The translations under genes and the position numbers were made by a program. Shown here one piece after another: positions 1 through 64,000 of a stretch of DNA of 64,000 bases (position 1 is its first letter; each line of letters opens with the position of its first letter). This DNA comes from Caenorhabditis elegans (taxonomy: Eukaryota; Nematoda; Chromadorea; Rhabditida; Rhabditidae): assembly GCF_000002985.6 (NCBI RefSeq), contig NC_003281.10, forward strand, positions 11,656,001 through 11,720,000, read 5' to 3'. The notes beneath the pieces are model-generated. The model was not told the origin of the DNA. It searched no databases and saw nothing but the letters and a program-made list of their open reading frames with translations.

Positions 1-103
1 GGTTCAAATCGTCGGATTACCGAATGAAGAGGAAACTGTGCTGGAAGTTATGAAGATCGTTGAGAATCTACATGGACCAATGAGTAACCCGAAAGGATTT
101 TAA
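1..103 (+). CDS. 3' end of an unrecognised gene (C-terminal exon)
   Basis: The frame starting at base 2 is open from the window edge to a TAA at 101-103. It encodes about 33 residues ending in HGPMSNPKGF. Codon use looks coding, with many G/C third positions, unlike the AT-rich DNA that follows. An AATAAA polyadenylation signal overlaps the end at 104-109, so this is the true 3' end of a + strand gene lying left of the window. The tail holds no motif I recognise, so I give no function. The next gene, crh-1, starts about 1.7 kb downstream on the same strand. Confidence 0.65.
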   Translation, partial: VQIVGLPNEEETVLEVMKIVENLHGPMSNPKGF

Positions 104-109
104 AATAAA
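104..109 (+). terminator. Polyadenylation signal of the upstream gene
   Basis: A perfect AATAAA directly follows the TAA stop at 101-103, implying a very short 3' UTR. Confidence 0.6.
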
Positions 110-390
110 AAATTATAATTGTTTGTAGAAACCGAAAAAGCTTTTTGTAGTATGCTATCAAGTTTCTGATTGCTCTTTCCGCTAGCTAGCCTAGCGCTAG
201 GCAAAACATTTCTCTATTCGTTTGTCAAATCGTAAAAGAAAATAAACAAAATGACGTAATATCTTTTATCACCAGTAATGTATCTTCTTTTTTCATTTTC
301 TTTACTTTTTTTAAATTGTTTTGTTAGCCTGAACTATAGTAATTTTCATGTATATAGCTATGTTATTAAATGATTCAGTTTCAAAAAATA

Positions 391-542
391 TATGGTGTCA
401 GAGTGTCTCATTTCGACTTGATCTACGTTGATCTACAAAAAATGCGGCAGAGTTCTCAACTGATTTCGCATGGTTAAGAGTGTGCTGACGTCACATTTTT
501 TAGGCACGAAATTCCCGCATTTTTTGTAGATCAAACCGTCAA
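391..542. repeat. Palindromic MITE-like element, family A, copy 1 (CRE-bearing)
   Basis: This is a partial copy of an element repeated at 3585, 4451, 5325, 6662 and 40730. Complete copies begin and end with CACGTGGTG-type ends and contain inverted blocks of GATCTACAAAAAATGCGG. This copy has lost the outer CACGTG ends. It carries a perfect TGACGTCA at 486-493. Confidence 0.8.
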
Positions 543-1483
543 TTTCCACCCACTCGATCTGATTGGTTCAAAAGTGGGCGGAGCGAATCGCTGATTGGTT
601 GCAATTCGAATTTTGGAGGGAATTTAGGCAAAATTGAAAAATCACGTTTTTAAAAGTTTTAAGAACTTAAAAGTTGATTTTTTTCATTCTTCCTTGATTT
701 TTTTTGTGGATTTTTAGAATTCGAGAATATATTTTAGAAAAATTTCGTTCAAAACCTAAAAACTCAAAATTAAGAACTTTAGCGTTTTTTTTTTAATGTT
801 TATTCTAATTTTATGAAATTTCACAATAAAATGGAGTTTTTAGGCTGAAAATCAAAAAATATCCGATTTAAAAAAATTTACTTAGGTTACTTTAAGCCAA
901 TTATTTTGTGAAAATTTGCAGTGCTTGGATATAAATAATGAAATTTCGAGCGGTTTTTTCGGCTTTTTTCATCAAAACTCTGAACTTTTCTAGCGAAATT
1001 CAAGATTTTCATTGAAAAATTCAGAAACCGGCAATTCTCGAGCCAAATTTCAGGAACATCTTCTGAATTCGGACAAAATCTATAACATTTTGCATATTTT
1101 TTCTGAATTTTTCATTAAATACCAAGAAAATTTCAGTGAAATTTATTATTTTTAGATTTCAAACTCAAAAAATAAACAATTTTCAGGTCAAATTTCAACA
1201 AAATCTGAAGAATTCTTCAAAATTTCGCACATTTTATTCCAATTTTTCAAAAAAAAAAACCCAACAATTTTCAGTTAAAACCCTAATTTTCAGTCAAAAA
1301 CTCTAAAAACCCAATAAACAAAAAAACATTTTTCCTTTTTTCCGCTGTGCACACACCGAAGTCGACGCAAAATTGCGTACTTTCTCGCCAACGTTTTGAT
1401 GGACTGTCTGCGTCTCTCCATTTTGCACACTATTTCTCCTCGATCAGCAAACATCTGATTTCATTTCTTTCAGTTTTTGCACG
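543..1483. other. Gene-free 5' flank of crh-1
   Basis: This is AT-rich sequence with many homopolymer A and T runs and no open frame that looks coding. The part after about 1340 is less AT-rich and leads into the CRE at 1484, so it is the likely start of the crh-1 distal promoter. Confidence 0.5.
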
Positions 1484-1491
1484 TGACGTCA
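1484..1491. promoter_or_regulatory. Perfect CRE upstream of crh-1 exon 1
   Basis: The palindrome TGACGTCA, the full-length CREB binding site, sits 283 bp upstream of the crh-1 start codon at 1767 within a less AT-rich block. It is not in a family A repeat. Established knowledge: CREB-family bZIP dimers bind this sequence. Inference: CRH-1 may regulate its own distal promoter. Confidence 0.65.
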
Positions 1492-1766
1492 ACACTTTCC
1501 CACCCAAATTTACACAATTTTTATGTAAAAAACTGTAAAAAATATAAAAAATCGCGAAAAAACACTTGAAATCCGCTAAAAAATCAATTTATCTCTTAAA
1601 TTTCGCAATTTTCAGAGTTTTTTTCGCTGAAAATCTAAGTTTCCGCAGGTTTCCCAGTAATAAAATCAAATTTTCCGTTATTTTATCGTTTTCTAACACT
1701 CCAATCTCAATTTCCATGCCTAAAATTCGAATTTCAGGCCTTTTTGCACACCAAAACGAGTATAAA

Positions 1767-1805
1767 ATGTCAGCGAAAGGTAACGGATCAGCACAACAGC
1801 AAAGT
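1767..1805 (+). CDS. crh-1: crh-1 exon 1 (distal first coding exon)
   Basis: The exon encodes 13 residues, MSAKGNGSAQQQS, in phase 0 and ends at a good GTGAGT donor. A TTTCAG just upstream (ending at 1737) with no nearby upstream exon is what an SL1 trans-splice site looks like; the 5' UTR would then be only 29 nt. It joins in phase to the KID exon at 20421. Confidence 0.8.
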
Positions 1806-3927
1806 GTGAGTTTTTTTCGGAAAAAAAAATTAAAAAAATCCATAAAAAATGACACAAGAATGCGAAAACATCTGAATTTTCCCCAGAAAAAAAAAAAAAA
1901 AACCAAGCTCATTAAAATTCTGCAGGCCAATTTTTTGCCTTTTCTTCCAAAAAATGCTCCAAAAAAGCACAAAAAAAAGCTAAAACGGATGTTTACGATA
2001 TTTGTTTTTTTTTCAGCGAAAATCCTTTAGAAATTGAGTTTTCTTTACATTTTTTAGTTTAAACAACTAAAAAATGTGAAATTTTATCTAAAAAATTGCT
2101 AAAAATTACAATTTTTCCACCAAAACCCCGGAAAAATCCAGTTTTATAGGATTTTCCACGAAAAAATTATAAAAATTCCATTTTTCTCTATTTTTTCCAA
2201 AAAATCGAAGAAAATATTCTTTAAAAAATTTAGAATTTTTTTTTCTAATTATTTAATTTTAAGCAAAAAATGTGCATTTTTAATGCAAATTTTATCAAAA
2301 AATCTTTAAATAAATATTTAATTTTAAGAAAACCCCTTTTTGTACTCTTTTTGCCAATTTTTTGAGAAAATTTTTTCAAAATAAATGCTTAAAAATAAAA
2401 ATTCTTGAAAAATTGCAAAAAAAAATCGAAAAAAAGTGCAAAAATCAATTGATATTTTGAAAATTAAATAAATTATTCAACAAAAAAGAGTTTTTGGTCC
2501 AATTTTGCTTATTTTAGCAATTTTCTGGGTTTTTAATTACCGAAAATGTGAAAAATCTGCAATAATTATGCTACTTCCAAAAAAAAAAAAAAAAAAACTA
2601 TTACTCAGAAGCGCAATTTTTCGATTTTTGAGCCATACCCGGTCTCGACGCGAATATTTTTTATTAAACGCGAAAAGCTATGCGCCTTTAAGGAGTACTG
2701 TAGTATCGAAATTTAATGAAAAATTGTCGCGTCGAGACCAGGCACCGTATTTTTTTGGCTTAAAATTCGCAAAATTGGCCGAAAAGTGACGTCATATTGC
2801 CTGGTTGTGTCAATGTGTTTGACCCCTTCCCCCACTCTCGGAAAATTGAATTTTCCTCCTCCGCGCCCAATTTCAGTAGTGAAAAATGATGAAAATGACC
2901 TCGAACAGGTTTTAAACCAGTTTCAACTGAGTACTTTTCATTTTTCTTTTTCTCCCACGAAAGAATAATTCAAAGTTCAATCGTGACACGAATTGGAATT
3001 TACTACGGTTTTCCATCCACGCACAATTGAAATTCCATGAAATCCGACAATTCGGATCCTCCAGGACAGCAAGACTGTTGAAATTTGGAAGTTTTCCCGT
3101 GAAAATTCGAAAATTTCATCGAAAACTATAATGATAGCGATGAAAAATCGTGATTTTAGCTGAAAATTACGGTTATTTCCGAATTTTTCGATTCATCCAA
3201 GTCCAAACATGTAAATGTTTACTTCAAATTGAAATTCCATGAAATCCGAAGATTTCGAACTTCCAGGACAGCGACACTGTTAAAGTTCGGAAGTTTTCTG
3301 GTGAAAATTCTGAAATTCGACCTGAAAATTCGGAAATTTCATCAAAAACTATAGTGGTAGCGATAAAAAATCGTGATTTTCGCTGAAAATTATGGGAATT
3401 TTCGAAATTGAAAAATTCTATAATTTTTCATTTTTCGCTTCCAACCACGTGGGTTTTCAATGATTTTGTGCCGAAAAACCAAAAAATCCAGTAAAAATTC
3501 AAATTCCTGACATCTAGCAACACTGGAAAATCTGAAATTTTGCCCAGTACGTTTTGTGAAGATATTTTGCCAAAATATCGGAAGCACGTGGTGCCAGGCT
3601 GTCTCATTACAGTCTGATCTACAAAAAATGCGGGAATTTTTTCCCTGGAAGCATGCTCTTTTCAGATGAGATGTCTGCGTCTCACCTCCCGCATTTTTCG
3701 GAGATCAAAGCGACTCCACGAGCGGAAAATGATTTTTTGGGCCGAAAATGCTAACCTAAAACTGCAAAATTCTGGATCCACAGTGCCAAAATTCCAGATT
3801 TTTTGGCAAGTTTTTGAAATTTTCCGGCTTCCAACTTTCAGACAATTGCCCTTTCTCCTCGTCTTTCCTGACATTTGGCTCTGACTTAAGAGAGCCGTTT
3901 ATCGGCACACACTCATTTCCTCCTCCC

Positions 3928-3962
<35 letters not shown>

Positions 3963-5924
3963 TCCATTTTCGGATGACGAAAGCTTTTTGATTGACACCC
4001 CTCTCATTTTCTCAAATGCTCGGCGGCGGTGGCGGCTCCCCACCAGTGTTTCTCGGTCTATCGGCCCAATTTGTCTCGAGTGAAAGCTCCACTTTTTTTT
4101 CTTTCTTTCTGTTTCTGCTTGTGTTTCTTTGACGAAAGGACAACTGTTTGAGTTTGGGTTTCGGGCCGAGAGGGGGTGTGCAGTTCAAACAGTTTCTGTC
4201 TTGGGCTCTTGGAGGCAATCGCTTCGAGACCCACATTTTGTCGATTTGGAAGTGTGAAGCATTCGGATGTTCTAGCCTTACTATGTGGAAATCCGAAAAT
4301 TTCTAAACGGCAATTATGAACTGGCTTGAAAGGCTTGAAAGCTTACAATTCTTTGAATACTTGGCCAGTAGTCTTTGCAATTTTTTAATGCTCTGATTCG
4401 GGCTTCTTAAGCTTCAAGGCTTTCAAGCGAAACATTTCGTTCTACAGGCCCACGTGGTGCCAGAGTTTCTCATTTCGTTTTGATCTACGTAGATCTACAA
4501 AAAAATGCGGCAGAGTTCTCAACTGATTTCGCATGGTTAAGAACGTGCTGACGTCACATTTTTTTTGGGCAAAAAATTCCCGCATTTTTTATAGATCAAA
4601 CCGTAATGGGACAGTCTGACACCACGTGCAGGCCCCATAGGTCCTGCAACGATGACGATAAACTGAATTGCTATTTTTAGCATTCCAATTAACTGTCTGC
4701 CGAGCCGTTGTGGTTGTCTATTTACCCTGCTACCGTTCGACTGCGGCTCTCGCTGATCATTTGCTCCAGCAAATGGCAACTTGTGATTTTCGATTGCCGG
4801 GAGGACAAATTGTTGAGCAAAACCTACCTATCAATAGAAACCACCACCTCCTCCACGGGCTGGAGACAGAGAAATGAGAGAGAGATAGAAGGAGCAAGTG
4901 TGTTTGTCACTTTTCTCTTCTTTTTTTCTCTTTGCTCCCGATCTCCATATGTCATGTCACATCTTTAAGAAAAAAAAAAGAAGAAGAAAAATGGAGAAGG
5001 ACATCATCATGAATGTTTCGGATCCGTTTTTTTTTCTTCGTTTTCTTCCTTTTCCAAGACTGTGCTTCGTTTTTGCATAATGTGCTCGCTCCGGAGCAAA
5101 GTTTATCGAATAAGAAAAATCGAAAAACCGTCATGGTTTTTTTTTCAAAAGTTTTTTCAAACAGTTTTCGAATTATCGAATTGCTGGAAAGTTTTGAAAT
5201 TCGAAAAATTTCGGATTCTCGAATTGTTGAAAACTTTAAGATTCTGCAATTTTCAAATTGCTTAACATTTAAAATATTCGGCAATTTTCGAATTATCGAA
5301 TTTGTTGAAAATTTTAAGCAGTTTCACGTGGCGCCAAAGTGCCCCATTTCGGTTTGATCTACGTGGATCTACAAAAAATGCGGGAGTTGAGACGCAGAGT
5401 TCTCAACTTATTTCGCATGGTTAAGAACGTGCTGACGTCACATTTTTTGGGCGAAAAATTCCCGCATTTTTTGTAGATCAAACCGTGATGGGACAGGCTG
5501 ACGTGCAGCAGTTTTCGAATAATCCAATTGCTGGAAATTTTAAAATTTCTGCAATTGTCGAAGTATCGAATTTGTTGAAAATTTAAAAAAATTCGGCAAT
5601 TTTTGGATTATCGATTTTGCTGAAATTTTCTGCAATTTTCGAATTATCGAATTTGTTGAAAATTAAAAAAAATTCGGCAATTTTCGAAAATTTTCGATTT
5701 TCACCCACATCTGATTGGATAGTAATAACTACCAAAAATCTCTCGGTAAACGAAAAATCTTCGTTTTTACGATTTTTTACCTGAAAAAAAGCGACAAAAT
5801 CGACATTTTGGCTCCGTCTTCAGTCACATTACCTACAAGCACACACATTTCCAGAAGTGTGCCCAGGTGCAATAATGCTGTTAGACCTTTGATCTTGAAA
5901 CTCTCCAACACAACGAAACCCGAT

Positions 5925-5957
<33 letters not shown>

Positions 5958-8424
5958 CTCCATCCTCCTCGTCGAAACACACTTGAAAATACTGTGAGAT
6001 TTGGGATGAAACACACTGTGTGTGTGTTTTTTTCTTTTTTCGCCCGCTCGGTTTCACAAATTTTTGTGAGCGCGCGAACGTTCAGTGTTTGCCCAAAATT
6101 GGAACCATTGACACAGTGTCTGTGTTGGCGTATTGTGTGGGAGAGATAGAGAGAAAGAGACAATGCTCACCGAAAGCTGATAGGCTAACACAAGCCGTTT
6201 TTTTTTGTTGGAACAATTTGCAACTTTACAAATGATGAAGATGTTTCGAGACTTTCTGCATTTTTTGTAATCCTTATAGTTACAGTTCTGAACAGATTTC
6301 AATAATTGTTGAGTTATACGTGTTTTAAAATTTTATAGTTTCACACGTACTACAACACTTCATATATTGAGATGATCATTTTTGATTTCCGGAAACTGTG
6401 ATTTGTCACATGTCAGGGGTCTAATTGTAGGTACTTGTAGGGTTTCGAAGTACTTGAAATGTGAACGATTTTTCTCATTTTTTAGAAATCTCGACTTTTG
6501 GTTCTTGAAGGTTTACATTTCACAGTCTCCTGGGCGTCGAATTGCGGTGGAGCGCGCTTGCCGCACGCTGGCGCAGCCGTGCCGCAAGAGAATTTTTTTT
6601 ACCATTGAAAAATAAAATTTCTCGTTTTGTGGCTTTTGAACTTTTTACATTTTTGAATACACACGTGGTGCCAGGCTGTCCCATCACGGCTTGATCTACA
6701 AAAAATGCGGGAATTTTTTGCCCAAAATAATATGACGTCAGCACGTGCCTAACCATACGAAATCAGTTGAGAAGTCTGCGTCTCAACTCCCGCATTTTTT
6801 TGTAGATCTACGTAGATCAAACCGAAATGAGACACTCTGACACCACGTGTTTTTTTTCCCTGATTTTATATTTCAGCTTGAAATCGCGAATTTCCCTTGT
6901 CACCGGTATCACTTTTTTCAAATGCGCGCCAAAAAATCTCAGTGGAGCGCGTTTGCTTCGTGTCGATTTACGGGAGGTCTCCATTTTTAAAAATATTTCT
7001 TTCGTGTTTTTTTTTTCAGTTTTTCAGCGTGTTTCCTTTATTTTTGTCGATTTTTTGTCAGTTTTTTTTTTGAAATTTTTTTGTGTCAATTTAACATTTG
7101 ATGTTCAGGTCAGGCTAATCAAATGTTAAATTTACAAAAAAATATATTCAGGAAAAAAAACTGACAGAAAATCGAAAAAAAATAAAGAAAATACGCTGAA
7201 AAACTGAAAAAAGCGCGAAAGAAATATTTTTTTTTAAAAATGGAGAGTTCCCGTAAATCGACACGGAGCAAGCGCGCTCCAATGAGAATTTTTTGGGCGC
7301 GAATTTGAAAAAAGTGATGCCGGTACAAAGGAAATTCGCGATTTCAAGCTGAAATATAAAATCAGGGAAATTTTTTCAATTTTTTTAACATAGATATTCG
7401 GAATCAGGGGCAAATTTGGAGCCAGTCATTTGAATTTTCGAAAAAAAATTGTTTTTTTTTCGCCAATAATCTGTGGTCCTTATTCCATATCTCATTGTTT
7501 CATTTTCATGTGTCCTCTAGTCTTTCAATTCATCCATTCAATTTTCCAATTCAATTCATTCTGTCCTTCTTCTCCCTCCCCGACCAATCCTTTTTTTGCT
7601 GCTCCGGGAGCATGTGCTCTCTCTCTCTCTCTCTCTCCAACATCACACATCTCTCTGGCTTCATTGCCCTTCTATATCCACTCGTTTTCCTTCTTTTTTT
7701 TCGATTTCCGTGTTATCTGATGCTCAGACGTTGGCGTTGACAAACTCTTCTCCTTTTTTTTGAAAAATTTCCGAATTTCTAGGAGATTTTCTGGTTTTTA
7801 GCCAGTAATTTGGCACTTTTTCAAAAAAAATCTAAAAATGCGGTATTTTTGTGCATTATGGCATTTATTGTTTCCAAATGTTCGAAAAGTTTTTCCGGGG
7901 GATTTTCCAGAATTTCCGCAAAAATGCATACTTTTGAGCTTATGATAATAATGATAAACCTACTGGGCTATTTTCGAATTTTTTTTCAAAATGAGAAAAA
8001 AAAACTGATTAAAGCTTCAAAATATCAGAAATACCTTGCACGATAACTGAATACATAGTTCTATTATATCGATCATAAAATGAAAGTTTAATAAGCGCAG
8101 AGAACACGCAAAAACACATGAATACATACATAGATGTTAAATATTATAGTAGGTGAGGGAGTTTGGGCCGGCTTATCCGACAAAGTTCACATAGTTTCGA
8201 TCGAAATAAAAAATAATGATGACCATAGGTTGTTTGATTAAACTCTTTTTTGAAAAATTGGTGTAAAATTTTCAAACTTCAGGCATATAGGTTTATGAAG
8301 TAATGTATAATTATTATGAGCTTACCATTTTCTTCACAGTTATTTTAACATTCGAAAACTTCAGGAAAACCTAAAACAATCATTATATTAGAACTGCTGG
8401 AAATAGCTGGAAATTTGAACTACT

Positions 8425-8469
<45 letters not shown>

Positions 8470-11400
8470 TTATCACTTATCACTTATATCACTTTTTTAG
8501 AAGAAAATAACTTATTTATCACAGAACTCTCAGACATTTGTGCTCATTTTTAAAATAATTATAGTTCATGATATGTCTATTTCTTCTAACACACACACAC
8601 AACTATTCTGATCACCTCCATTCCCACCCACCCAATAATTTTTTTTTCGTTTCGTTTCGTTTTTTCCTCTGCTCCTATGTCTACTGTCTTTGCTCTTCTC
8701 ACATTCGTCGTCACGGTGACAGCGTGCTATGTTTTTTTTTGCTGCTTCTTCTCATTTATTCTGTTACACACATAGACATTGTAGAAACACTTGCCGGTTT
8801 CTTTATTTTCCTTTTGGCTCCGAGCTCAGAATGGCTTGCTCCTTGAAACCACGTGGATTCCTTATTAATGTGATGACTTTTTCGTGGTTGCCTTTTCGAA
8901 ACTCTCCTAGAATCTCCTAATTAATAAGTTGATGACGTAGATGTGTCTGGGTGTATTGGAGAAAAACACGGAGACCCCACCACGTGGGAGGAAAGAAATC
9001 TTGATACTTTTTTTCTAGTTTGGAAAATTCAAAAATCACCACCACCACGACAAATTTCCTAGTTAGATTAAATTTCTCGTAGCTCTAATTTTTTTTCTCC
9101 GGGAAAATTAAGTTGCTTTCGAAGATTTTCTGCTTTTTCGGTGGTATTTTCACGTGCATTTTCACGCCATAAAGTTATTATTCATACATTCACCACCTGC
9201 CATCACGAAGGTCGATTTGCCTGAAATTTTGGCTATTTTGCACTGAAAAGTACAGCTTTTCACTGACGTCTGACGAACATCATAAAATTGCTCATTTTCG
9301 GGCCGTTGGGGCGAAACTAATGTGAGTTACGAGCCACGGGTTTCAGCAAAAGTTGGAGAAATGATTTTTTTGAATTTTTCAAATAAGATTACGTAGAGGA
9401 ATATAATGCATACTTGATGCCTTTGATACCTACCGTATGGGATTTATTAAGTAATGTTGCATAAAGTATTTAAATACATGTTTTTATATACTTGAATACA
9501 GTTGTGGCGTAATTTTTCTACACGTTTTAATTTTCCGACATTACTTGAATAACCCCATAAGATGCATTTATGACGTCACAACTGTACATGTATATGTATT
9601 TTAATACATATATGTTAATACATATATATTAATACATTTTTCTACATTTTTCAATTTTCCTACATTACTTGAATAATACCATTATACTTTAATGAATATA
9701 CCTAATTAAATATACTTTTTCATAGGGCTGTGAGTTTTCTTAGACTTTTAAATTATGGATTCTAAGAAAAAATAGGAATTTGCCCATTTCCAGAATTTTT
9801 TCACTGCTGCTGCTGAAATCTAATACATTCTTCATTTTCATATTCCTGATAAATGTTTACATAAGTACTAGGAATTCTTGGCATTATTTTCTATATATTC
9901 ATGTGTGTATGCATAGCTATTTTCTGTGTTAACACAGCTTTTTTCATGGCGACGCGTTTTTTTTCCTCTGAGTGTAGATTTTTTTGAATTTTTTTTTTCA
10001 ATTTTTCATCTAATTGTAAATCTGAATAACTAGAAAAAATAGAGTTTTATCAGTTTTTTCCTAGAAATTAATAGTATACAATTATACTGAATTTTCACTA
10101 AATATTGACATTTTTTATTTATTTTTTCGGTGTTTTCAGAGAAATAAAAAACGGAGAAAGAAAAATAATATTCAGAGTTAATTTTTAAATTAAATTTTAT
10201 CGATTTCAATGCGGTTAGATCAATCTAATGGTAGATAACAGTTAAAAATTTTATAGATTTTTAAATAATATTTTCAGTTTGGTTTTCCTTGGTAAAAAAA
10301 TATTGATTCGAAATTTTATTCCCGAAAATCCTTTAAAAAAATTCGGACAATGAAAATTTTTGTATTTTTTCAAATACCAAAAATCCAAAAATTGCCGAAA
10401 ATGTTACTTTTAGATATATTTTTTTATTTTTCCAAAAAAAGAAACTTGTCGACAAATTCGGCGAGTTGCCGTTTTGCCTGAATTTTTAATTTTTGGCAAA
10501 TTTCCGATTTACCGGAATTTTCCATTTTGCCGGTTTGCCGGTTTGCCGATGTGCCGGAATTTTCCATTTTCGGCAAATTGCCAGTTTTTTGAATTTTTGA
10601 ATTTTTCATATTCGGCAATTTGCCGTTTTGCCGAAATTTTTCATATTCGGCGAATTGCCGATTTGCCGAAAATTTTCAATTCCGGGAATTTGCCGGTTTG
10701 CCGATCTGCCGAAAATTTTAAATTCCGGCAATTCGCCGATTTGCCGGAAAAACCGTGTGCCGTGTCCACCCTTGATTAACGCAAATTTTCGATTTTTCGA
10801 AAACCAAAAATCTAAAAATTGGCGAAATCCGTACTTTTAGATAAATATTTTAGAAAATAAATTTTCTATAAAAAAGGCGAAAACTCCACTTCAACCCACT
10901 TGGTTACCTGAATTTCCACAAAAGTTTCACCCCCAAACTACATAGTCATCACGTCATTCACTTCTCTAATTCGGTGTCTTTCTTCTTCGCCGAAACCAAC
11001 TTTCTTCCATTCTATCTTCTTCATTTTTGTGTTCTCTATTCACCTTCACTTGTTTATCTTGATGGGGTTTCTTTTTTTCGGACACAATAAACGGCAAAAT
11101 TTTTGTGTGTTTCGAACTGAACTTGTTGAAAATTTAAAAATTTCCGTTGGAACCCAGTTTTTTGGAGGATTACGAACGAAAAATCTTTAACAAAATTGGG
11201 ACTTTTTTGGAATTTGGAAAAAAAACGAAATTTGAGACTTTGCTTTTTTATGCCTAAAATGGTCCAAAACTACCAAATTTTAGTAATGTGTCGTTCTGAA
11301 AATTTCTTTTAAAAAAGTTATGGCCGCTAATTTTTTTTTTTTTTTTGAAAAAATGGTCAATTGGCTAAAATCTCAAATTTTGACAACTTTTTCAGTGTCG

Positions 11401-13474
11401 CAGCGGTTGGGACTTATTTTTTTTATTTGATTATCATCCTTTAATACACGTTTTCTCAATTTATTAGGTGTTATTCCGTTGATTAAGATGCTTTTACGGT
11501 CGATGAGGGCACAAATATGATACAATTTTGTGCCCTCATCGACCGAAAGAGCATCTCAATCAACGAAACAACACGTAATAAATTGAGAAAACGTGTATTA
11601 AACGATGATAATTAAATAAAAATTAAGTTCCAACCGCTGCGACACTGAAAAAGTTGCCAAAATTTGAGATTTTAGCTAAAAATATACCATTTTTTCCAAA
11701 AAAAAAAAAGAGCGGTCAGAATTTTTTTTTCATAGATTTTCAGAACGCCTTATTACGAAATTTGGTAGTTTTGGACCATTTTAGGACTAAAAAAGCTACG
11801 GTACTCCACCTTTAAAAAATGTTTTAGTTCAAAATGCCAATATTAATGTTTTTTTTTTGAACTTTCAACGTATTTTTTCTAATTTTTGGCCATATATATA
11901 TATTTTTCCTAATGAAATTCTGTCAAATTTTTTATTAAATTACTCGAGAAAAAGTGGTTTTTTTAATAAAATTTTTTTTCATTTTTTTTTCGAGTAATGA
12001 GATAAAAAAATTATTTGTAAAAATTTGAAGATCCCAAAAAAAATTCTGAAAAAAAAAATTTTTTTCGAATTTTCTTCGTTTTTTTACACTTAAAAAATAA
12101 AAATCACTAAATTTGAAAAAAAAAATTTTTAGGAAAAAAAAAATTTTGCACCTAAATTGTCAGTTTTCCGTCTTTAAAGTTCACCTCCAATAAAAGTATC
12201 AAACTTTTCCTTTTTTCCCCGAAAACATTTGGTCATTGGCCATGTGTTTAACCCGAAAAAAAAGAAAAAAGCGGGGATTCTTGAAACTCTCGATTTGGCT
12301 CTCCAATTTCTTTTTCATCCCCCTTTTTTCCACCTGCTCGGCCCATTTCGCCCACATTTTCACCTCAATTTTCCAGTTTTTTTCACTTTTTTTTTTCATT
12401 TTCACAGCAGTTTTTTTTTGTAGTAGCGAGCGTCTAAAATATTGTATCAATATTATTATGATTCTAAAAAATATGATAGGGATAATCAGATGATATTTGG
12501 AAAGATTAGAGATTAACTTTTCTCTTGAGCTCGAGAGCTCAGCTGAGCACACACACGCTAATCCGCATGTTTTTTTTCTGTGATGGCACTGAATTGAGAC
12601 ACTGATTGAAAGGATTCGATATGAAAGCTCGGAAAAATAACCATTAAATCGGTGGTTTTCGTTCAAAAAATTGAGGTTTTAATAATGATAGGTATTTGAA
12701 AATTTGAAATAACCACCTTGATTTTTAGAGAAAAAAAACGAATTTTTTGAAAAAAGTTTCCTAAACTTTTCGAATGTTTAAAACGTGGAGTATAGTCCAA
12801 TAGTCCAAAAAAATTTTTTTTTAATGTATGCAAACCGCCTTGCCTTAAGGTTAGCTCTGCCTGCCGCGAAAAGCCAACGTGAGGCGGGCAGGTTTCAGGC
12901 CCTGAAACCGCGCCTGCCTACCATCGCCTGCCTACCCTATTTCAAATGACTGAAAATTGATAGTTTTTAATGAATTTGATGTGATTTTTACACTATATAA
13001 AAAAAATCAAAAAATCTTTTTTTTTTTGCGAATTTCGTGTCCTAAAAACTTTTCAAGACCCAGTTTTCAAAAAATCCATACTCCATCCATAAATGTCTTA
13101 TACCTGAAAAATTTTACGTAGATTCCGATTAAAAAATGCACGTTTCTCCTTCTTCTTCTAATACCCATAATCCGCACAACACAAATCCTCCATAATCCGT
13201 ACCAATCAACTAATTAATCACCACTTCCGCCACCGTACATTTTATCATAAATCACAAGTCGTTAGAAACCTTAGTTAGAGTCTTATATGCTCATTAGATT
13301 GTGCATTAGAGCACAAAATAATAACAAAACAAACGATCAGTTTTTTGTGAAATCCAGAAATTCGATTTCGTAGAAATTTGGAAATGAAGAAGTCGGATTT
13401 TATGACTATGTTATAAGTATAGACTCTTAAAACACAGCTTTATTTCCTATATGCATACTATTTATATATATATT

Positions 13475-13507
<33 letters not shown>

Positions 13508-16500
13508 CTATATTTCTATATCCTGCCTGATAGTAATAGTGATTATGTATTCTTTTATGTTATGTATTCGAAGGCAAGACGAGGAGAGAAGACGAGTAGT
13601 TTATTACATTACTAAACTAAGGAATCAATAAGTTAGTTCATAGAGTTCACGTTGTACGATCTTCTTAGCCACGTCGTGGGTCAATACACGTTGATACCAA
13701 ACATCTCCCCTCTTTGATGACAAAATTCCACGAATGACTTCTTCCAGAAGAATTTAACAAAAACTGGTACAAGGGGGCGATCCTCATATTTCATGTCAGT
13801 GGCTTGCTTCTTTGAGGCTTCTTACGGACCACACGAGTGCGACCGTTCCTCCATCCGGATCTTGCCAGTTCATCTATACGGTACCTCAGTTGTTCACACT
13901 TGATGTTCCTCCAACCTTCTCCTAAGACTATAAGGTGCCTGAAAACCTTTTTGGCAAACTCATCTCAATCTCTTTTGCCAATCCTTTGCACATGGTACCT
14001 CAGTTGTTTACTCTTGATGTTCCTCCAACCTTCTCCACACAGGTGCAACGCGTCCAATTCCGGTCGGAACACGTAGGCGGCTTCCCTCTTCCGAGAATTG
14101 AGGATCCCGATTCCTTCTTCTTTTTCTCGACTTCCCAGAAGTCGCTCCTGTCCACCTTGACTCCATCTGCCGAGCGCACACCATGTGCCTCTCCCCTTCT
14201 CTGAACCGACTTATATATATATATATATATATATACAATTTTCATATTCTATTATAGGCTCTCACTCGATTCTGCAACTAGCCAGTGGATTCTAATTTTC
14301 TAAATATATTCTTCATCTTTTTTTTTCTTCACCTCTTCTACCCTCCCGTTTTTCAATAAATGATGCGAGGAAAATGTTGCTCTCCCCCCAAGAGAGAGAG
14401 AGAGAGTAGGTTGGCTTCTTCCTACGTCGCGTGATATCTAGGCTTTTTCCTCGCCCTTTTAGACTTTGCTCTCTACCTCCGAGCCGCATTTTGTTGCTAG
14501 TTATCATTATATGGGACTTTACGGCAAAATTGTTTTGGAAAAACTCCAGATTTTCTGTGCTGAAAATATTATGCGAAATTGAATTATATCTGAAAATTAT
14601 TTTCTGAAAAATCGAAAGTTTTTTCATCAGAAAATCAAAAAATCTTAAATTTTGAAAAAAAAATGCTCCAAATTTTACATTTTTTAAAAATTCAATTTCA
14701 ACAAAATTCAAAATTCAAAAACCGTCAATTTTTCTGTACTTTTATTGAATTTTATCTGATATTTCAAATTCACACAATTTAATGTCCTCCTCGAAAAAAA
14801 AACGTCTCTAGCATGGAATGAACATTTAATTAACTCGAAGACCTGGAAACGGAGGGCAAATTAATGAGAATTGGTGTGGGAGGAGGGTGATGATGACATT
14901 ATGACGAGAAGCCATTGTTTCTGACATTTTGAGTGGAGAAATTCATTTTTTTTCTAAGTTGAAAATTTTTAAAAATGATTATATAGCGGACCTAACTATG
15001 ATATATATATATATATATATCGCTATGTCATGAATATAAAATTTTGCATTTAAAAATAAATTTGAAAATTATCGAAAAAATGTGGATTTACACCAATTAT
15101 TAGACAATTCAATTATGGAAAACCCTACAAAAAACTGAAAATATTCAAATTTCGCAGTTTTTTTTGTTGGATTTTTTTTTCGAAGCCCCCAACTTTGCTC
15201 AAATGTAGGCCTCCTTTAATATAAGCCCCCGGCTAAAAAAGCAAAACTTGGCAAAAAAACCAATGGTTTTTTATAAAGGGTTTCAGGTTGCAATATTTTA
15301 GTAAGTACCCCCTACCTGTCAGCAGATACTTTGTAAATATACTATAGGCTCCCCCATTTTTTTCCAAATGAGCCCATTTCCATGAAGAAGCCGGAAGAGA
15401 GGCTCATCAAAAGACAAATATAAAAATGAGACACATTTTATACTATATCCATGCATTTTTTATTTCTCATATTTCTCATATATGTGCACTTTATCAGAAA
15501 ACCTATGATATTTTTTGTCTGTGATCCTTTTTGTTGAAAATTGAGAAAAAATTAGCAAAAAACACCAATTTTATGGAAAATTTCAAAAAAGCACCTTTTT
15601 TTTGGAAAAATTCGAAAAAAATTTTTTTTTTGGAAATTTTTTGAAAGTTCTAAAAAATCACTCATTGTGAAAAAAAAGTTTTTAAAAAATCAATTGCAAA
15701 AAAAACATTTTTTTTTTGAATATTGAGTTCTTCAGAGAATAATTCCACCGTTTTCAAAAATCACATGCGAAGTGTTTTTTTTTTCAAATACTATATTTAA
15801 AATTACTATTAAATTCCAAAATTTTGCGGCAAGCACTAAAAAGTCTTGATTTCACAAAAAATGTATATTTAGTAATACTCTCTACCTGTTTAAATTAATA
15901 CTTTCATTTTTTTTTTTGGTGATTTCTGAAATTCTTAAAATTTTCAAGTCAAAAACAAGATTTAAAGACGAAAAAACACACACGATAAGAGGCTGGTTTA
16001 TATGTCGTCATGACTCATATTCGAGTTAATCCTGATCCTTTGATCGAATTTAATAACTAATACATATTATTTGGCACACTCTGTGTCTGCAGTGCACCTC
16101 AGGGATAATATCCGGAAAAAATGAGGAAAGAGCAACAAATTTTGATTTTACGTCACAAAAAATGCATAGTTTTATGTAGAAGCAAATGTGTCTATTATAA
16201 TGACACTTGAAAACGCTCCGCCCCCAACACTTGGGTCTCGTTAGGTGTTTGGCGGTATAACCGTTAACTCAAACGTGTTCAAAAAAAAAATGAAAGTATT
16301 AATTTAAACAGGTAGAGAGTATTACTAAATATACATTTTTTGTGAAATCAAGACTTTTTAGTGCTTGCCGCAAAATTTTGGAATTTAATAGTAATTTTAA
16401 ATATAGTATTTGAAAAAAAAACACTTCGCATGTGATTTTTGAAAAAGGTGGAATTATTCTCTGAAGAACTCAATATTCAAAAAAAAAGGTTTTTTTTGCA

Positions 16501-19500
16501 ATTGATTTTTTAAAAACTTTTTTTTCACAATGAGTGTTTTTTTTTAATCTTTTTCAAAAAATTTCCAAAAAAAATTTTTTTTTCGAATTTTTCCAAAAAA
16601 AAAGGTGCTTTTTTGAGTTGCCGATTTTTTTCTATTTCGTGGTTTCTAATGGTTTTTATGGCGAATGGTTTTTTGAATGTTTTTTTTGATTAAACATATT
16701 TGTTATACTTATAAGAAAATCCTTATATTAGAATTGAAAATTACCAAAATTTCGTGTTTTCGGTTATTTTCAATTCTAATCTTAAGATTTGCTTATTTAA
16801 CACTTATGTTTAATCAAAAATTACACTAGAAATAGAGAAAATTCACGAAATTTCGGTTTTTTTTAAACATAAATGCTAAACAATTAACACTTAATGATAT
16901 AAAATTCATAATTTTTATAGCATTTTTTTGCCATTAAAATTATTAAAAACAACCAAAAACATAACCAAAAACGGTAAAACAAAAATTTCCTAACGAGACC
17001 CAGAAACACTTTTCTACGTTTCCATAATAATTACATAGGTTTTCTGATCTCTAACTGAATACAAATCTGACTCTTTTCTCTAATCTCTGAATATATGAAT
17101 ATTTTCCAATTTTGAATCGAAAATGTATCACCCGACGACATCTTTCCTCCTCGTGTAAATATATTCCCCCTCTAAAATCTCTGCGAATTTCTCAATATTT
17201 CTGAAAGTTTCCACTCCCCACCACCTCTACTCATCCAGATTTGCTCCGCTTAGAGGAGCACACACGTGGCACACATACTCCCCATCACATTATCCATCAT
17301 TGGAATTATAAATATTTTGCGCTCGTGAGCCCAGCAGTGGCTCCGAGTTTTCTCTTCCGATATGAGTTTTGCCCTTTTTTGGATTTTTTTCCCCATCTTC
17401 TTATCTCGGGATGATTAATTATTCGGGAATTTTTTTAGACATTTTTTTAGTTTAAATAATGAAATTTCTGGAAAAGTCTGAAATTTTGGGAAAAATAATT
17501 ATTTTTGAAAAATTTAAATTTGGAAAATAATTGTAAATGAAAAAAATTTGGAATTTCTGGAAAAGTCTGAAATTTTGAAACTTAAAAAAATTCAAGTCTA
17601 GAAATTTCTGAACCTTTAGAAAAATTCTGGAAAAATCTAGAATTTTGCGAAAAATCTTTAAAATAAATTTTTAGAAAAATTACACCTAAAATTTTCAGAT
17701 TGAGTCTGGAAAATTCTCAAAAATGGTAGGAAAAATTCTGAAATTTCTGAAAAAGTTCTGAAAAAAATTGAAAAAAAAAATTTCTGCAATAAATCCCGAT
17801 TTTCAAGAGAAAAAATCTTTAAAACTCCAAAAAAAAAGTCCGATTTTCCAACTCAAAAAGTGCTCTAAATCACCTTATTTCCTTGTCCCTGAACAGATTT
17901 TCTAATAAAAAACAATCAAAATCCGTAAAAAAACCAATAAAAAAGTGACCTAATATCAGCTGTTTTTTAGAAATGACGTGAAAAAAAAAGAATTCTTAGA
18001 ATTTTTCAGCGATCAAAAATTGTATTGTAGTCGTGGTTTCTGACTGGAAAATACAAAATATCAGAAATTTCGAGAATAAAAAAAGCGAATATATGAATAA
18101 TTTTTATTTGATGATATATTAGATTTTATACGTCTCTATATACTATATCACAGGGGTGGAATTGCAACATTGCAGTTCAGCAATTTTTTCGCCAAATAAG
18201 GCAAATTGGCAATTTGCCGGAAGTGTTTAGAGTGATTTTTTAAAAGACGAAACAATGTGCCTTTTTGAAATGTTTATCCCGTTTTCTTTAGATATTTTCA
18301 TAGAATTTACTGAATTTTCGAAATAGATGTAGGAACATCCATAGGATTCGTACAAGTTTGCCGATTAAAACTGAAATTCTGAAATTTCCAAAAAAAAATT
18401 GTGCGAATAAGGCAAATTGGCAACTTGCCGGTTTGCCGATTTGACGGAAATTCCCAATTTCGGCAATATACCGATTTTTTCTGAAAACCCCCAAAAATCG
18501 ATAACTAATAATACAAATAATATGGATACCGGTACCTTATACATAGTTCGCTTAAAAAATCGATAGTTCCTAAAAACTGTGCCCCCCCCCCCCCCCATTT
18601 TCCCAGTTCAACAGGGCGCACTTACGTAATCCTAACGGGGAGGGAGACTTGAATTTGAATACGGAATTTGAATATATCGACAGGTTTCTAATTCTAATTC
18701 TCTATTCAATTTCTGAATAATATGATGTTCCTCAGGGTAAGTATTAGAAAAGATTAGTGTGTGTGTGTTTGTTTTTCAAAGAATAGCTTATATATATGAT
18801 AAGGAGATTAGTTTTCCAATGGATTCTTATTTTTTTGAAAATATGTCTTCTTTTCCCCCTTTTCTTGAACTCTTTTGATCTCTTTCACCGCCAATTTTTG
18901 TGGATTTTATTTTTGAAAAAGTGTCTTAAATAACCGAATTTTAAAGATTTAAAGTTTTGTTTTGGAAATTTCCAGAAAGGTTAACTAAAAAAATATTTCC
19001 ACACCTTATTTTGGCTAAAAACAATTTTTTTGAATACTTTTGATAATTTTTCCTTGAAATTGATGAATTTTGTCCATAGAAACGTTGAAAAAATTTCCAT
19101 TCAAATTCCCACACAATTTTTAAATTTTCTATCTTCTGAAAAATTGAAAAAAAAATTATGAGAATTTTAGCTACAAATTCCTGAAATTTAAGTAAATTTT
19201 CGAGTAGACAATGGACAAATTGATATAAAATTTAAAAAAAAATCGCCATTTGAAACTTCTAATTTTTTTTTGTTTGAAACCCACTATTTCTTGAGGCAAA
19301 ATTCTGAAAATTCTTGTAAAAATTCTCTTGTGGAGTAACGTTTATGGAGCAAAATTCCAAAAAAAATTTGAATTTCGTGCAAAAATTTTAAAAATTGAGC
19401 TAAAACAAACATATTTTCGGTTATTTCAAGTATTTTCTAAAATTTAATTTTTTTTTTCCAAAACAATCCCTATTAACACCTTTATTACAATGCTCGTATC

Positions 19501-20904
19501 TATTTTATATCCGTTTTTTTGTTTCTCATAAACTTCAAAAAAAAATTTATATAAATTATAGTTGGTCCTCTCTCTCTTCCTCTGCTGTGTAATAAAACCA
19601 ACTCGCACCACAAAAAAGGAGTCATCCTTAAACAAAAATAAGTGGCGGACATCTCACGGCTATGGCCACAATGGCGAGCACCTCAAATTGTTCGCCGGTA
19701 GCCACTTCGCCGTTGATGATGCTCTTGTTTAAGGTACCCAACAGCAACACGGTAATCACACATACATGTTGTATCTTTGTTGTAGTAGTGGTAGTTGTAG
19801 TAGAGTTTTAGTGGAAAAATTTCGAGAAAATTAAAATTTTGAAAAGAAAAACGCCATTCTTGTGTCATTTTTGAAGGAGTATATATCTTATCTAATATAC
19901 ACAGTTATATATAAGTTATATAATAGTTAAGTAAAAAAATCTCCAAAAAGGGTAGCTTGTTAAATTTTAATTTCTTATTTAAAAAAATTCAAAATTTTGA
20001 TTTAAATATTTAAATATTTAATTAGACATTAATTTTAGTATTTTTCGGTAAAACTCACCTAGTTTGTTTAAATTTTCGAAATTAAAAAAAAACAATTATG
20101 TAGTAAGGCATTATTTAAAAATTATCACACTTGTTTAAAATATCTTTAAAAAATGGAGAAATTTTTAATTTTCAACCCTAAAATATTGGGAAAAAAATGA
20201 ATTTGTACGAATTTTTTGGTGAAATTTGTACACAAAATTCAGATTAAAAATGCTTGTTTTTTTTCAGAAATTTTGAAACTTATGAAATAATTTTAAATGT
20301 CTTGATTTACTTTAAAAAATCATTATTTAACAAGCTACCTAATAATTAAATTAAATTTAAAAAAAATCACCCAATTTTACCCTCCAATACTCCTCCTCAT
20401 CCCAACATAAATTATTTCAGGCATTACAAGAAGGTGGGGATAGTGAGGATGAAGCACGGCGACGACGGGAACAACTTAATAGGAGGCCCTCATATCGGTT
20501 AGTTTTTTATTTTTGAAGATGTTAAAATATAAGAAACAAGTATTTGAAAAGCTGAAAAATGTGCAAAAATCTGGAATTTTTCGAATTTTTGAAAAAAAAA
20601 AGAATGTTAATAGGAGTACTGCTAAACCAAAAATGCTCGATTTTCCAAAAAAAAATTCAGCAAATTCCAAACAATCATTAATTTACTGGTTTAAAATGGT
20701 TTTATTACGATTTTAACGCAAAAGCTATGGAAAAAGATATATATATATATATACTGCTAAATTCGTTAGTATCAAAAAATTTTTTTTTTTAGAAATTTTA
20801 AATTTTTCTCTATTTTCCCTCATTTCGAAGGGGTTTATTGCGATTTCCGACACATTTTGAACGTTTTACAAAATTTCGCTGTGGAAAATTAATACAAATA
20901 CGTA

Positions 20905-20969
<65 letters not shown>

Positions 20970-23900
20970 CGTATGTACTATACTACCGTAGTTATTACGA
21001 ATTTCTATAAAATTAAGAAAAAAGTAATAAAATGATCACGTTTTCCTCATTTAGAGGTGTTTTAATACAAATTTCCTCGAATTTTTCTGAATCATTTAGA
21101 AATGATATTTCGAGACCTATTCAAGTTATATTTTTATCAAAAAATATCAAAAACCAGCATAGCTTCTCTGAAAAGTTATCATATAACTTTTTGATATTTT
21201 CCAACGGTATTTTGCACATTTTTGAGTTCTTCAAAAATATAGTTCCCTCATATTTTTAAAAAATTGTTTTCCTACAAAATATAAAAAAATTAACGATCAC
21301 TATCACCGCTAATTTCCCAGCGGAAATTAATTGTATATCTCCTCCGCTAGCCGACTCAAAATGGTTTGTAAACTGCTCTAAAATGTTTTTCTCAACACAA
21401 TTTTCAAGATGATGATATATGTTTATATTTCCTTCGGGGGATACGATCACATGTTTCAGGGGGCATAATTTGCGTGAAATTTTGTGAGTGATATTTACAA
21501 AGTGAAATGGCTTAGCACGAGTGGGCACACGAAGGCGCACAAGTCATAATTATGGGGTTTTTGGGATTTGGATATAGTGATATTTGAGATGGGTGGGTAC
21601 GATGAATATTATATATATATATATGGATATAATTAAAATTTTCACGTATTGGTAATATCTATACACTATGAACATTTTTAGATACAAATGTAGTTTCTGT
21701 CAGGCCAAACATAATGGAGTTTCTCATTGTCAGGACATTTGAATTTTCCGCCGAATTTCGTTTCGAAAAATTTGAATATCCCGCCAACAAAAATTTCTGA
21801 TAAAAATTTGAAAAACTCGCCGAATTTTTTACAGAAAAATTTGAAATTCCCGCCAACATTTTTTTCAGGAAATTGAATTTCCCGGGAAGAAATATTTTTT
21901 TCAGAAAATTTGAATTCCAACCAAAAAATTCTTCGGACAATTTGAATTTCCCGGAACAAGTTTTAATCAGAAAAAATTTAAATTCCCGCAAAAATATTAT
22001 CAGAAAATTTGAATTTCCCGCCAATTTTTTGCAATAAAATTTGAATTTACCGGAACAAATTTTTTTTCGGAAAATTTGAACTTCCCGCAAAATGTTATCG
22101 GAAAATTTGAATTCCCGCCATTTTTTTTTCGGAAAATTTGAATTCCCGCCATTTTTTTTCGGAAAATTTGAATTCCCGCCAAAAAATTTTTTACGTAAAT
22201 TTTGAAATTCCCGCCAAATCGAAATATTTGAATTCCCGCCAACATTTTTCTCAAAAAATTTGAATTTTCTACCAATTTTTTGCTGTAAATTTTGAATTCA
22301 CCGGAACAAATTTTTTTCGAAAAATTTGAACTTCCTGCCAAATGTTTTCTTTATTAGAAAAACTCGTACTTCTTCATATAATTTTTTCCAAAAAAAAACA
22401 CCCAAACCCAGACACTTCTCCCAAATCCAATTATCGCATATTCATCTCATGACTCAGAATATTCTACTGATTATCATGACGTGACCTTTCCAAAAAAATA
22501 AAATCCTCTCGAAAATTCCCATAATCTCAAGCTTGAAGCGGTCTTTTCTTCACTAACTTCAGGCTTCTTCTGAAACTTTTGTTCTGAAAATTCTCCTTGA
22601 AAAAAAAATTCTCCTTGCCGTTGTTCCTTCTCGTTTCATTATGACATCATTCCCCCCCCCCCCCCCCCCGGAATTTTTATCGCCACACATCTCTTCTCGA
22701 GGTTTTCAATTATTCGTGGTGCCCATCGCGCCTTTTTCCTCTCTTGATGGTTTTCGAGGAGAACACGTCACTTGCACCTTTAAACAAGAAGTACTGTAGA
22801 TGAACTTTTGTTACTACAGTAATCTTGCTGGATTTCTGGATTGATTCAGAAATTCTGCAAGTGATAGAGCCCCGGGCAGGTTCCAGTCAGGCCCGGAAAC
22901 CGCACCTGCCTACCACGGAAGCCCTAATTAAGGTATTCTATGCTGAATCAGAAGACTAGTTTGAAGTTCGATCCCTGCTCTAACAAAACTCTTGTAAATC
23001 TCTTGAGACGAGAAAAAGAGACGAAGAATCAACTCCGCTCGGCTGAAAATCCTCCTCCCTTTCTTCAACAATAATATCATCATCGAGGATTAGTTCAGCT
23101 AATAACCAGGTTACATGCCCTTTCTCCGGCTCTCAATCCGGTTTTCGGAATGATGCTATCCTTTTACTGATTGCCGGGTTACGGTTGCAAAAGGTTTCAA
23201 TCTTTGTAGCTGCTGTTGCTCAGAATTCTTCTTTCTCACGAAATTTTTTGTCGGAATGTCAGGCAGAGCTATGATTAGACATGTAATTTTCTACAACTTA
23301 AAGACTGAGCCGGAATGCAACTTTTTTCCAAAAGCCATAGCTGAAAAAGAGCCTGAAAAGTTGATTTTAATCTGGATTTATTCGGATAATGATCATTCAA
23401 GAAGTCTGTTGAATTCTATGATTCTTTATCATAATTCGATGCTAAAACTTCTACAAAAAAATTTTCCGCTCCGAAGTCATCTAGGTTCGATTGCACTTTT
23501 TTCAAAGTTTTAATCCGCCAACGCTCATTTTTCGATAATTTGGCTAATCGACTGCTTCACCCAAAAGGTCGAAGGTTTGTTTCTTGTTGCAAAAACATTT
23601 GCTCGCTTCTCCTTTTCCATCTCTATGTTTTTCTGCACCTCTCTCGGGCTGCGGCGGTGACGGAAAACCGCAAATTATTCATCTGCAGCAACGTCTTCAC
23701 GGAAATGAATGGAGCACGCCGCCGCTGACGAATTTTTTTTGTGTGCTCCATTTCTAGGGCCCCCGTTCCTCGACAACTTGTAGATCATTTTTTATTACCC
23801 GTGAGACGTCACTTTTTCATGGTGGCCGAGTTTTCTAAATCTCGGCCGGTAGCCCATGAAACTTGCCTGCTACAAATTGGTGAAGCCGATTTTTCGAGAA

Positions 23901-24344
23901 AATGTGGCCACAAGCCATCCGATATTCCTAGAATCCCCCTTAAAAAATGCACCTGGAGAAGAATCTATTTCCGATGGCATTCACCTCTAATCCTCATCCA
24001 ATTTTTTGACACCGAAGACCTTCATGATAATTATGAAGCCCTTCGGCGGTTTTTTTTCCGAACAATGAGACATGAACTTCCTGGCAGTGCCACCCGCAAT
24101 AATATCCTCTTTCTCTGAAAATCAGAAGAGCTTCTCATTTACTACTCATTTGGTTTTTTTTTCTGTTCATCTCTTAGGAGCTCAGAGCACAATAATGCTC
24201 TCTGTCTAGAATCTCAGGTGTTCATTAGCGTTTACGGCTCGAGGGAGCAATTGAAATTTGAAAGAAGCCTATAATCTTTTTTGAGCTCACTCAAAAATGC
24301 TCTGCAAAACCTTTATGTAAACTGGAGAAGGTGCTGACACACAG

Positions 24345-24416
<72 letters not shown>

Positions 24417-27400
24417 GATCTGAAGCTTCAGCTCCTTGACCATGATATTTGAGCCATTTTTTGGGGGTGGCTAAGCCAGAGAGCCGCCACAAAAAAGATG
24501 TGACTTGTGGTTTAAGTGACTGGCTTCTCCCCATAGCCTTTTTGCCGCACATAAATGGAGATTTTAATACAATTATTATCAATTTATTAATCCCCCGGCC
24601 GGCAGATTCCAAGGAGCAGAAGTCGATGTGTGTGTGTTTCAGTTTTAGTTTCAGAGCAGCAGGATTAGGAGAGAAGACGAAGAGGCTAACAGGAAATTGG
24701 TGACAGGAAATCGTTTGATTTTTTTGTTGAATAGGATTTCTATGCAAACCGGAGTTTACTATTTTTTTTTGTTAAGCTCACAGGTGACACTGATGTCATT
24801 TTTTTGTATTTTTAAATGTTCTTTAGCGATTGGTTGGGTGCAATTCAGTTTGCCGATTTGCCGATTTGCCGATTTGCCGGAAAAAATCGCTTGCCGCCCA
24901 CCCCTGGTGCAATTTGAAAATTGCGAAGTTTTCTAAAATTCTGCAAATTCGGAAATAACCGATTTTAGGAATTATCGGCATTTTGTCATTAAAAGTTATT
25001 GGCAAACTTGGCATCTTCCGACATTGCCGAACTTTGTAAAGTGCCACAAGTTGACAATTGGCGCACTTTCAAGCCCAAAAACAATTTGGCGCTTGAAAAA
25101 AATGCCCATCTCGGATGTTTTCTACAATTCTGCAAAATCGGAAATAACCGATTTCAGGAATTGTTGGATATAAATTATTACTATTAATATACTATTGGCA
25201 AAATTGCCAATTTCGAATCTTTCGGAAAATCGGCAATTGTGGAACCTACAGACTGATTCGACGATCGTTTGAAAAAAGGCAACTTCTGATTTGTTCGACA
25301 AACTTGGCCACTCTTTTTAAGTTTTAAAATATTCGGTGAACTGCAAGTTGTTTAATAGCCGAATTCTAAAACAACACTGTTGCCAATCAATATATTTATT
25401 TCCCAGAACCCATATCCCCCAACAAAACACAAATTGCGGTCAACTCTATCCAAAGAGCAACATACTCTTTTTTTTTCTCTCTGAAAAGAGGTAGAGGACA
25501 ACAAGTTGTGGGTGGTGGTGAGATATCTCTTCGTCTTCCGCTCTCTTCAATATCTCACTGAATTACTCGAGTAGAGAGCTGGTGGTGGTGGGGGCGGAGT
25601 CAGCAGCCATTACCACCCCCACCTCAAAAGAGGGGGGGGGGGGGAGGAAAAGAAATCTGATATGGACCGTTTTCCCTCCATTTCTCTTCTTTTTTTCAAC
25701 ATCATCATCATCATCTTGAAGGTGGTTCTTGTGCCCCTCTCTCTGTGTATGTGTGTGTGTGTATGTGTGTGCTTGATTTAATTAGAAATGAGCACCCGAC
25801 CTCCACCCTCAGAACATTGGTTTTAGGTCGTCTCTTCTCTGAATACTAAGCAGATTAGCAGCAGAGAGTCTTTCTGTGCTATTGGATGTTTTGTAATCAG
25901 CACAACTTCATAGACTTCATAGATCTTTTTCTATAGTTTCCAAAGTTTGGTTTAAAGAGAATCTCACACCTCTCTTGGAATTTGAGTTTTTTATACAACT
26001 TTAAAGGTGGTTTAGTCGAATTTTTTTCATTGCCTTATTAGACTCAAAATTGTCTGAAAACACCGAATTTCATAATGAAGCATCTTGAAAACTTTTCATA
26101 AAAAAGTTATGACGGCTCAAAAAATGGCCTAAAATTAGTTAAAATTTGGAATTTGACCAACTTATCAATGTCGCAGCGGCAACATTTTTTTTTGAAATCA
26201 CCGTTAAATTTTAAGTATACAAGTTGATTATCTTGCGTTTTAAACTTGATTAAGGTTTTTAAAAATCGATGGACGGCGAAACTTTTAATTTTTTAAATCC
26301 AAAACTCGCCGTCCATCGACTTTTAAATACCTTAATTAAGTTTAAAACGCAAGATAATCAACTTGTATACTCAAAATTTAACGGTAATTTCAAAAAAAAT
26401 TGTTTCCAGCCGCTACGACATTGAGAAGTTGGTCAAATTTCCGATTTTAACTAATTTAGGCCATTTTTTGAGCCGTCATAACTTTTTTCTGAAAAGTTTT
26501 CAAGAAGTTTCATTATGAAATTCGGTGTTTTCAGACAATTTTGAATCTAATAAGGCAATAAAAAAATTCGACTACACCACCTTTAACCCCGCCCACTTCC
26601 TGGTTATTTCGCAGACTTTCTTCCATATTGAGCTATTCTGAATATAAATTTTGGAATTTTTTCTGAACTAGTTTGGATTTTGCGGTGTCAATTAAAGTTT
26701 TTTTGTAAAATCACTTTACTGATACTACCGACATTAAGACTATGACCTTGGGATCCTACTAAAGATATCATAATCACTAATTAGACGTTAATCCTTTATA
26801 GCAAACATCTAAATGATCAAACTATGATCTTTCAACATTCCCACGATGCCTTGCATTTTTCTCATGTAAGGAGTATGAAGCTTCTCACGTGGCAACTGCA
26901 GATCAACAAGCTTTGTTTTGCCAAATATTCACAAATTTGTAGGTACCCGCGGTGATTCATGATGGGACAATTTATATTAGAAATTTATAAGATCAGAATA
27001 GTCAGTCAGACACATTTATTCTCGAAATTAATATTCCATTCTTTTTTATCGTTCCTCTTCAATGATTTTTCACATCTCTCCGCTTCATTACCTCCTCTTA
27101 TTGATCTTTCAACAAAAAAAAAACTTCTCGCACGAGCTTCAGAGGGCGCCACGTCTTCGTCTTCACCACTTCCACCGGCGTCGACGGCGACGCTCTCCGC
27201 GTTCCGACCGCCGGCAAGAATGATTCCGCCGCCGGTGGTTCTTCCACAGCAATATGCGCCACTGCCGGGCTTCACACCACTTTTGCCAGCTCAAGCAATG
27301 ATGGCGAATTTCCCGCCAAATGCGCTCTACCAGTTAGGCACCCCACCGTTCGAGAATGGAAATAATCGGATTCGGTTCAAAGATGCTGCCATGGTCGTTC

Positions 27401-30400
27401 TGAGCAGACTATCATTTAATCAGAGAAGGTTAGATAATGCACATCAATGAGTCATGGTATTCTCATTAGCGTGAAATTTGAACACATGGGAATTAAAATA
27501 TTCAAACCCCAAACCATAAGTACTAATCCTCTCGAAAGTTACCTACAAAAATCGTGCTTTTGTATTCAAACAAATAAGTATATATACATATATATATATA
27601 TCTGCGTTGCGTTATTGACCATATTTATATAAAATGTTATTCAACCTCTGAATTTACATATTACTACGTTTTTAACACAATTATCAACTTAAACGTTCTC
27701 AAACTGTGAAAAAGGTTCGGAAGTAGTTTGAGGCCTATTAAAAAGTGTTACTACTTAGTTGATCACTGATATAATTAAAATATTATCCCAAACTTGAGGT
27801 TTTTTTGAAAAGGACACATAAATCACTAGTATTTTATCAATTACTCAATAAGAATCTCTGCTGAGCCTAGACCTAGCTAGCAGCCGAGCCTAGCTGCTAA
27901 GCCTAGGCATATCGATCAGTTTAGAAAACCAATTGCGACCCGGTTGCTCGTGTCAAACGAGCTCCCATTTCCGTTCCCCCGAAGATAATCGGTTGACCCA
28001 CCACATTCGAGTTGCTCCGGAGTCCGGATATCCTTCCGGAACACCTTCAACATCTATTGTTAGTGCTCTCCGGGCTCTGCGGAAAAACACGTCGTCGTCG
28101 TCAATCAAACGTCATTGACCTCGAAAAGACATTTGGGTTCTCGCCGCTTGGTGCATAAATAAAAAATTTCACACACACTATGATGTGAGCATTTTCGAGT
28201 TTTTGTATCAAAATGACGCACTTTTGAGTCAGTTAAAGCCGATTTGAAGCCGCTGTGATGAACTGAACGAAATTAAAACATATAGAATACAAAATGATTA
28301 CAACAATCAGTCAGAAGTGTGAATAATAATGCTATATAGTAAAGGATAATATAATTTTATATAGATTTTTATTAAAAAATGCAATAAAACATATTAGACA
28401 TGCCGTACTAATAGAGGAGTACAAGTAATTTAGAAAACTATTGAATTTTCATCGAAATGGTTCTCTCTGGTTTTTAAACTGAAATGATTTTTATCGAAAA
28501 ATAAAGAATTTGAAATTTCAGCGTTTTTTAAAGGCGCATAGGCGAAAAACGCAAAATTTAGCAGCTGAGTATTATTCAACCCATTATATTCAACCCAGGG
28601 ATGGGCTACAAAGGATTTTTTTTCCGGAAAATCGGCAACTTGCCGGAATTGAAATTTCTGGCAAAACGGCACATTGTCGGAATTTAAATTTGTGGAAAAT
28701 CGGCACATTGCCGGAATTTAAATTTGTGGAAAATCGGCAAATTGCCGGCAATTAAGATTTCCCGCAATTTGCCGAATCGCCGAATTTGTCGACAAAAAAA
28801 TTTGTGAATTTCAAAATTGCCCATCTTGCTAATATTTATTCGTCACTCATAAAGTAATTAAAATTCTATTTTTAAAAATTTCTCTCTCATCGCGACGTAA
28901 GAAAACAAGACACAAGGTGTTGTACCTGATGACGTCACTGATCATTTTCGTTCATTTTTATCAGCGATTATCAGTTTCTCCACCGTCTTTTTTTGCCACC
29001 CCGCTGACGTCATAGTTTACTCCTTTTTCCTTCAGCGGCGCGGCACTGCAAGAGATGCGAATTTAAGTTTTTTTGTTTTGAGTATTATGCTTTTGATGGC
29101 TGAAAATGTCGACGAGCTTGTTGTCCAGGTAGGGTGATAGTGATTGAAATTTTTTAGGTTCTCATTTGAAATATTAAAGTGTTAAAAATAATAAAATCAA
29201 TAATTTCAGCATGATCCTCAAAGATCTAGAAACGGCGGATAAGGTGATGAAGAAGGAGCCGGAGGAGACGCCGCCGTCCAGTGTAGATGCTTCACCATTA
29301 CAGGTAATAAGGATAGTCTAGAGCAGGGGTGCGCTGGGATATTTCGGCATTTTCTGGGTTTTGAAATTTTTAAAAATTAGAAATTTCGGAATTTGATGGT
29401 GTTTTTAAAATGATATATATATATCATTTACTATATATAAAGCGCTTATTCCGTTTGTCCATAGTTTGTAGTCTATGTAGTTTTTGTAGTCTGTGAAGTT
29501 TTAGCTTCTGGAGGGATAGTGAGTTGGGCTTAGTGTAGGGATATAGTCGGGGTACTGTAGTGGTACAATAATGGTACAGTAGGAATACTGTAGGGTTACG
29601 GTAGTTTCAGAAAAAATATTTTTCAGCCCCAGAAGCCGGGGGGCTTCCATGGTAGGCAGGCTCGGTTTCAGGGCCTGCCTGAAACCTGCCCGCCAGCCTT
29701 TCGCCTATTTTCTGCACTTTGACGTGAATTTTCAAATTTGCAAATTTCTATTAATTTGTTAAAAATCAAATTAAGAAAGGAAAACAATGTGCATTGTTGT
29801 GAGGCGAGAGGCATGCCAAGGCCAGGCAGGCAGGCGTTCTAGCGCCTACCTAGTTAGTTGCCTTTGAGAGTTTTGAACTAGAAAAAAGTTGGTCAGAAAA
29901 AAAAATTCCTGACTTTTTTTTTGAATGAAACCTTAAATTGTAGAAATTGAAGGACTAAACAAGCACGTAAATATACAACACTAACTTAATTTTTTTGTTT
30001 TAAATTTAAATTCCATGCCTACGGGTTTCCGTGGAACGATTAAAACATAGGGAATTAATATGAAAAAAAAACACTGAATACACGAAAATTGAAAATAAAA
30101 AGGATGAGCAATCCTCATTGTATATTTACGATTAAAGGTGGTGTAGTCGAATTGTTTTTATTGCCTTATTAGACTCAAAATTGTCTGAAAACACCGAATT
30201 TTATAATGAAACTTCTTGAAAACTTCTCAAAAAAAAAGTTATGACGGCTCAAACAATGACCTAAAATTAGTTAAAATCGGAAATTTGACTTGCCAAGCGT
30301 CTGGAAACAATTTTTTTAAAATCACCGTCAAATTTCGAGTATACAAGTTGATTACCTTGCGTTTTAAACTTGATTAAGGTATTTAAAAGTCAATGGACGG

Positions 30401-33400
30401 CGAGATTTTTAATTTTTTAAAACCAAAACTCGCCGTCAATCGATTTTTAAATACCTTAATCAAGTTTAAAACGCAAGATGATCAACTTCTATACTCAAAA
30501 TTTGACGGTGATTTCAAAAAAAAAAATGTTTCCAGCCGCTTGGCAAGTCAAATTTCCGATTTTAACTAATTTTAGGTCATTTTTTGAGTCGTCATAACTT
30601 TTTTCTGGAAAGTTTTCAAGAAGTTTCACTATGAAATTCGATGTTTTCAGGCAATTTGGGCCTAATAAGGCAATTTTAAAAAAATTCGCCTACACCACCT
30701 TTAATAGTAAGGAAGGACTAATGCTAAATATTCCTATACTCTTTTTTTTCGAACTTCCAGAAAACCACACCTTTTCTAAAACATCTGCACGTCCAACTCC
30801 ACCCTCACCTCGAAAATGTCAGGGTCTCCTGAAATCGAATTTAAATAAAAATGAAGCATTCAAAAAAAAACACCTGCATCTAATTCAATACACACCTGGA
30901 AAAAGTTTCCTTTCTTTTTGACATTTAAGCTTTTCGATGTTTAACTGAGTATCCTAGGAGAAGTGACAATCGAGGAGGTGGGTATTTAAGTAGTTACGGG
31001 TTAGGAGATTATGGAAAAGTGTTTAGATATACTTATTCAGCTGAGCTAGAAAAATAAGAATAATGATATTATTTAATGGGGTGAGTTTTTTTTTTTTGGT
31101 GTTAAGAAACATTTTTTTTTTGAACGTTGGAGAACTGTTTTAACTTTAAAGGGCCGGTCGGCAAATCCCGCGAATCCCGCAAATTGCCGGTTTGCCGATT
31201 TGCCGGAAATTTTTAATTCCGACAATTTTCCGATTTGCCGGAAATTTTCAAATCCGGCAATTTTCCGATTTGCCAGAAATTTTCAATTCCGGCAATTTGC
31301 CGATTTGCCGGAAATTTTCAAATCCGGCAAATTGGCGATTTGCCGGAAATTTTCAATTCCGGCAATTTGCCGATTTGCCGGAAATTTTCGATTCCGGCAA
31401 TTTGCCGATTTGCCGGAAATTTTCAATTCCGGCAATTTGCCTTTGCCGAAAATTTTCGATTCCGGCAATTTGCCGATTTGCCGAAATCTTTCAATTCCGA
31501 AAAATTGCCGATTTGCCGGAAATTTTCAATTCCGGCAATTTGCCGATTTGCCAGAAATTTTCAATTCCATCAATTTGCCGATTTGCCGAAATCTTTCAAT
31601 TCCGAAAAATTGCCGATTTGCCAGAAATTTTCAATTCCGGCAATTTACCGATTTGCCTAAATCTTTATTCCGGCAATTTGCCGATTTGTCGAAATCTTTC
31701 AATTCCGAAAAATTGCCGATTTGCCGGAAATTTTCGATTCCGGCAATTTGCCGATTTGTGTCTTTTTGAAATGTTTTCCTGTTTTCTTTAGATATAATCA
31801 TATAATTTTAAAAATAGATGTAGGAAAATCCATAGGATACGTACAATTTTGCCGATCGATTAAATTGAAATTTTGAAATTTCCAAAAATCTCGATTCCGG
31901 CAATTTACCACGAGTTCTGATATTTTTCGCGATACAAAACTTTCTGGTAGCAAAAAAAAACATATAATAAGGTTTTCTAATAAGATTTATACTTTTTTTG
32001 AAATCAAATTTTGATTTTCTTGCTAATGCAATTTGCTGACAAATTGGAATATAATATTTTATTCATATAATTTAATAATGAAATACGTTGGATGTTTTTG
32101 AAAAGCCTAACTAGTTCGTTCTCAGTTTCAGTCAGTAATGCGGCCTCCGCCAACAGCGCCACCTACCTCTGCAGCAACACCCAATCGGATTCTGCCATCC
32201 AGCAATGCGGCGTCACCATACGGATCTCCACTCGGTTCATCAATTCTGTCCAATCAGCCACTCGTCTTGCCATTCGCGCCGATCAACGGGGATTTTGATT
32301 TTAGCGCGGCGATCGCTGCCGCTTCACAGCCCAAAGGTCAGTTGGGATGGGGATTTTCGGGGGGTTGTTTTTTTTCGAAAAAATTTGGTTCTAAAAAATT
32401 TATATTTACCTACTTTCTACAAACTCGTGTGAAGCTTTTGATTAGTGCGAAAATTATCGAAAAAAATTTTTATTAAAAATTTTAAAATGTAACCGAATAT
32501 AATTTCTAAAAAAAAGGATTATAGAACATATCCAACATTTAAAATTATTATTTTTTCGACTTGCCTAAAAAAATAAAATTATTGGATTTTCTTAATCTAC
32601 TCTCTGTAATCTGGCTCGAAACACTCTTCCGCATTGAAAATTTCCGGCGAACGGCAAACCGGCAAATCGGCAAGTTGCCGGGAATGAAATTTCTGGCAAA
32701 TTACCGGAATTGAAGTTTCTGGCAAATCGGCAAATTGTCGGAGTTGAAAATTTCCAGACATCCGCCAAATTTCCGGAATTAACAATTTCCGGCAAATCGG
32801 CAAATTGCCGGAATTAACAATTTCCGGCAAATCGTCAAATTGGCGGAATTGAAAATTTCCGGCAAAATAGCGGAATTGAAATTTCTGGCAAATCGGCAAA
32901 TTGCCGGAATTGAAATTTCCGGCAAATCGGCAATTTGCCGGCAAACCGGTAAATTGGCGGAATTAAAAATTCTGGCACATTGCCGATTTGGCGATTTTTT
33001 GGTAATTGACGTTTTGCCGACAATTTCTTGTTTTGCTCATGTTTTTTAAAAATCAAATTTCAAAAAGGCACAGTTTTTAACCGTATTCAAAAAACCCTCT
33101 TTAAAAACGTTCGGCAAATTTATATCCGGCAAACTGCAATTTGGCAATTTGCCGGAATAAAATTTGCCAAACTGCAATTGTCGCCCTGTGCACTTCTAAA
33201 AGAGTACTACAAGGTGAATGATCAAGTGTTCATTCCAACGTAGTTGTGATAAGTATTTCATCCCTATCACCTTCCTTATCTGCGTGCCTTCGCATCACTT
33301 TTCTAATGTTTTCCGCCTAGAAATTGGAAACTTTTGATGCCCCTAGTTTTTTTTTTTTGAAACTTTCGTCATTTCGTTCTTTCATTTTTTCACCGGGGAG

Positions 33401-36400
33401 TTGAAAAGAAGAGTCGAACGAGAGGACGCAGAGAAGCGGAGAGTTATTTAGATCTTTTCTGTGCCCCGGGAGATAGAGAGAGAGATAGTTGTGTGTTATC
33501 AATGATGATTGTTGTCTCTGCGTATCCTATCGCACAGTTTCTTCGTCTTCTTCCCGCTTGTTTCTCTGGTAACTCTATTCGACAGGAATTGACGTCACTT
33601 TTTTTCTCAAGCGTTTCTCTCTACTAGGAGTCTCTAATCACACACACACACAGTGAGACCCCCGATAGTTTTTCCAATCTTCAACGTCTCCGATCTTCAT
33701 CATCAGTTGACCGTATTATTATTATTATCGATAGGATCACATATTATTTTAATTTTTTTTTTTGGTCTACAGTTTCAATGGAGTCACTGGTTTTCAATGG
33801 ACATTCTCATATGAATGGTATGAACTGGTAGGATGGATTTGAGCAGCAATACAATTAAGTTACTCGGAAAATTGAAGACTTTAGGGTTTTTCGCCTAGAA
33901 AAAATTATGAAGTAGCTCTGGAAATGTTAAATAAAATATTTAGAGAAGTAATGAAGTTACATCTAAAATGCGAACCCCTTTTCTTACAATTAGAAGTGGC
34001 ACTAACTAAATAGCGAATAGTTTATTGAACAGATTATTTTAATACAAACTTGCATCGTAATTTAGTATAGATTTGACGGAGTGGGTCTCGCCACGATATC
34101 TTGACGACATTCGGCATTGTGTTTTATTTTAGATATTACACAACTGTTGATTTTTTTATTAAAAAAAACTATTTTATGAAATTTGATATTATTAAAGGTG
34201 GAGTAGCGCCAGTAGGGAAATTGTTAAAAACCACTCCTTTGGTCGCAAAATGACCAAATATCATGATAAAACTTTTCAAAAAATTTTTGAATATTTTTTA
34301 TTCACTATCAAAAAATTCCCTCCAATTTCCTCAAAAGCTCTTTTTTTTTTCAAAATTTTGGCATGTTGCCAAAACTTTAACCAAAAATTGTGAAAAATCT
34401 AAAATTTTTTGGAGTGTTTTATTATGATATTTGGTTGTTTTGGATCATTTTGAGTACATTCAGACAAAATCCCCACTGGCGCTACTCCACCTTTAACTGT
34501 GCTGAGTAGGATAGGATTTAAGTGCCTAGTTTCAAGATTCTTCGAAAAATTAACAAAAAAAAACCGATTTTTTTCTGCAAAATGTAACACATTGACAGAA
34601 AAAATGACAATATCTCGATTGCAAATCTCTAAACCATCGTAGTTTGTGTTATGTTGCGTGTTTTAATGAATCGCTAGTCATCACTCTAAGCGAATCACAT
34701 CACAATAATTATGGCGTTTTTCGAGGTGTGGGCAAAACTTTTTGCAGGTTTTCATTTTTTTTTTCTTCCAGCAATTTTTAAAAATATAGTTGAGCTACTC
34801 ATTTTAAAGACACACACTTTTTTGAATTCTGAAAAGTCGAACTCATCATTAGCCTTCATTTTATATACATACGTTAATTAATATAAGCTAAACAATTATA
34901 AGACTTTCTAGGTTTGAAACTACATTTTTATTGTCCGAAAATTTAAAAAGTCTGAAAAAGTGAACCAAAACAAACGAAATCAGAATGTTTTGTTAAATCC
35001 CCCCCTATTTTTCTTCCGTATTAGATAAGCTAGATATAATTTTTATCAGAGAAAAATCAGAAAAAAATCTATTCAATTTCCTGTAGGATTTAGGTAGCAA
35101 ACTACATTTTTATAGGCCAAAAAACCAAAAATTCAATTTCCAGAATGTAAAAATTATTTTAAATATAATCCAGACATTTAGATATACGTCCTTAAACAAA
35201 ATTACACCTAGTTTTATTAAATATTTTGAACAACTCGAAAATTGTCTAATTTTCAACGAAATATTGTAGCAAAAAACCTAACTTTTCTTTAGTATTTCCA
35301 GGAGGACCACAACAAAACGGACTCGGCGGCGGCGGCGGAGGTGGAGGAGTACCGGGACCTTCTAGTGGAATTGCCGGAATGTCTGTACAACCACCAACTA
35401 GCAGTACACCATCCCAACAACAATCCGTACAATCACTTGAAGGCACATCTGGGCTCATTGGAAGTGCAATGAAGCCAATGTTGGGAATTGATGCTGTCAG
35501 CTTTCCAGGTTTGTGGGATTTTTGTACGAAAAATTCTGAAAAATCGATCAATTTGCGTCATATAATGTGGAATTTCGAAAAAAAAAATTCAAAATTGAAT
35601 TTTTTCAAAATCGAGTAATGCCTAATATAGGCTTAAATAATTAATTCATGATTAATAGAACAGAATTTTTTTTAAATTTTTTAAACTGTGTTTCACAGAG
35701 TAATCACGCTAATGAATAATTAAACGAAAAATTAAAGAAATTTTAAAGTTCTGTTTTTAATTGAATAATTAAGCATAAGCTTATATGTTTTTAGGCATAT
35801 AAATTTTTTTTTTAATTTTCAAAAAAATTTAACGAAAATCCATAATCCAATCAGTATATAAAAAATTTTGTAATAAAAAATTGCATTTTAAAAGTTGTTC
35901 TGTATAAAGTATAATGTACAAGCAAACAAAAACTTTTTCAATCAAAAAAAAATTGAATAGTTGAGCATAAGCTTATACGAGTAAGACATCAAAAAATATC
36001 ATATTTTAAGAAAAAAATATTTGAAAATGTTGTATCGATAGTTATTTTAATTAATCCATTTATTTAAATAGTCATATTTTTCTTCCATTTTTTGGCAATA
36101 TAGTGACAATATGAAAATATTTTTGTGGTAAAAAATTTATTTTAAAAATTGTTCTTTATAGAGTATAATATACAAGCTAATGAATGATTAAAGAATACAA
36201 AAATGAAGACTAAAAAATTTTCAGTTAGAAAAAAATTTAACTTAAAAAATATATATGATCATTCAAATAAAGCTATTACATTTTATTATATTAAAAATTT
36301 ATTTTCCAAAAAAATAATTTTTTTGGCAATATTGTGAAAACATTCCAGTTATCGAACAGTTCGAAACCATTGTTTTTCCAAATCAGCGGAATTCTAAAAA

Positions 36401-37554
36401 AATATATTTTTTGACCGCATTTTTTTTGGCAAAAAAATTCCAAATATTCCCATTTTTCATCCTATTCGATTATTCTACAGAATTCGGCACAACGGACTGG
36501 CAGTCACCGATGCTCTCCGGCGGCTACAGCTCGAGCCCATCGCCAACAATGACGGGCGGCTCAATGCGAATGGGCGGTGGACCGCTGCACGGTGAAGATG
36601 AATCGAATCGAAAGCGACAAGTACGATTGCTAAAGAATCGAGAGGCAGCGAAAGAGTGCCGCAGAAAAAAGAAGGTAATTTTTTGGAGCGGAAATTTGGA
36701 GGGAAAAAAATTATTTTTTGGCTGAAAAATTGAGAAAAATTAGACTTTTTTAAGATCGAAAATCAGATTTTTTTTTGGTTAAAATTTTCAGAAAATCACG
36801 ATTTTTGGACTGAAAATTTGGAAGAAAAAGGAATTTTTGGCTGAAAAAATGAAAAAAATTAGACTTTTTTTAGACTTAAAAATCATTATTTTTTTACTGA
36901 AAATGTGCAAAAAAAGTATATTTTTCGGCTAAAAATTTGGGGAAAAAATGAGATATTCTGACTGACATTACAAGAAAAAGTGCATTTTTTAGCTGAAAAT
37001 TTCAGGAAAAAAAATGCGATTTTTTTAAAATTGAAAATCAGGTTTTTTGGTTAAATTTTCAGAAAATCAAGATTTTTGAACTGAAAATTTGAAAAAAAAA
37101 ATTCTAGTTGAAAACTTCAGAAAAAGTTGTTTTTCGGCTCAAAAATCGAGGAAAAAAATAAAATTTTTTTGGCTTGAAAATCGGAAAAAAATCAATTTTT
37201 TTTTTGCCTAAAAATCGGAAAAAAAAACCAGTTTTAATTTAAATTGGAATTTTATTCAAATTTTCTGAAAAAATTAATTTTTTACCGTTTTTTACAAAAA
37301 AAAAATCCACCGATTTTCTAATTTTTTTTCTTAAATTTCGAGAAAAAAAATTCGTGAAATACTCCTAATTTTCACAAAATTTTAGTTTAAAATTTAGAGA
37401 AAATTTGAAAATCAAAAAAAAAAAATTATTTCAGGAATACGTAAAATGTCTGGAAAATCGCGTTTCGGTGCTGGAAAATCAGAACAAAGCACTCATCGAA
37501 GAGCTCAAAACGCTGAAAGAGCTGTACTGCCGAAAGGAAAAGGACGGAATGTGA
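1767..37554 (+). CDS. crh-1: CREB-family bZIP transcription factor CRH-1 (whole gene, long form)
   Basis: Seven exons join in frame: 1767-1805, 20421-20497, 29210-29303, 32132-32336, 35302-35508, 36481-36674 and 37435-37554, giving 311 aa. The order is a short N-terminus; a kinase-inducible domain with LNRRPSYRMILKDLE (Ser37, equivalent to CREB Ser133); a Pro/Ser/Gln/Gly-rich middle; and a C-terminal bZIP with basic region RLLKNREAAKECRRKKK and a leucine zipper ending ELYCRKEKDGM. Family knowledge: the protein binds CRE sites in the nucleus as a dimer, is activated by kinases at the KID serine, and acts in memory, stress and lifespan pathways in C. elegans. A TTTCAG acceptor at 1732-1737, 29 bases before the ATG, suggests SL1 trans-splicing. 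Intron 1 is about 18.6 kb. Candidate alternative first exons lie at 19662, 27220 and 29106. Confidence 0.96.
1806..3584. other. crh-1 intron 1, proximal AT-rich part
   Basis: No gene is seen. Long A and T runs dominate up to about 2600. At 3010-3380 a roughly 190-bp sequence containing GAAATTCCATGAAATCCGA is present twice as a direct repeat. A perfect TGACGTCA lies at 2787-2794. Confidence 0.5.
2787..2794. promoter_or_regulatory. Perfect CRE in crh-1 intron 1
   Basis: TGACGTCA lies in non-repeat-looking sequence within intron 1. It is a potential binding site for CREB/ATF factors; its function is inferred from sequence only. Confidence 0.4.
3585..3720. repeat. Family A palindromic element, copy 2 (degenerate)
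   Basis: It starts with CACGTGGTGCCAGGCTGTC and has the inverted GATCTACAAAAAATGCGGG and CCCGCATTTTT blocks. The centre has diverged and the CRE is lost. Confidence 0.7.
3721..4450. other. crh-1 intron 1 stretch with a CT microsatellite
   Basis: A (TC)n run lies at 3931-3955, surrounded by relatively GC-rich, non-repetitive DNA at 3880-4260. No convincing exon is seen. The unusual composition for this intron makes it a candidate enhancer, but nothing in the sequence proves it. Confidence 0.4.
4451..4628. repeat. Family A palindromic element, copy 3 (CRE-bearing)
   Basis: A near-complete copy with CACGTG at both ends and a perfect TGACGTCA at 4549-4556. The arms share the GATCTACAAAAAATGCGG block in opposite orientations. 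Confidence 0.85.
4629..5324. other. crh-1 intron 1 stretch between repeat copies
   Basis: Non-repetitive DNA at 4640-4970 is followed by short imperfect repeats of GAATTATCGAATTTGTTGAA that continue beyond copy 4 to about 5690. No gene is seen. Confidence 0.45.
5325..5505. repeat. Family A palindromic element, copy 4 (CRE-bearing)
   Basis: It runs from CACGTGGCGCCAAAGTG to GGGACAGGCTGACGTG, with a perfect TGACGTCA at 5433-5440. It lies inside an array of GAATTATCGAATT-type repeats, which it seems to have interrupted. Confidence 0.85.
5506..6661. other. crh-1 intron 1 stretch with CT and TG microsatellites
   Basis: A (CT)n run lies at 5926-5955 and a short TG run near 6018. The 5800-6200 block is less AT-rich than its surroundings. 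Frames on both strands here are short and look like shadows of simple sequence. No gene is called. Confidence 0.4.
6662..6849. repeat. Family A palindromic element, copy 5 (CRE-bearing, inverted)
   Basis: This complete copy has CACGTG at 6662-6667 and 6844-6849. It is inverted relative to copies 3 and 4, and its TGACGTCA is at 6733-6740. Confidence 0.85.
6857..7370. repeat. Large palindrome, family C (about 255-bp arms)
   Basis: The left arm begins TCCCTGATTTTATATTTCAG and the right arm ends with its reverse complement at about 7370. Shared internal blocks include CGATTTACGGGA against TCCCGTAAATCG. The centre is near 7110 around GGTCAGGCTAATC. This is a foldback MITE-like insertion that abuts copy 5 of family A. 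Confidence 0.8.
7371..10461. other. crh-1 intron 1, 3-kb stretch without a gene
   Basis: The stretch holds a (CT)n run at 7617-7637, an (AT)n run at 8426-8466, CA-rich DNA near 8590, and a less AT-rich block at 8560-9350 with a CACGTGG at 8981. A perfect TGACGTCA lies at 9571-9578. Sequences around 9480-9720 contain repeated TACATTACTTGAATAA-like words. No coding exon was recognised. Confidence 0.45.
9571..9578. promoter_or_regulatory. Perfect CRE in crh-1 intron 1
   Basis: TGACGTCA lies within a small imperfect palindrome: a GTTGTGGCGTAA block near 9503 faces GACGTCACAAC. Its role is inferred from sequence only. Confidence 0.35.
10462..10760. repeat. 35-bp tandem repeat array (GCCGGAAATT family), + orientation
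   Basis: Degenerate copies of a unit containing TTTGCCGGAATTTTCCATTT and TCCGGCAATTCGCCG. The same family recurs at 18145, 24840, 28620, 31155, 32640 and 56495. Open frames across it are repeat artefacts. Confidence 0.8.
10761..11229. other. crh-1 intron 1 stretch, no gene seen
   Basis: AT-rich sequence with a mixed-composition block at 10890-11070 rich in TTC. No exon or clear repeat was recognised. Confidence 0.4.
11230..11813. repeat. Palindromic element related to the TTAA family
   Basis: Two long arms meet near 11520. The central blocks are GTCGATGAGGGCACAAA against TTTGTGCCCTCATCGACCG. The right end reads GTACTCCACCTTTAA, matching other TTAA-ended palindromes in the window; the left end has diverged. 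A related fragment is seen at about 41210-41450. Confidence 0.75.
11814..13557. other. crh-1 intron 1 stretch with a GCCTGCC-type repeat
   Basis: Very A/T-homopolymeric DNA at 11860-12170 leads into non-repetitive DNA at 12180-12660. A small element with GGCAGGTTTCAGGCCCTGAA and GCCTGCCTACC words lies at 12835-12945; similar ones occur at 22870, 29635 and 41640. (TA)n runs lie at 13460-13500. No gene is called. Confidence 0.45.
13558..13703 (-). mobile_element. Putative short solo/3' LTR of a retrotransposon relic
   Basis: Read on the minus strand, a purine tract AAAGAGGGGAGA (plus 13704-13715) directly precedes TGTTTGGTATC. The segment ends ATACATAACA, so it has TG...CA ends with matching TGTT/AACA tips and a TGTAATAAAC polyadenylation-like signal inside. 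That combination is what a polypurine tract plus 3' LTR looks like. At 146 bp it is short for an LTR, and no second copy is visible in the window. Confidence 0.4.
13704..14210 (-). mobile_element. Possible internal remnant next to the LTR
   Basis: Relatively GC-rich sequence. The word GGTACCTCAGTTGTT with its downstream CTTGATGTTCCTCCAACC is duplicated at about 13880 and 13995. Short frames exist on both strands, but none encodes a recognisable gag or pol motif. It is bounded on the right by a (TA)n run at 14211-14234. I read it as debris of the element whose LTR lies at 13558-13703. Confidence 0.3.
14211..15581. other. crh-1 intron 1 stretch, no gene seen
   Basis: (TA)n runs lie at 14211-14234 and 15001-15020, with an (AG)n run near 14393-14406. 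The rest is AT-rich intron. Confidence 0.4.
15582..16617. repeat. Long foldback element with about 325-bp arms
   Basis: The left arm (about 15582-15913) and right arm (about 16286-16617) are reverse complements over blocks such as AGTAATACTCTCTACCTG against CAGGTAGAGAGTATTACT and AAAGTCTTGATTTCAC against GTGAAATCAAGACTTT. The loop of about 370 bp includes the word GGGTCTCGTTAGG. The arms are close enough in sequence to form a long RNA duplex in the crh-1 pre-mRNA. Confidence 0.8.
16618..18144. other. crh-1 intron 1 stretch, no gene seen
   Basis: The segment around 16680-16860 holds a smaller inverted repeat with GATTAAACATA against TATGTTTAATC. A less AT-rich block at 17100-17350, containing ACACACGTGGCACACATAC, may be regulatory. 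A homopolymer-rich region runs from 17440 to 17860. Confidence 0.4.
18145..18475. repeat. Sparse 35-bp-family repeat copies
   Basis: Words such as GGCAAATTGGCAACTTGCCG and CGGTTTGCCGATTTGACGG mark degraded copies. A unique-looking spacer at about 18235-18330 (TTTTTGAAATG, then TAGATGTAGGAACATCCATA) recurs next to the array at 31760-31850, so this is a larger compound repeat. Confidence 0.6.
18582..18596. repeat. Mono-C tract (15 C)
   Basis: Fifteen consecutive C form a G-tract on the minus strand. Such tracts are potential G-quadruplex sites. Confidence 0.9.
18597..19661. other. crh-1 intron 1, flank of the second candidate promoter
   Basis: Mostly AT-rich. The last 100 bp (19560-19661) contain a CTCTCTCTCTTCC stretch and less AT-rich sequence, consistent with a core promoter or 5' UTR for the exon at 19662. 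Confidence 0.4.
19662..19733 (+). CDS. crh-1: crh-1 candidate alternative first exon
   Basis: An ATG opens 24 codons beginning MATMASTSNCSPVATSPL. It ends at AAG|GTACCC in phase 0, which fits the KID exon at 20421. An earlier donor after codon 12 (CCG|GTAGCC, exon end 19697) is also in phase. Codon use is non-random and GC-rich against an AT-rich background, and the sequence is close to a CRH-1 isoform N-terminus as I remember it. The product would keep the KID serine. Neither donor is a strong match to the nematode consensus, so the exact end is uncertain. Confidence 0.6.
19734..20420. other. crh-1 intron before the KID exon
   Basis: AT-rich; no further exon is seen. It ends in the strong acceptor ATTATTTCAG. 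Confidence 0.5.
20421..20497 (+). CDS. crh-1: crh-1 KID exon with the phosphoacceptor serine
   Basis: The exon runs from TTATTTCAG to a GTTAGT donor and ends in phase 2. It encodes ALQEGGDSEDEARRRREQL followed by NRRPSYR. RRPSY matches the PKA/CaMK/AKT site of CREB; phosphorylation there recruits CBP/p300 (family knowledge). The helix partner residues (MILKDLE) lie in the next exon, so skipping this exon removes the switch but leaves the reading frame usable from exons that also end in phase 2. Confidence 0.95.
20498..21738. other. crh-1 intron 2, first part
   Basis: It contains a (TA)n microsatellite at about 20910-20966 and shorter TA runs at 20741 and 21611. Open frames across these are simple-sequence artefacts. 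No gene is seen. Confidence 0.45.
21739..22345. repeat. Tandem repeat, AATTTGAATTCCCGCCA units
   Basis: At least 14 imperfect copies of a unit of roughly 35-45 bp containing GAAAATTTGAATTCCCGCCA, with variants CCGGAACAA and CCCGCAAAA. The minus-strand frames of 93-143 residues here (repeated NSNFxxK motifs) are translations of the repeat. Confidence 0.85.
22346..24346. other. crh-1 intron 2 stretch, no confident gene
   Basis: The stretch includes an 18-C tract at 22652-22669, a GCCTGCC-type repeat at about 22870-22915 and a relatively GC-rich region at 23540-24120. That region contains a 125-codon + strand frame (23741-24118) with GGCCGAGTTTTCTAAATCTC, an inverted word seen in dispersed nematode repeats. 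The frame lacks splice logic and any recognisable domain, so I do not call it a gene. Confidence 0.35.
22652..22669. repeat. Mono-C tract (18 C)
   Basis: Eighteen consecutive C form a long G-tract on the minus strand. Confidence 0.9.
24347..24413. repeat. (CA)n microsatellite
   Basis: About 33 uninterrupted CA units. It yields a spurious Cys/Val frame on the minus strand. Confidence 0.95.
24414..26000. other. crh-1 intron 2 stretch, no gene seen
   Basis: A short 35-bp-family cluster lies at 24840-24905 in + orientation (TTTGCCGATTTGCCGGA words). More mixed-composition DNA lies at 25430-25900, with a 13-G tract at 25632-25644, TG microsatellite words near 25750 and CT-rich stretches. This mixed block is a candidate regulatory region. 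Confidence 0.4.
26001..26586. repeat. TTAA-ended palindromic element, copy 1
   Basis: It starts TTAAAGGTGGTTTAGTCGAA and ends with the complement CGACTACACCACCTTTAA. The arms of about 280 bp meet near 26290, where GATTAAGG...GGACGGCGA faces CGCCGTCC...CCTTAATTAA. Palindromes of this type flanked by TTAA are a known nematode non-autonomous class (from memory). A second copy is at 30132-30704. Confidence 0.85.
26587..27142. other. Upstream region of the 27220 exon
   Basis: Unique sequence with moderate composition. It includes CTCACGTGGCAACTGCAG near 26884 and a pyrimidine-rich run up to the GCTTCAG acceptor at 27142. It is the plausible promoter and 5' region for the exon that follows. Confidence 0.4.
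27220..27428 (+). CDS. crh-1: crh-1 candidate alternative first exon, Pro-rich, no KID serine
   Basis: The ATG at 27220 opens 69 codons plus AG, starting MIPPPVVLPQQYAPLPGF and ending LSRLSFNQR. It ends at AGAAG|GTTAGA in phase 2. That is exactly the phase needed to join exon 29210, giving ...FNQRS-MILKDLE. A GCTTCAG at 27136-27142 could be an SL1 site. GC content and codon bias are strongly coding-like compared with the surrounding intron. The resulting isoform would replace RRPSY with a Pro/Leu-rich segment while keeping the bZIP. It cannot be an internal exon after the KID exon, because that joining frame meets a stop. Confidence 0.6.
27429..27952. other. crh-1 intron stretch, no gene seen
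   Basis: AT-rich, with a TA run near 27585. A small block with CTAGCTAGCAGCCGAGCCTAG words lies near 27875. Confidence 0.4.
27953..28111 (-). other. Unassigned coding-like segment, minus strand
   Basis: Minus-strand bases 28111-27953 are open for 52 codons ending at a TGA. The frame includes VEGVPEGYPDSGATRMWW followed by VNRLSSGERKWELV. It has no ATG but contains a possible acceptor (CCGCAG, exon from 28076). Composition is GC-rich against AT-rich intron. It could be a terminal exon or relic of a gene nested in the crh-1 intron; I recognise no family. Confidence 0.25.
28112..28619. other. crh-1 intron stretch, no gene seen
   Basis: AT-rich, without repeats or exons that I recognise. Confidence 0.4.
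28620..28800. repeat. 35-bp-family array, inverted (-) orientation
   Basis: About four to five copies read GGAAAATCGGCAAATTGCCGG on the + strand, the reverse complement of the array at 31155. It lies upstream of the crh-1 exon at 29210. Confidence 0.8.
28930..28937. promoter_or_regulatory. Perfect CRE, distal member of an internal pair
   Basis: TGACGTCA lies 176 bp upstream of the ATG at 29106, in unique DNA and outside any family A repeat. It is paired with the site at 29005-29012. Confidence 0.6.
29005..29012. promoter_or_regulatory. Perfect CRE, proximal member of an internal pair
   Basis: TGACGTCA lies 101 bp upstream of the ATG at 29106, followed by a CCTTCAG (29030-29036) that could be a trans-splice acceptor. 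Two full CREs 75 bp apart directly before a candidate first exon suggest a CREB-responsive internal promoter. Confidence 0.6.
29106..29128 (+). CDS. crh-1: crh-1 candidate internal first exon producing a KID-less form
   Basis: The ATG at 29106 gives MSTSLLS plus AG before the donor CCAG|GTAGGG, ending in phase 2. Joining to 29210 gives MSTSLLSS-MILKDLETADK and then the normal bZIP. An out-of-frame upstream ATG (29087) precedes it, so leaky scanning or initiation at ATG 29211 (MILKDLE...) is also possible. Either way the phosphoserine exon is excluded. The intron would be 81 nt, a normal nematode size. It was identified by phase and by the CRE pair upstream, not by transcript data. Confidence 0.5.
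29210..29303 (+). CDS. crh-1: crh-1 exon with the second half of the KID
   Basis: The acceptor TAATTTCAG and donor CAG|GTAATA border 94 nt. Entered in phase 2 and left in phase 0, it encodes R/S-MILKDLETADKVMKKEP followed by EETPPSSVDASPLQ. ILKDL corresponds to the amphipathic helix of the CREB KID that contacts CBP KIX (family knowledge). Inverted 35-bp arrays lie on both sides (28620 and 31155). Confidence 0.93.
29304..30131. other. crh-1 intron 3, first part, with a GCCTGCC repeat
   Basis: GTACTGTAG-type words lie near 29555. A palindromic GCCTGCCTGAAACCTGCCCG-type element lies at about 29635-29860, related to those at 12835, 22870 and 41640. No exon is seen. Confidence 0.45.
30132..30704. 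repeat. TTAA-ended palindromic element, copy 2
   Basis: It starts TTAAAGGTGGTGTAGTCGAA and ends CCTACACCACCTTTAA. It is closely similar along its length to the copy at 26001-26586, including the central GGACGGCGA blocks. Confidence 0.85.
30705..31154. other. crh-1 intron 3 stretch, no gene seen
   Basis: Mixed AT-rich sequence; no exon or named repeat was recognised. Confidence 0.4.
31155..31770. repeat. 35-bp tandem array, + orientation, upstream of crh-1 exon 4
   Basis: About 17 copies of the unit CCGGCAATTTGCCGATTTGC + CGGAAATTTTCAATT. Because 35 is not a multiple of 3 and the unit lacks stops, all three + frames stay open, with a 35-residue period (frames of 141-199 residues). These are not genes. 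The array is the reverse complement of the one at 32640-33185, and the two bracket the exon at 32132-32336. Confidence 0.92.
31771..32131. other. Intron end before crh-1 exon 4
   Basis: It contains the same spacer word as at 18240-18330 (TAGATGTAGGAAAATCCATA). It ends at the acceptor TCAGTTTCAG. Confidence 0.45.
32132..32336 (+). CDS. crh-1: crh-1 exon 4 (Pro/Ala/Ser-rich), likely back-splicing exon
   Basis: A 205-nt exon, entered in phase 0 and left in phase 1 (CCCAAAG|GTCAGT). It encodes SVMRPPPTAPPTSAATPNR and continues to PINGDFDFSAAIAAASQPK. It corresponds to the low-complexity activation region between KID and bZIP. Oppositely oriented 35-bp arrays start about 360 bp upstream and 300 bp downstream; such pairing is known to favour exon circularisation. 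From memory, circular RNAs of C. elegans crh-1 come from its fourth exon. Confidence 0.92.
32337..32639. other. crh-1 intron 4, first part
   Basis: AT-rich; no exon is seen. Confidence 0.4.
32640..33185. repeat. 35-bp tandem array, inverted orientation, downstream of crh-1 exon 4
   Basis: About 12 copies of GGCAAATCGGCAAATTGCCG + GAATTGAAATTTCC, the reverse complement of the unit at 31155-31770. Minus-strand frames of 67-115 residues here are translations of the repeat. Confidence 0.92.
33186..34191. other. crh-1 intron 4 stretch with a possible promoter and exon-like segment
   Basis: Unlike most of the intron, 33230-33840 is non-repetitive and less AT-rich, with AGAGAG and CA simple words and a perfect CRE at 33590. 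At 33778 an ATG after TCTACAG opens MESLVFNGHSHMNGMN up to a GTAGGA donor at 33828. Its phase does not fit the next exon, so it could only be 5' UTR of a short form. Confidence 0.35.
33590..33597. promoter_or_regulatory. Perfect CRE in crh-1 intron 4
   Basis: TGACGTCA is preceded by AGGAAT in non-repetitive DNA, about 190 bp upstream of the exon-like segment at 33778. Confidence 0.4.
34192..34496. repeat. TTAA-ended palindromic element, short variant
   Basis: It starts TTAAAGGTGGAGTAGCGCCA and ends TGGCGCTACTCCACCTTTAA. The arms are about 150 bp. It has the same ends as the 26001 and 30132 elements but a different interior. Confidence 0.85.
34497..35301. other. crh-1 intron 4, last part
   Basis: AT-rich; no exon is seen. 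It ends in TATTTCCAG. Confidence 0.45.
35302..35508 (+). CDS. crh-1: crh-1 exon 5 (Gly/Gln/Ser-rich)
   Basis: A 207-nt exon with phase 1 on both sides. It encodes GGPQQNGLGGGGGGGGVPG, a Pro/Ser/Gln segment and GLIGSAMKPMLGIDAVSF. The run of eight glycines (GGC/GGA/GGT codons) may vary in length. The Gln-rich stretch resembles CREB activation domains in composition. Confidence 0.92.
35509..36480. other. crh-1 intron 5
   Basis: AT-rich; no exon is seen. Repeated words such as GAATAATTAAGCATAAGCTT appear twice (about 35763 and 35956). It ends in ATTCTACAG. Confidence 0.45.
36481..36674 (+). CDS. crh-1: crh-1 exon 6 with the bZIP basic region
   Basis: It encodes EFGTTDWQSPMLSGGYSSSP, a Met/Gly-rich linker, and then RKRQVRLLKNREAAKECR + RKKK. 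The invariant bZIP Asn, Ala-Ala, Cys and Arg contacts are all present. The exon stops after KKK, before EYVKC, where I believe mammalian CREB genes also have an intron. Confidence 0.96.
36675..37434. other. crh-1 intron 6
   Basis: Low-complexity DNA made of loose repeats of GGCTGAAAATTTGGAAAAAA-like words. No exon is seen. Confidence 0.5.
37435..37554 (+). CDS. crh-1: crh-1 last exon, leucine zipper
   Basis: It encodes EYVKCLENRVSVLENQNKAL + IEELKTLKELYCRKEKDGM and the TGA stop. The heptad leucines and the YVKCLENRV start match the CREB/CREM/ATF1 zipper almost residue for residue. Confidence 0.97.
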   Translation, partial: EYVKCLENRVSVLENQNKALIEELKTLKELYCRKEKDGM

Positions 37555-39329
37555 TTTTCCGTCGTTTTTTGTGCTCTTTTTGTGCTCTTTTTCCATCCCC
37601 CCGCTCCTCCTCCTCCTCAACAAGAAATCTCCAATGAAATCTCGTTTTTATTTTTATTTCCTAATTTTTGAAAGAAAAAAAATTGCTAAATATCTACTAT
37701 TATTACTACATTATTATTATTATAAATGTTCCCATGTAATTTTTTTTGGAAAAAAAATAATTTTTTTCCATCTCCTCCTCCTTCCAAAAACACTCGCATA
37801 GTTAACTACTTTCATTCAATTAATTGTGATATCGATCGGTTTTTTTTGTCTGTTTTCCCCCCTCACTATCATTTTATCGATTTTTTCCTCTCCTCAAGTG
37901 TTTTGCCACGTGTAGACGGAATTTTTGGCGCGTTTTTGTGTAGATATCCATTAAGTGGGCGGGGTTTGTCCAAGTTTTTTTTTTCTTTTTGAAAAATCAG
38001 AGTTCTTAGGTGTAACTGCAAAGTTGTTTTTTTTTTTTTTTGAAATCCCATTTTTCCTAAAAACGTCCAAGATAGGGGCGGGGCCCAATTAGGTACCGCC
38101 CCCTTTTTGAACTTTTCGAATTGATTTCCCGAAATCTCGTTTTTCGCTTTTAAATTTCTAGAAAAAAATCTAATTTTTCCGAAAAAAAACCACCCAATTT
38201 TTTTTTTTTTTTGAAAACTGAGTTTCAGAAATACAGGCCACGCCCACAAAATGGACGAAGTTTATTCACCACTTTTTCAAAAATAATTTTTTTACGGTAA
38301 ACTCAAAAATTCAAAATTGGGGCTTCAAAAATTTCTGAAAAATTCAAATTTTTGAAAAAAAAAACAATTCACAGAAAGGGCGGCGTTAACAAGCCACACT
38401 TATAAAATGGGCGGCGCTTAGCAAGCCACGCCCACAAAATGCACAAACATTGTTTTGTTTTTTCTTAAAAATGGTATTCCTAGTAAATGCACAAACCAAA
38501 TTTCGTGTAGAAAAATTACCCAATTTTTAAAAATAAATTTTAAAAAGGGCGGAGCTTAACAAGCCACGCCCATAAATTGGGCGAAGCTTATTTGTCAATT
38601 TTTCGAAAGAAAAATTCCGGTAAATGCGAAAATTCAAATTCCGAGCTTCAAAAATCTCAAATATTTCCAATTTTCGAAAAAAAAAAGAAAATGCAAAACA
38701 TGGGCGGAGCTTAACAAGCTTTAAGTCACCACGCCCACAAAATGGTCATTTTTGCGCATTTTCCCGACTACACGTGGCAAACCACTTCCCTCCGTTCCAA
38801 TAGGAAATGCCGTTCTCTCTTTCCCAGTTTTCGTTTTTTTTTTCTTTCTTGAATCATACAACATTATTTCCTCAACTATATTTTGTATTCCTTCCGCGAA
38901 ACCCAAACCACCCCTGTTTGCCATATTTCTGTTCAATATACTACCCATCCCATCATTCGTAGACTGTAAATTCGTTAGCTTCTCCATCACCAGTCAGCTT
39001 CTTCTTCAACCTGTGTAGTTTCTCTGAAATTTCCATTCATTTCCCCCCGCAGCAGACCAATCAAGAACACACAAAAAACTAAAAAAATGTATTGATTTAT
39101 CGGTTTTTTTGTTGTTCTTCCTTGTTTCCACACAAAATATTCAGGAATAAATATAACATATCCCCCTAACTAGAAAAAGTACATCTGATCTCTGAGCTCC
39201 CGGGGAAAAAAATTGATTAAAAAAGGTGTGGGAATAACAAACCATAGGAAATTGGAGTTTACTGGGAAAATTTGGAAATTGGTTTTGGTTACCTGGCTCG
39301 CAGAGCACAATTTGTTCTGTTGAAATTTT
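37555..39329. other. crh-1 3' region, with GC-box-like repeats
   Basis: Non-repetitive pyrimidine-rich DNA follows the stop. From 38050 to 38745 come at least five copies of a repeat with GGGCGGAGCTTAACAAGC and CCACGCCCACAAAATGG words. Unique sequence resumes at 38760 and ends with AATAAA at 39146-39151. I cannot tell which part is the 3' UTR; the AATAAA at 39146 is the best distal end. Confidence 0.45.
39146..39151 (+). terminator. crh-1: Candidate distal polyadenylation signal of crh-1
   Basis: A perfect AATAAA lies 1.6 kb past the crh-1 stop and 190 bp before the next gene. Confidence 0.4.
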
Positions 39330-39341
39330 TTGGTGGAAATC

Positions 39342-40446
39342 ATGTGCTTTTGCTTCAAGAAATTGATATTTTTACAAATTTTTGTGCTTATCGTGTTAAT
39401 TGGATCGAGCCATGAGCAAGGTAAGGGGGCTTTTTGGGAGAATTCTTTTAAAAAAATCAATAATTTTTTTGGAATTTTTTTGTCATTATTTGTAGAATTT
39501 TCAGCTGATAGTCGATAGGCTTTTGTTTAAAATAATAGCATTAAATTGCTAGAATTTCTTTTTTTTAATTTGTGCAATTTCAAAACAAAGTTTTTTTTGC
39601 CCGAAAAAAAGTCATTTTGCCACTTTTTGGCTGAAAAAAAATTGGGCAAAAATAAAAAATTGTCTGAATTTGTTGAAAACGGGTAATTCATATATGGAGA
39701 ATTTAGAAAATCTAGGTTTAACCCGTCGAAAACTATTAAAAAGTGGCAAATATTTGGCAAAATGTGGCAGAAAGTGGCAGAAAGGCAAAAAGTGGCAGTG
39801 ACAAAAAGTGGCAAAAAAAAGTGACAAAAAAGTAGCAAAAATTTATGGCAAAAATTCACAATTTTGAAACTCCTCTAAAATGGTTAATTTTGTAGTTAAA
39901 GGACTCAAAATTGATATTCGAACTCTAAAAAATTGCCCTTTTTCAGAATATAGAGGTTTTGTACATTTCCAGAAATTTTTTTTTGCCCGAAAAAAGACAA
40001 TTTGAAAAAATTGGATGGCTGAAAAAAAAACAAATTGGGCAAAAATAAAAAGTTGCCTAAGTTTGTTGAAAACGGGTAATTCATATATGGAGAATTCAGA
40101 AAAACTATGCTTAACCCATCAAAAACTATTAAAAAGTGGCAAAAATTTCAAAATTTTTTTTTTTTTTAATTAAAAAAAAAATTTTTTGTTCGACATTCGA
40201 AAACTCTCCCAATTATCAGATTACATATTTTTTTACCACCTTAAATCACCATTTTTTTCAGGTTTTGGTGGTCCAATTGACGCAAAATCCACCAAATCGC
40301 AAACAACTACAGCTCAAACTACAGTACCCCCACCGGAAACTACAGCTGCCTCAGAAGTTCATGCGACCACTTCTGACACAAATCGAATTTCAATACTCAT
40401 TTCTCTTTTTTCTTTATCTATAATCCAACTGTTTCCGTTTTTATAA
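39342..40446 (+). CDS. Small secreted or membrane-anchored protein, 87 aa (two exons)
   Basis: Exons 39342-39420 and 40262-40446 join in phase 1 across AG|GTAAGG and TTTTCAG. The N-terminus MCFCFKKLIFLQIFVLIVLI is a clear signal or anchor segment ending GSSHEQ. The middle is Thr/Ser/Pro-rich (QTTTAQTTVPPPETT), typical of O-glycosylated stalks. The C-terminus is hydrophobic (ISILISLFSLSIIQLFPFL), with small residues before it, as in GPI-anchored proteins. An in-frame ATG at 39330 could add four residues. No family is recognised. The intron contains a duplicated block of about 170 bp (39594 and 39978). Confidence 0.55.
39421..40261. repeat. Intron with a direct duplication of about 170 bp
   Basis: Blocks at about 39594-39765 and 39978-40150 share GGGTAATTCATATATGGAGA and CTATTAAAAAGTGGCAAA. 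Between them are simple GTGGCAAAAA iterations. Confidence 0.7.
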
Positions 40447-40598
40447 TTGAATTCTCAATGATATAAACCTAAACCAATTTCAAAGTTCCTGGGGTGGGGA
40501 ATTGAATGAAAATAGGCGGAGTCTGGAGCACTTGAGCCCTGAATCTAGTTTCAGAACAAATCAGTTTTCAAATTTTTATAACTGTGTGTTGACTGAAA

Positions 40599-42271
40599 AT
40601 GAGCTTCTATTTGATTATAGCTATGGTATCCATGGTTACCATGAGCCATGGTGCACCACAACTTCAGCTAGGCCTTGGAAATTCTATGATGCCGGAGGTT
40701 CATGCAACAGGTAGGCTTTGGAATGTATTCACGTGGTGCCAGGCTGTCCCATTACGGTTTGATCCACAAAAAATGCGGGAATTTTTTGCCCAAAAAATGT
40801 GACGTCAGTACACTCTTAACCATTCGAAATCAGTTGAGAACTCAGCGTCTCTTCTCTCGCATTTTTTGTAGATCTACGTAGATCAAGCAGAAATACGACA
40901 TTCTGACACCACGTGAGTATTGGGTAGTGCTCTAGAAGCCTAACAATCTTACAAAAAGTTTTGAAAACCCCAAAAGATTTTCCAGTTTTTAGGATTTTCT
41001 CGCAGCCGAAAACATTTTTTTAGAATTTACAATTCCATTCCAGAAAACTGTCCAAAAGTTTCTCCAAAGTTTAAAGAGCTTTTAGATTTTTTGGATTTTT
41101 AGAATTTTACGATTCCATTCCAGCAATTTCTGAAAATTTTAAGTTCCCGCAAAAAGCTTATTTTCAAATATTTTCATAACATTTTCAAATTGCCGGCAAA
41201 ATGTAACTTTTATTTGTGCCCCACTGACCAAAAATGTACTTAAATCAACGAATAATCGCTTAATAAAAAACGACAATATTTATTAAAGTGTGGCTAAAAA
41301 TGGGCCTTATTCTCCAGAACTTTAAACCGCCATAACTTTATTTAAAATAAATTTTCAAAACTTCTCATTACGAAATTCGGTAGTTTTAGGTCATTTTAGG
41401 TCTAAAAAAGCAAAGTCTCAAATTTCGGTACTCCACGGGGTTTAAAAAATTAACGATTTCAGGCTTAAATTTTAAAGCTTTTGTTTTCTAAAATTTTTTT
41501 GATCTCTAGAAATTGTTTGAGAAGCTTGAAATTAGCGCCATAAACATTTCAGAGAAGGATCGATGCACCATGATGTTTTCTTACAAATTTCAGGGTTTTT
41601 GCACAGAATATCAAAACTTTAAAGTTTATTGTTGCAGCTAGGGCTTCCTTGTAAGCGTTAAAATGCCTGCCTGTTTGACCTTAAGACCTGCCTCTCAAAT
41701 CCGCGCCGTTTTCCTTACACTTAATTTTCATAAAATTGATAGAAATGAGAGCATTAGAACATTTGTAAATTCACGTATAAATGCAAAAAATAGGCGAAAG
41801 AGGGGAGGCAGGCAGGTTTCAGGCAGGCATCAGGGCCCTAAAACCGCGCCTGGCTACCATGAAAGCCCTAGTTGCAGCGAAAATTTTCCAAAAATTAACA
41901 TATTCTTGTTAAACCAAATAGTATCCTCAATTCCAGCCCTAATCCCAATGCTAACCGGCACCAATGTTCCTGAATCAGAAGAAGAAATCGATGCTCCAAT
42001 CTATGATCAACGCGAAGTCGAGAAGATCCGTGGAATTGCCCATAACATTGCCGAAAACGCGAAAAATCCGGAAAAACTGATGCCAGACTTCATGGCCGCC
42101 AATCCGGGGATCATGTCCACCATGGAGTCGTTGAAGCTGTCAGATTTCGGAAAAACCAGCACAGTGGTGCCGTCGATTTCCACGTCACCGGGTCCGATTT
42201 TCACGTTGGCAAATGGGATTCCAGCTGTTGGCACTCCTGGAACCCAATCCTCAACTACTGTTAAGGCTTAA
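40599..42271 (+). CDS. Secreted protein of unknown function, 148 aa (two exons)
   Basis: Exons 40599-40710 and 41937-42271 join in phase 1 (CAACAG|GTAGGC and ATTCCAG). MSFYLIIAMVSMVTMSHGAP is a signal peptide with likely cleavage after SHG. The mature part has a Met/Leu-rich stretch, an acidic patch (PESEEEIDAPIYDQ), a predicted helix (REVEKIRGIAHNIAENAK), and a Ser/Thr/Pro-rich tail ending SSTTVKA. It has no cysteines after the signal peptide. I recognise no domain. AATAAA lies at 42287-42292, 16 nt after the stop. The 1.2-kb intron contains a complete family A element directly behind the donor. Confidence 0.65.
40730..40915. repeat. Family A palindromic element, copy 6 (CRE-bearing)
   Basis: CACGTG at both ends, the same orientation as copy 5, and TGACGTCA at 40800-40807. 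It is inserted 19 bp after the splice donor of the 148-aa gene. Confidence 0.85.
40916..41936. other. Rest of the 148-aa gene intron
   Basis: A fragment of the TTAA-type palindrome seen at 11230 lies at about 41210-41450. A GCCTGCC/GGCAGGTTTCAGGC element lies at about 41636-41875. The upstream open frame that runs into the exon is not coding. Confidence 0.5.
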
Positions 42272-42354
42272 CTGATTATGTGTGATAATAAAGACAATCT
42301 CTGTTGATTTTCAGCTATTCGGAATTTTTTGAAGATTTTGATAGATTTTTTATA

Positions 42355-42772
42355 CGATCGGAAGATCGGATTTTATCTATGGAAGATCAGATCCTCAGGA
42401 TTTCTTAGGTGGAATCTGATCTTCCATGCCTGAAATTTTCAGCATTCACCTAAGGAGTTCGCTTGAGGTAGATGAAGTTCCGCCTGAACTAGATCCGATT
42501 CCACCTATGGAAGATCAGATGGAAGATCAGATCCCACGAATGAAAGTTCATGTTCCACCTATTGAAGATCGGATTCCACCTATGGTAGATCATAACTTTT
42601 GGAAGATCAGAATTCATCTGACTGGTAAGCTAGATGTGGTTCTACTTATGATAGATCAGATTCTAACTACTTTAGATCAGAATCCACCTATGGAATTTTA
42701 GATTTGACCTTTGGAAGATCAGATCCCACGAATGTAAGTTCAGATTCCACCTGCTGAAGATCAGATTCCAAA
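42355..42772. repeat. Minisatellite, GAAGATCAGATTCCACCTAT units
   Basis: More than a dozen imperfect copies of a unit of about 21 bp lie between two genes. The 91-codon frame MPEIFSIHLRS... (42426-42701) follows the repeat and lacks other coding signs. Confidence 0.85.
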
Positions 42773-42905
42773 TAAATGTTTTTTTAAATTTTCAAAACAA
42801 TTAATATTTGTCACGTGTTTGCGTTTTGATTGGATTTATTGTGTTTTTCAAAATTCAAAACAAAAATCAGTATCAAAAAATCAATACTCACTTCTTCGCC
42901 AGAAA

Positions 42906-44082
42906 ATGGAGGATTTCAATCGTCGTGCCGAAGAATTGGATCAAGTCGAGAAGAACGTCAGTTTAGGGTTGAAGAAAATTCAAGAGTATGTAACGTTTAT
43001 CAAATCTTTCAATCATTATCAAATTTTCAGTGAAATGGACAGTATCCAGCTGGAAGTCGAGCCAGACGACGTGGAGATTACGTCGACTAAGCGTGGATTC
43101 TGGGAGCACGACATCACGAATTTGTCGCCGTTTCCGGTTGTATGCAGGGTCCGAGCCACCAGCCCATCGATGTTCGTGGTGAATAAGAATGTGTTCTTGT
43201 TGAAGCCCATGGATTTTTTTAAGTTGATGGTTGGTTTTGCCACGTTGCCGAGTATTTACTGTGGCATACTGTAAAGGTACTATTGTACTGCAGCAGTTTT
43301 GTTGGAGTACTGTAGGGGTACTGAAGGAGTGCTGTAGGTGTACTGTAGTGTTAATGTAGCAATACCGTAAGACTACTGTAGGAGCGTTTCAGGGATGCTG
43401 TAGAAGAACTGCGGGAGTACTATAGGAGTACTGTAGATTAAAAAACAGGAATTTTCTTTGGTTACTGTAGGTACATTGTATGACATAGTAATCTAGGTGT
43501 AAAATTGGGTTACTGTAGTAAAAACTAGTCCAATAGTCCAGTTTAAAAAATTCCATTTTTTTTCCAGATCTCCCGCAAGCCCGGACAAATCCGTTCCCAC
43601 CACCTCAAAATAGATGTGACACAATTCGTGGACACCTTCAACCCCATCAACCTCCTCGACTACTTCATCGCCTCGAATCCGTTCAAGACATTTGTGGTTC
43701 GGTATCACGGAGCACCGAGATATTGGTCCGATGCGTTAGAGATGAACAGTTGGCTGACTGGTGAGCAGTTGAATGAGCAATGGGAGAAGGAAATGAAGAA
43801 GACATCCCAGGAGAAGAAATCGTCGTTGGAAACGAGTGAAGTGAGCAGTGTGAACGAGTTTGTGGATGCTGAAGAGGATAATTTCCCTGTTCAACGGGTA
43901 AGTCTTGTGTGCCTGCCTACCTATACCTACCTATCTCTTTTCAGGCCGCGATGAACATCACCAATGTGCTCACAGTGGCGTCACAAGTTCCAGATGAGTC
44001 GAATAAAAATGAGCCCGATTCGGATATTGATAGTGTGGTGAGTGGGACGATCGATAGTGAGCTCGCGAATCTGAAGATCTAG
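42906..44082 (+). CDS. MSP-domain protein, 248 aa (four exons)
   Basis: Exons 42906-42985, 43031-43229, 43568-43897 and 43945-44082 join in phases 2, 0 and 0. Residues 1-30 form a charged, coiled-coil-like start (MEDFNRRAEELDQVEKNV). Residues about 35-145 match the major sperm protein fold: LEVEPDDVEITSTKRGFWEH, LTNLSP-like ITNLSPFPVVCRVRATSP, then FKLMISRKPGQIRSHHLKID. The tail is acidic and Ser-rich, ending SELANLKI. MSP-fold domains are immunoglobulin-like; in nematodes they serve in sperm motility, signalling or VAP-type binding. Which of these applies is not shown. AATAAA lies at 44105-44110. Confidence 0.85.
43270..43500. repeat. GTACTGTAG repeat array in an intron of the MSP-domain gene
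   Basis: About 15 imperfect copies of a unit like AGGAGTACTGTAG. The same unit fills 44366-44785 in the next gene. Confidence 0.85.
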
Positions 44083-44236
44083 TCGTGTCGAAGAATATTG
44101 TGGAAATAAATTAAACTACGTATACAAAAATGTTTCCCCCGAATAAAGTGTATATCGATTTCCGAACCTACAAGTTTTATGACCCGTTTTCCGGTGTTGA
44201 TATAATAAATTCACAAAAAGCCACACCTCATTCAAC

Positions 44237-44243
44237 TATAAAA
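44237..44243 (+). promoter_or_regulatory. TATA-like element of the galectin-like gene
   Basis: TATAAAA lies 37 bp before the ATG at 44280 and about 130 bp after the AATAAA of the previous gene. It argues for an independent promoter rather than an operon. Confidence 0.35.
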
Positions 44244-44279
44244 CTAGCCGCCTCGCTCGGCGCATTTCACTTCGCAAAA

Positions 44280-46819
44280 ATGATTTTCCTTCTCTTAACT
44301 CTACTATGGATCCCCGCCACGTCATCAGAAGAAGCTATGCCATATTTGAATTGTGATACTATTGTAGGTTGGGTACTGTAGAGGTACTGTAGAGGTACTG
44401 TAGAAGTACTGTAGACGTACTGTGGAAGTGCTGTAGAAGTGCGTTAGGATTACTGTAGTTTAAAAAAAGTTGTTGTGTTTTGAAGGGAGATTGAGTTAGG
44501 GGTAGTGTAGGAGTATGGTTGTGGAACTTTAGTAGTACTGTAGGTGTATTGTATTGGAATTGTAGGGGTACGTTAGGGTTACTGTGTTTCTGTAGGAACA
44601 CTCCTGGATTACTCCAGTAGTGCTGTAGGGGTACCGTATTGGTACTGTATGGGTACTATATAGGAACTATAGGGGTACTGTATTGGTACCGTAGGAGGTA
44701 CTATAGGGTACTGTAGAAGCACTTTAGCATTATTCCAGGAGTGTTGTAGGATTACTGTAAGATTACTGTAGGAGTACTGTAGCTTCAAAACCAATTTCAG
44801 ACCGGAGACTTCCACTTTCAAATGATCAGATTCGCGCGAGCGATGGAAGTTGGTGACAAGCTCACCATGAAAGGAAAAATCATGAATCCTGCGAATATGT
44901 AAGTTTCAGAAATTGCAAATTTCCAGGAAAATCCCAGAAAATTCCAGGTCCTACCTTCATCTTTATCAGGGCTTTAATAGTGTCTACGAGAAAAGTCCTC
45001 TTTCGCTTCACATCAGAGTGCAGTACCTGAGAAACTCAATTATCTACAACAGTTGGTTTGTGAGTGTTAGGGTTACTGTAGTTGCATGCCTACCAACGCG
45101 CCTACCATCTCATGTTTAGGTTATACTACTTTCAGGGAAGTTGGGGAGGCGAACAGTTCTCCCAACAGCCGTTCCTCAGTGGCAACTACTACTCAATTTC
45201 AGTTCTGTGAGTTTATAGATTTCTGAGAATTTTTATTATTTTCTATTTCAGCAAAGGACCCACCTACTACAGTATTTATATGGGGAACCTACTGATAACC
45301 AAGTATGCATTCAGAAATCCCGCAAATTGGCAAATTGGAAATTTGCTGGGTTATGGAGATTGGACAGTTACCTCTGTTTCAATGTAAGTACCGACTATGT
45401 AGATATCGATTCTTTTACTGAAAAATTTTAGGACCTGCGTTCGTCCGGGAGTTCCGACAACTCCTGATCCAAAAGCAACTACTACACCGACTCCGACCAC
45501 CACAAAAGCCCAGAATATTATCGCCGAGGATCCGAATGGTGGACAACTTGGAGGCGGCGAGCTGGTTGTCACGAACCCGGGAAGTGTCGGGTCAGGGAGT
45601 GGGAATAGTGGAAACTCCAGTAACAATAACAATAGCTCTGGAAATAGTAATTATGGAAGTAATAACTCTGGATCCGGAAATGGGAACTCAAATTCTGGAA
45701 ATGGAAATTCTGGAAACGGCAACGGAAATAATGCCGGCAATTCTGGCAATGGTAGGTGGCCGAATATTTCGCGCACCCGCTACCGCCTACAACCGCAAGT
45801 TACCGCCCGCTACCGTCCGCTACCGCCCGCTACCACCCGTTACCGCCCGTTACCGCCCGCTAATGCCCGTTACCGCCCGTTACTGCCCGCTACCGCCCGC
45901 TGCCACCGGCTACCACCCGCTACCGCCCGCCACCGCCTGATACCGTTCGCTTCAACCCGCTACCTCCCGGTACCTCTTGCTACCGCCCGCTACCGTCCGC
46001 TACCGCCCGCTACCGCCCGCTTCCACCCGCTAACGCCCGCTACCGCCCGCCGCTACCGCCCGCTACCGCCCGCTACCACCCGCTGCCGCCCGCTGCCACC
46101 GGCTACCACCCGCTACCGCCTGCTCACGCTTGCTACCGCCCGTTACCGTTTGCTATTGCCCGCTACCGCCCGCTACCGCCCGCTAGCGCCCTCTGTCGTC
46201 CGCTAACGCCTGCTACCGCCCGCTATCGCCCGCTACCGCCCGTTACTGCCCGCTACCGCCTGCTACCGCCCGTCCGCTAACGCCCGCTCTGTCGTCCGCT
46301 TGTGCCCGCTCATTGTAACCGTACCTGCAGAACTTATTGAAAAACAATCACATAAGGCTTCAGGTAATGGAAATTCTAATGGTAACAATGGTAATGGTAG
46401 CAATGGCAATGGAAACGGTAATAATGGAAACGGAAATAATGGTAACAATGGGAACGGACACCCCCAGTACCCATACCCCGTGCCACCACATGGCTACTAT
46501 CCTCCAGGCTACCCATACCCACCCGGATACCCGTACCCACCACCAGGAGCATTTTATTACCCGCCAGGTTAGTCTAAATCCAAAAATAGGCAGGTAGGCA
46601 CAAAGTTGTCTTTCAGGAGGCATCCCGCAAAACGGAATGAATGGACAGAATGGTAATGGACAGCCGAACATTATTGTGATCAACTCGGGCGGTAATAAAA
46701 AGAGAAATCGTGGAGGTAATCTCCGGCCACAGTTTGATGTTGATTTGGATGGTGGTGAGATTATAAGCTGGGCGATCTGGAAAAATTTTATATTTTCAGA
46801 TGAGGATGAGGAATGTTGA
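44280..46819 (+). CDS. Galectin-like secreted protein with Asn/Gly-rich tail, 403 aa (nine exons)
   Basis: Exons are 44280-44363, 44801-44898, 44948-45059, 45136-45206, 45252-45383, 45432-45751, 46331-46567, 46617-46754 and 46800-46819; all phases agree. A signal peptide (MIFLLLTLLWIPATSS) is followed by a galectin-type beta-sandwich: FARAMEVGDKLTMKGKIMNP, LSLHIRVQYLRNSIIYNSW, GSWGGEQFSQQPFLSGNYY, and LGYGDWTVTSVSM. The galactose motif H-N-R is altered (HIRVQY in place of HFNPRF) and E-E-R reads E-Q-F, so ordinary beta-galactoside binding is doubtful. The C-terminal half is a Thr/Pro linker, GNSGNSS-type repeats, a YPYPPGYPYPPPG tract, a basic patch (KKRNRGG) and an acidic end (DEDEEC). The tail looks extracellular and unstructured. 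Confidence 0.75.
44366..44785. repeat. GTACTGTAG repeat array in intron 1 of the galectin-like gene
   Basis: About 25 imperfect copies of GGGTACTGTAG-like units fill the intron almost edge to edge. Minus-strand frames rich in Leu/Gln/Tyr/Ser are artefacts. Confidence 0.85.
45758..46305. repeat. TACCGCCCGC minisatellite in intron 6 of the galectin-like gene
   Basis: More than 40 copies of the decamer TACCGCCCGC with variants TACCACCCGC and TTACCGCCCG occupy the intron between 45751 and 46331. It is the most GC-rich block in the gene. Confidence 0.95.
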
Positions 46820-47359
46820 TTGGCTTCAGACTTGATTAATTGTTAATTTTAATGAAGTTCTTCTTTTTTTCTTCTTTTTTTGCAGGAAATAGGGGGCTTA
46901 GAGTGAGCTGCAGGACGTCAATAAGTCTCAGGAGTCGAATACTAATTTCAACTAATTCAATTACAATGGTCCCGTGTTTGATCCCTGGATTCCAAGCCAT
47001 CTCTGAACAGAATTGACCATCCGGAGCCCCTAGGAGGATCCATAGATTCTCAGGTCAACCAATTCCATCTTTGCAAATAATCGAATTCAATAGGAAATGT
47101 TCATGCGATCAAACTATCTTGTAAAAGGGCGGTGGTCAACAATTGCGAGGAGAAAAAAGTGAAAAAAGAAATATTCGCGTCTCCAGCTGATAAATTGGTT
47201 ACCAGCAAAACCGGTTTGAAAGGGGGGAGACGATTCAGCAAGAAGGGAAAAAACGGAAGAACAAGGCACATTCGGCTGATTTTTGACAATGTCAAAAAGG
47301 AAATAAGTAAACTGGCGAGATAAAAATTCATGTCGGTCCTGGAATATTTAAGGTGTAAT
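46820..47359. other. Intergenic region with a short collagen-like scrap
   Basis: Around 47015-47045 the + strand reads GACCATCCGGAGCCCCTAGG, matching the repeat-encoding DNA of the collagen gene at 48.7 kb. The open frames at 47101-47526 on the two strands overlap each other and show no domain. I see no intact gene. Confidence 0.4.
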
Positions 47360-47730
47360 TCGGAAGGTGCTTGTAGTTCTCGAAGACCTGGAGCTCCGGG
47401 GGTAAACTGAAGCATCCTGATCTTCTTGGGCCTTCTTGGGTTCCAGATGATCCTGAGGCTCCTGTGACACCAAAGATCTAGCTTGTCCTGGAGGTCTGGC
47501 ATCTCCTTGGAGTCTCGGGTTTCCATAGGCTCCTGGTGGTCCCCTTGCGGGCTTGGGGAATCACGCCCAAAAAGTCTTCCAGATGATGCTGGTGGTCCTT
47601 GTGGCCCGGCATGGGGCTCCTGGGGCTCCTGTGAGGCCTACAGATCTAACTTGTCCTGGAGCTCCGGAGTGAAATCCCGGGCTTCCGGAGGCTCCTTCTC
47701 GGCTTGAGGGGAATTATGTCCTAGCTAGAC
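47360..47730 (-). pseudogene. Degraded cuticle collagen fragment
   Basis: On the minus strand, Gly-X-Y coding is recognisable in pieces, for example GPPGAYGNPRLQGD then ARPPGQAR. The pieces are split by frameshifts and stops and there is no N- or C-terminal collagen domain. The + strand shows the mirror words CTCCTGGTGGTCC and TGTCCTGGAGCTCC that also mark the intact minus-strand collagen at 49.7-50.5 kb. It lies head to head with the collagen gene at 48010, so it is probably a dead third member of the cluster. Confidence 0.65.
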
Positions 47731-47950
47731 CAGAAATAAAGATAGCACATGTTCAATGATGTTATCACGTTCCTTTCCCCTCAAACGGCCTGACCATCAT
47801 CATGTGTTTTCTGTGTTGTGTCACCTTTTCGCCCCAATCAAACCTAGAAAAAAAAGTAAAAAGATGGAAAACAGGAGAACAAGTAACTTCCTCCTCTCGA
47901 AAATTGGTTCCTTGACAACCGATAGAACTTTGAAACCTGAAAAGTTAAAG

Positions 47951-47958
47951 TATAAAAG
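47951..47958 (+). promoter_or_regulatory. TATA box of the + strand collagen gene
   Basis: TATAAAAG lies 59 bp before the ATG at 48010. The minus-strand collagen has the same TATAAAAG at a similar distance. Confidence 0.65.
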
Positions 47959-48009
47959 GGTTTCCCTGGCAACCGATCATCATTCTTTCATCTCAACGAA
48001 GAAGAAGAA

Positions 48010-48985
48010 ATGGAGGATATCACTCGCAGAAATGCATATCGCTTTGTCGCCTATGCGGCTGTCACCTTCTCCGTGGTCGCTGTGTTTTCGGTAAGAAGAT
48101 CCTGCCAGGATTAAGGTAATCAGTACAGTTTTTCAGCTTTGTGTGACCATCCCAATGGTGTATAACTACGTGAACACCGTCAAGACCCAGATCGACCATC
48201 AGATCTCGTTCTGCAAGCATTCCGCCCGTGATATCTACTCAGAGGTCAACCATATCCGCGAGAATCCAAAGGTGAACAACACCCGCTTCGCTCGTCAAGC
48301 CGGATATGACTTTGACACTGGAGCCGTCGACTCATTCGCTTCCTCTGGAGGCAGCGGTGGAGGTGGATCCTGCTCTGGATGTTGCCTTCCAGGACCAGCA
48401 GGACCTTCTGGAGCACCAGGAAAGCCTGGACGTCCAGGACGCCCAGGGGCAGGAGGGCTTCCAGGAAACCCAGGCCGTCCACCAGCACAGCCATGCCACC
48501 CAATCACCCCGCCACCATGCCGCCCATGCCCACAAGGACCACCAGGAGCCCCAGGAAGTCCAGGACCACAGGGAAACGCCGGAGCACCAGGGCAACCAGG
48601 ACATGGAGGAGGTTCCGGAGCACCAGGACCAGCTGGACCAAAGGGACAACGTGGAGCCCCAGGACACCCAGGGCAGGCTGGATCTCCAGGTCGCCCAGGA
48701 GTCGATGCTCAATCTCAATCCAACCCAGGAGCGCCAGGACAAGCTGGGCCACAAGGACCACCAGGACCATCCGGAGCTCCAGGAGCCCCAGGAGGACCAG
48801 GATATCCAGGACCACCAGGGCAAAAGGGACCATCCGGAGCTCCAGGACAGCCAGGATCCGACGGAAACCCAGGAGCACCAGGACAGCCAGGACAATCCGG
48901 TGGATCCGGAAACCGCGGAATCTGTCCAAAGTATTGCGCCATCGATGGAGGAGTCTTCTTCGAGGATGGAACCAGAAGAAAGTAG
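48010..48985 (+). CDS. Cuticle collagen, 309 aa (two exons)
   Basis: Exon 1 (48010-48090) encodes [27 protein letters not shown]. Exon 2 (48137-48985) continues [12 protein letters not shown]. Together they form the cytoplasmic start and signal-anchor of nematode cuticle collagens. A furin/BLI-4-type site RFAR precedes QAG at about residue 82. The cysteine cluster CSGCCLPG opens the first Gly-X-Y block. Further Gly-X-Y blocks are separated by a short break with [14 protein letters not shown], and the C-terminus is [18 protein letters not shown] + TRRK. The product is processed, trimerises and is cross-linked into the cuticle (family knowledge). AATAAA lies at 49002-49007. It is tail to tail with a close paralogue at 49713-50644. 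Confidence 0.95.
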
Positions 48986-49712
48986 ATTCTTTAGAGAATT
49001 CAATAAAGCATTTCATATTTCAAATATTATTTTTATTATTTCCATTTTGGCCTTGCCGAAAATTACAAAAATAAAAATTTTGGAATTTTGGAAGAATTTT
49101 CATAAATTTGGATTAGTAATTTTTTCCTAAGATTATTGGTACGTTTCTGGACCTAGCCAATAATCCCAGCCGCGCTACAGGGGTTTTTGTCTCGAATTCA
49201 TTTTTAATGGGTATATGCCTTGCAAAAAAGGGAGGTAAAAAAATTTTGGAATTCTGCCGGAATTGAGCTCACCCCCTTTTTTACTACTTTCCCTGAATCT
49301 TGTGAATTTGGCTTAGCGATTCTTTTCTACTAAAATTGTAGAATTGAATACCACATTATTCATTGATTTTATTCATTGATTTTATTTCTGTGCCTGAATA
49401 TGGCGGATTTTTCGCAATATTTCCGTTCTACGTGCTTACTTTCAAAATGAATAAAATGAGGGTCGAACTGTAATTGGGAGTTTGTGATTTACTTACAACT
49501 TTAATTTCAGACGTACTGAAACCCTGGAATTTTTTGGAAAGTTACCGCATATTCTCATTTAGTGCTGGAACCCAGAACTCAACTTTTTAAAAAATCTCAA
49601 ATATTTTTCCGTACGTACTTTAGTCCTTTTTTTTTTGAAAACAATAAAATTGGATTGCAGAACTATTTTATTACTATTGTATTAAAAATAAATCCACAAA
49701 TCTGAGTAAAAA
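48986..49712. other. Spacer between convergent collagen genes
   Basis: AT-rich, without a gene. It contains AATAAA signals for both sides: + strand at 49002-49007, and minus strand as TTTATT at 49667-49672. Confidence 0.5.
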
Positions 49713-50644
49713 TTAACGTCTGCGGAAGGATCCATCGTCGAAGAAGACTCCTCCATCGATGGCGCAATACTTTGGACAGATTCCACGTTCTCCGGATCCA
49801 CCGGATTGTCCTGGCTGTCCTGGTGCTCCTGGGTTTCCGTTGGCTCCAGGTTGTCCTGGAGCTCCGGATGGTCCCTTTGATCCTGGCGCTCCTGGGAATC
49901 CTGGTCCTCCTGGGGCTCCTGGTGCTCCGGATGATCCTGGCGGTCCTTGTGGTCCGGCTTGTCCTGGCGCTCCTGGCGTGGATTGAGATTGAGCATCGAC
50001 TCCTGGCTGTCCTGGAGCTCCAGCTTGTCCTGGGTGTCCTGGGGCTCCACGTTGTCCCTTTGGTCCAGCTGGTCCTGGGGCTCCAAATCCGCTTCCAAAT
50101 CCTGGCTGCCCTGGTGCTCCGGCGTCTCCCTGTGGTCCTGGGCTTCCTGGGGCTCCTGGTGGTCCTTGTGGGCATGGGCGGCATGGTGGTGGGGTGATTG
50201 GGTCACACGGCTGTGCTGGCGGACGGCCAGGGTTTCCTGGAAGGCCAGCTGCTCCTGGGCGTCCCGGACGTCCAGGCTTTCCTGGTGTACCAGCAGGTCC
50301 CGCTGCTCCAGGAAGGCAACATCCCGAGCAGTCTCCAGCTTGACGCTTCTCGCGGAGGGTGGCGTTATTCGGGCTGGCGCGAATATGGTTCACCTCGGAG
50401 AAGATATCGCGAGCCGAGTGCTTGCAGAACGAGATTTGGTGGTTGATCTGCGACTTGATACCATGCACATAGTTGTAGACCATAGGCAGGGTGATGCAGA
50501 GCTGTAAGAAGGGAACTTACAGAAAATTCTATATATTTAATTCGAGATTTCTAAGATCCTTACCGAGAAAACCGCTACCACTGAGAAGGTGACAGCCGAG
50601 TAGGCAACGAAGCGATAGGCATTTCTTCTAGTAATTTCGTCCAT
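49713..50644 (-). CDS. Cuticle collagen, 289 aa (two exons)
   Basis: Exon 1 (50644-50564) encodes [27 protein letters not shown]. Exon 2 (50501-49713) starts [19 protein letters not shown]. The intron position and 27-codon first exon are identical to the + strand collagen. The processing site reads REKRQAG and the cysteine cluster CSGCCLPG. The middle break is [14 protein letters not shown] and the C-terminus [18 protein letters not shown] + SFRRR. It is about 20 residues shorter than its paralogue, mostly before the first Gly-X-Y block. A minus-strand polyadenylation signal lies at 49672-49667. The two genes form a recent inverted duplication. Confidence 0.95.
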
Positions 50645-50682
50645 GATGATCAGAAGATGCCATTCCACCAGTTTCAAACCTC

Positions 50683-50690
50683 CTTTTATA
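50683..50690 (-). promoter_or_regulatory. TATA box of the minus-strand collagen gene
   Basis: Minus-strand TATAAAAG lies about 40 bp before the ATG at 50644. Confidence 0.65.
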
Positions 50691-51042
50691 CCATCTGTTT
50701 ACAACCACAACACCTCCCCAAAAGGAGGAAGAGGAAGTTTTGTGATTGAGTCCTTGACAATTTCCCACCGACACCACACGTCGTAATTGAAAGAACTGAA
50801 CGAATATCATCTGGTTCTTGTGATAATGGGACGGGAGGTAATAACTTCCTAGTTGTGGCGCTTCCTCTGGGAACGGCCTGCCGGAGAAAAAAGACAGAAA
50901 AGTTGCGAAATTTTCGCGACCTTGAGGTTTTACTTTCTTTGACGAATTCAATTAACAACTTCAAATTTCAAATCATTCTTTATCACAGACAATAAATTAA
51001 ATCAACCGGTGGCACATCAATTTTTGCATACAAAAAAAGCAA
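50691..51042. other. Shared region upstream of the collagen and downstream of the DUF3105 gene
   Basis: Upstream sequence of the minus-strand collagen, containing CACACGTCGTAATTG and CCTCTGGGAACGG words. No gene is seen. Confidence 0.4.
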
Positions 51043-52820
51043 TCAATAATTCGGACAAATCGTCTTGTCATTCTCGCTGACCGGCTTCGCCTCCTTGAGC
51101 AGGTACTCGTCATACAAACCGTCGCGAGTAATCTCTTCTGGCGCACGGTTTCCGTATTTTTTCATGAATTCAACAACTTTCTTCTCGTCGACCGAGTTCA
51201 TTTCCAGCCGTGATCCCCATCCGACAAGGGCCAGTGGCTGAAAATAGGAGTTTAGGCTTGAGATTGGGCTTAGGCTTAGGCTTAGGTATAGGCTTAGGCT
51301 TAGTCTTAGGCCTAGGTTTAGGCTTAGGCTTTGGCTTAGGCTAAGGCTTAGGCTCAGGCTTAGGTCTAGGTTTAGGCTTAGGCTCAGGCTGAATCTTAGG
51401 CTTAGGTATAGGCTTAGGCTTAGTCTTAGGCCTAGGTTTAGGCTTAGGCTTTGGCTTAGGCTAAGGCTTAGGCTCAGGCTTAGGTCTAGGTTTAGGCTTA
51501 GGCTCAGGCTGAATCTTAGGCTTAGGTATAGGCTTAGGCTTAGTCTTAGGCCTAGGTTTAGGCTTAGGCTTTGGCTTAGGCTAAGGCTTAGGCTCAGGCT
51601 TAGGCCTAGGTTTAGGCTTAGGCTCAGGCTGAGGCTTAGGCTCAGGCTGAGGCTTAGGCTCAGGCTGAGGCTTAGGCTTTAAAAAAATTGTTTCCAAAAA
51701 CTTATTTTTAGTTGGCATACTGAAAAAAAATTGAATTTTTTTGTAGTTTTTTTGTCTTTTTTTTTTTGGTTTTTTTGGAGAAATTAGAATTTTTGCTTTT
51801 CGTTTTTTGGTCAAAATTTTTTGCAACAGCCCTGTTAGGCTTGGGCTTAGGCTTAGGCTTAGGCTTAAAAAATTGTTCTTTTAAAATTGTTCGTTTTTAG
51901 CTGGTATGATAAAAAAAAGTCGATTTTTTTTGTCATTTTTTGGTTTTTTTTTTTGGGAGAACTTTGACTTTTTTGGTCGAAATTTTTTTGCAACAGCCCT
52001 GTTTGGGTTACATTAGGTTTTGGCTCGGGTTTAGGCTTAGTCTCAGGCTTAGACTTAAAACATACCCTCTCTGCCGTAAGCTTGATATACGGCGTAATAA
52101 CGTGACGATAGATACATGACGTCACCAGCTGCCTCAACTTGTTCAGCTCGTCCAAGTCGACACACGGATGGTACAGGAGCACAATTGAGCCGTGCTCCAA
52201 GTTATGAAGCCACCGCTGAACAGGTACGTACAGGTATTCGCCGAAGCGGGCCCAGTTTGGACGGTGGTCTCCTCTGAAAAATTGCTTTGTGATTAGTCAG
52301 GCAATGATGAGCGCCCGACATCTCTCGGGGAACCACATGACCTGTAGGATGTCGGGCGCTTCCTTTTGTGAGAAGAGATACGTCCAACTGAATAATGTTA
52401 GCAACCGACATCCCCGGGGTTTCGGCATAAAAACGAAACTCGCTAGATGTCGGGCATTAACATCGAGAGGATATTGTCCAGATTAGCGTCCGACATCTCC
52501 CGGGTCTCCCTATGAACCTACCGAATAGGAATTCGATCCTCATAATCAATCGTCTCATCCATACATCTATGCATCACCTGATCCTTTTTCGGGTCGTAAG
52601 AGCTATTTTGCTGTACCATGTCGAAAAACTCAGAATCGATATCCTTCTGCACGGCATAATGAATAGAATTCAGACATGTAAATGCGCTGAAATCCTTAGA
52701 ATCCCAATCCTTGATGAGATTGGTTATTCCGTCGTCGCAAGTTGTCAGCTTACCCATTACTGCGCCCATGTATCCAAAGGTGATGTGGGGTAGAATGGAG
52801 AGGATTATGAGGAGCCTCAT
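51043..52820 (-). CDS. Secreted DUF3105/TP53I13-like protein, 233 aa (three exons)
   Basis: Exons 52820-52522, 52273-52066 and 51237-51043 join in phases 2 and 0. MRLLIILSILPHITFG is a signal peptide. The family core is in exon 2: GDHRPNWARFGEYLYVPVQ, then RWLHNLEHGSIVLLYHPC, which I recognise from DUF3105 and the vertebrate TP53I13 family, followed by a helix and RHVITPYIKLTAER. Exon 3 begins PLALVGWGSRLEMNSVDE and ends DKTICPNY. The conserved RWLHNLEHG and paired Cys suggest a secreted or lumenal domain; its biochemical role is not known to me. Intron 2 is filled by telomere-type TTAGGC repeats, and intron 1 carries small inverted CCGACATC repeats. Confidence 0.8.
51250..51675. repeat. Interstitial TTAGGC telomere-type array with 120-bp higher-order period
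   Basis: Dozens of GGCTTA/TTAGGC hexamers, the nematode telomere repeat, occur with variants (GGTATA, GGCCTA, GGTTTA, GGCTAA, GGCTCA). The pattern beginning CTTAGGTATAGGCTTAGGCT recurs at 51281, 51401 and 51521, so a 120-bp block has been amplified at least three times. The array lies inside intron 2 of the DUF3105 gene. Confidence 0.92.
51676..52065. other. Rest of DUF3105 intron 2
   Basis: Two related AT-rich blocks, each with TTTTTTTGG and GCAACAGCCCTGTT words (about 51715-51840 and 51895-52005), separated by further short TTAGGC runs at 51843-51870 and about 52015-52055. This looks like a duplicated unit. Confidence 0.55.
52311..52500. repeat. Small inverted repeats around CCGACATC in DUF3105 intron 1
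   Basis: GCGCCCGACATC at 52311 faces GATGTCGGGCGC ending at 52360, making a perfect 12-bp stem. A second pair (CCGACATCC near 52405 and GATGTCGGGC near 52446) and a third half (TCCGACATCTCCCGGG near 52490) follow. Confidence 0.75.
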
Positions 52821-52940
52821 CTGGAAATAATTGTTATCTAAGAGAATGTAGGAAAAAAATTGAATTTTGGCAATATTTTATTAATGTATAATTTTTAAAT
52901 AGCAATAATGCTCGAAAAGCCCAAAAAGTTAGAGTTTGTA
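52821..52940. other. 5' flank of the DUF3105 gene
   Basis: AT-rich; no clear promoter element is seen. Confidence 0.3.
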
Positions 52941-53630
52941 GCTTTAAAGGGCTGTAAGTCTGTAGGTAAAACATATATCAAAAAGTTGTCAACTAGTAAA
53001 GTGTAGGAAATTAAATTTGCAATATTTTGATAGTTGATCATTTTTAAATAACAACACTGATTGGGGAGATAGGAGGGTTTGAAGTTTTAATTAGGGGCTA
53101 CTTTCAATAGAGTGTGTGGCTTTAAAGTGCCATAAGTCTGTAGGTAAAACAGATATCAAAAAGTTGTCAACTAGCAAAGTGTAGGAAATTAAAATTTCTA
53201 TACTTTACTAGTTACCAATTTTTTAATAGCAACACTGATTGGGGAAATAGTAGGGCTTAAAGATTTAATATGAATGTCTGGAGGGTGGGTGCGTTCAGTA
53301 AAGTGTGTAGCTTTAAAGATCCATAACTCTGTACGTAAAACAGGTATCAAAAAGTTGTCAATTAGTAAAGTGTAGGAAATTAAATTTGCAATATTTTAAT
53401 AGTTGATCATTTTTAAATAGCAACACTGATTGGGAAGATAGGAGCGTTTGAAGATTTAATATGGCCTGCGTTTAGTAGAGTGTGTGGCTTTAAAGTACCA
53501 TAACTCCGCAAATAGAAAAGATATCAAAAAGGTATCAACTAATAAAATGTAGAAAATTAAATTTTCTACACTTTAATAGTTAACAACTTTTTAATAGAAT
53601 CAAAAGTCAAGGAGATATTGAAGTTTCAAA
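52941..53630. repeat. Four tandem units of about 180 bp
   Basis: Each unit opens with GCTTTAAAG (52941, 53119, 53310, 53487) and contains ATATCAAAAAGTTGTCAACTA and, in units 1-3, AGCAACACTGATTGGG-like words. Spacing is 178, 191 and 177 bp. No open frame is shared by the units. Confidence 0.85.
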
Positions 53631-54362
53631 GGGGCACAAAAAATAAAATAAAATGGAAAACTGAATGCTATTTGTTGTCGGGAATCTATATAAAACTTAC
53701 AAATTTCGAGTTTTCTCACTAAATATTTAAGAAAAAAAAATTTAACTCTTCAAATTCCAGAAAATAGCATATTTTTATTTTTAAATTGAATTTTTTGGAA
53801 TTTTTTTTTCTAATATTTTTTTTTGTTTAAAAAATTAATCTCGCAATATTACTGCCACGTCGTCCAAAAAAAATTGCCAAATGACTGATAAAAAGTGCTT
53901 ATAAAATCACAAAATTTATGCAAAATGAAACAATTTAAATTTTAAATTAGGAAAAATGCATAATTTGAGAAATTATAATAACTTTCCTGTTGTGAAAATA
54001 CCGCTAAAAATGAAAAATGCAAGAAAATCGATAATTTTACCCTCCAACCCGATTGGGGGGAAGAAGGAGGCAAAATGACTTTTCTCCGCTCGTGTGTTTC
54101 TCGTGTGTTCCGCGCGGAATTTGACATAAACAAATATTGGAAAAGGAACAACGGCAGTTCAGAAACCTTTTTTGGAAATTTGGAAAAATATATTTTTTAA
54201 ATTTTTTCTCAAAATTTAAAAAAGTATATAAATGTTTTTTGAAATTAAAAAAAATTTGAATTTTCCACTGTTTTTTACACGGATTTCTGGCTTCCCTCAT
54301 GAATTGAAATGGAAGAGTTTGCCGAACTAGACCATTTTGGCTCGGCCATTTCTGGGGTAGAT
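53631..54362. other. Intergenic stretch, no gene seen
   Basis: AT-rich. The part at 54040-54130, with CGCTCGTGTGTTTCTCGTG and CGCGCGGAATTTGACATAAA, is less AT-rich and may be repeat-derived. Confidence 0.4.
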
Positions 54363-54500
54363 TTACGGCGCGTTGCGTGTCGCGCCGCGGCTCGATTGTA
54401 AAACTAAATATATTTGTCCGTGTGGAGTACACGACTTTCCCACGCGTTGTCCGGCAGGCGATTGTCAATGGAGCGCGAAAAGTTCAATGAGGGAGGCAAG
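54363..54500. repeat. Dispersed repeat with GCGCGTTGCGTGTCGCG
   Basis: The block contains CGTGTGGAGTACACGACTTT, CCCACGCGTTGTCCGGC and GATTGTCAATGGAGCGCG. From memory this is a widely dispersed C. elegans repeat. It supports the species assignment. Confidence 0.6.
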
Positions 54501-54976
54501 AACCCCGTGAAAAATTGGAATTTCCGGATAAAAATTTGAAATTGGGCCCGTTTTGTTGGTGTCCAGGAGGGCGCGATTGCATCTTTTATTTTAAATTTGA
54601 TCCTAAAATTCTAACGAAATTTCGCAAGAAAAAAAAATCTCAAAAATTCAAATTTCCCGCGATAAATTTTTTGAGAAATCGCGCTCTACCGCACATCCTA
54701 GATATGTTTTACATTCAAAATCGAGAAAAATGCAACTTCGCTCCACCGCACACCAACGAGAAAATCGATTTTTCTCCGCTAAAACTTCACCAGTTGTCAT
54801 AAAAATTTGATGGCTGAGTGAGTGTTGTTGTATCGCAGGTTTTATTACTTTTAACAAATTTTATTTTTTTTGAGAAAAAAATTTCCGGGTGTATAACAAT
54901 AACAGCAAAAAGAGAGGAGTATATCATAACAATAACAATTCAAAAATAAAAAAAAAGAAGTTTTACAACACAAAAT
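54501..54976. other. 3' flank of UTP25
   Basis: AT-rich. Minus-strand AATAAA (as TTTATT) lies at 54846-54841, about 130 nt past the UTP25 stop, and is a plausible polyadenylation signal. Confidence 0.4.
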
Positions 54977-57900
54977 TCACTGGCTAACAATAGCCTGAAC
55001 AGCTTGCTTATTGGACATCACAGCGGCTGCCATTTCGGTGCCAAAAGTGTTTTCCAGACGAATTCGATCGTATTTGCAGAGGAGAAGCACGGCTAGGAAA
55101 CGTTGAGAGGTCTCGGCGTCGGACATATTAATGAATTCCGAGTAGAAGAGTGGATGGGATGGCAGTTGGTAGAATACAACACGGTGAACACCCTGGAAAT
55201 TGGGGAATTTTCCGAGGGAAATTTAGGGTTTTTGTAGTTAGAAAAAAAAAATTTGAATTCTGAAAAAAAAAACAATTCTTCAGAAAACTGTGATTTTTTT
55301 CTGAAATGTATACATTTTTCTTCTTTTTTTTTTATTTTCAAAAAAATATTCATTCTGGAAAAATTTTAAATCAAAAAAAGCAAATTAAGATTTTTTCTCG
55401 ATTTTTCCAAAAACCACCAAAAAACAGTTTTTTTTAAATTTTAACATTTTCATCCGAAAATCTAAAATTTGAAAAAAATTGACATATAAAAAATTTAATT
55501 ATCAGAAAAAGAATCGATTTTTCTGAAAAATTTAAATTTAATGAAAAAAAAAAATTTTTTTGTTAAATTATTTTTAAAAAGTTAGGTTCGTAAAAATTTT
55601 CATTTTCATTTTAAAAAACGATTTTTTTCTGAAAATTTTTTAAAAATTCTGAAAAAATGTAGGTACATAATTTTTTCTTCAAAAAAAATAAGATTTTTCT
55701 GAAATTTGAATTTTTTCCAATTTTTTTTTGGATTTTTAAAAGATTTTTTTTTGAAAAATTTTACATTTAAAAAATTCAAACAAAGATGTCTGTTTTTTAA
55801 ACTTATTTTTAAAAAATTTGGCCTATAAAAATTAAAATTTCAGAAAAAAAAAGATTTTTCTGAATTTTTTCCTTTTTAATTTAAAAATATTACATTTTCA
55901 AAGAAAAACATTAATTTTTCAGGAAAAAATGAAATCTATATTTTTTTTCGAATTTTTTCAGGTTTTTAGTAGTAAACAATTAATTTTCAAAAAAAAAACC
56001 AATTTTCAGTGAAAAAAAAAATTTTTAATACAAAAAGCTGTAAAGTTTTTGAATTTTCCATATTTTTTGGTTTAAAAAAACATACATTTTCAAAAAATTC
56101 CGATATTCTAAAAAAAAATCAAATTTTAAAGGTTTTTCATCCGAATTTTGAAATTTTACATAAATAAATAGATTTTTTTTTGAATTTTTCGAAAAAACTT
56201 ACAGTCAAATGACGTCGATTGAAGAAATACCAGCGTTCAGTGACAACCAAATAGCTTTTTCTCTCGTGGAAAAACATTTCACGAGCTCTGTCGACTTTTG
56301 CTCTCGTAGCGTATTCATGGCACATTACAAAACTCTCTTCGGCCTTTTTCAGGTGATTTCGGACACGGACAAAGTCGAAATATGATGGAATTACGATCAG
56401 AGTACGGGGAATTAGTGATGGCATTATCTGGAAAAAAATTAGTTTTTTAGCGAGATTTTGGACCATTTTTTATGGGAAAATTTGGAAGACAGTGTGGTTG
56501 CCGGTTTGCCTATTTTGCGTAAAATTTCAATTTCGCCAATTTGTCGATTTGCCGGAAATTTTCAATTCCGGCACATTGCCGGTTTGCCGGAAAATTTCAA
56601 TTCCGTCAATTTGCCCATTTGCCGAAAATCTTCAATTCCTCCATTTTGCCGGTTTGCCAGAAATTTTAAATTCCAGAAAACTTGTCAATTTGCTGGAAAT
56701 TTTCAATTTCGCCAATTTGCCGGTTTACCCATTTGCCGGAAATTTTCAAATCAGGAAAAATTTGCCGAATTGCCGGCAAGTTCGGCAAATCGACAATTTG
56801 TCGGAAATTTTAAATTCCGGCAATTCGCCGGTTTGCCAATTTTCCGGAAATTTTTAATTCCGGCAATGTGGCGGTTTGCCAATTTTCCGGAAATTTTCAA
56901 TTTCGCCAATTTGCTGACTTGCCGGAAACTTTAATTCCGGCATTTTGCTGATTTGCCGGAAACTTCAATTGTCGGAAATTTTCAATTTCGCCAATTTGCC
57001 GGTTTACCCATTCGCCGCAAATTTTCAATTCCGGCAATTTGCTAAATTTCCGGAAACTTTCAATTCCGGCAATTCACCGATTTGCCGGAAATGTTCAATT
57101 CCGCAAATTTGTCGTTTTTCCGGAAATTTTCAATTCCGGCAAAATGCCGATTTGCCGAAAATGTCCAATTCCGCCAATTTGCGATTTGCCGGAAATTTTC
57201 AATTCCGGCAAATTGCCGATTTGCCAGAAATTTTCTGTTCCCGCAATTTGCCAATTTGTCAGACATTTCAATTCCGACAATTTTCCGATTTGCCGGAAAT
57301 TTTCAATTCCGGCAATTTGGCGATTTGCCGAAATTTTTCAATTCCGAAAAATTGCCGATTTGCCGGAAATTTTCAATTCCGACAATTTTCCGATTTGCCG
57401 AAAATATTCAATTCCGGCAATTTGCCGTTTTTCCGGAAATTTTCAATTCCGGCAAAATGTCGATTTGCCGAAAATGTCCAATTCCGCCAATTTGCGATTT
57501 GCCGGAAATTTTCAATTCCGGCAAATTTCCGATTTGCCGAAAATATTCAATTCCGGCAATTTGCCGTTTTTTCGGAAATTTTCAATTCCGGCAAAATGCC
57601 GATTTGCCGAAAATGTTCAATTCCGCCAATTTGCGATTTGCCGGAAATTTCCAATTCCGGCAAATTGCCGATTTGCCAGAAATTTTCTGTTCCGGCAATT
57701 TGCCAATTTGTCAGACATTTCAATTCCGGCAATTTTCCGATGGTTTACCCATTTGCCGGAAATTGTCAATTCAGGAAAAATTTGCCGAATTGCCGGCAAG
57801 TTCGGCAAATCGACAATTTGCCGTATTGCCGGAAAAAACGGCAAAAAAGTACAAGATTTGCGAAAAAAAGTAAATTTTTCAACAAAAAATCCAGGTTTTA

Positions 57901-60900
57901 GGGTTTTTTTACGAAATTTTTTTTGTTGAAATTTTGTCAAAAATACGAATTTTTCTGAAATCTCAAAACATTTTCCATTGAAATTCGCTCACCTTATCCA
58001 CAAAATACTTGAATCTCAAATCCGACGTCTCGTTTGGATCCTTAACTTCAAATTTGTGCAGCTCCTGGCATAGGGGAATTTCGATCTGCAAAAAAAAAAA
58101 TTGAAAATTTAACTTTTTCATTTTGAAAAAAAAAAAAAAAGGTTTTTCAACATTTTCAGTAAAAAATTTGTGTCAAATTATAGAAAATCACTTGATTTCT
58201 CTGGAAAATACCATTTATTTCAGCTGAAAAACTCGAGAAAATGCTATAAAATGACCGAAAAGTCGCCAATAACTCAGTTTTTGAGCATTTTCTGGCTATA
58301 ATAAATGTTATTTTCAGAGAAATCAAGTGATTTTCCATATTTTGGCACTAATTTTTAAAGTCCCGTACATTGCTCAACGTTCCTGACTGTTTTGGCTTCG
58401 CAATCACTAATCCACGATGATTTTGCGAGTTTTGGAGCATTAGAGAGGTGAAGAGCTCGTGTGAATACCTCGAGAACATTAAAAGTTGCGAAAAGTGACG
58501 AGATTGGCCATCTGGAATTTTTTTTGAATTAAAATAGTTTTTTTTTTTGGACTAAAATTTTTTTTTGGACTAAAAATTTTTTTTTTTTGATTTTTTTGAA
58601 TTTTTTTTTTGCACATTTTTTGCACATTTTTTGCACATTTTTTTCGAATTTTTCTCAAAGCTCACCAAGATAAAGCTTTCGAACTCTGGAAATATCGACA
58701 TCAATTTTTGATGGTTGAGAGTGAAGATGAGAGAAAATGAGTTGAAGATTCTCCCAATTTTGCTGTAGCATTATGTCTGTCTGGAAAAAATTCAAGCATT
58801 TTTTTTCGGAATTTTTAAAAAAATTGATTTGTTCCTCGGACAAAATTTGAAATTTTCCGAAAATTTCTATAGTTCGAAAAAAGGAAAAAAAATCTGATAA
58901 TTAAAGCAAAAATGATGTTGTCTCACCTTTTTTTGGAAATTTTGTTTTTTAATTTGCTCGGTTTTTTTTTTTTAAATTTGCTCGGTTTTAAAACACATAT
59001 TTGTTCTGAACAAGGTCTCGAAGCGACAATTTTTGTGGGCGTGGCTTATCAGGCCACGCCTACAAAATTGATTACGATAATTTTTTAAAAGAAAAATCGA
59101 AAAAAACCTAATTTCGTGGTGAATTTTAAAAATCCACCAGGTTGTCGATTTTTCGAGTTTTTTTTTTTTTTTTAACGCGAAAAATTTATAAATGTTCAAG
59201 TTTTTTTTTTTTTTTCCGAAATAACGAAAAAAATCGTTATTTTTGTTGTTTTTTTTTTTTGGAAAATTTCAGAATTAAAAAAAAATGTTTTTTTTCAAAT
59301 TTTTGAAAATTTTTGTATTTTATTCAAAACTTTAAATAATTTTTTTCAGTAAATTTGAAATTTCCGAGAAAAATTCATTGATTTTTTGAATCAAAGTTTA
59401 ATTTTTTTCGAATTAAAAAAAAAAAACACTTCTGAAATTTTTTCGAAATTTTACACATTTTTTTCGTTTCTAAAAATAGAACTTTATTAATTGGTAATTA
59501 CAGTACACTTTAAAGGCACACACACCTTTTCACAAAAAAATTGTCATGAAGATAATTTTTAAATAGAGAATTCTTTTTAAAAAAACCTAATTTTCGCTTT
59601 TTTCAAAAAATCAACAAATTTTCAAAAAATCGGTTTTTTTTTAAATTTTTTAGGGAAAAAAACTTTTTTACGGTGACAAATTAGTTTTCGCTTATTAATT
59701 TTTTTTAATGTGCAAAAAAAAAAGCGAAAAATTCATTAATTTTGTTCAAAAATTTTTTTAACGAATTTTTTTTCTTCAAAATAGCGAAAAAATTTTTTCT
59801 TTTTTTTTTTAGTAAAAAACTGCAATTTTTCCAATTTTTCATATTTTTCTCTCCAGTAAATTCCTGCTCCTCACCCTATCAACAATAGTCATATTAATAC
59901 TACTTATCAAATGAGCCTCATTCCCATCATCTCCATTCAAAATCATTCGGAGCCCCAGCGGTGAGCACACAAGAATGTCGGCTTTTTCGAATTTCTCGTA
60001 CAGTTTCAGCACTTTTTTCGAAATGGCTAGGCCGATTCGAAAGGCGTCGTCATTATTTCCGAGCAGAAGCTCCTTGTGATCGTCTGGAAAGTCGGCTCGA
60101 GTCGTTGGAAGCTCTGTTGGACCGCTGTACTCTTCTTCGAAACGATTTTTGTTCCACACCTCGCTTTTGCCCTCTGAAATTTAATTTTTTTCTTATTTTT
60201 AGCGATTTTTGGCTGAAAACTTCGAATTTTTCGTGAAAAATTGCAAAATTCCAGCCATTTTTTATGGTAAAAACTGAGTTTTTTAGGCTTGTGGGGGCTG
60301 AAAAATGTGGAAATCATCGATTTTTCTATCCATTTTTCGCAGTAAAAACTTGTTTTTTATTTGATTTTTACAGAAAAAAAAATTTGAATTTTCAGTGATT
60401 TTTTTCCCATTTTTAGTGATTTTTGGCTGAAAACTTAGAGTTTTTAGTGAAAAATTGCAAAACTCCAGCCATTTTTTATGGTGAAAACTGAGTTTTTTAA
60501 GCTTGAAAAGCTGAAAAATGTGGAAAAAATCGATTTTTCTATTGAAAATGTTGTATTTTAGCCATTTTTCGCAGTAAAAACCTGGTTTTTTTTTCTGATT
60601 TACGGCTAAAAATCTGAAAAAAAAATCGATTTCTCCAAAAAAATATTTAATTTCAATTTTTTATAAATATTTTCACTTGAAATTGATTTTTTTTCCCCAT
60701 ATTTTCAGTGATTTTTAGATGAAAACCTCGTTTTTTTAGTGAAAAATTGCAAAATTTGAGTTTTTTAGGCTTGTGGGGGCTGAAAAATGTGAAAAAAAAA
60801 CCGATTTTTCTGTTGAAAATGTTGTATTTTAGCCATTTTTACAGGAAAAAACTTGTGTTTTGTTTGATTTTTGCAGGAAAAAAAATTGAATTTTCAGTAA

Positions 60901-62637
60901 AATTAAATTTATTTTAAAGAAAACCTCGTATTTTTTGTGAATTTTTGGTTGAAAAATACGGATTTTTAAATAGAAATTGAGAAAAAAAAATAGAATTTGA
61001 TAATTTTAGTGGTTTTTGGCTGAAAAATTATAATTTCTCCTATTTTTAATATAAACTGGGTTTTTTAGGCTTCTAAAGCTGAAAAATATGAAAAAAATCG
61101 ATTATTCTATCAAAAATTTTGTATTTTAGCCATTTTCACAGGAAAAAACTTCTTTTTTTTTCGATTTTTGGCTGAAAAATCTTATTTTTTCGCTAAATTT
61201 CCTCTCGATTTTACCATCATCGCCATGAAGAATTCGCCTGAGCCGATTGATAATATCGTAGGCGTCTTTTTTAAAGGCGCATAGCACAAGAACAACGGGT
61301 CGAACAAATCCCGAGTCTCGACACGATTCAATTGTTTCCTCGTCGGCTCCGCCTTCCTGCAAAATTTCGATTTTTTTTTTAGAAATTACCCATCTATTCG
61401 TATTTGTAGTGCACATTGTGAAAAAACTCATAGCCATTTAAGGGGCGGAGCTGCTGGCTGTGTGAGGCCACGCCCACACAAAAAAATAGATTTTTCAAAA
61501 TTTGAGGAGCAAATTAATTTTCTACAAATTTTCGAGAACAAATAGCGTCATCCAATATGTGGGCGTGGACTGACAGGCCCCGCCCATTTTTTGGGCGTGG
61601 TTCTGCAATTTTGTGTTTTTTTGTTATTTTTTATTTTGTTTTCTTACTAATAATCGTGAAATTTCACGGTAAAATTTTGTTTTTTTTTTTTAACATTTTA
61701 TATACCATTTTGTGGGCGTGGCTTGCTAAGCTCCGCCTATGTTGTGGGCGTGGTTCTACAATTTTTTGTTTAAAAAAAAAAGGCTCAATAATTGTGCAAT
61801 TTCACGGCAAAATTAATGGGTTTTTCGAATTTTCTTTTTAAAGATTATTTTAATCCATTTTATGAGCGTGGCCTAACAAGCTCCGCCTATTTTTTGAATT
61901 TTTTTGTAGCTTTTAAACTTTTTTCCTAAAATTGGGAAAATTCACGGCAAATTTTTTAAAAAAACTTTTTATGGAGTTTTAAAATCTTAATCCGTTTTAT
62001 GGCCGTGACCAAAGAAGCCTAAGAAGCTCCGCCCATTTTATGGTTGGTTTTTTAATTAAAAATTTGCGCGATTAACCTGTGTTGAGGCGATTTCCAGCTT
62101 TCTTTTATTGCCAATAATGAGATTTTTATTCCGAATCAGGTGCTGGATGATGTGAGCACAGTAGATTGACTGAAAAATTCAAACATTCAAAAAATCAATA
62201 TTTTTCCGATTTTCCACAAATTTCCGCACCCGATAACCGCCCTGATCCCCGGTGATCGCCAATAAATCGCGATATTCTGCTGTAAATTTCAGAATAGCTC
62301 CACGTTCGGCTTCAATTTGCTCCTCTTTCTTCTCATCGACCTCAATTTCCTCGAGGAGCACCTGTAAATGCTCCAAAACCCCCTCATTCCACCCAAAATT
62401 CGATAAATCTTCGCTTTTCGGTAGTTGAAGGTCGCGAGTTCCTTTGTAGATGGAGCTCGAGCCAATTCCCGTGAGCTCATGCTTCACGGCGCTTTTTGTG
62501 CGGGATTTTGTGTCCGCGAGGTGGGCACTGCCGATTTCATCGAGTTTTTCGCTCCAGAAATCCGAAAAATTGTCGTTTTTCTTGCAGATTTTGGTGGTTT
62601 CAGTGGATTCCGGCGTTTTTAGCTTTCTTTTCGGCAT
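54977..62637 (-). CDS. UTP25: UTP25 / DEF (digestive organ expansion factor) homologue, 577 aa (nine exons)
   Basis: Exons run 62637-62230, 62169-62077, 61356-61215, 60173-59875, 58780-58666, 58511-58369, 58085-57993, 56427-56203 and 55192-54977; all phases fit. The N-terminus is basic then acidic (MPKRKLKTPESTETTKICKK). Family landmarks follow in order: FVRPVVLVLCAFKKDAY, WNKNRFEEEYSG, DDAFRIGLAISKKVLKLY, ADILVCSPLGLRMIL, TDIMLQQNWENLQLIFSHL, LIVIPSYFDFVRVRNHLK, ERWYFFNRRHLTVKGV and RVVFYQLPSHPLFYSEF. UTP25 proteins resemble DEAD-box helicases but lack canonical motifs and act in nucleolar small-subunit processing (family knowledge). A TTTTCAG lies 8 nt before the ATG, suggesting trans-splicing; Elongin B lies 350 bp upstream on the same strand. 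Confidence 0.9.
55193..56202. other. UTP25 intron 8
   Basis: A 1-kb intron of A/T homopolymers; nothing coding is seen. Confidence 0.5.
56495..57840. repeat. Largest 35-bp tandem array (UTP25 intron 7)
   Basis: About 37 imperfect copies of CCGGAAATTTTCAATTCC + GGCAATTTGCCGATTTG. A higher-order pattern is visible, because blocks such as CCGCCAATTTGCGATTTGCC recur at about 57171, 57483 and 57625. + strand frames of 263-318 residues and minus-strand frames here are repeat translations with a 35-residue period. They are not genes. Confidence 0.95.
58781..59874. other. UTP25 intron 4
   Basis: A/T homopolymer-rich, with one GGCGTGGCTTATCAGGCCAC motif at about 59038-59060 related to the GGGCGTGG repeats at 61.4-62.0 kb. 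No exon is seen. Confidence 0.5.
60174..61214. repeat. UTP25 intron 3 made of diverged tandem units
   Basis: Units of roughly 240-300 bp with GAAAAATTGCAAAA, GCCATTTTT and GTTTTTTAGGCTTGTGGGGG words recur at about 60200, 60430, 60730 and 60990. No exon is seen. Confidence 0.6.
61437..62035. repeat. GGGCGTGGC / GCTCCGCCC repeat in UTP25 intron 2
   Basis: Five to six units contain GTGGGCGTGGCTTGCTAAGC + TCCGCC. They are the same family as, but inverted relative to, the repeats at 38050-38745. Confidence 0.8.
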
Positions 62638-62987
62638 TTTATTGGCTGAAAATAATTAAAAATAATTCTAAAATTGAAATAAATCGATAAAAATCAAAAA
62701 AAAAAGAAAATTGTGTGCCGTGCCGCAACCTTGCAAAAAAAGCGTGCCAGGCTTGCAGATTGGCTCCGCCTTCGGGATTTTCAGCAATATCAGGCTTACA
62801 ATAACCATTTGTCCACAATTTTTCAACGAAAATCGGTGAAAATTAAAACTTTATGCGATTTCGGGATACTTACATGTCAAAATACATAAATTAAGCACAA
62901 AAAAGACCAAAAGAAAGGGAGATATATTCAAAAAAAAAATCAAAAAAACGGTGAAATATTCAACGAGACGGAGAGAGAGAGAGAGAT
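62638..62987 (-). other. Intercistronic region between elb-1 and UTP25
   Basis: This 350-bp gap holds the elb-1 3' UTR. A minus-strand CATAAA variant lies near 62854 and a TTTTCAG acceptor lies just before the UTP25 ATG. Size and acceptor fit a nematode operon. Confidence 0.4.
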
Positions 62988-63440
62988 CTACTCTTGTGGA
63001 GCCTGCTCCTGGCGCATTGTGTCTGGAATTGGTGGAGCAGTGGAGACGTCGCTGATCGTGAGATGCTCCTCGGCGTTGGTGAGTCGGAGTCCGAGAGCCG
63101 CTGGGCATTGGGCCTGGAAATTTTTTAATAATTTTAAATATTAGAGAATATCGATTTTACCTTGGCATTAGTCGACGAGAAGCCGGCGTCAGAAAGCGTG
63201 GCGGTGTCGTGAAGTAGCTGGCTTTTGTTGCCGTCCTCGTCGAGTTTCCACAGCTCCATATGATTGACTGGGTCCTGAAAAACTCTGGCATTAGTCTCAA
63301 AAATTATAAAATCTAGCTCAAACCCGTGTGATTCCGGCGAGCATTAGCTTGAGCTCCATAACCGAGTGAGATTCCTCGGCGTCGAGGTAAATGTGCGATC
63401 TGTTGCGGCGCACCTCGAAGAATAGCTCCTGTTGGGACAT
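62988..63440 (-). CDS. elb-1: Elongin B, 118 aa (three exons)
   Basis: Exons 63440-63324, 63274-63161 and 63113-62988 join in phase 0. The product is 118 aa, the same length as vertebrate Elongin B. The ubiquitin-like fold runs from MSQQELFFEVRRNRSHIYLD through VMELKLMLAGITRDPVNHM, LWKLDEDGNKSQLLHD, TLSDAGFSSTNAKAQCPAAL to GLRL. The acidic C-terminal tail ends MRQEQAPQE. Elongin B pairs with Elongin C as adaptor in cullin-2/5 ubiquitin ligases (family knowledge). It is probably the first gene of an operon with UTP25 and shares a divergent promoter region with the + strand gene at 63900. Confidence 0.97.
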
Positions 63441-63899
63441 TTTGTGATGGCTGAAGTAGGAAATTATATTAAATTTACATTAAAACTAAAGAAAAAATAC
63501 GAAAAATTATGGGAAATCAGTGGTAAATGCGAAAAAATGATTTAAAAAACCGATAAACGTTGAAAACGCGACGGTCTCCAAAATAATGCAAGCGTGCTCC
63601 ACTGCGAATCCCCTGCTCATTTGCGCGCGCATTCAAATTTAGATTTCCCCGATTTATCGTGAAAATCGCTGCCATCTGACACCGCATTGCACCGAAGATG
63701 GCCAAAGATAACCAAAAAACCAATGAATCATTGGTCTATCGAAAATACATTATATTTTGTTGGGAGCAGCCCCACGAAAGCCACGAGAGCCCGCAAAAAG
63801 GTAAATATTGACTTAATATTTGTGGCGGTCTCTTACTTGGTTCCACTTACTTTTACCAATAGGCAGTTATTTTTGCGTTTTGTCGAAAAAATCGATATA
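63441..63899. promoter_or_regulatory. Divergent promoter region between elb-1 and the next gene
   Basis: About 460 bp separate two outward-facing genes. It contains GCGCGCGC-like and GCGTGCTCC words near 63590-63630. An upstream + strand ATG at 63684 opens MAKDNQKTNESL... to a GTAAATA donor at 63790, but joining it to the next exon runs into a stop. Confidence 0.45.
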
Positions 63900-63971
63900 A
63901 TGTCTTATCCTGACGATTTCCCGATCCCTCATGTTATTCAGCCAGTTAAAGTGGTCCGGCACGTGGTGAAG
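63900..63971 (+). CDS. First exon of an unrecognised gene running off the window
   Basis: The ATG at 63900 opens 24 codons, MSYPDDFPIPHVIQPVKVV + RHVVK, ending in phase 0 at a GTGAGT donor. An acceptor-like TTTACCAATAG lies about 40 bp upstream (ending near 63862) and may be a trans-splice site. The rest of the gene lies to the right of the window. I do not recognise the N-terminus. Confidence 0.6.
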
Positions 63972-64000
63972 GTGAGTTTTCAGTTTTTGAGCCCTAGAGG

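What the first reader, a model, noticed from the sequence alone, without database searches (positions are those of the whole stretch)
28930..29303. Possible CREB-responsive internal promoter giving a KID-less CRH-1, like ICER of CREM
Two perfect TGACGTCA sites 75 bp apart lie 101-176 bp before an ATG at 29106. Its short exon ends in phase 2, exactly as the KID exon does, so it joins exon 29210 in frame. The product (MSTSLLSS-MILKDLE... or initiation at 29211) keeps the bZIP but lacks RRPSY. Such a protein would bind CREs without being switchable. Mammalian CREM produces the repressor ICER from an internal CRE-bearing promoter; an independently evolved counterpart in a nematode CREB gene would be notable.
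Basis: partly seen in the sequence, partly recalled or inferred. Interest (0 to 1): 0.85.

Follow-up and report, generated by a model that had tools for sequence, protein, structure and literature searches.

The report
Internal start of worm CREB gene
Inside the memory gene crh-1 (CREB) of the worm C. elegans there is a tiny, probably real, alternative first exon preceded by two perfect CREB-binding sites, so the gene may make a cut-down, non-phosphorylatable version of its own protein under its own control; a similar cut-down form starting elsewhere in the gene is already known.

Summary
The window holds C. elegans crh-1 (chromosome III). In detail: perfect TGACGTCA sites at 28930 and 29005 in apparently single-copy DNA, then a mini-exon (29106-29128, phase 2) joining exon 29210 in frame, keeping the bZIP without RRPSY. 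New support: a C. briggsae record begins MSSTLVCS-MILKDLE, like the predicted MSTSLLSS-MILKDLE in length and phase; of 61 short phase-2 mini-exons in the window this one matches best (19 versus 2). The 77-nt KID exon cannot be skipped in frame from the upstream first exons tested, so a KID-less product needs an internal start.

The ICER reading is only partly supported. A KID-less internal-start isoform, CRH-1f (ATG 33778), is already published as a repressor when overexpressed. It resembles ICER more (186 aa) and has its own perfect CRE 188 bp upstream. The 29106 product keeps the second KID helix, and CRTC input through the bZIP stays possible. Out-of-frame ATGs at 29055, 29087 and 29096 would hamper translation. 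Transcript start, CRH-1 binding, inducibility and CRE conservation could not be tested here.

The parts
28930..28937 (+). perfect palindromic CRE, distal of the pair
   Evidence: exact match TGACGTCA; surrounding 330 bp found once in the genome
29005..29012 (+). perfect palindromic CRE, proximal of the pair
   Evidence: exact match TGACGTCA
29021..29035 (+). possible trans-splice acceptor TCCTTTTTCCTTCAG|CGGCGC (inferred)
   Evidence: sequence; the acceptor consensus is recalled, no test made
29087..29128 (+). out-of-frame upstream ATGs (29087, 29096) overlapping the candidate start; reading ends in exon 3 at 29242
   Evidence: translation across the junction gives MLLMAENVDELVVQHDPQRSRNGG then stop
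29106..29128 (+). candidate alternative first coding exon, MSTSLLS + AG, phase 2
   Evidence: in-frame joining; matches C. briggsae N-terminus MSSTLVCS, best of 61 mini-exons of 5-12 residues on the + strand of the window
29210..29303 (+). crh-1 exon 3: MILKDLE... (second KID helix and following stretch)
   Evidence: part of the model that reproduces P0001; pKID positions 24-41
20421..20497 (+). KID exon (first helix and RRPSYR), 77 nt, ends phase 2
   Evidence: aligns to CREB KID chain 2lxt, also hit 1kdx
33590..33597 (+). perfect CRE 188 bp before the CRH-1f ATG
   Evidence: surrounding 338 bp found once in the genome
33778..33817 (+). first exon of the published KID-less isoform CRH-1f (MESLVFNGHSHMN), joins exon 35302
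   Evidence: published primers qYD26 and YD169 map here; C. tropicalis P0012 begins MESLVFNGHSNMN; exon end modelled
1484..1491 (+). perfect CRE 283 bp before the crh-1c ATG (1767)
36481..37554 (+). exons 6-7 (36481-36674, 37435-37554) coding the bZIP
   Evidence: model; aligns to CREB bZIP chains 5zko, 5zk1, 1dh3
27136..27428 (+). further exon-like ORF joining exon 3 in phase 2, also without the KID exon
   Evidence: similar to N-termini of P0064, P0011, P0004

Best explanation
28.9-29.13 kb is an internal, CRE-bearing promoter of crh-1 with a tiny conserved first exon. It makes a 280-aa CRH-1 that lacks the first KID helix and the RRPS phosphosite but keeps the second KID helix, the middle region and the bZIP. 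CRH-1 (or a bZIP partner) on the two CREs would raise this transcript, and the product would occupy CREs as homo- or heterodimers and damp kinase-driven activation, alongside the already known CRH-1f, whose own start also has a CRE. Shown by sequence: CREs, exon, phase, open product, bZIP, similar N-terminus in another species. Inferred: promoter activity, CRH-1 binding, inducibility, repressor action.
For: CREs exact, in DNA found once in the genome. C. brenneri MLCT-MILKDLE fits the same exon end, nearer to the C. briggsae letters (13) than to the C. elegans ones (6). KID skipping is out of frame from 4 of 4 upstream first-exon forms tested, which have three ATGs. Three of six starts have a CRE within 300 bp: P 1e-4 at the genome rate, 0.010 if promoters carry 5 times more, 0.007 against random positions in the gene. 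CRH-1f, a KID-less form, inhibits memory when expressed pan-neuronally (PMC6774408 section 20) and restores FLP-18 levels in crh-1 mutants (PMC5965667 passages).
Against: No transcript, TSS or binding data for C. elegans were available. Out-of-frame ATGs 29055, 29087 and 29096 precede 29106. Without the nominated start, the CRE-start link is 2 of 5 at 300 bp (P 0.003, or 0.06 with 5-fold promoter enrichment) and 1 of 5 at 200 bp (P 0.06 or 0.26); the limits were set after seeing the data. TGACGTCA is common in this genome (6024 copies), and the 7 copies in the window outside the repeat family are no clear excess (P 0.095). The isoform paper describes only a-f. In the search with residues 1-42, 18 of 20 matches give no support for this exon. 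The C. briggsae record may be a gene prediction, not a cloned cDNA.
Confidence: 0.45

Rival explanations
1. The ICER-like product of crh-1 is CRH-1f (start 33778, CRE at 33590); the 29106 exon is a minor or neuron-restricted extra start whose longer product may still activate.
For: CRH-1f cDNA was obtained from worm RNA and acts as a repressor on overexpression; 186 aa, 19.7 kDa, against ICER under 20 kDa and mainly DNA-binding domain (PMC3941242 passages); CRE 188 bp upstream; similar start in C. tropicalis P0012; a pyrimidine-rich AG five bases before its ATG.
Against: Only one CRE, against two here and four in ICER P2; inducibility of CRH-1f not seen tested; does not explain the 29106 exon's match in C. 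briggsae.
Confidence: 0.3
2. The CRE pair is an intronic enhancer or a site for another bZIP (ATF-7 and others), acting on other crh-1 promoters, not an ICER-type autoregulatory promoter.
For: CRE is not CRH-1 specific: mammalian ATF7 binds TGACGTCA (PMC5478092 passage). The intron is 8.7 kb long. Upstream ATGs do not favour a coding start.
Against: The pair lies 101-176 bp before a first exon with support from other species.
Confidence: 0.17
3. Chance: common motif copies next to a spurious mini-exon.
For: 18 phase-2 mini-exons occur in this intron by the same loose rule; the motif is common.
Against: The C. briggsae and C. brenneri N-termini; pair density about 0.03 per 36 kb.
Confidence: 0.08

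Closest known systems
CRH-1f (C. elegans crh-1 isoform f)
   Same: Same gene, internal start inside an intron, no RRPS, bZIP kept, a perfect CRE upstream; repressor when overexpressed.
   Different: Starts at 33778 and drops exons 3 and 4 as well; one CRE; a possible trans-splice acceptor five bases before its ATG.
ICER (mammalian CREM P2 product)
   Same: Internal intronic start preceded by CREs; bZIP kept, phosphorylatable KID lost.
   Different: ICER has four CREs, is mainly the DNA-binding domain, is inducible and negatively autoregulated (PMC3941242 passages); here two CREs, 280 aa, inducibility and autoregulation untested, and the gene is a CREB homologue, not CREM.
CRE-containing creb1/creb2 promoters of Aplysia and of the mammalian CREB gene
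   Same: CREs in a CREB gene's own promoter, implying feedback.
   Different: As far as the titles tell, not an internal KID-less start. Seen only as reference titles in PMC11333461.

Membership tests
ICER-type internal repressor promoter | transcription start inside an intron, downstream of the KID exon | tested here: inconclusive
   Exon position and phase fit, and C. briggsae record P0007 supports a separate first exon; no TSS data available.
ICER-type internal repressor promoter | cluster of CREs in that promoter | tested here: met
   Two perfect CREs, 176 and 101 bp before the ATG; ICER has four.
ICER-type internal repressor promoter | product is mainly the bZIP, activator and regulatory regions absent | tested here: not met
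   280 aa with second KID helix and exons 3-5 retained; CRH-1f (186 aa) comes closer.
ICER-type internal repressor promoter | lacks the PKA site RRPS | tested here: met
   RRPSY occurs once in the window's three forward frames, in the KID exon at 20481.
ICER-type internal repressor promoter | induced as an early gene by cAMP/CREB and represses its own promoter | not testable with these tools
   needs expression and binding data
CREB family bZIP protein | CREB-type bZIP | tested here: met
   PF00170 E 2.4e-17; CREB bZIP chain 5zko E 3.3e-24, residues 220-276.

The most novel reading that the evidence does not exclude
Caenorhabditis crh-1 carries a set of internal KID-less starts (29106, CRH-1f at 33778, perhaps 27136), two of them with their own CREs, so that CREB induces its own non-phosphorylatable competitors: an ICER-like negative feedback circuit evolved in a CREB gene, independently of vertebrate CREM, and usable as a timer on long-term memory.
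Probability: 0.25. Interest if true: 0.75.

Novelty: new variant of a known kind. Interest (0 to 1): 0.5.

Why it matters
How a CREB response is shut off after training is, to my knowledge, an open question in the worm, where crh-1 is the main CREB gene studied (recalled). If the internal starts are CRE-driven, the gene contains its own delayed brake, with defined 8-bp sites to delete. It would be convergence on the ICER solution from a different gene, and would help explain why crh-1 has so many first exons.

Tried and rejected
Exon skipping as the source of a KID-less protein: rejected, since dropping the 77-nt KID exon shifts the frame from all four upstream first-exon forms tested (1a/b, 1d, 1c, 1e; three ATGs).

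Direct joining of the upstream ATGs to exon 3: the 29087/29096 frame stops at 29242; no bZIP-coding isoform there.

Repeat origin of the pair: not supported, the 330-bp stretch found only itself; five other CREs in the window are repeat-borne.

Knupp et al. give chrIII:11685086-11691812 for a figure spanning exons 3-5 (PMC8844124 passage). By subtraction its left edge is one base before ATG 29087; I could not tell whether this marks an annotated exon or an arbitrary frame, and drew nothing from it.

Whether WormBase already lists this start (a seventh isoform, g, is mentioned but not described) could not be settled: the protein collection is clustered, and even CRH-1f does not appear as a separate row named C. 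elegans among the best 120 of 4106. A literature search for crh-1f, crh-1g or Y41C4A.4 gave 3 papers, none with crh-1g.

Literature on the idea: ICER + CREB + elegans + internal promoter gave 0 papers; crh-1 + repressor isoform + elegans gave 1; of 127 papers with at least two of crh-1/ICER/alternative promoter/internal promoter only 8 were listed, none with crh-1. This is one open-licence library, so absence is weak. PMC8312985 (section 9 and passages), PMC6105014 (passages) and PMC4963118 (one passage) showed nothing on internal starts.

CRE conservation in other nematodes: not tested. The genome tool says this genome has no relatives there; I scanned none of the viral or bacterial/archaeal collections.

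Errors of mine on the way: one search translated exons 4 and 5 with wrong ends; one search used a KID exon one base short, a CRH-1f exon three bases short and a trial start at 29088 instead of 29087. Searches are the corrected ones; the candidate protein itself was right.

Full report
Where it is. The window is bases 11,656,001-11,720,000 of contig 3 of an unnamed 100,286,401-base genome. Published crh-1 primers of Dahiya et al. 2019 map along it (PMC6774408 Table 1; mapping), and the exons assembled here reproduce the C. elegans crh-1 protein record P0001 letter for letter. It is therefore C. elegans chromosome III, gene crh-1, the CREB homologue.

Gene layout in the window. First exons that lead into the KID exon: 1c (ATG 1767), 1e (ATG 18722), 1a/b/d (ATG 19662). 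KID exon 20421-20497, containing RRPSYR, 77 nt, ending in phase 2. Then exon 3 (29210-29303), exon 4 (32132-32336, or from 32126), exon 5 (35302-35508, or from 35293), exon 6 (36481-36674) and exon 7 (37435-37554). The published KID-less isoform CRH-1f starts at 33778 and joins exon 5.

Observation. Two exact TGACGTCA sites at 28930 and 29005, and ATG 29106 opening a 23-nt exon that ends in phase 2 and joins exon 3 in frame, are all there. The product is MSTSLLSS-MILKDLE..., 280 aa, with a bZIP matching CREB chains in the PDB (5zko, 5zk1, 1dh3) and without RRPSY. The KID exon aligns to the CREB KID chain 2lxt, with 1kdx also hit; the new product keeps only the second half of that domain (pKID profile positions 24-41 of 41, below the cut-off).

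How surprising are the CREs. The composition shuffle expects 0.46 in the window and 12 are found, but that null is misleading: the whole genome holds 6024 copies against 1102 for the reversed pattern, so 3.8 are expected in 64 kb, and five of the twelve belong to one repeat family. The other seven are no clear excess (P 0.095). Pairs with a 60-90 bp gap number 76 in the genome against 1 for the control, which is 0.03 per 36 kb. The pair here lies in DNA that found only itself. Of six starts considered, three have a CRE within 300 bp upstream (1c at 283, 29106 at 176 and 101, CRH-1f at 188); the other three (1e, 1a/b/d, 27136) have none within 500 bp. At the genome rate 3 of 6 has P 1e-4; with a five-fold promoter enrichment 0.010; against random positions in the gene, which include these same CREs, 0.007. 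Within 200 bp it is 2 of 6, P 0.002 or 0.04. Leaving out 29106, which was nominated because of its CREs, it is 2 of 5 at 300 bp (P 0.003 or 0.06) and 1 of 5 at 200 bp (P 0.06 or 0.26). The distance limits were chosen after seeing the distances.

Is the exon real. By the loose rule ATG, open, phase-2 GTRR donor, 18 mini-exons exist in the 8.7-kb intron, so the sequence argument alone is weak. The protein search changed this. Among 4106 proteins found (120 listed), C. briggsae P0007 (8 member sequences, no KID) begins MSSTLVCS-MILKDLE, and C. brenneri P0002 begins MLCT-MILKDLE. Against MSSTLVCS, aligned without gaps from the exon end, the 29106 peptide scores 19; the next best of 61 mini-exons of 5-12 residues on the + strand of the window scores 2, and the best of 6 eight-residue ones on the reverse strand scores 7. 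Leaving out the first and last residue, 654 of 94,962 six-frame 6-mers do as well (0.7%), to which equal length and phase add. The C. brenneri residues MLCT score 13 against LVCS of C. briggsae but 6 against LLSS of C. elegans. A search with residues 1-42 alone put P0007 first among 20 matches. The other 18 rows besides P0007 and P0002 gave no support for this exon: 13 carry a pKID call, and the 5 that do not (P0004, P0009, P0014, P0017, P0064) start differently. The recent C. briggsae annotations were built with long- and short-read RNA (PMC9011032 abstract and passages), and the authors warn of remaining errors; that P0007 comes from that set is my recollection of the locus prefix, which does not occur in that paper's text.

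Why an internal start is needed. The four upstream first-exon forms tested (three ATGs) end in phase 0 while exon 3 needs two carried bases, so dropping the 77-nt KID exon shifts the frame and stops. A KID-less CRH-1 with this exon structure must come from a separate first exon, as CRH-1f does.

What speaks against the simple picture. Any mRNA starting upstream of 29087 carries out-of-frame ATGs at 29087 and 29096; the first reads MLLMAENVDELVVQHDPQRSRNGG and stops at 29242; a start upstream of 29055 adds a three-codon one. ATG 29106 has AAA before it, which by recalled worm preference is the best context of the four, and ATGs 29211 and 29247 are in frame, so leaky scanning or re-initiation could still give bZIP products, but output would probably be low. 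An acceptor-like TCCTTTTTCCTTCAG ends at 29035 and could serve trans-splicing; that is resemblance only.

Known biology. Dahiya et al. state that the gene has seven isoforms a-g, that a-e have KID and bZIP, that CRH-1f lacks the KID, and that pan-neuronal CRH-1f in wild type inhibited memory formation (PMC6774408, sections 6, 20 and 24 read whole, others as passages). CRH-1f expression also brought raised FLP-18 levels of crh-1 mutants back down (PMC5965667 passages). ICER is described as under 20 kDa, mainly DNA-binding domain, made from the internal P2 promoter with four CREs and repressing itself (PMC3941242 passages). CRH-1f as modelled is 186 aa and 19.7 kDa, the 29106 product 280 aa and 29.3 kDa. 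So if crh-1 has an ICER, CRH-1f is the better structural match, and it too has a perfect CRE, 188 bp before its ATG. CRTC coactivators bind bZIP factors (PMC10645585 passages), so a protein without RRPS is not necessarily beyond control.

Mechanism judged most likely (0.45). An internal CRE-bearing promoter with a conserved tiny first exon, giving a CRH-1 that binds CREs but cannot receive the activating phosphate, thereby damping CREB output. Shown: sites, exon, frame, domain content, similar N-terminus in another species. Inferred: promoter activity, CRH-1 occupancy, inducibility, repression. Whether the start is already in WormBase (isoform g is undescribed in what I read) is unresolved.

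Noticed in passing
27136-27428: Exon-like ORF with a phase-2 donor joining exon 3 in frame; similar to N-termini of C. tropicalis P0064 (BLASTP 2e-12), C. briggsae P0011 (2e-9) and C. remanei P0004 (7e-4), without low-complexity filtering. A further N-terminus without the KID exon, Pro-rich; no CRE within 500 bp upstream.
   Followed up: partly
33590-33817: The published repressor isoform CRH-1f has a perfect CRE 188 bp before its ATG, in DNA that found only itself in the genome; I saw no mention of it in the parts of the two papers that I read.
   Followed up: yes
1484-1491: Perfect CRE 283 bp before the start of crh-1c, one of the two isoforms (c, e) tied to long-term memory.
   Followed up: partly
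486, 4549, 5433, 6733, 40800: TGACGTCA embedded in copies of a dispersed repeat (flank like gcagagttctcaactgatttcgcatggttaag); similar flanks recur in listed genome-wide pair matches, so a repeat family seems to spread perfect CREs.
   Followed up: no
G000:C2:2997811-2998271 (same genome, outside the window): Tandem array carrying a perfect CRE about every 30 bp.
   Followed up: no
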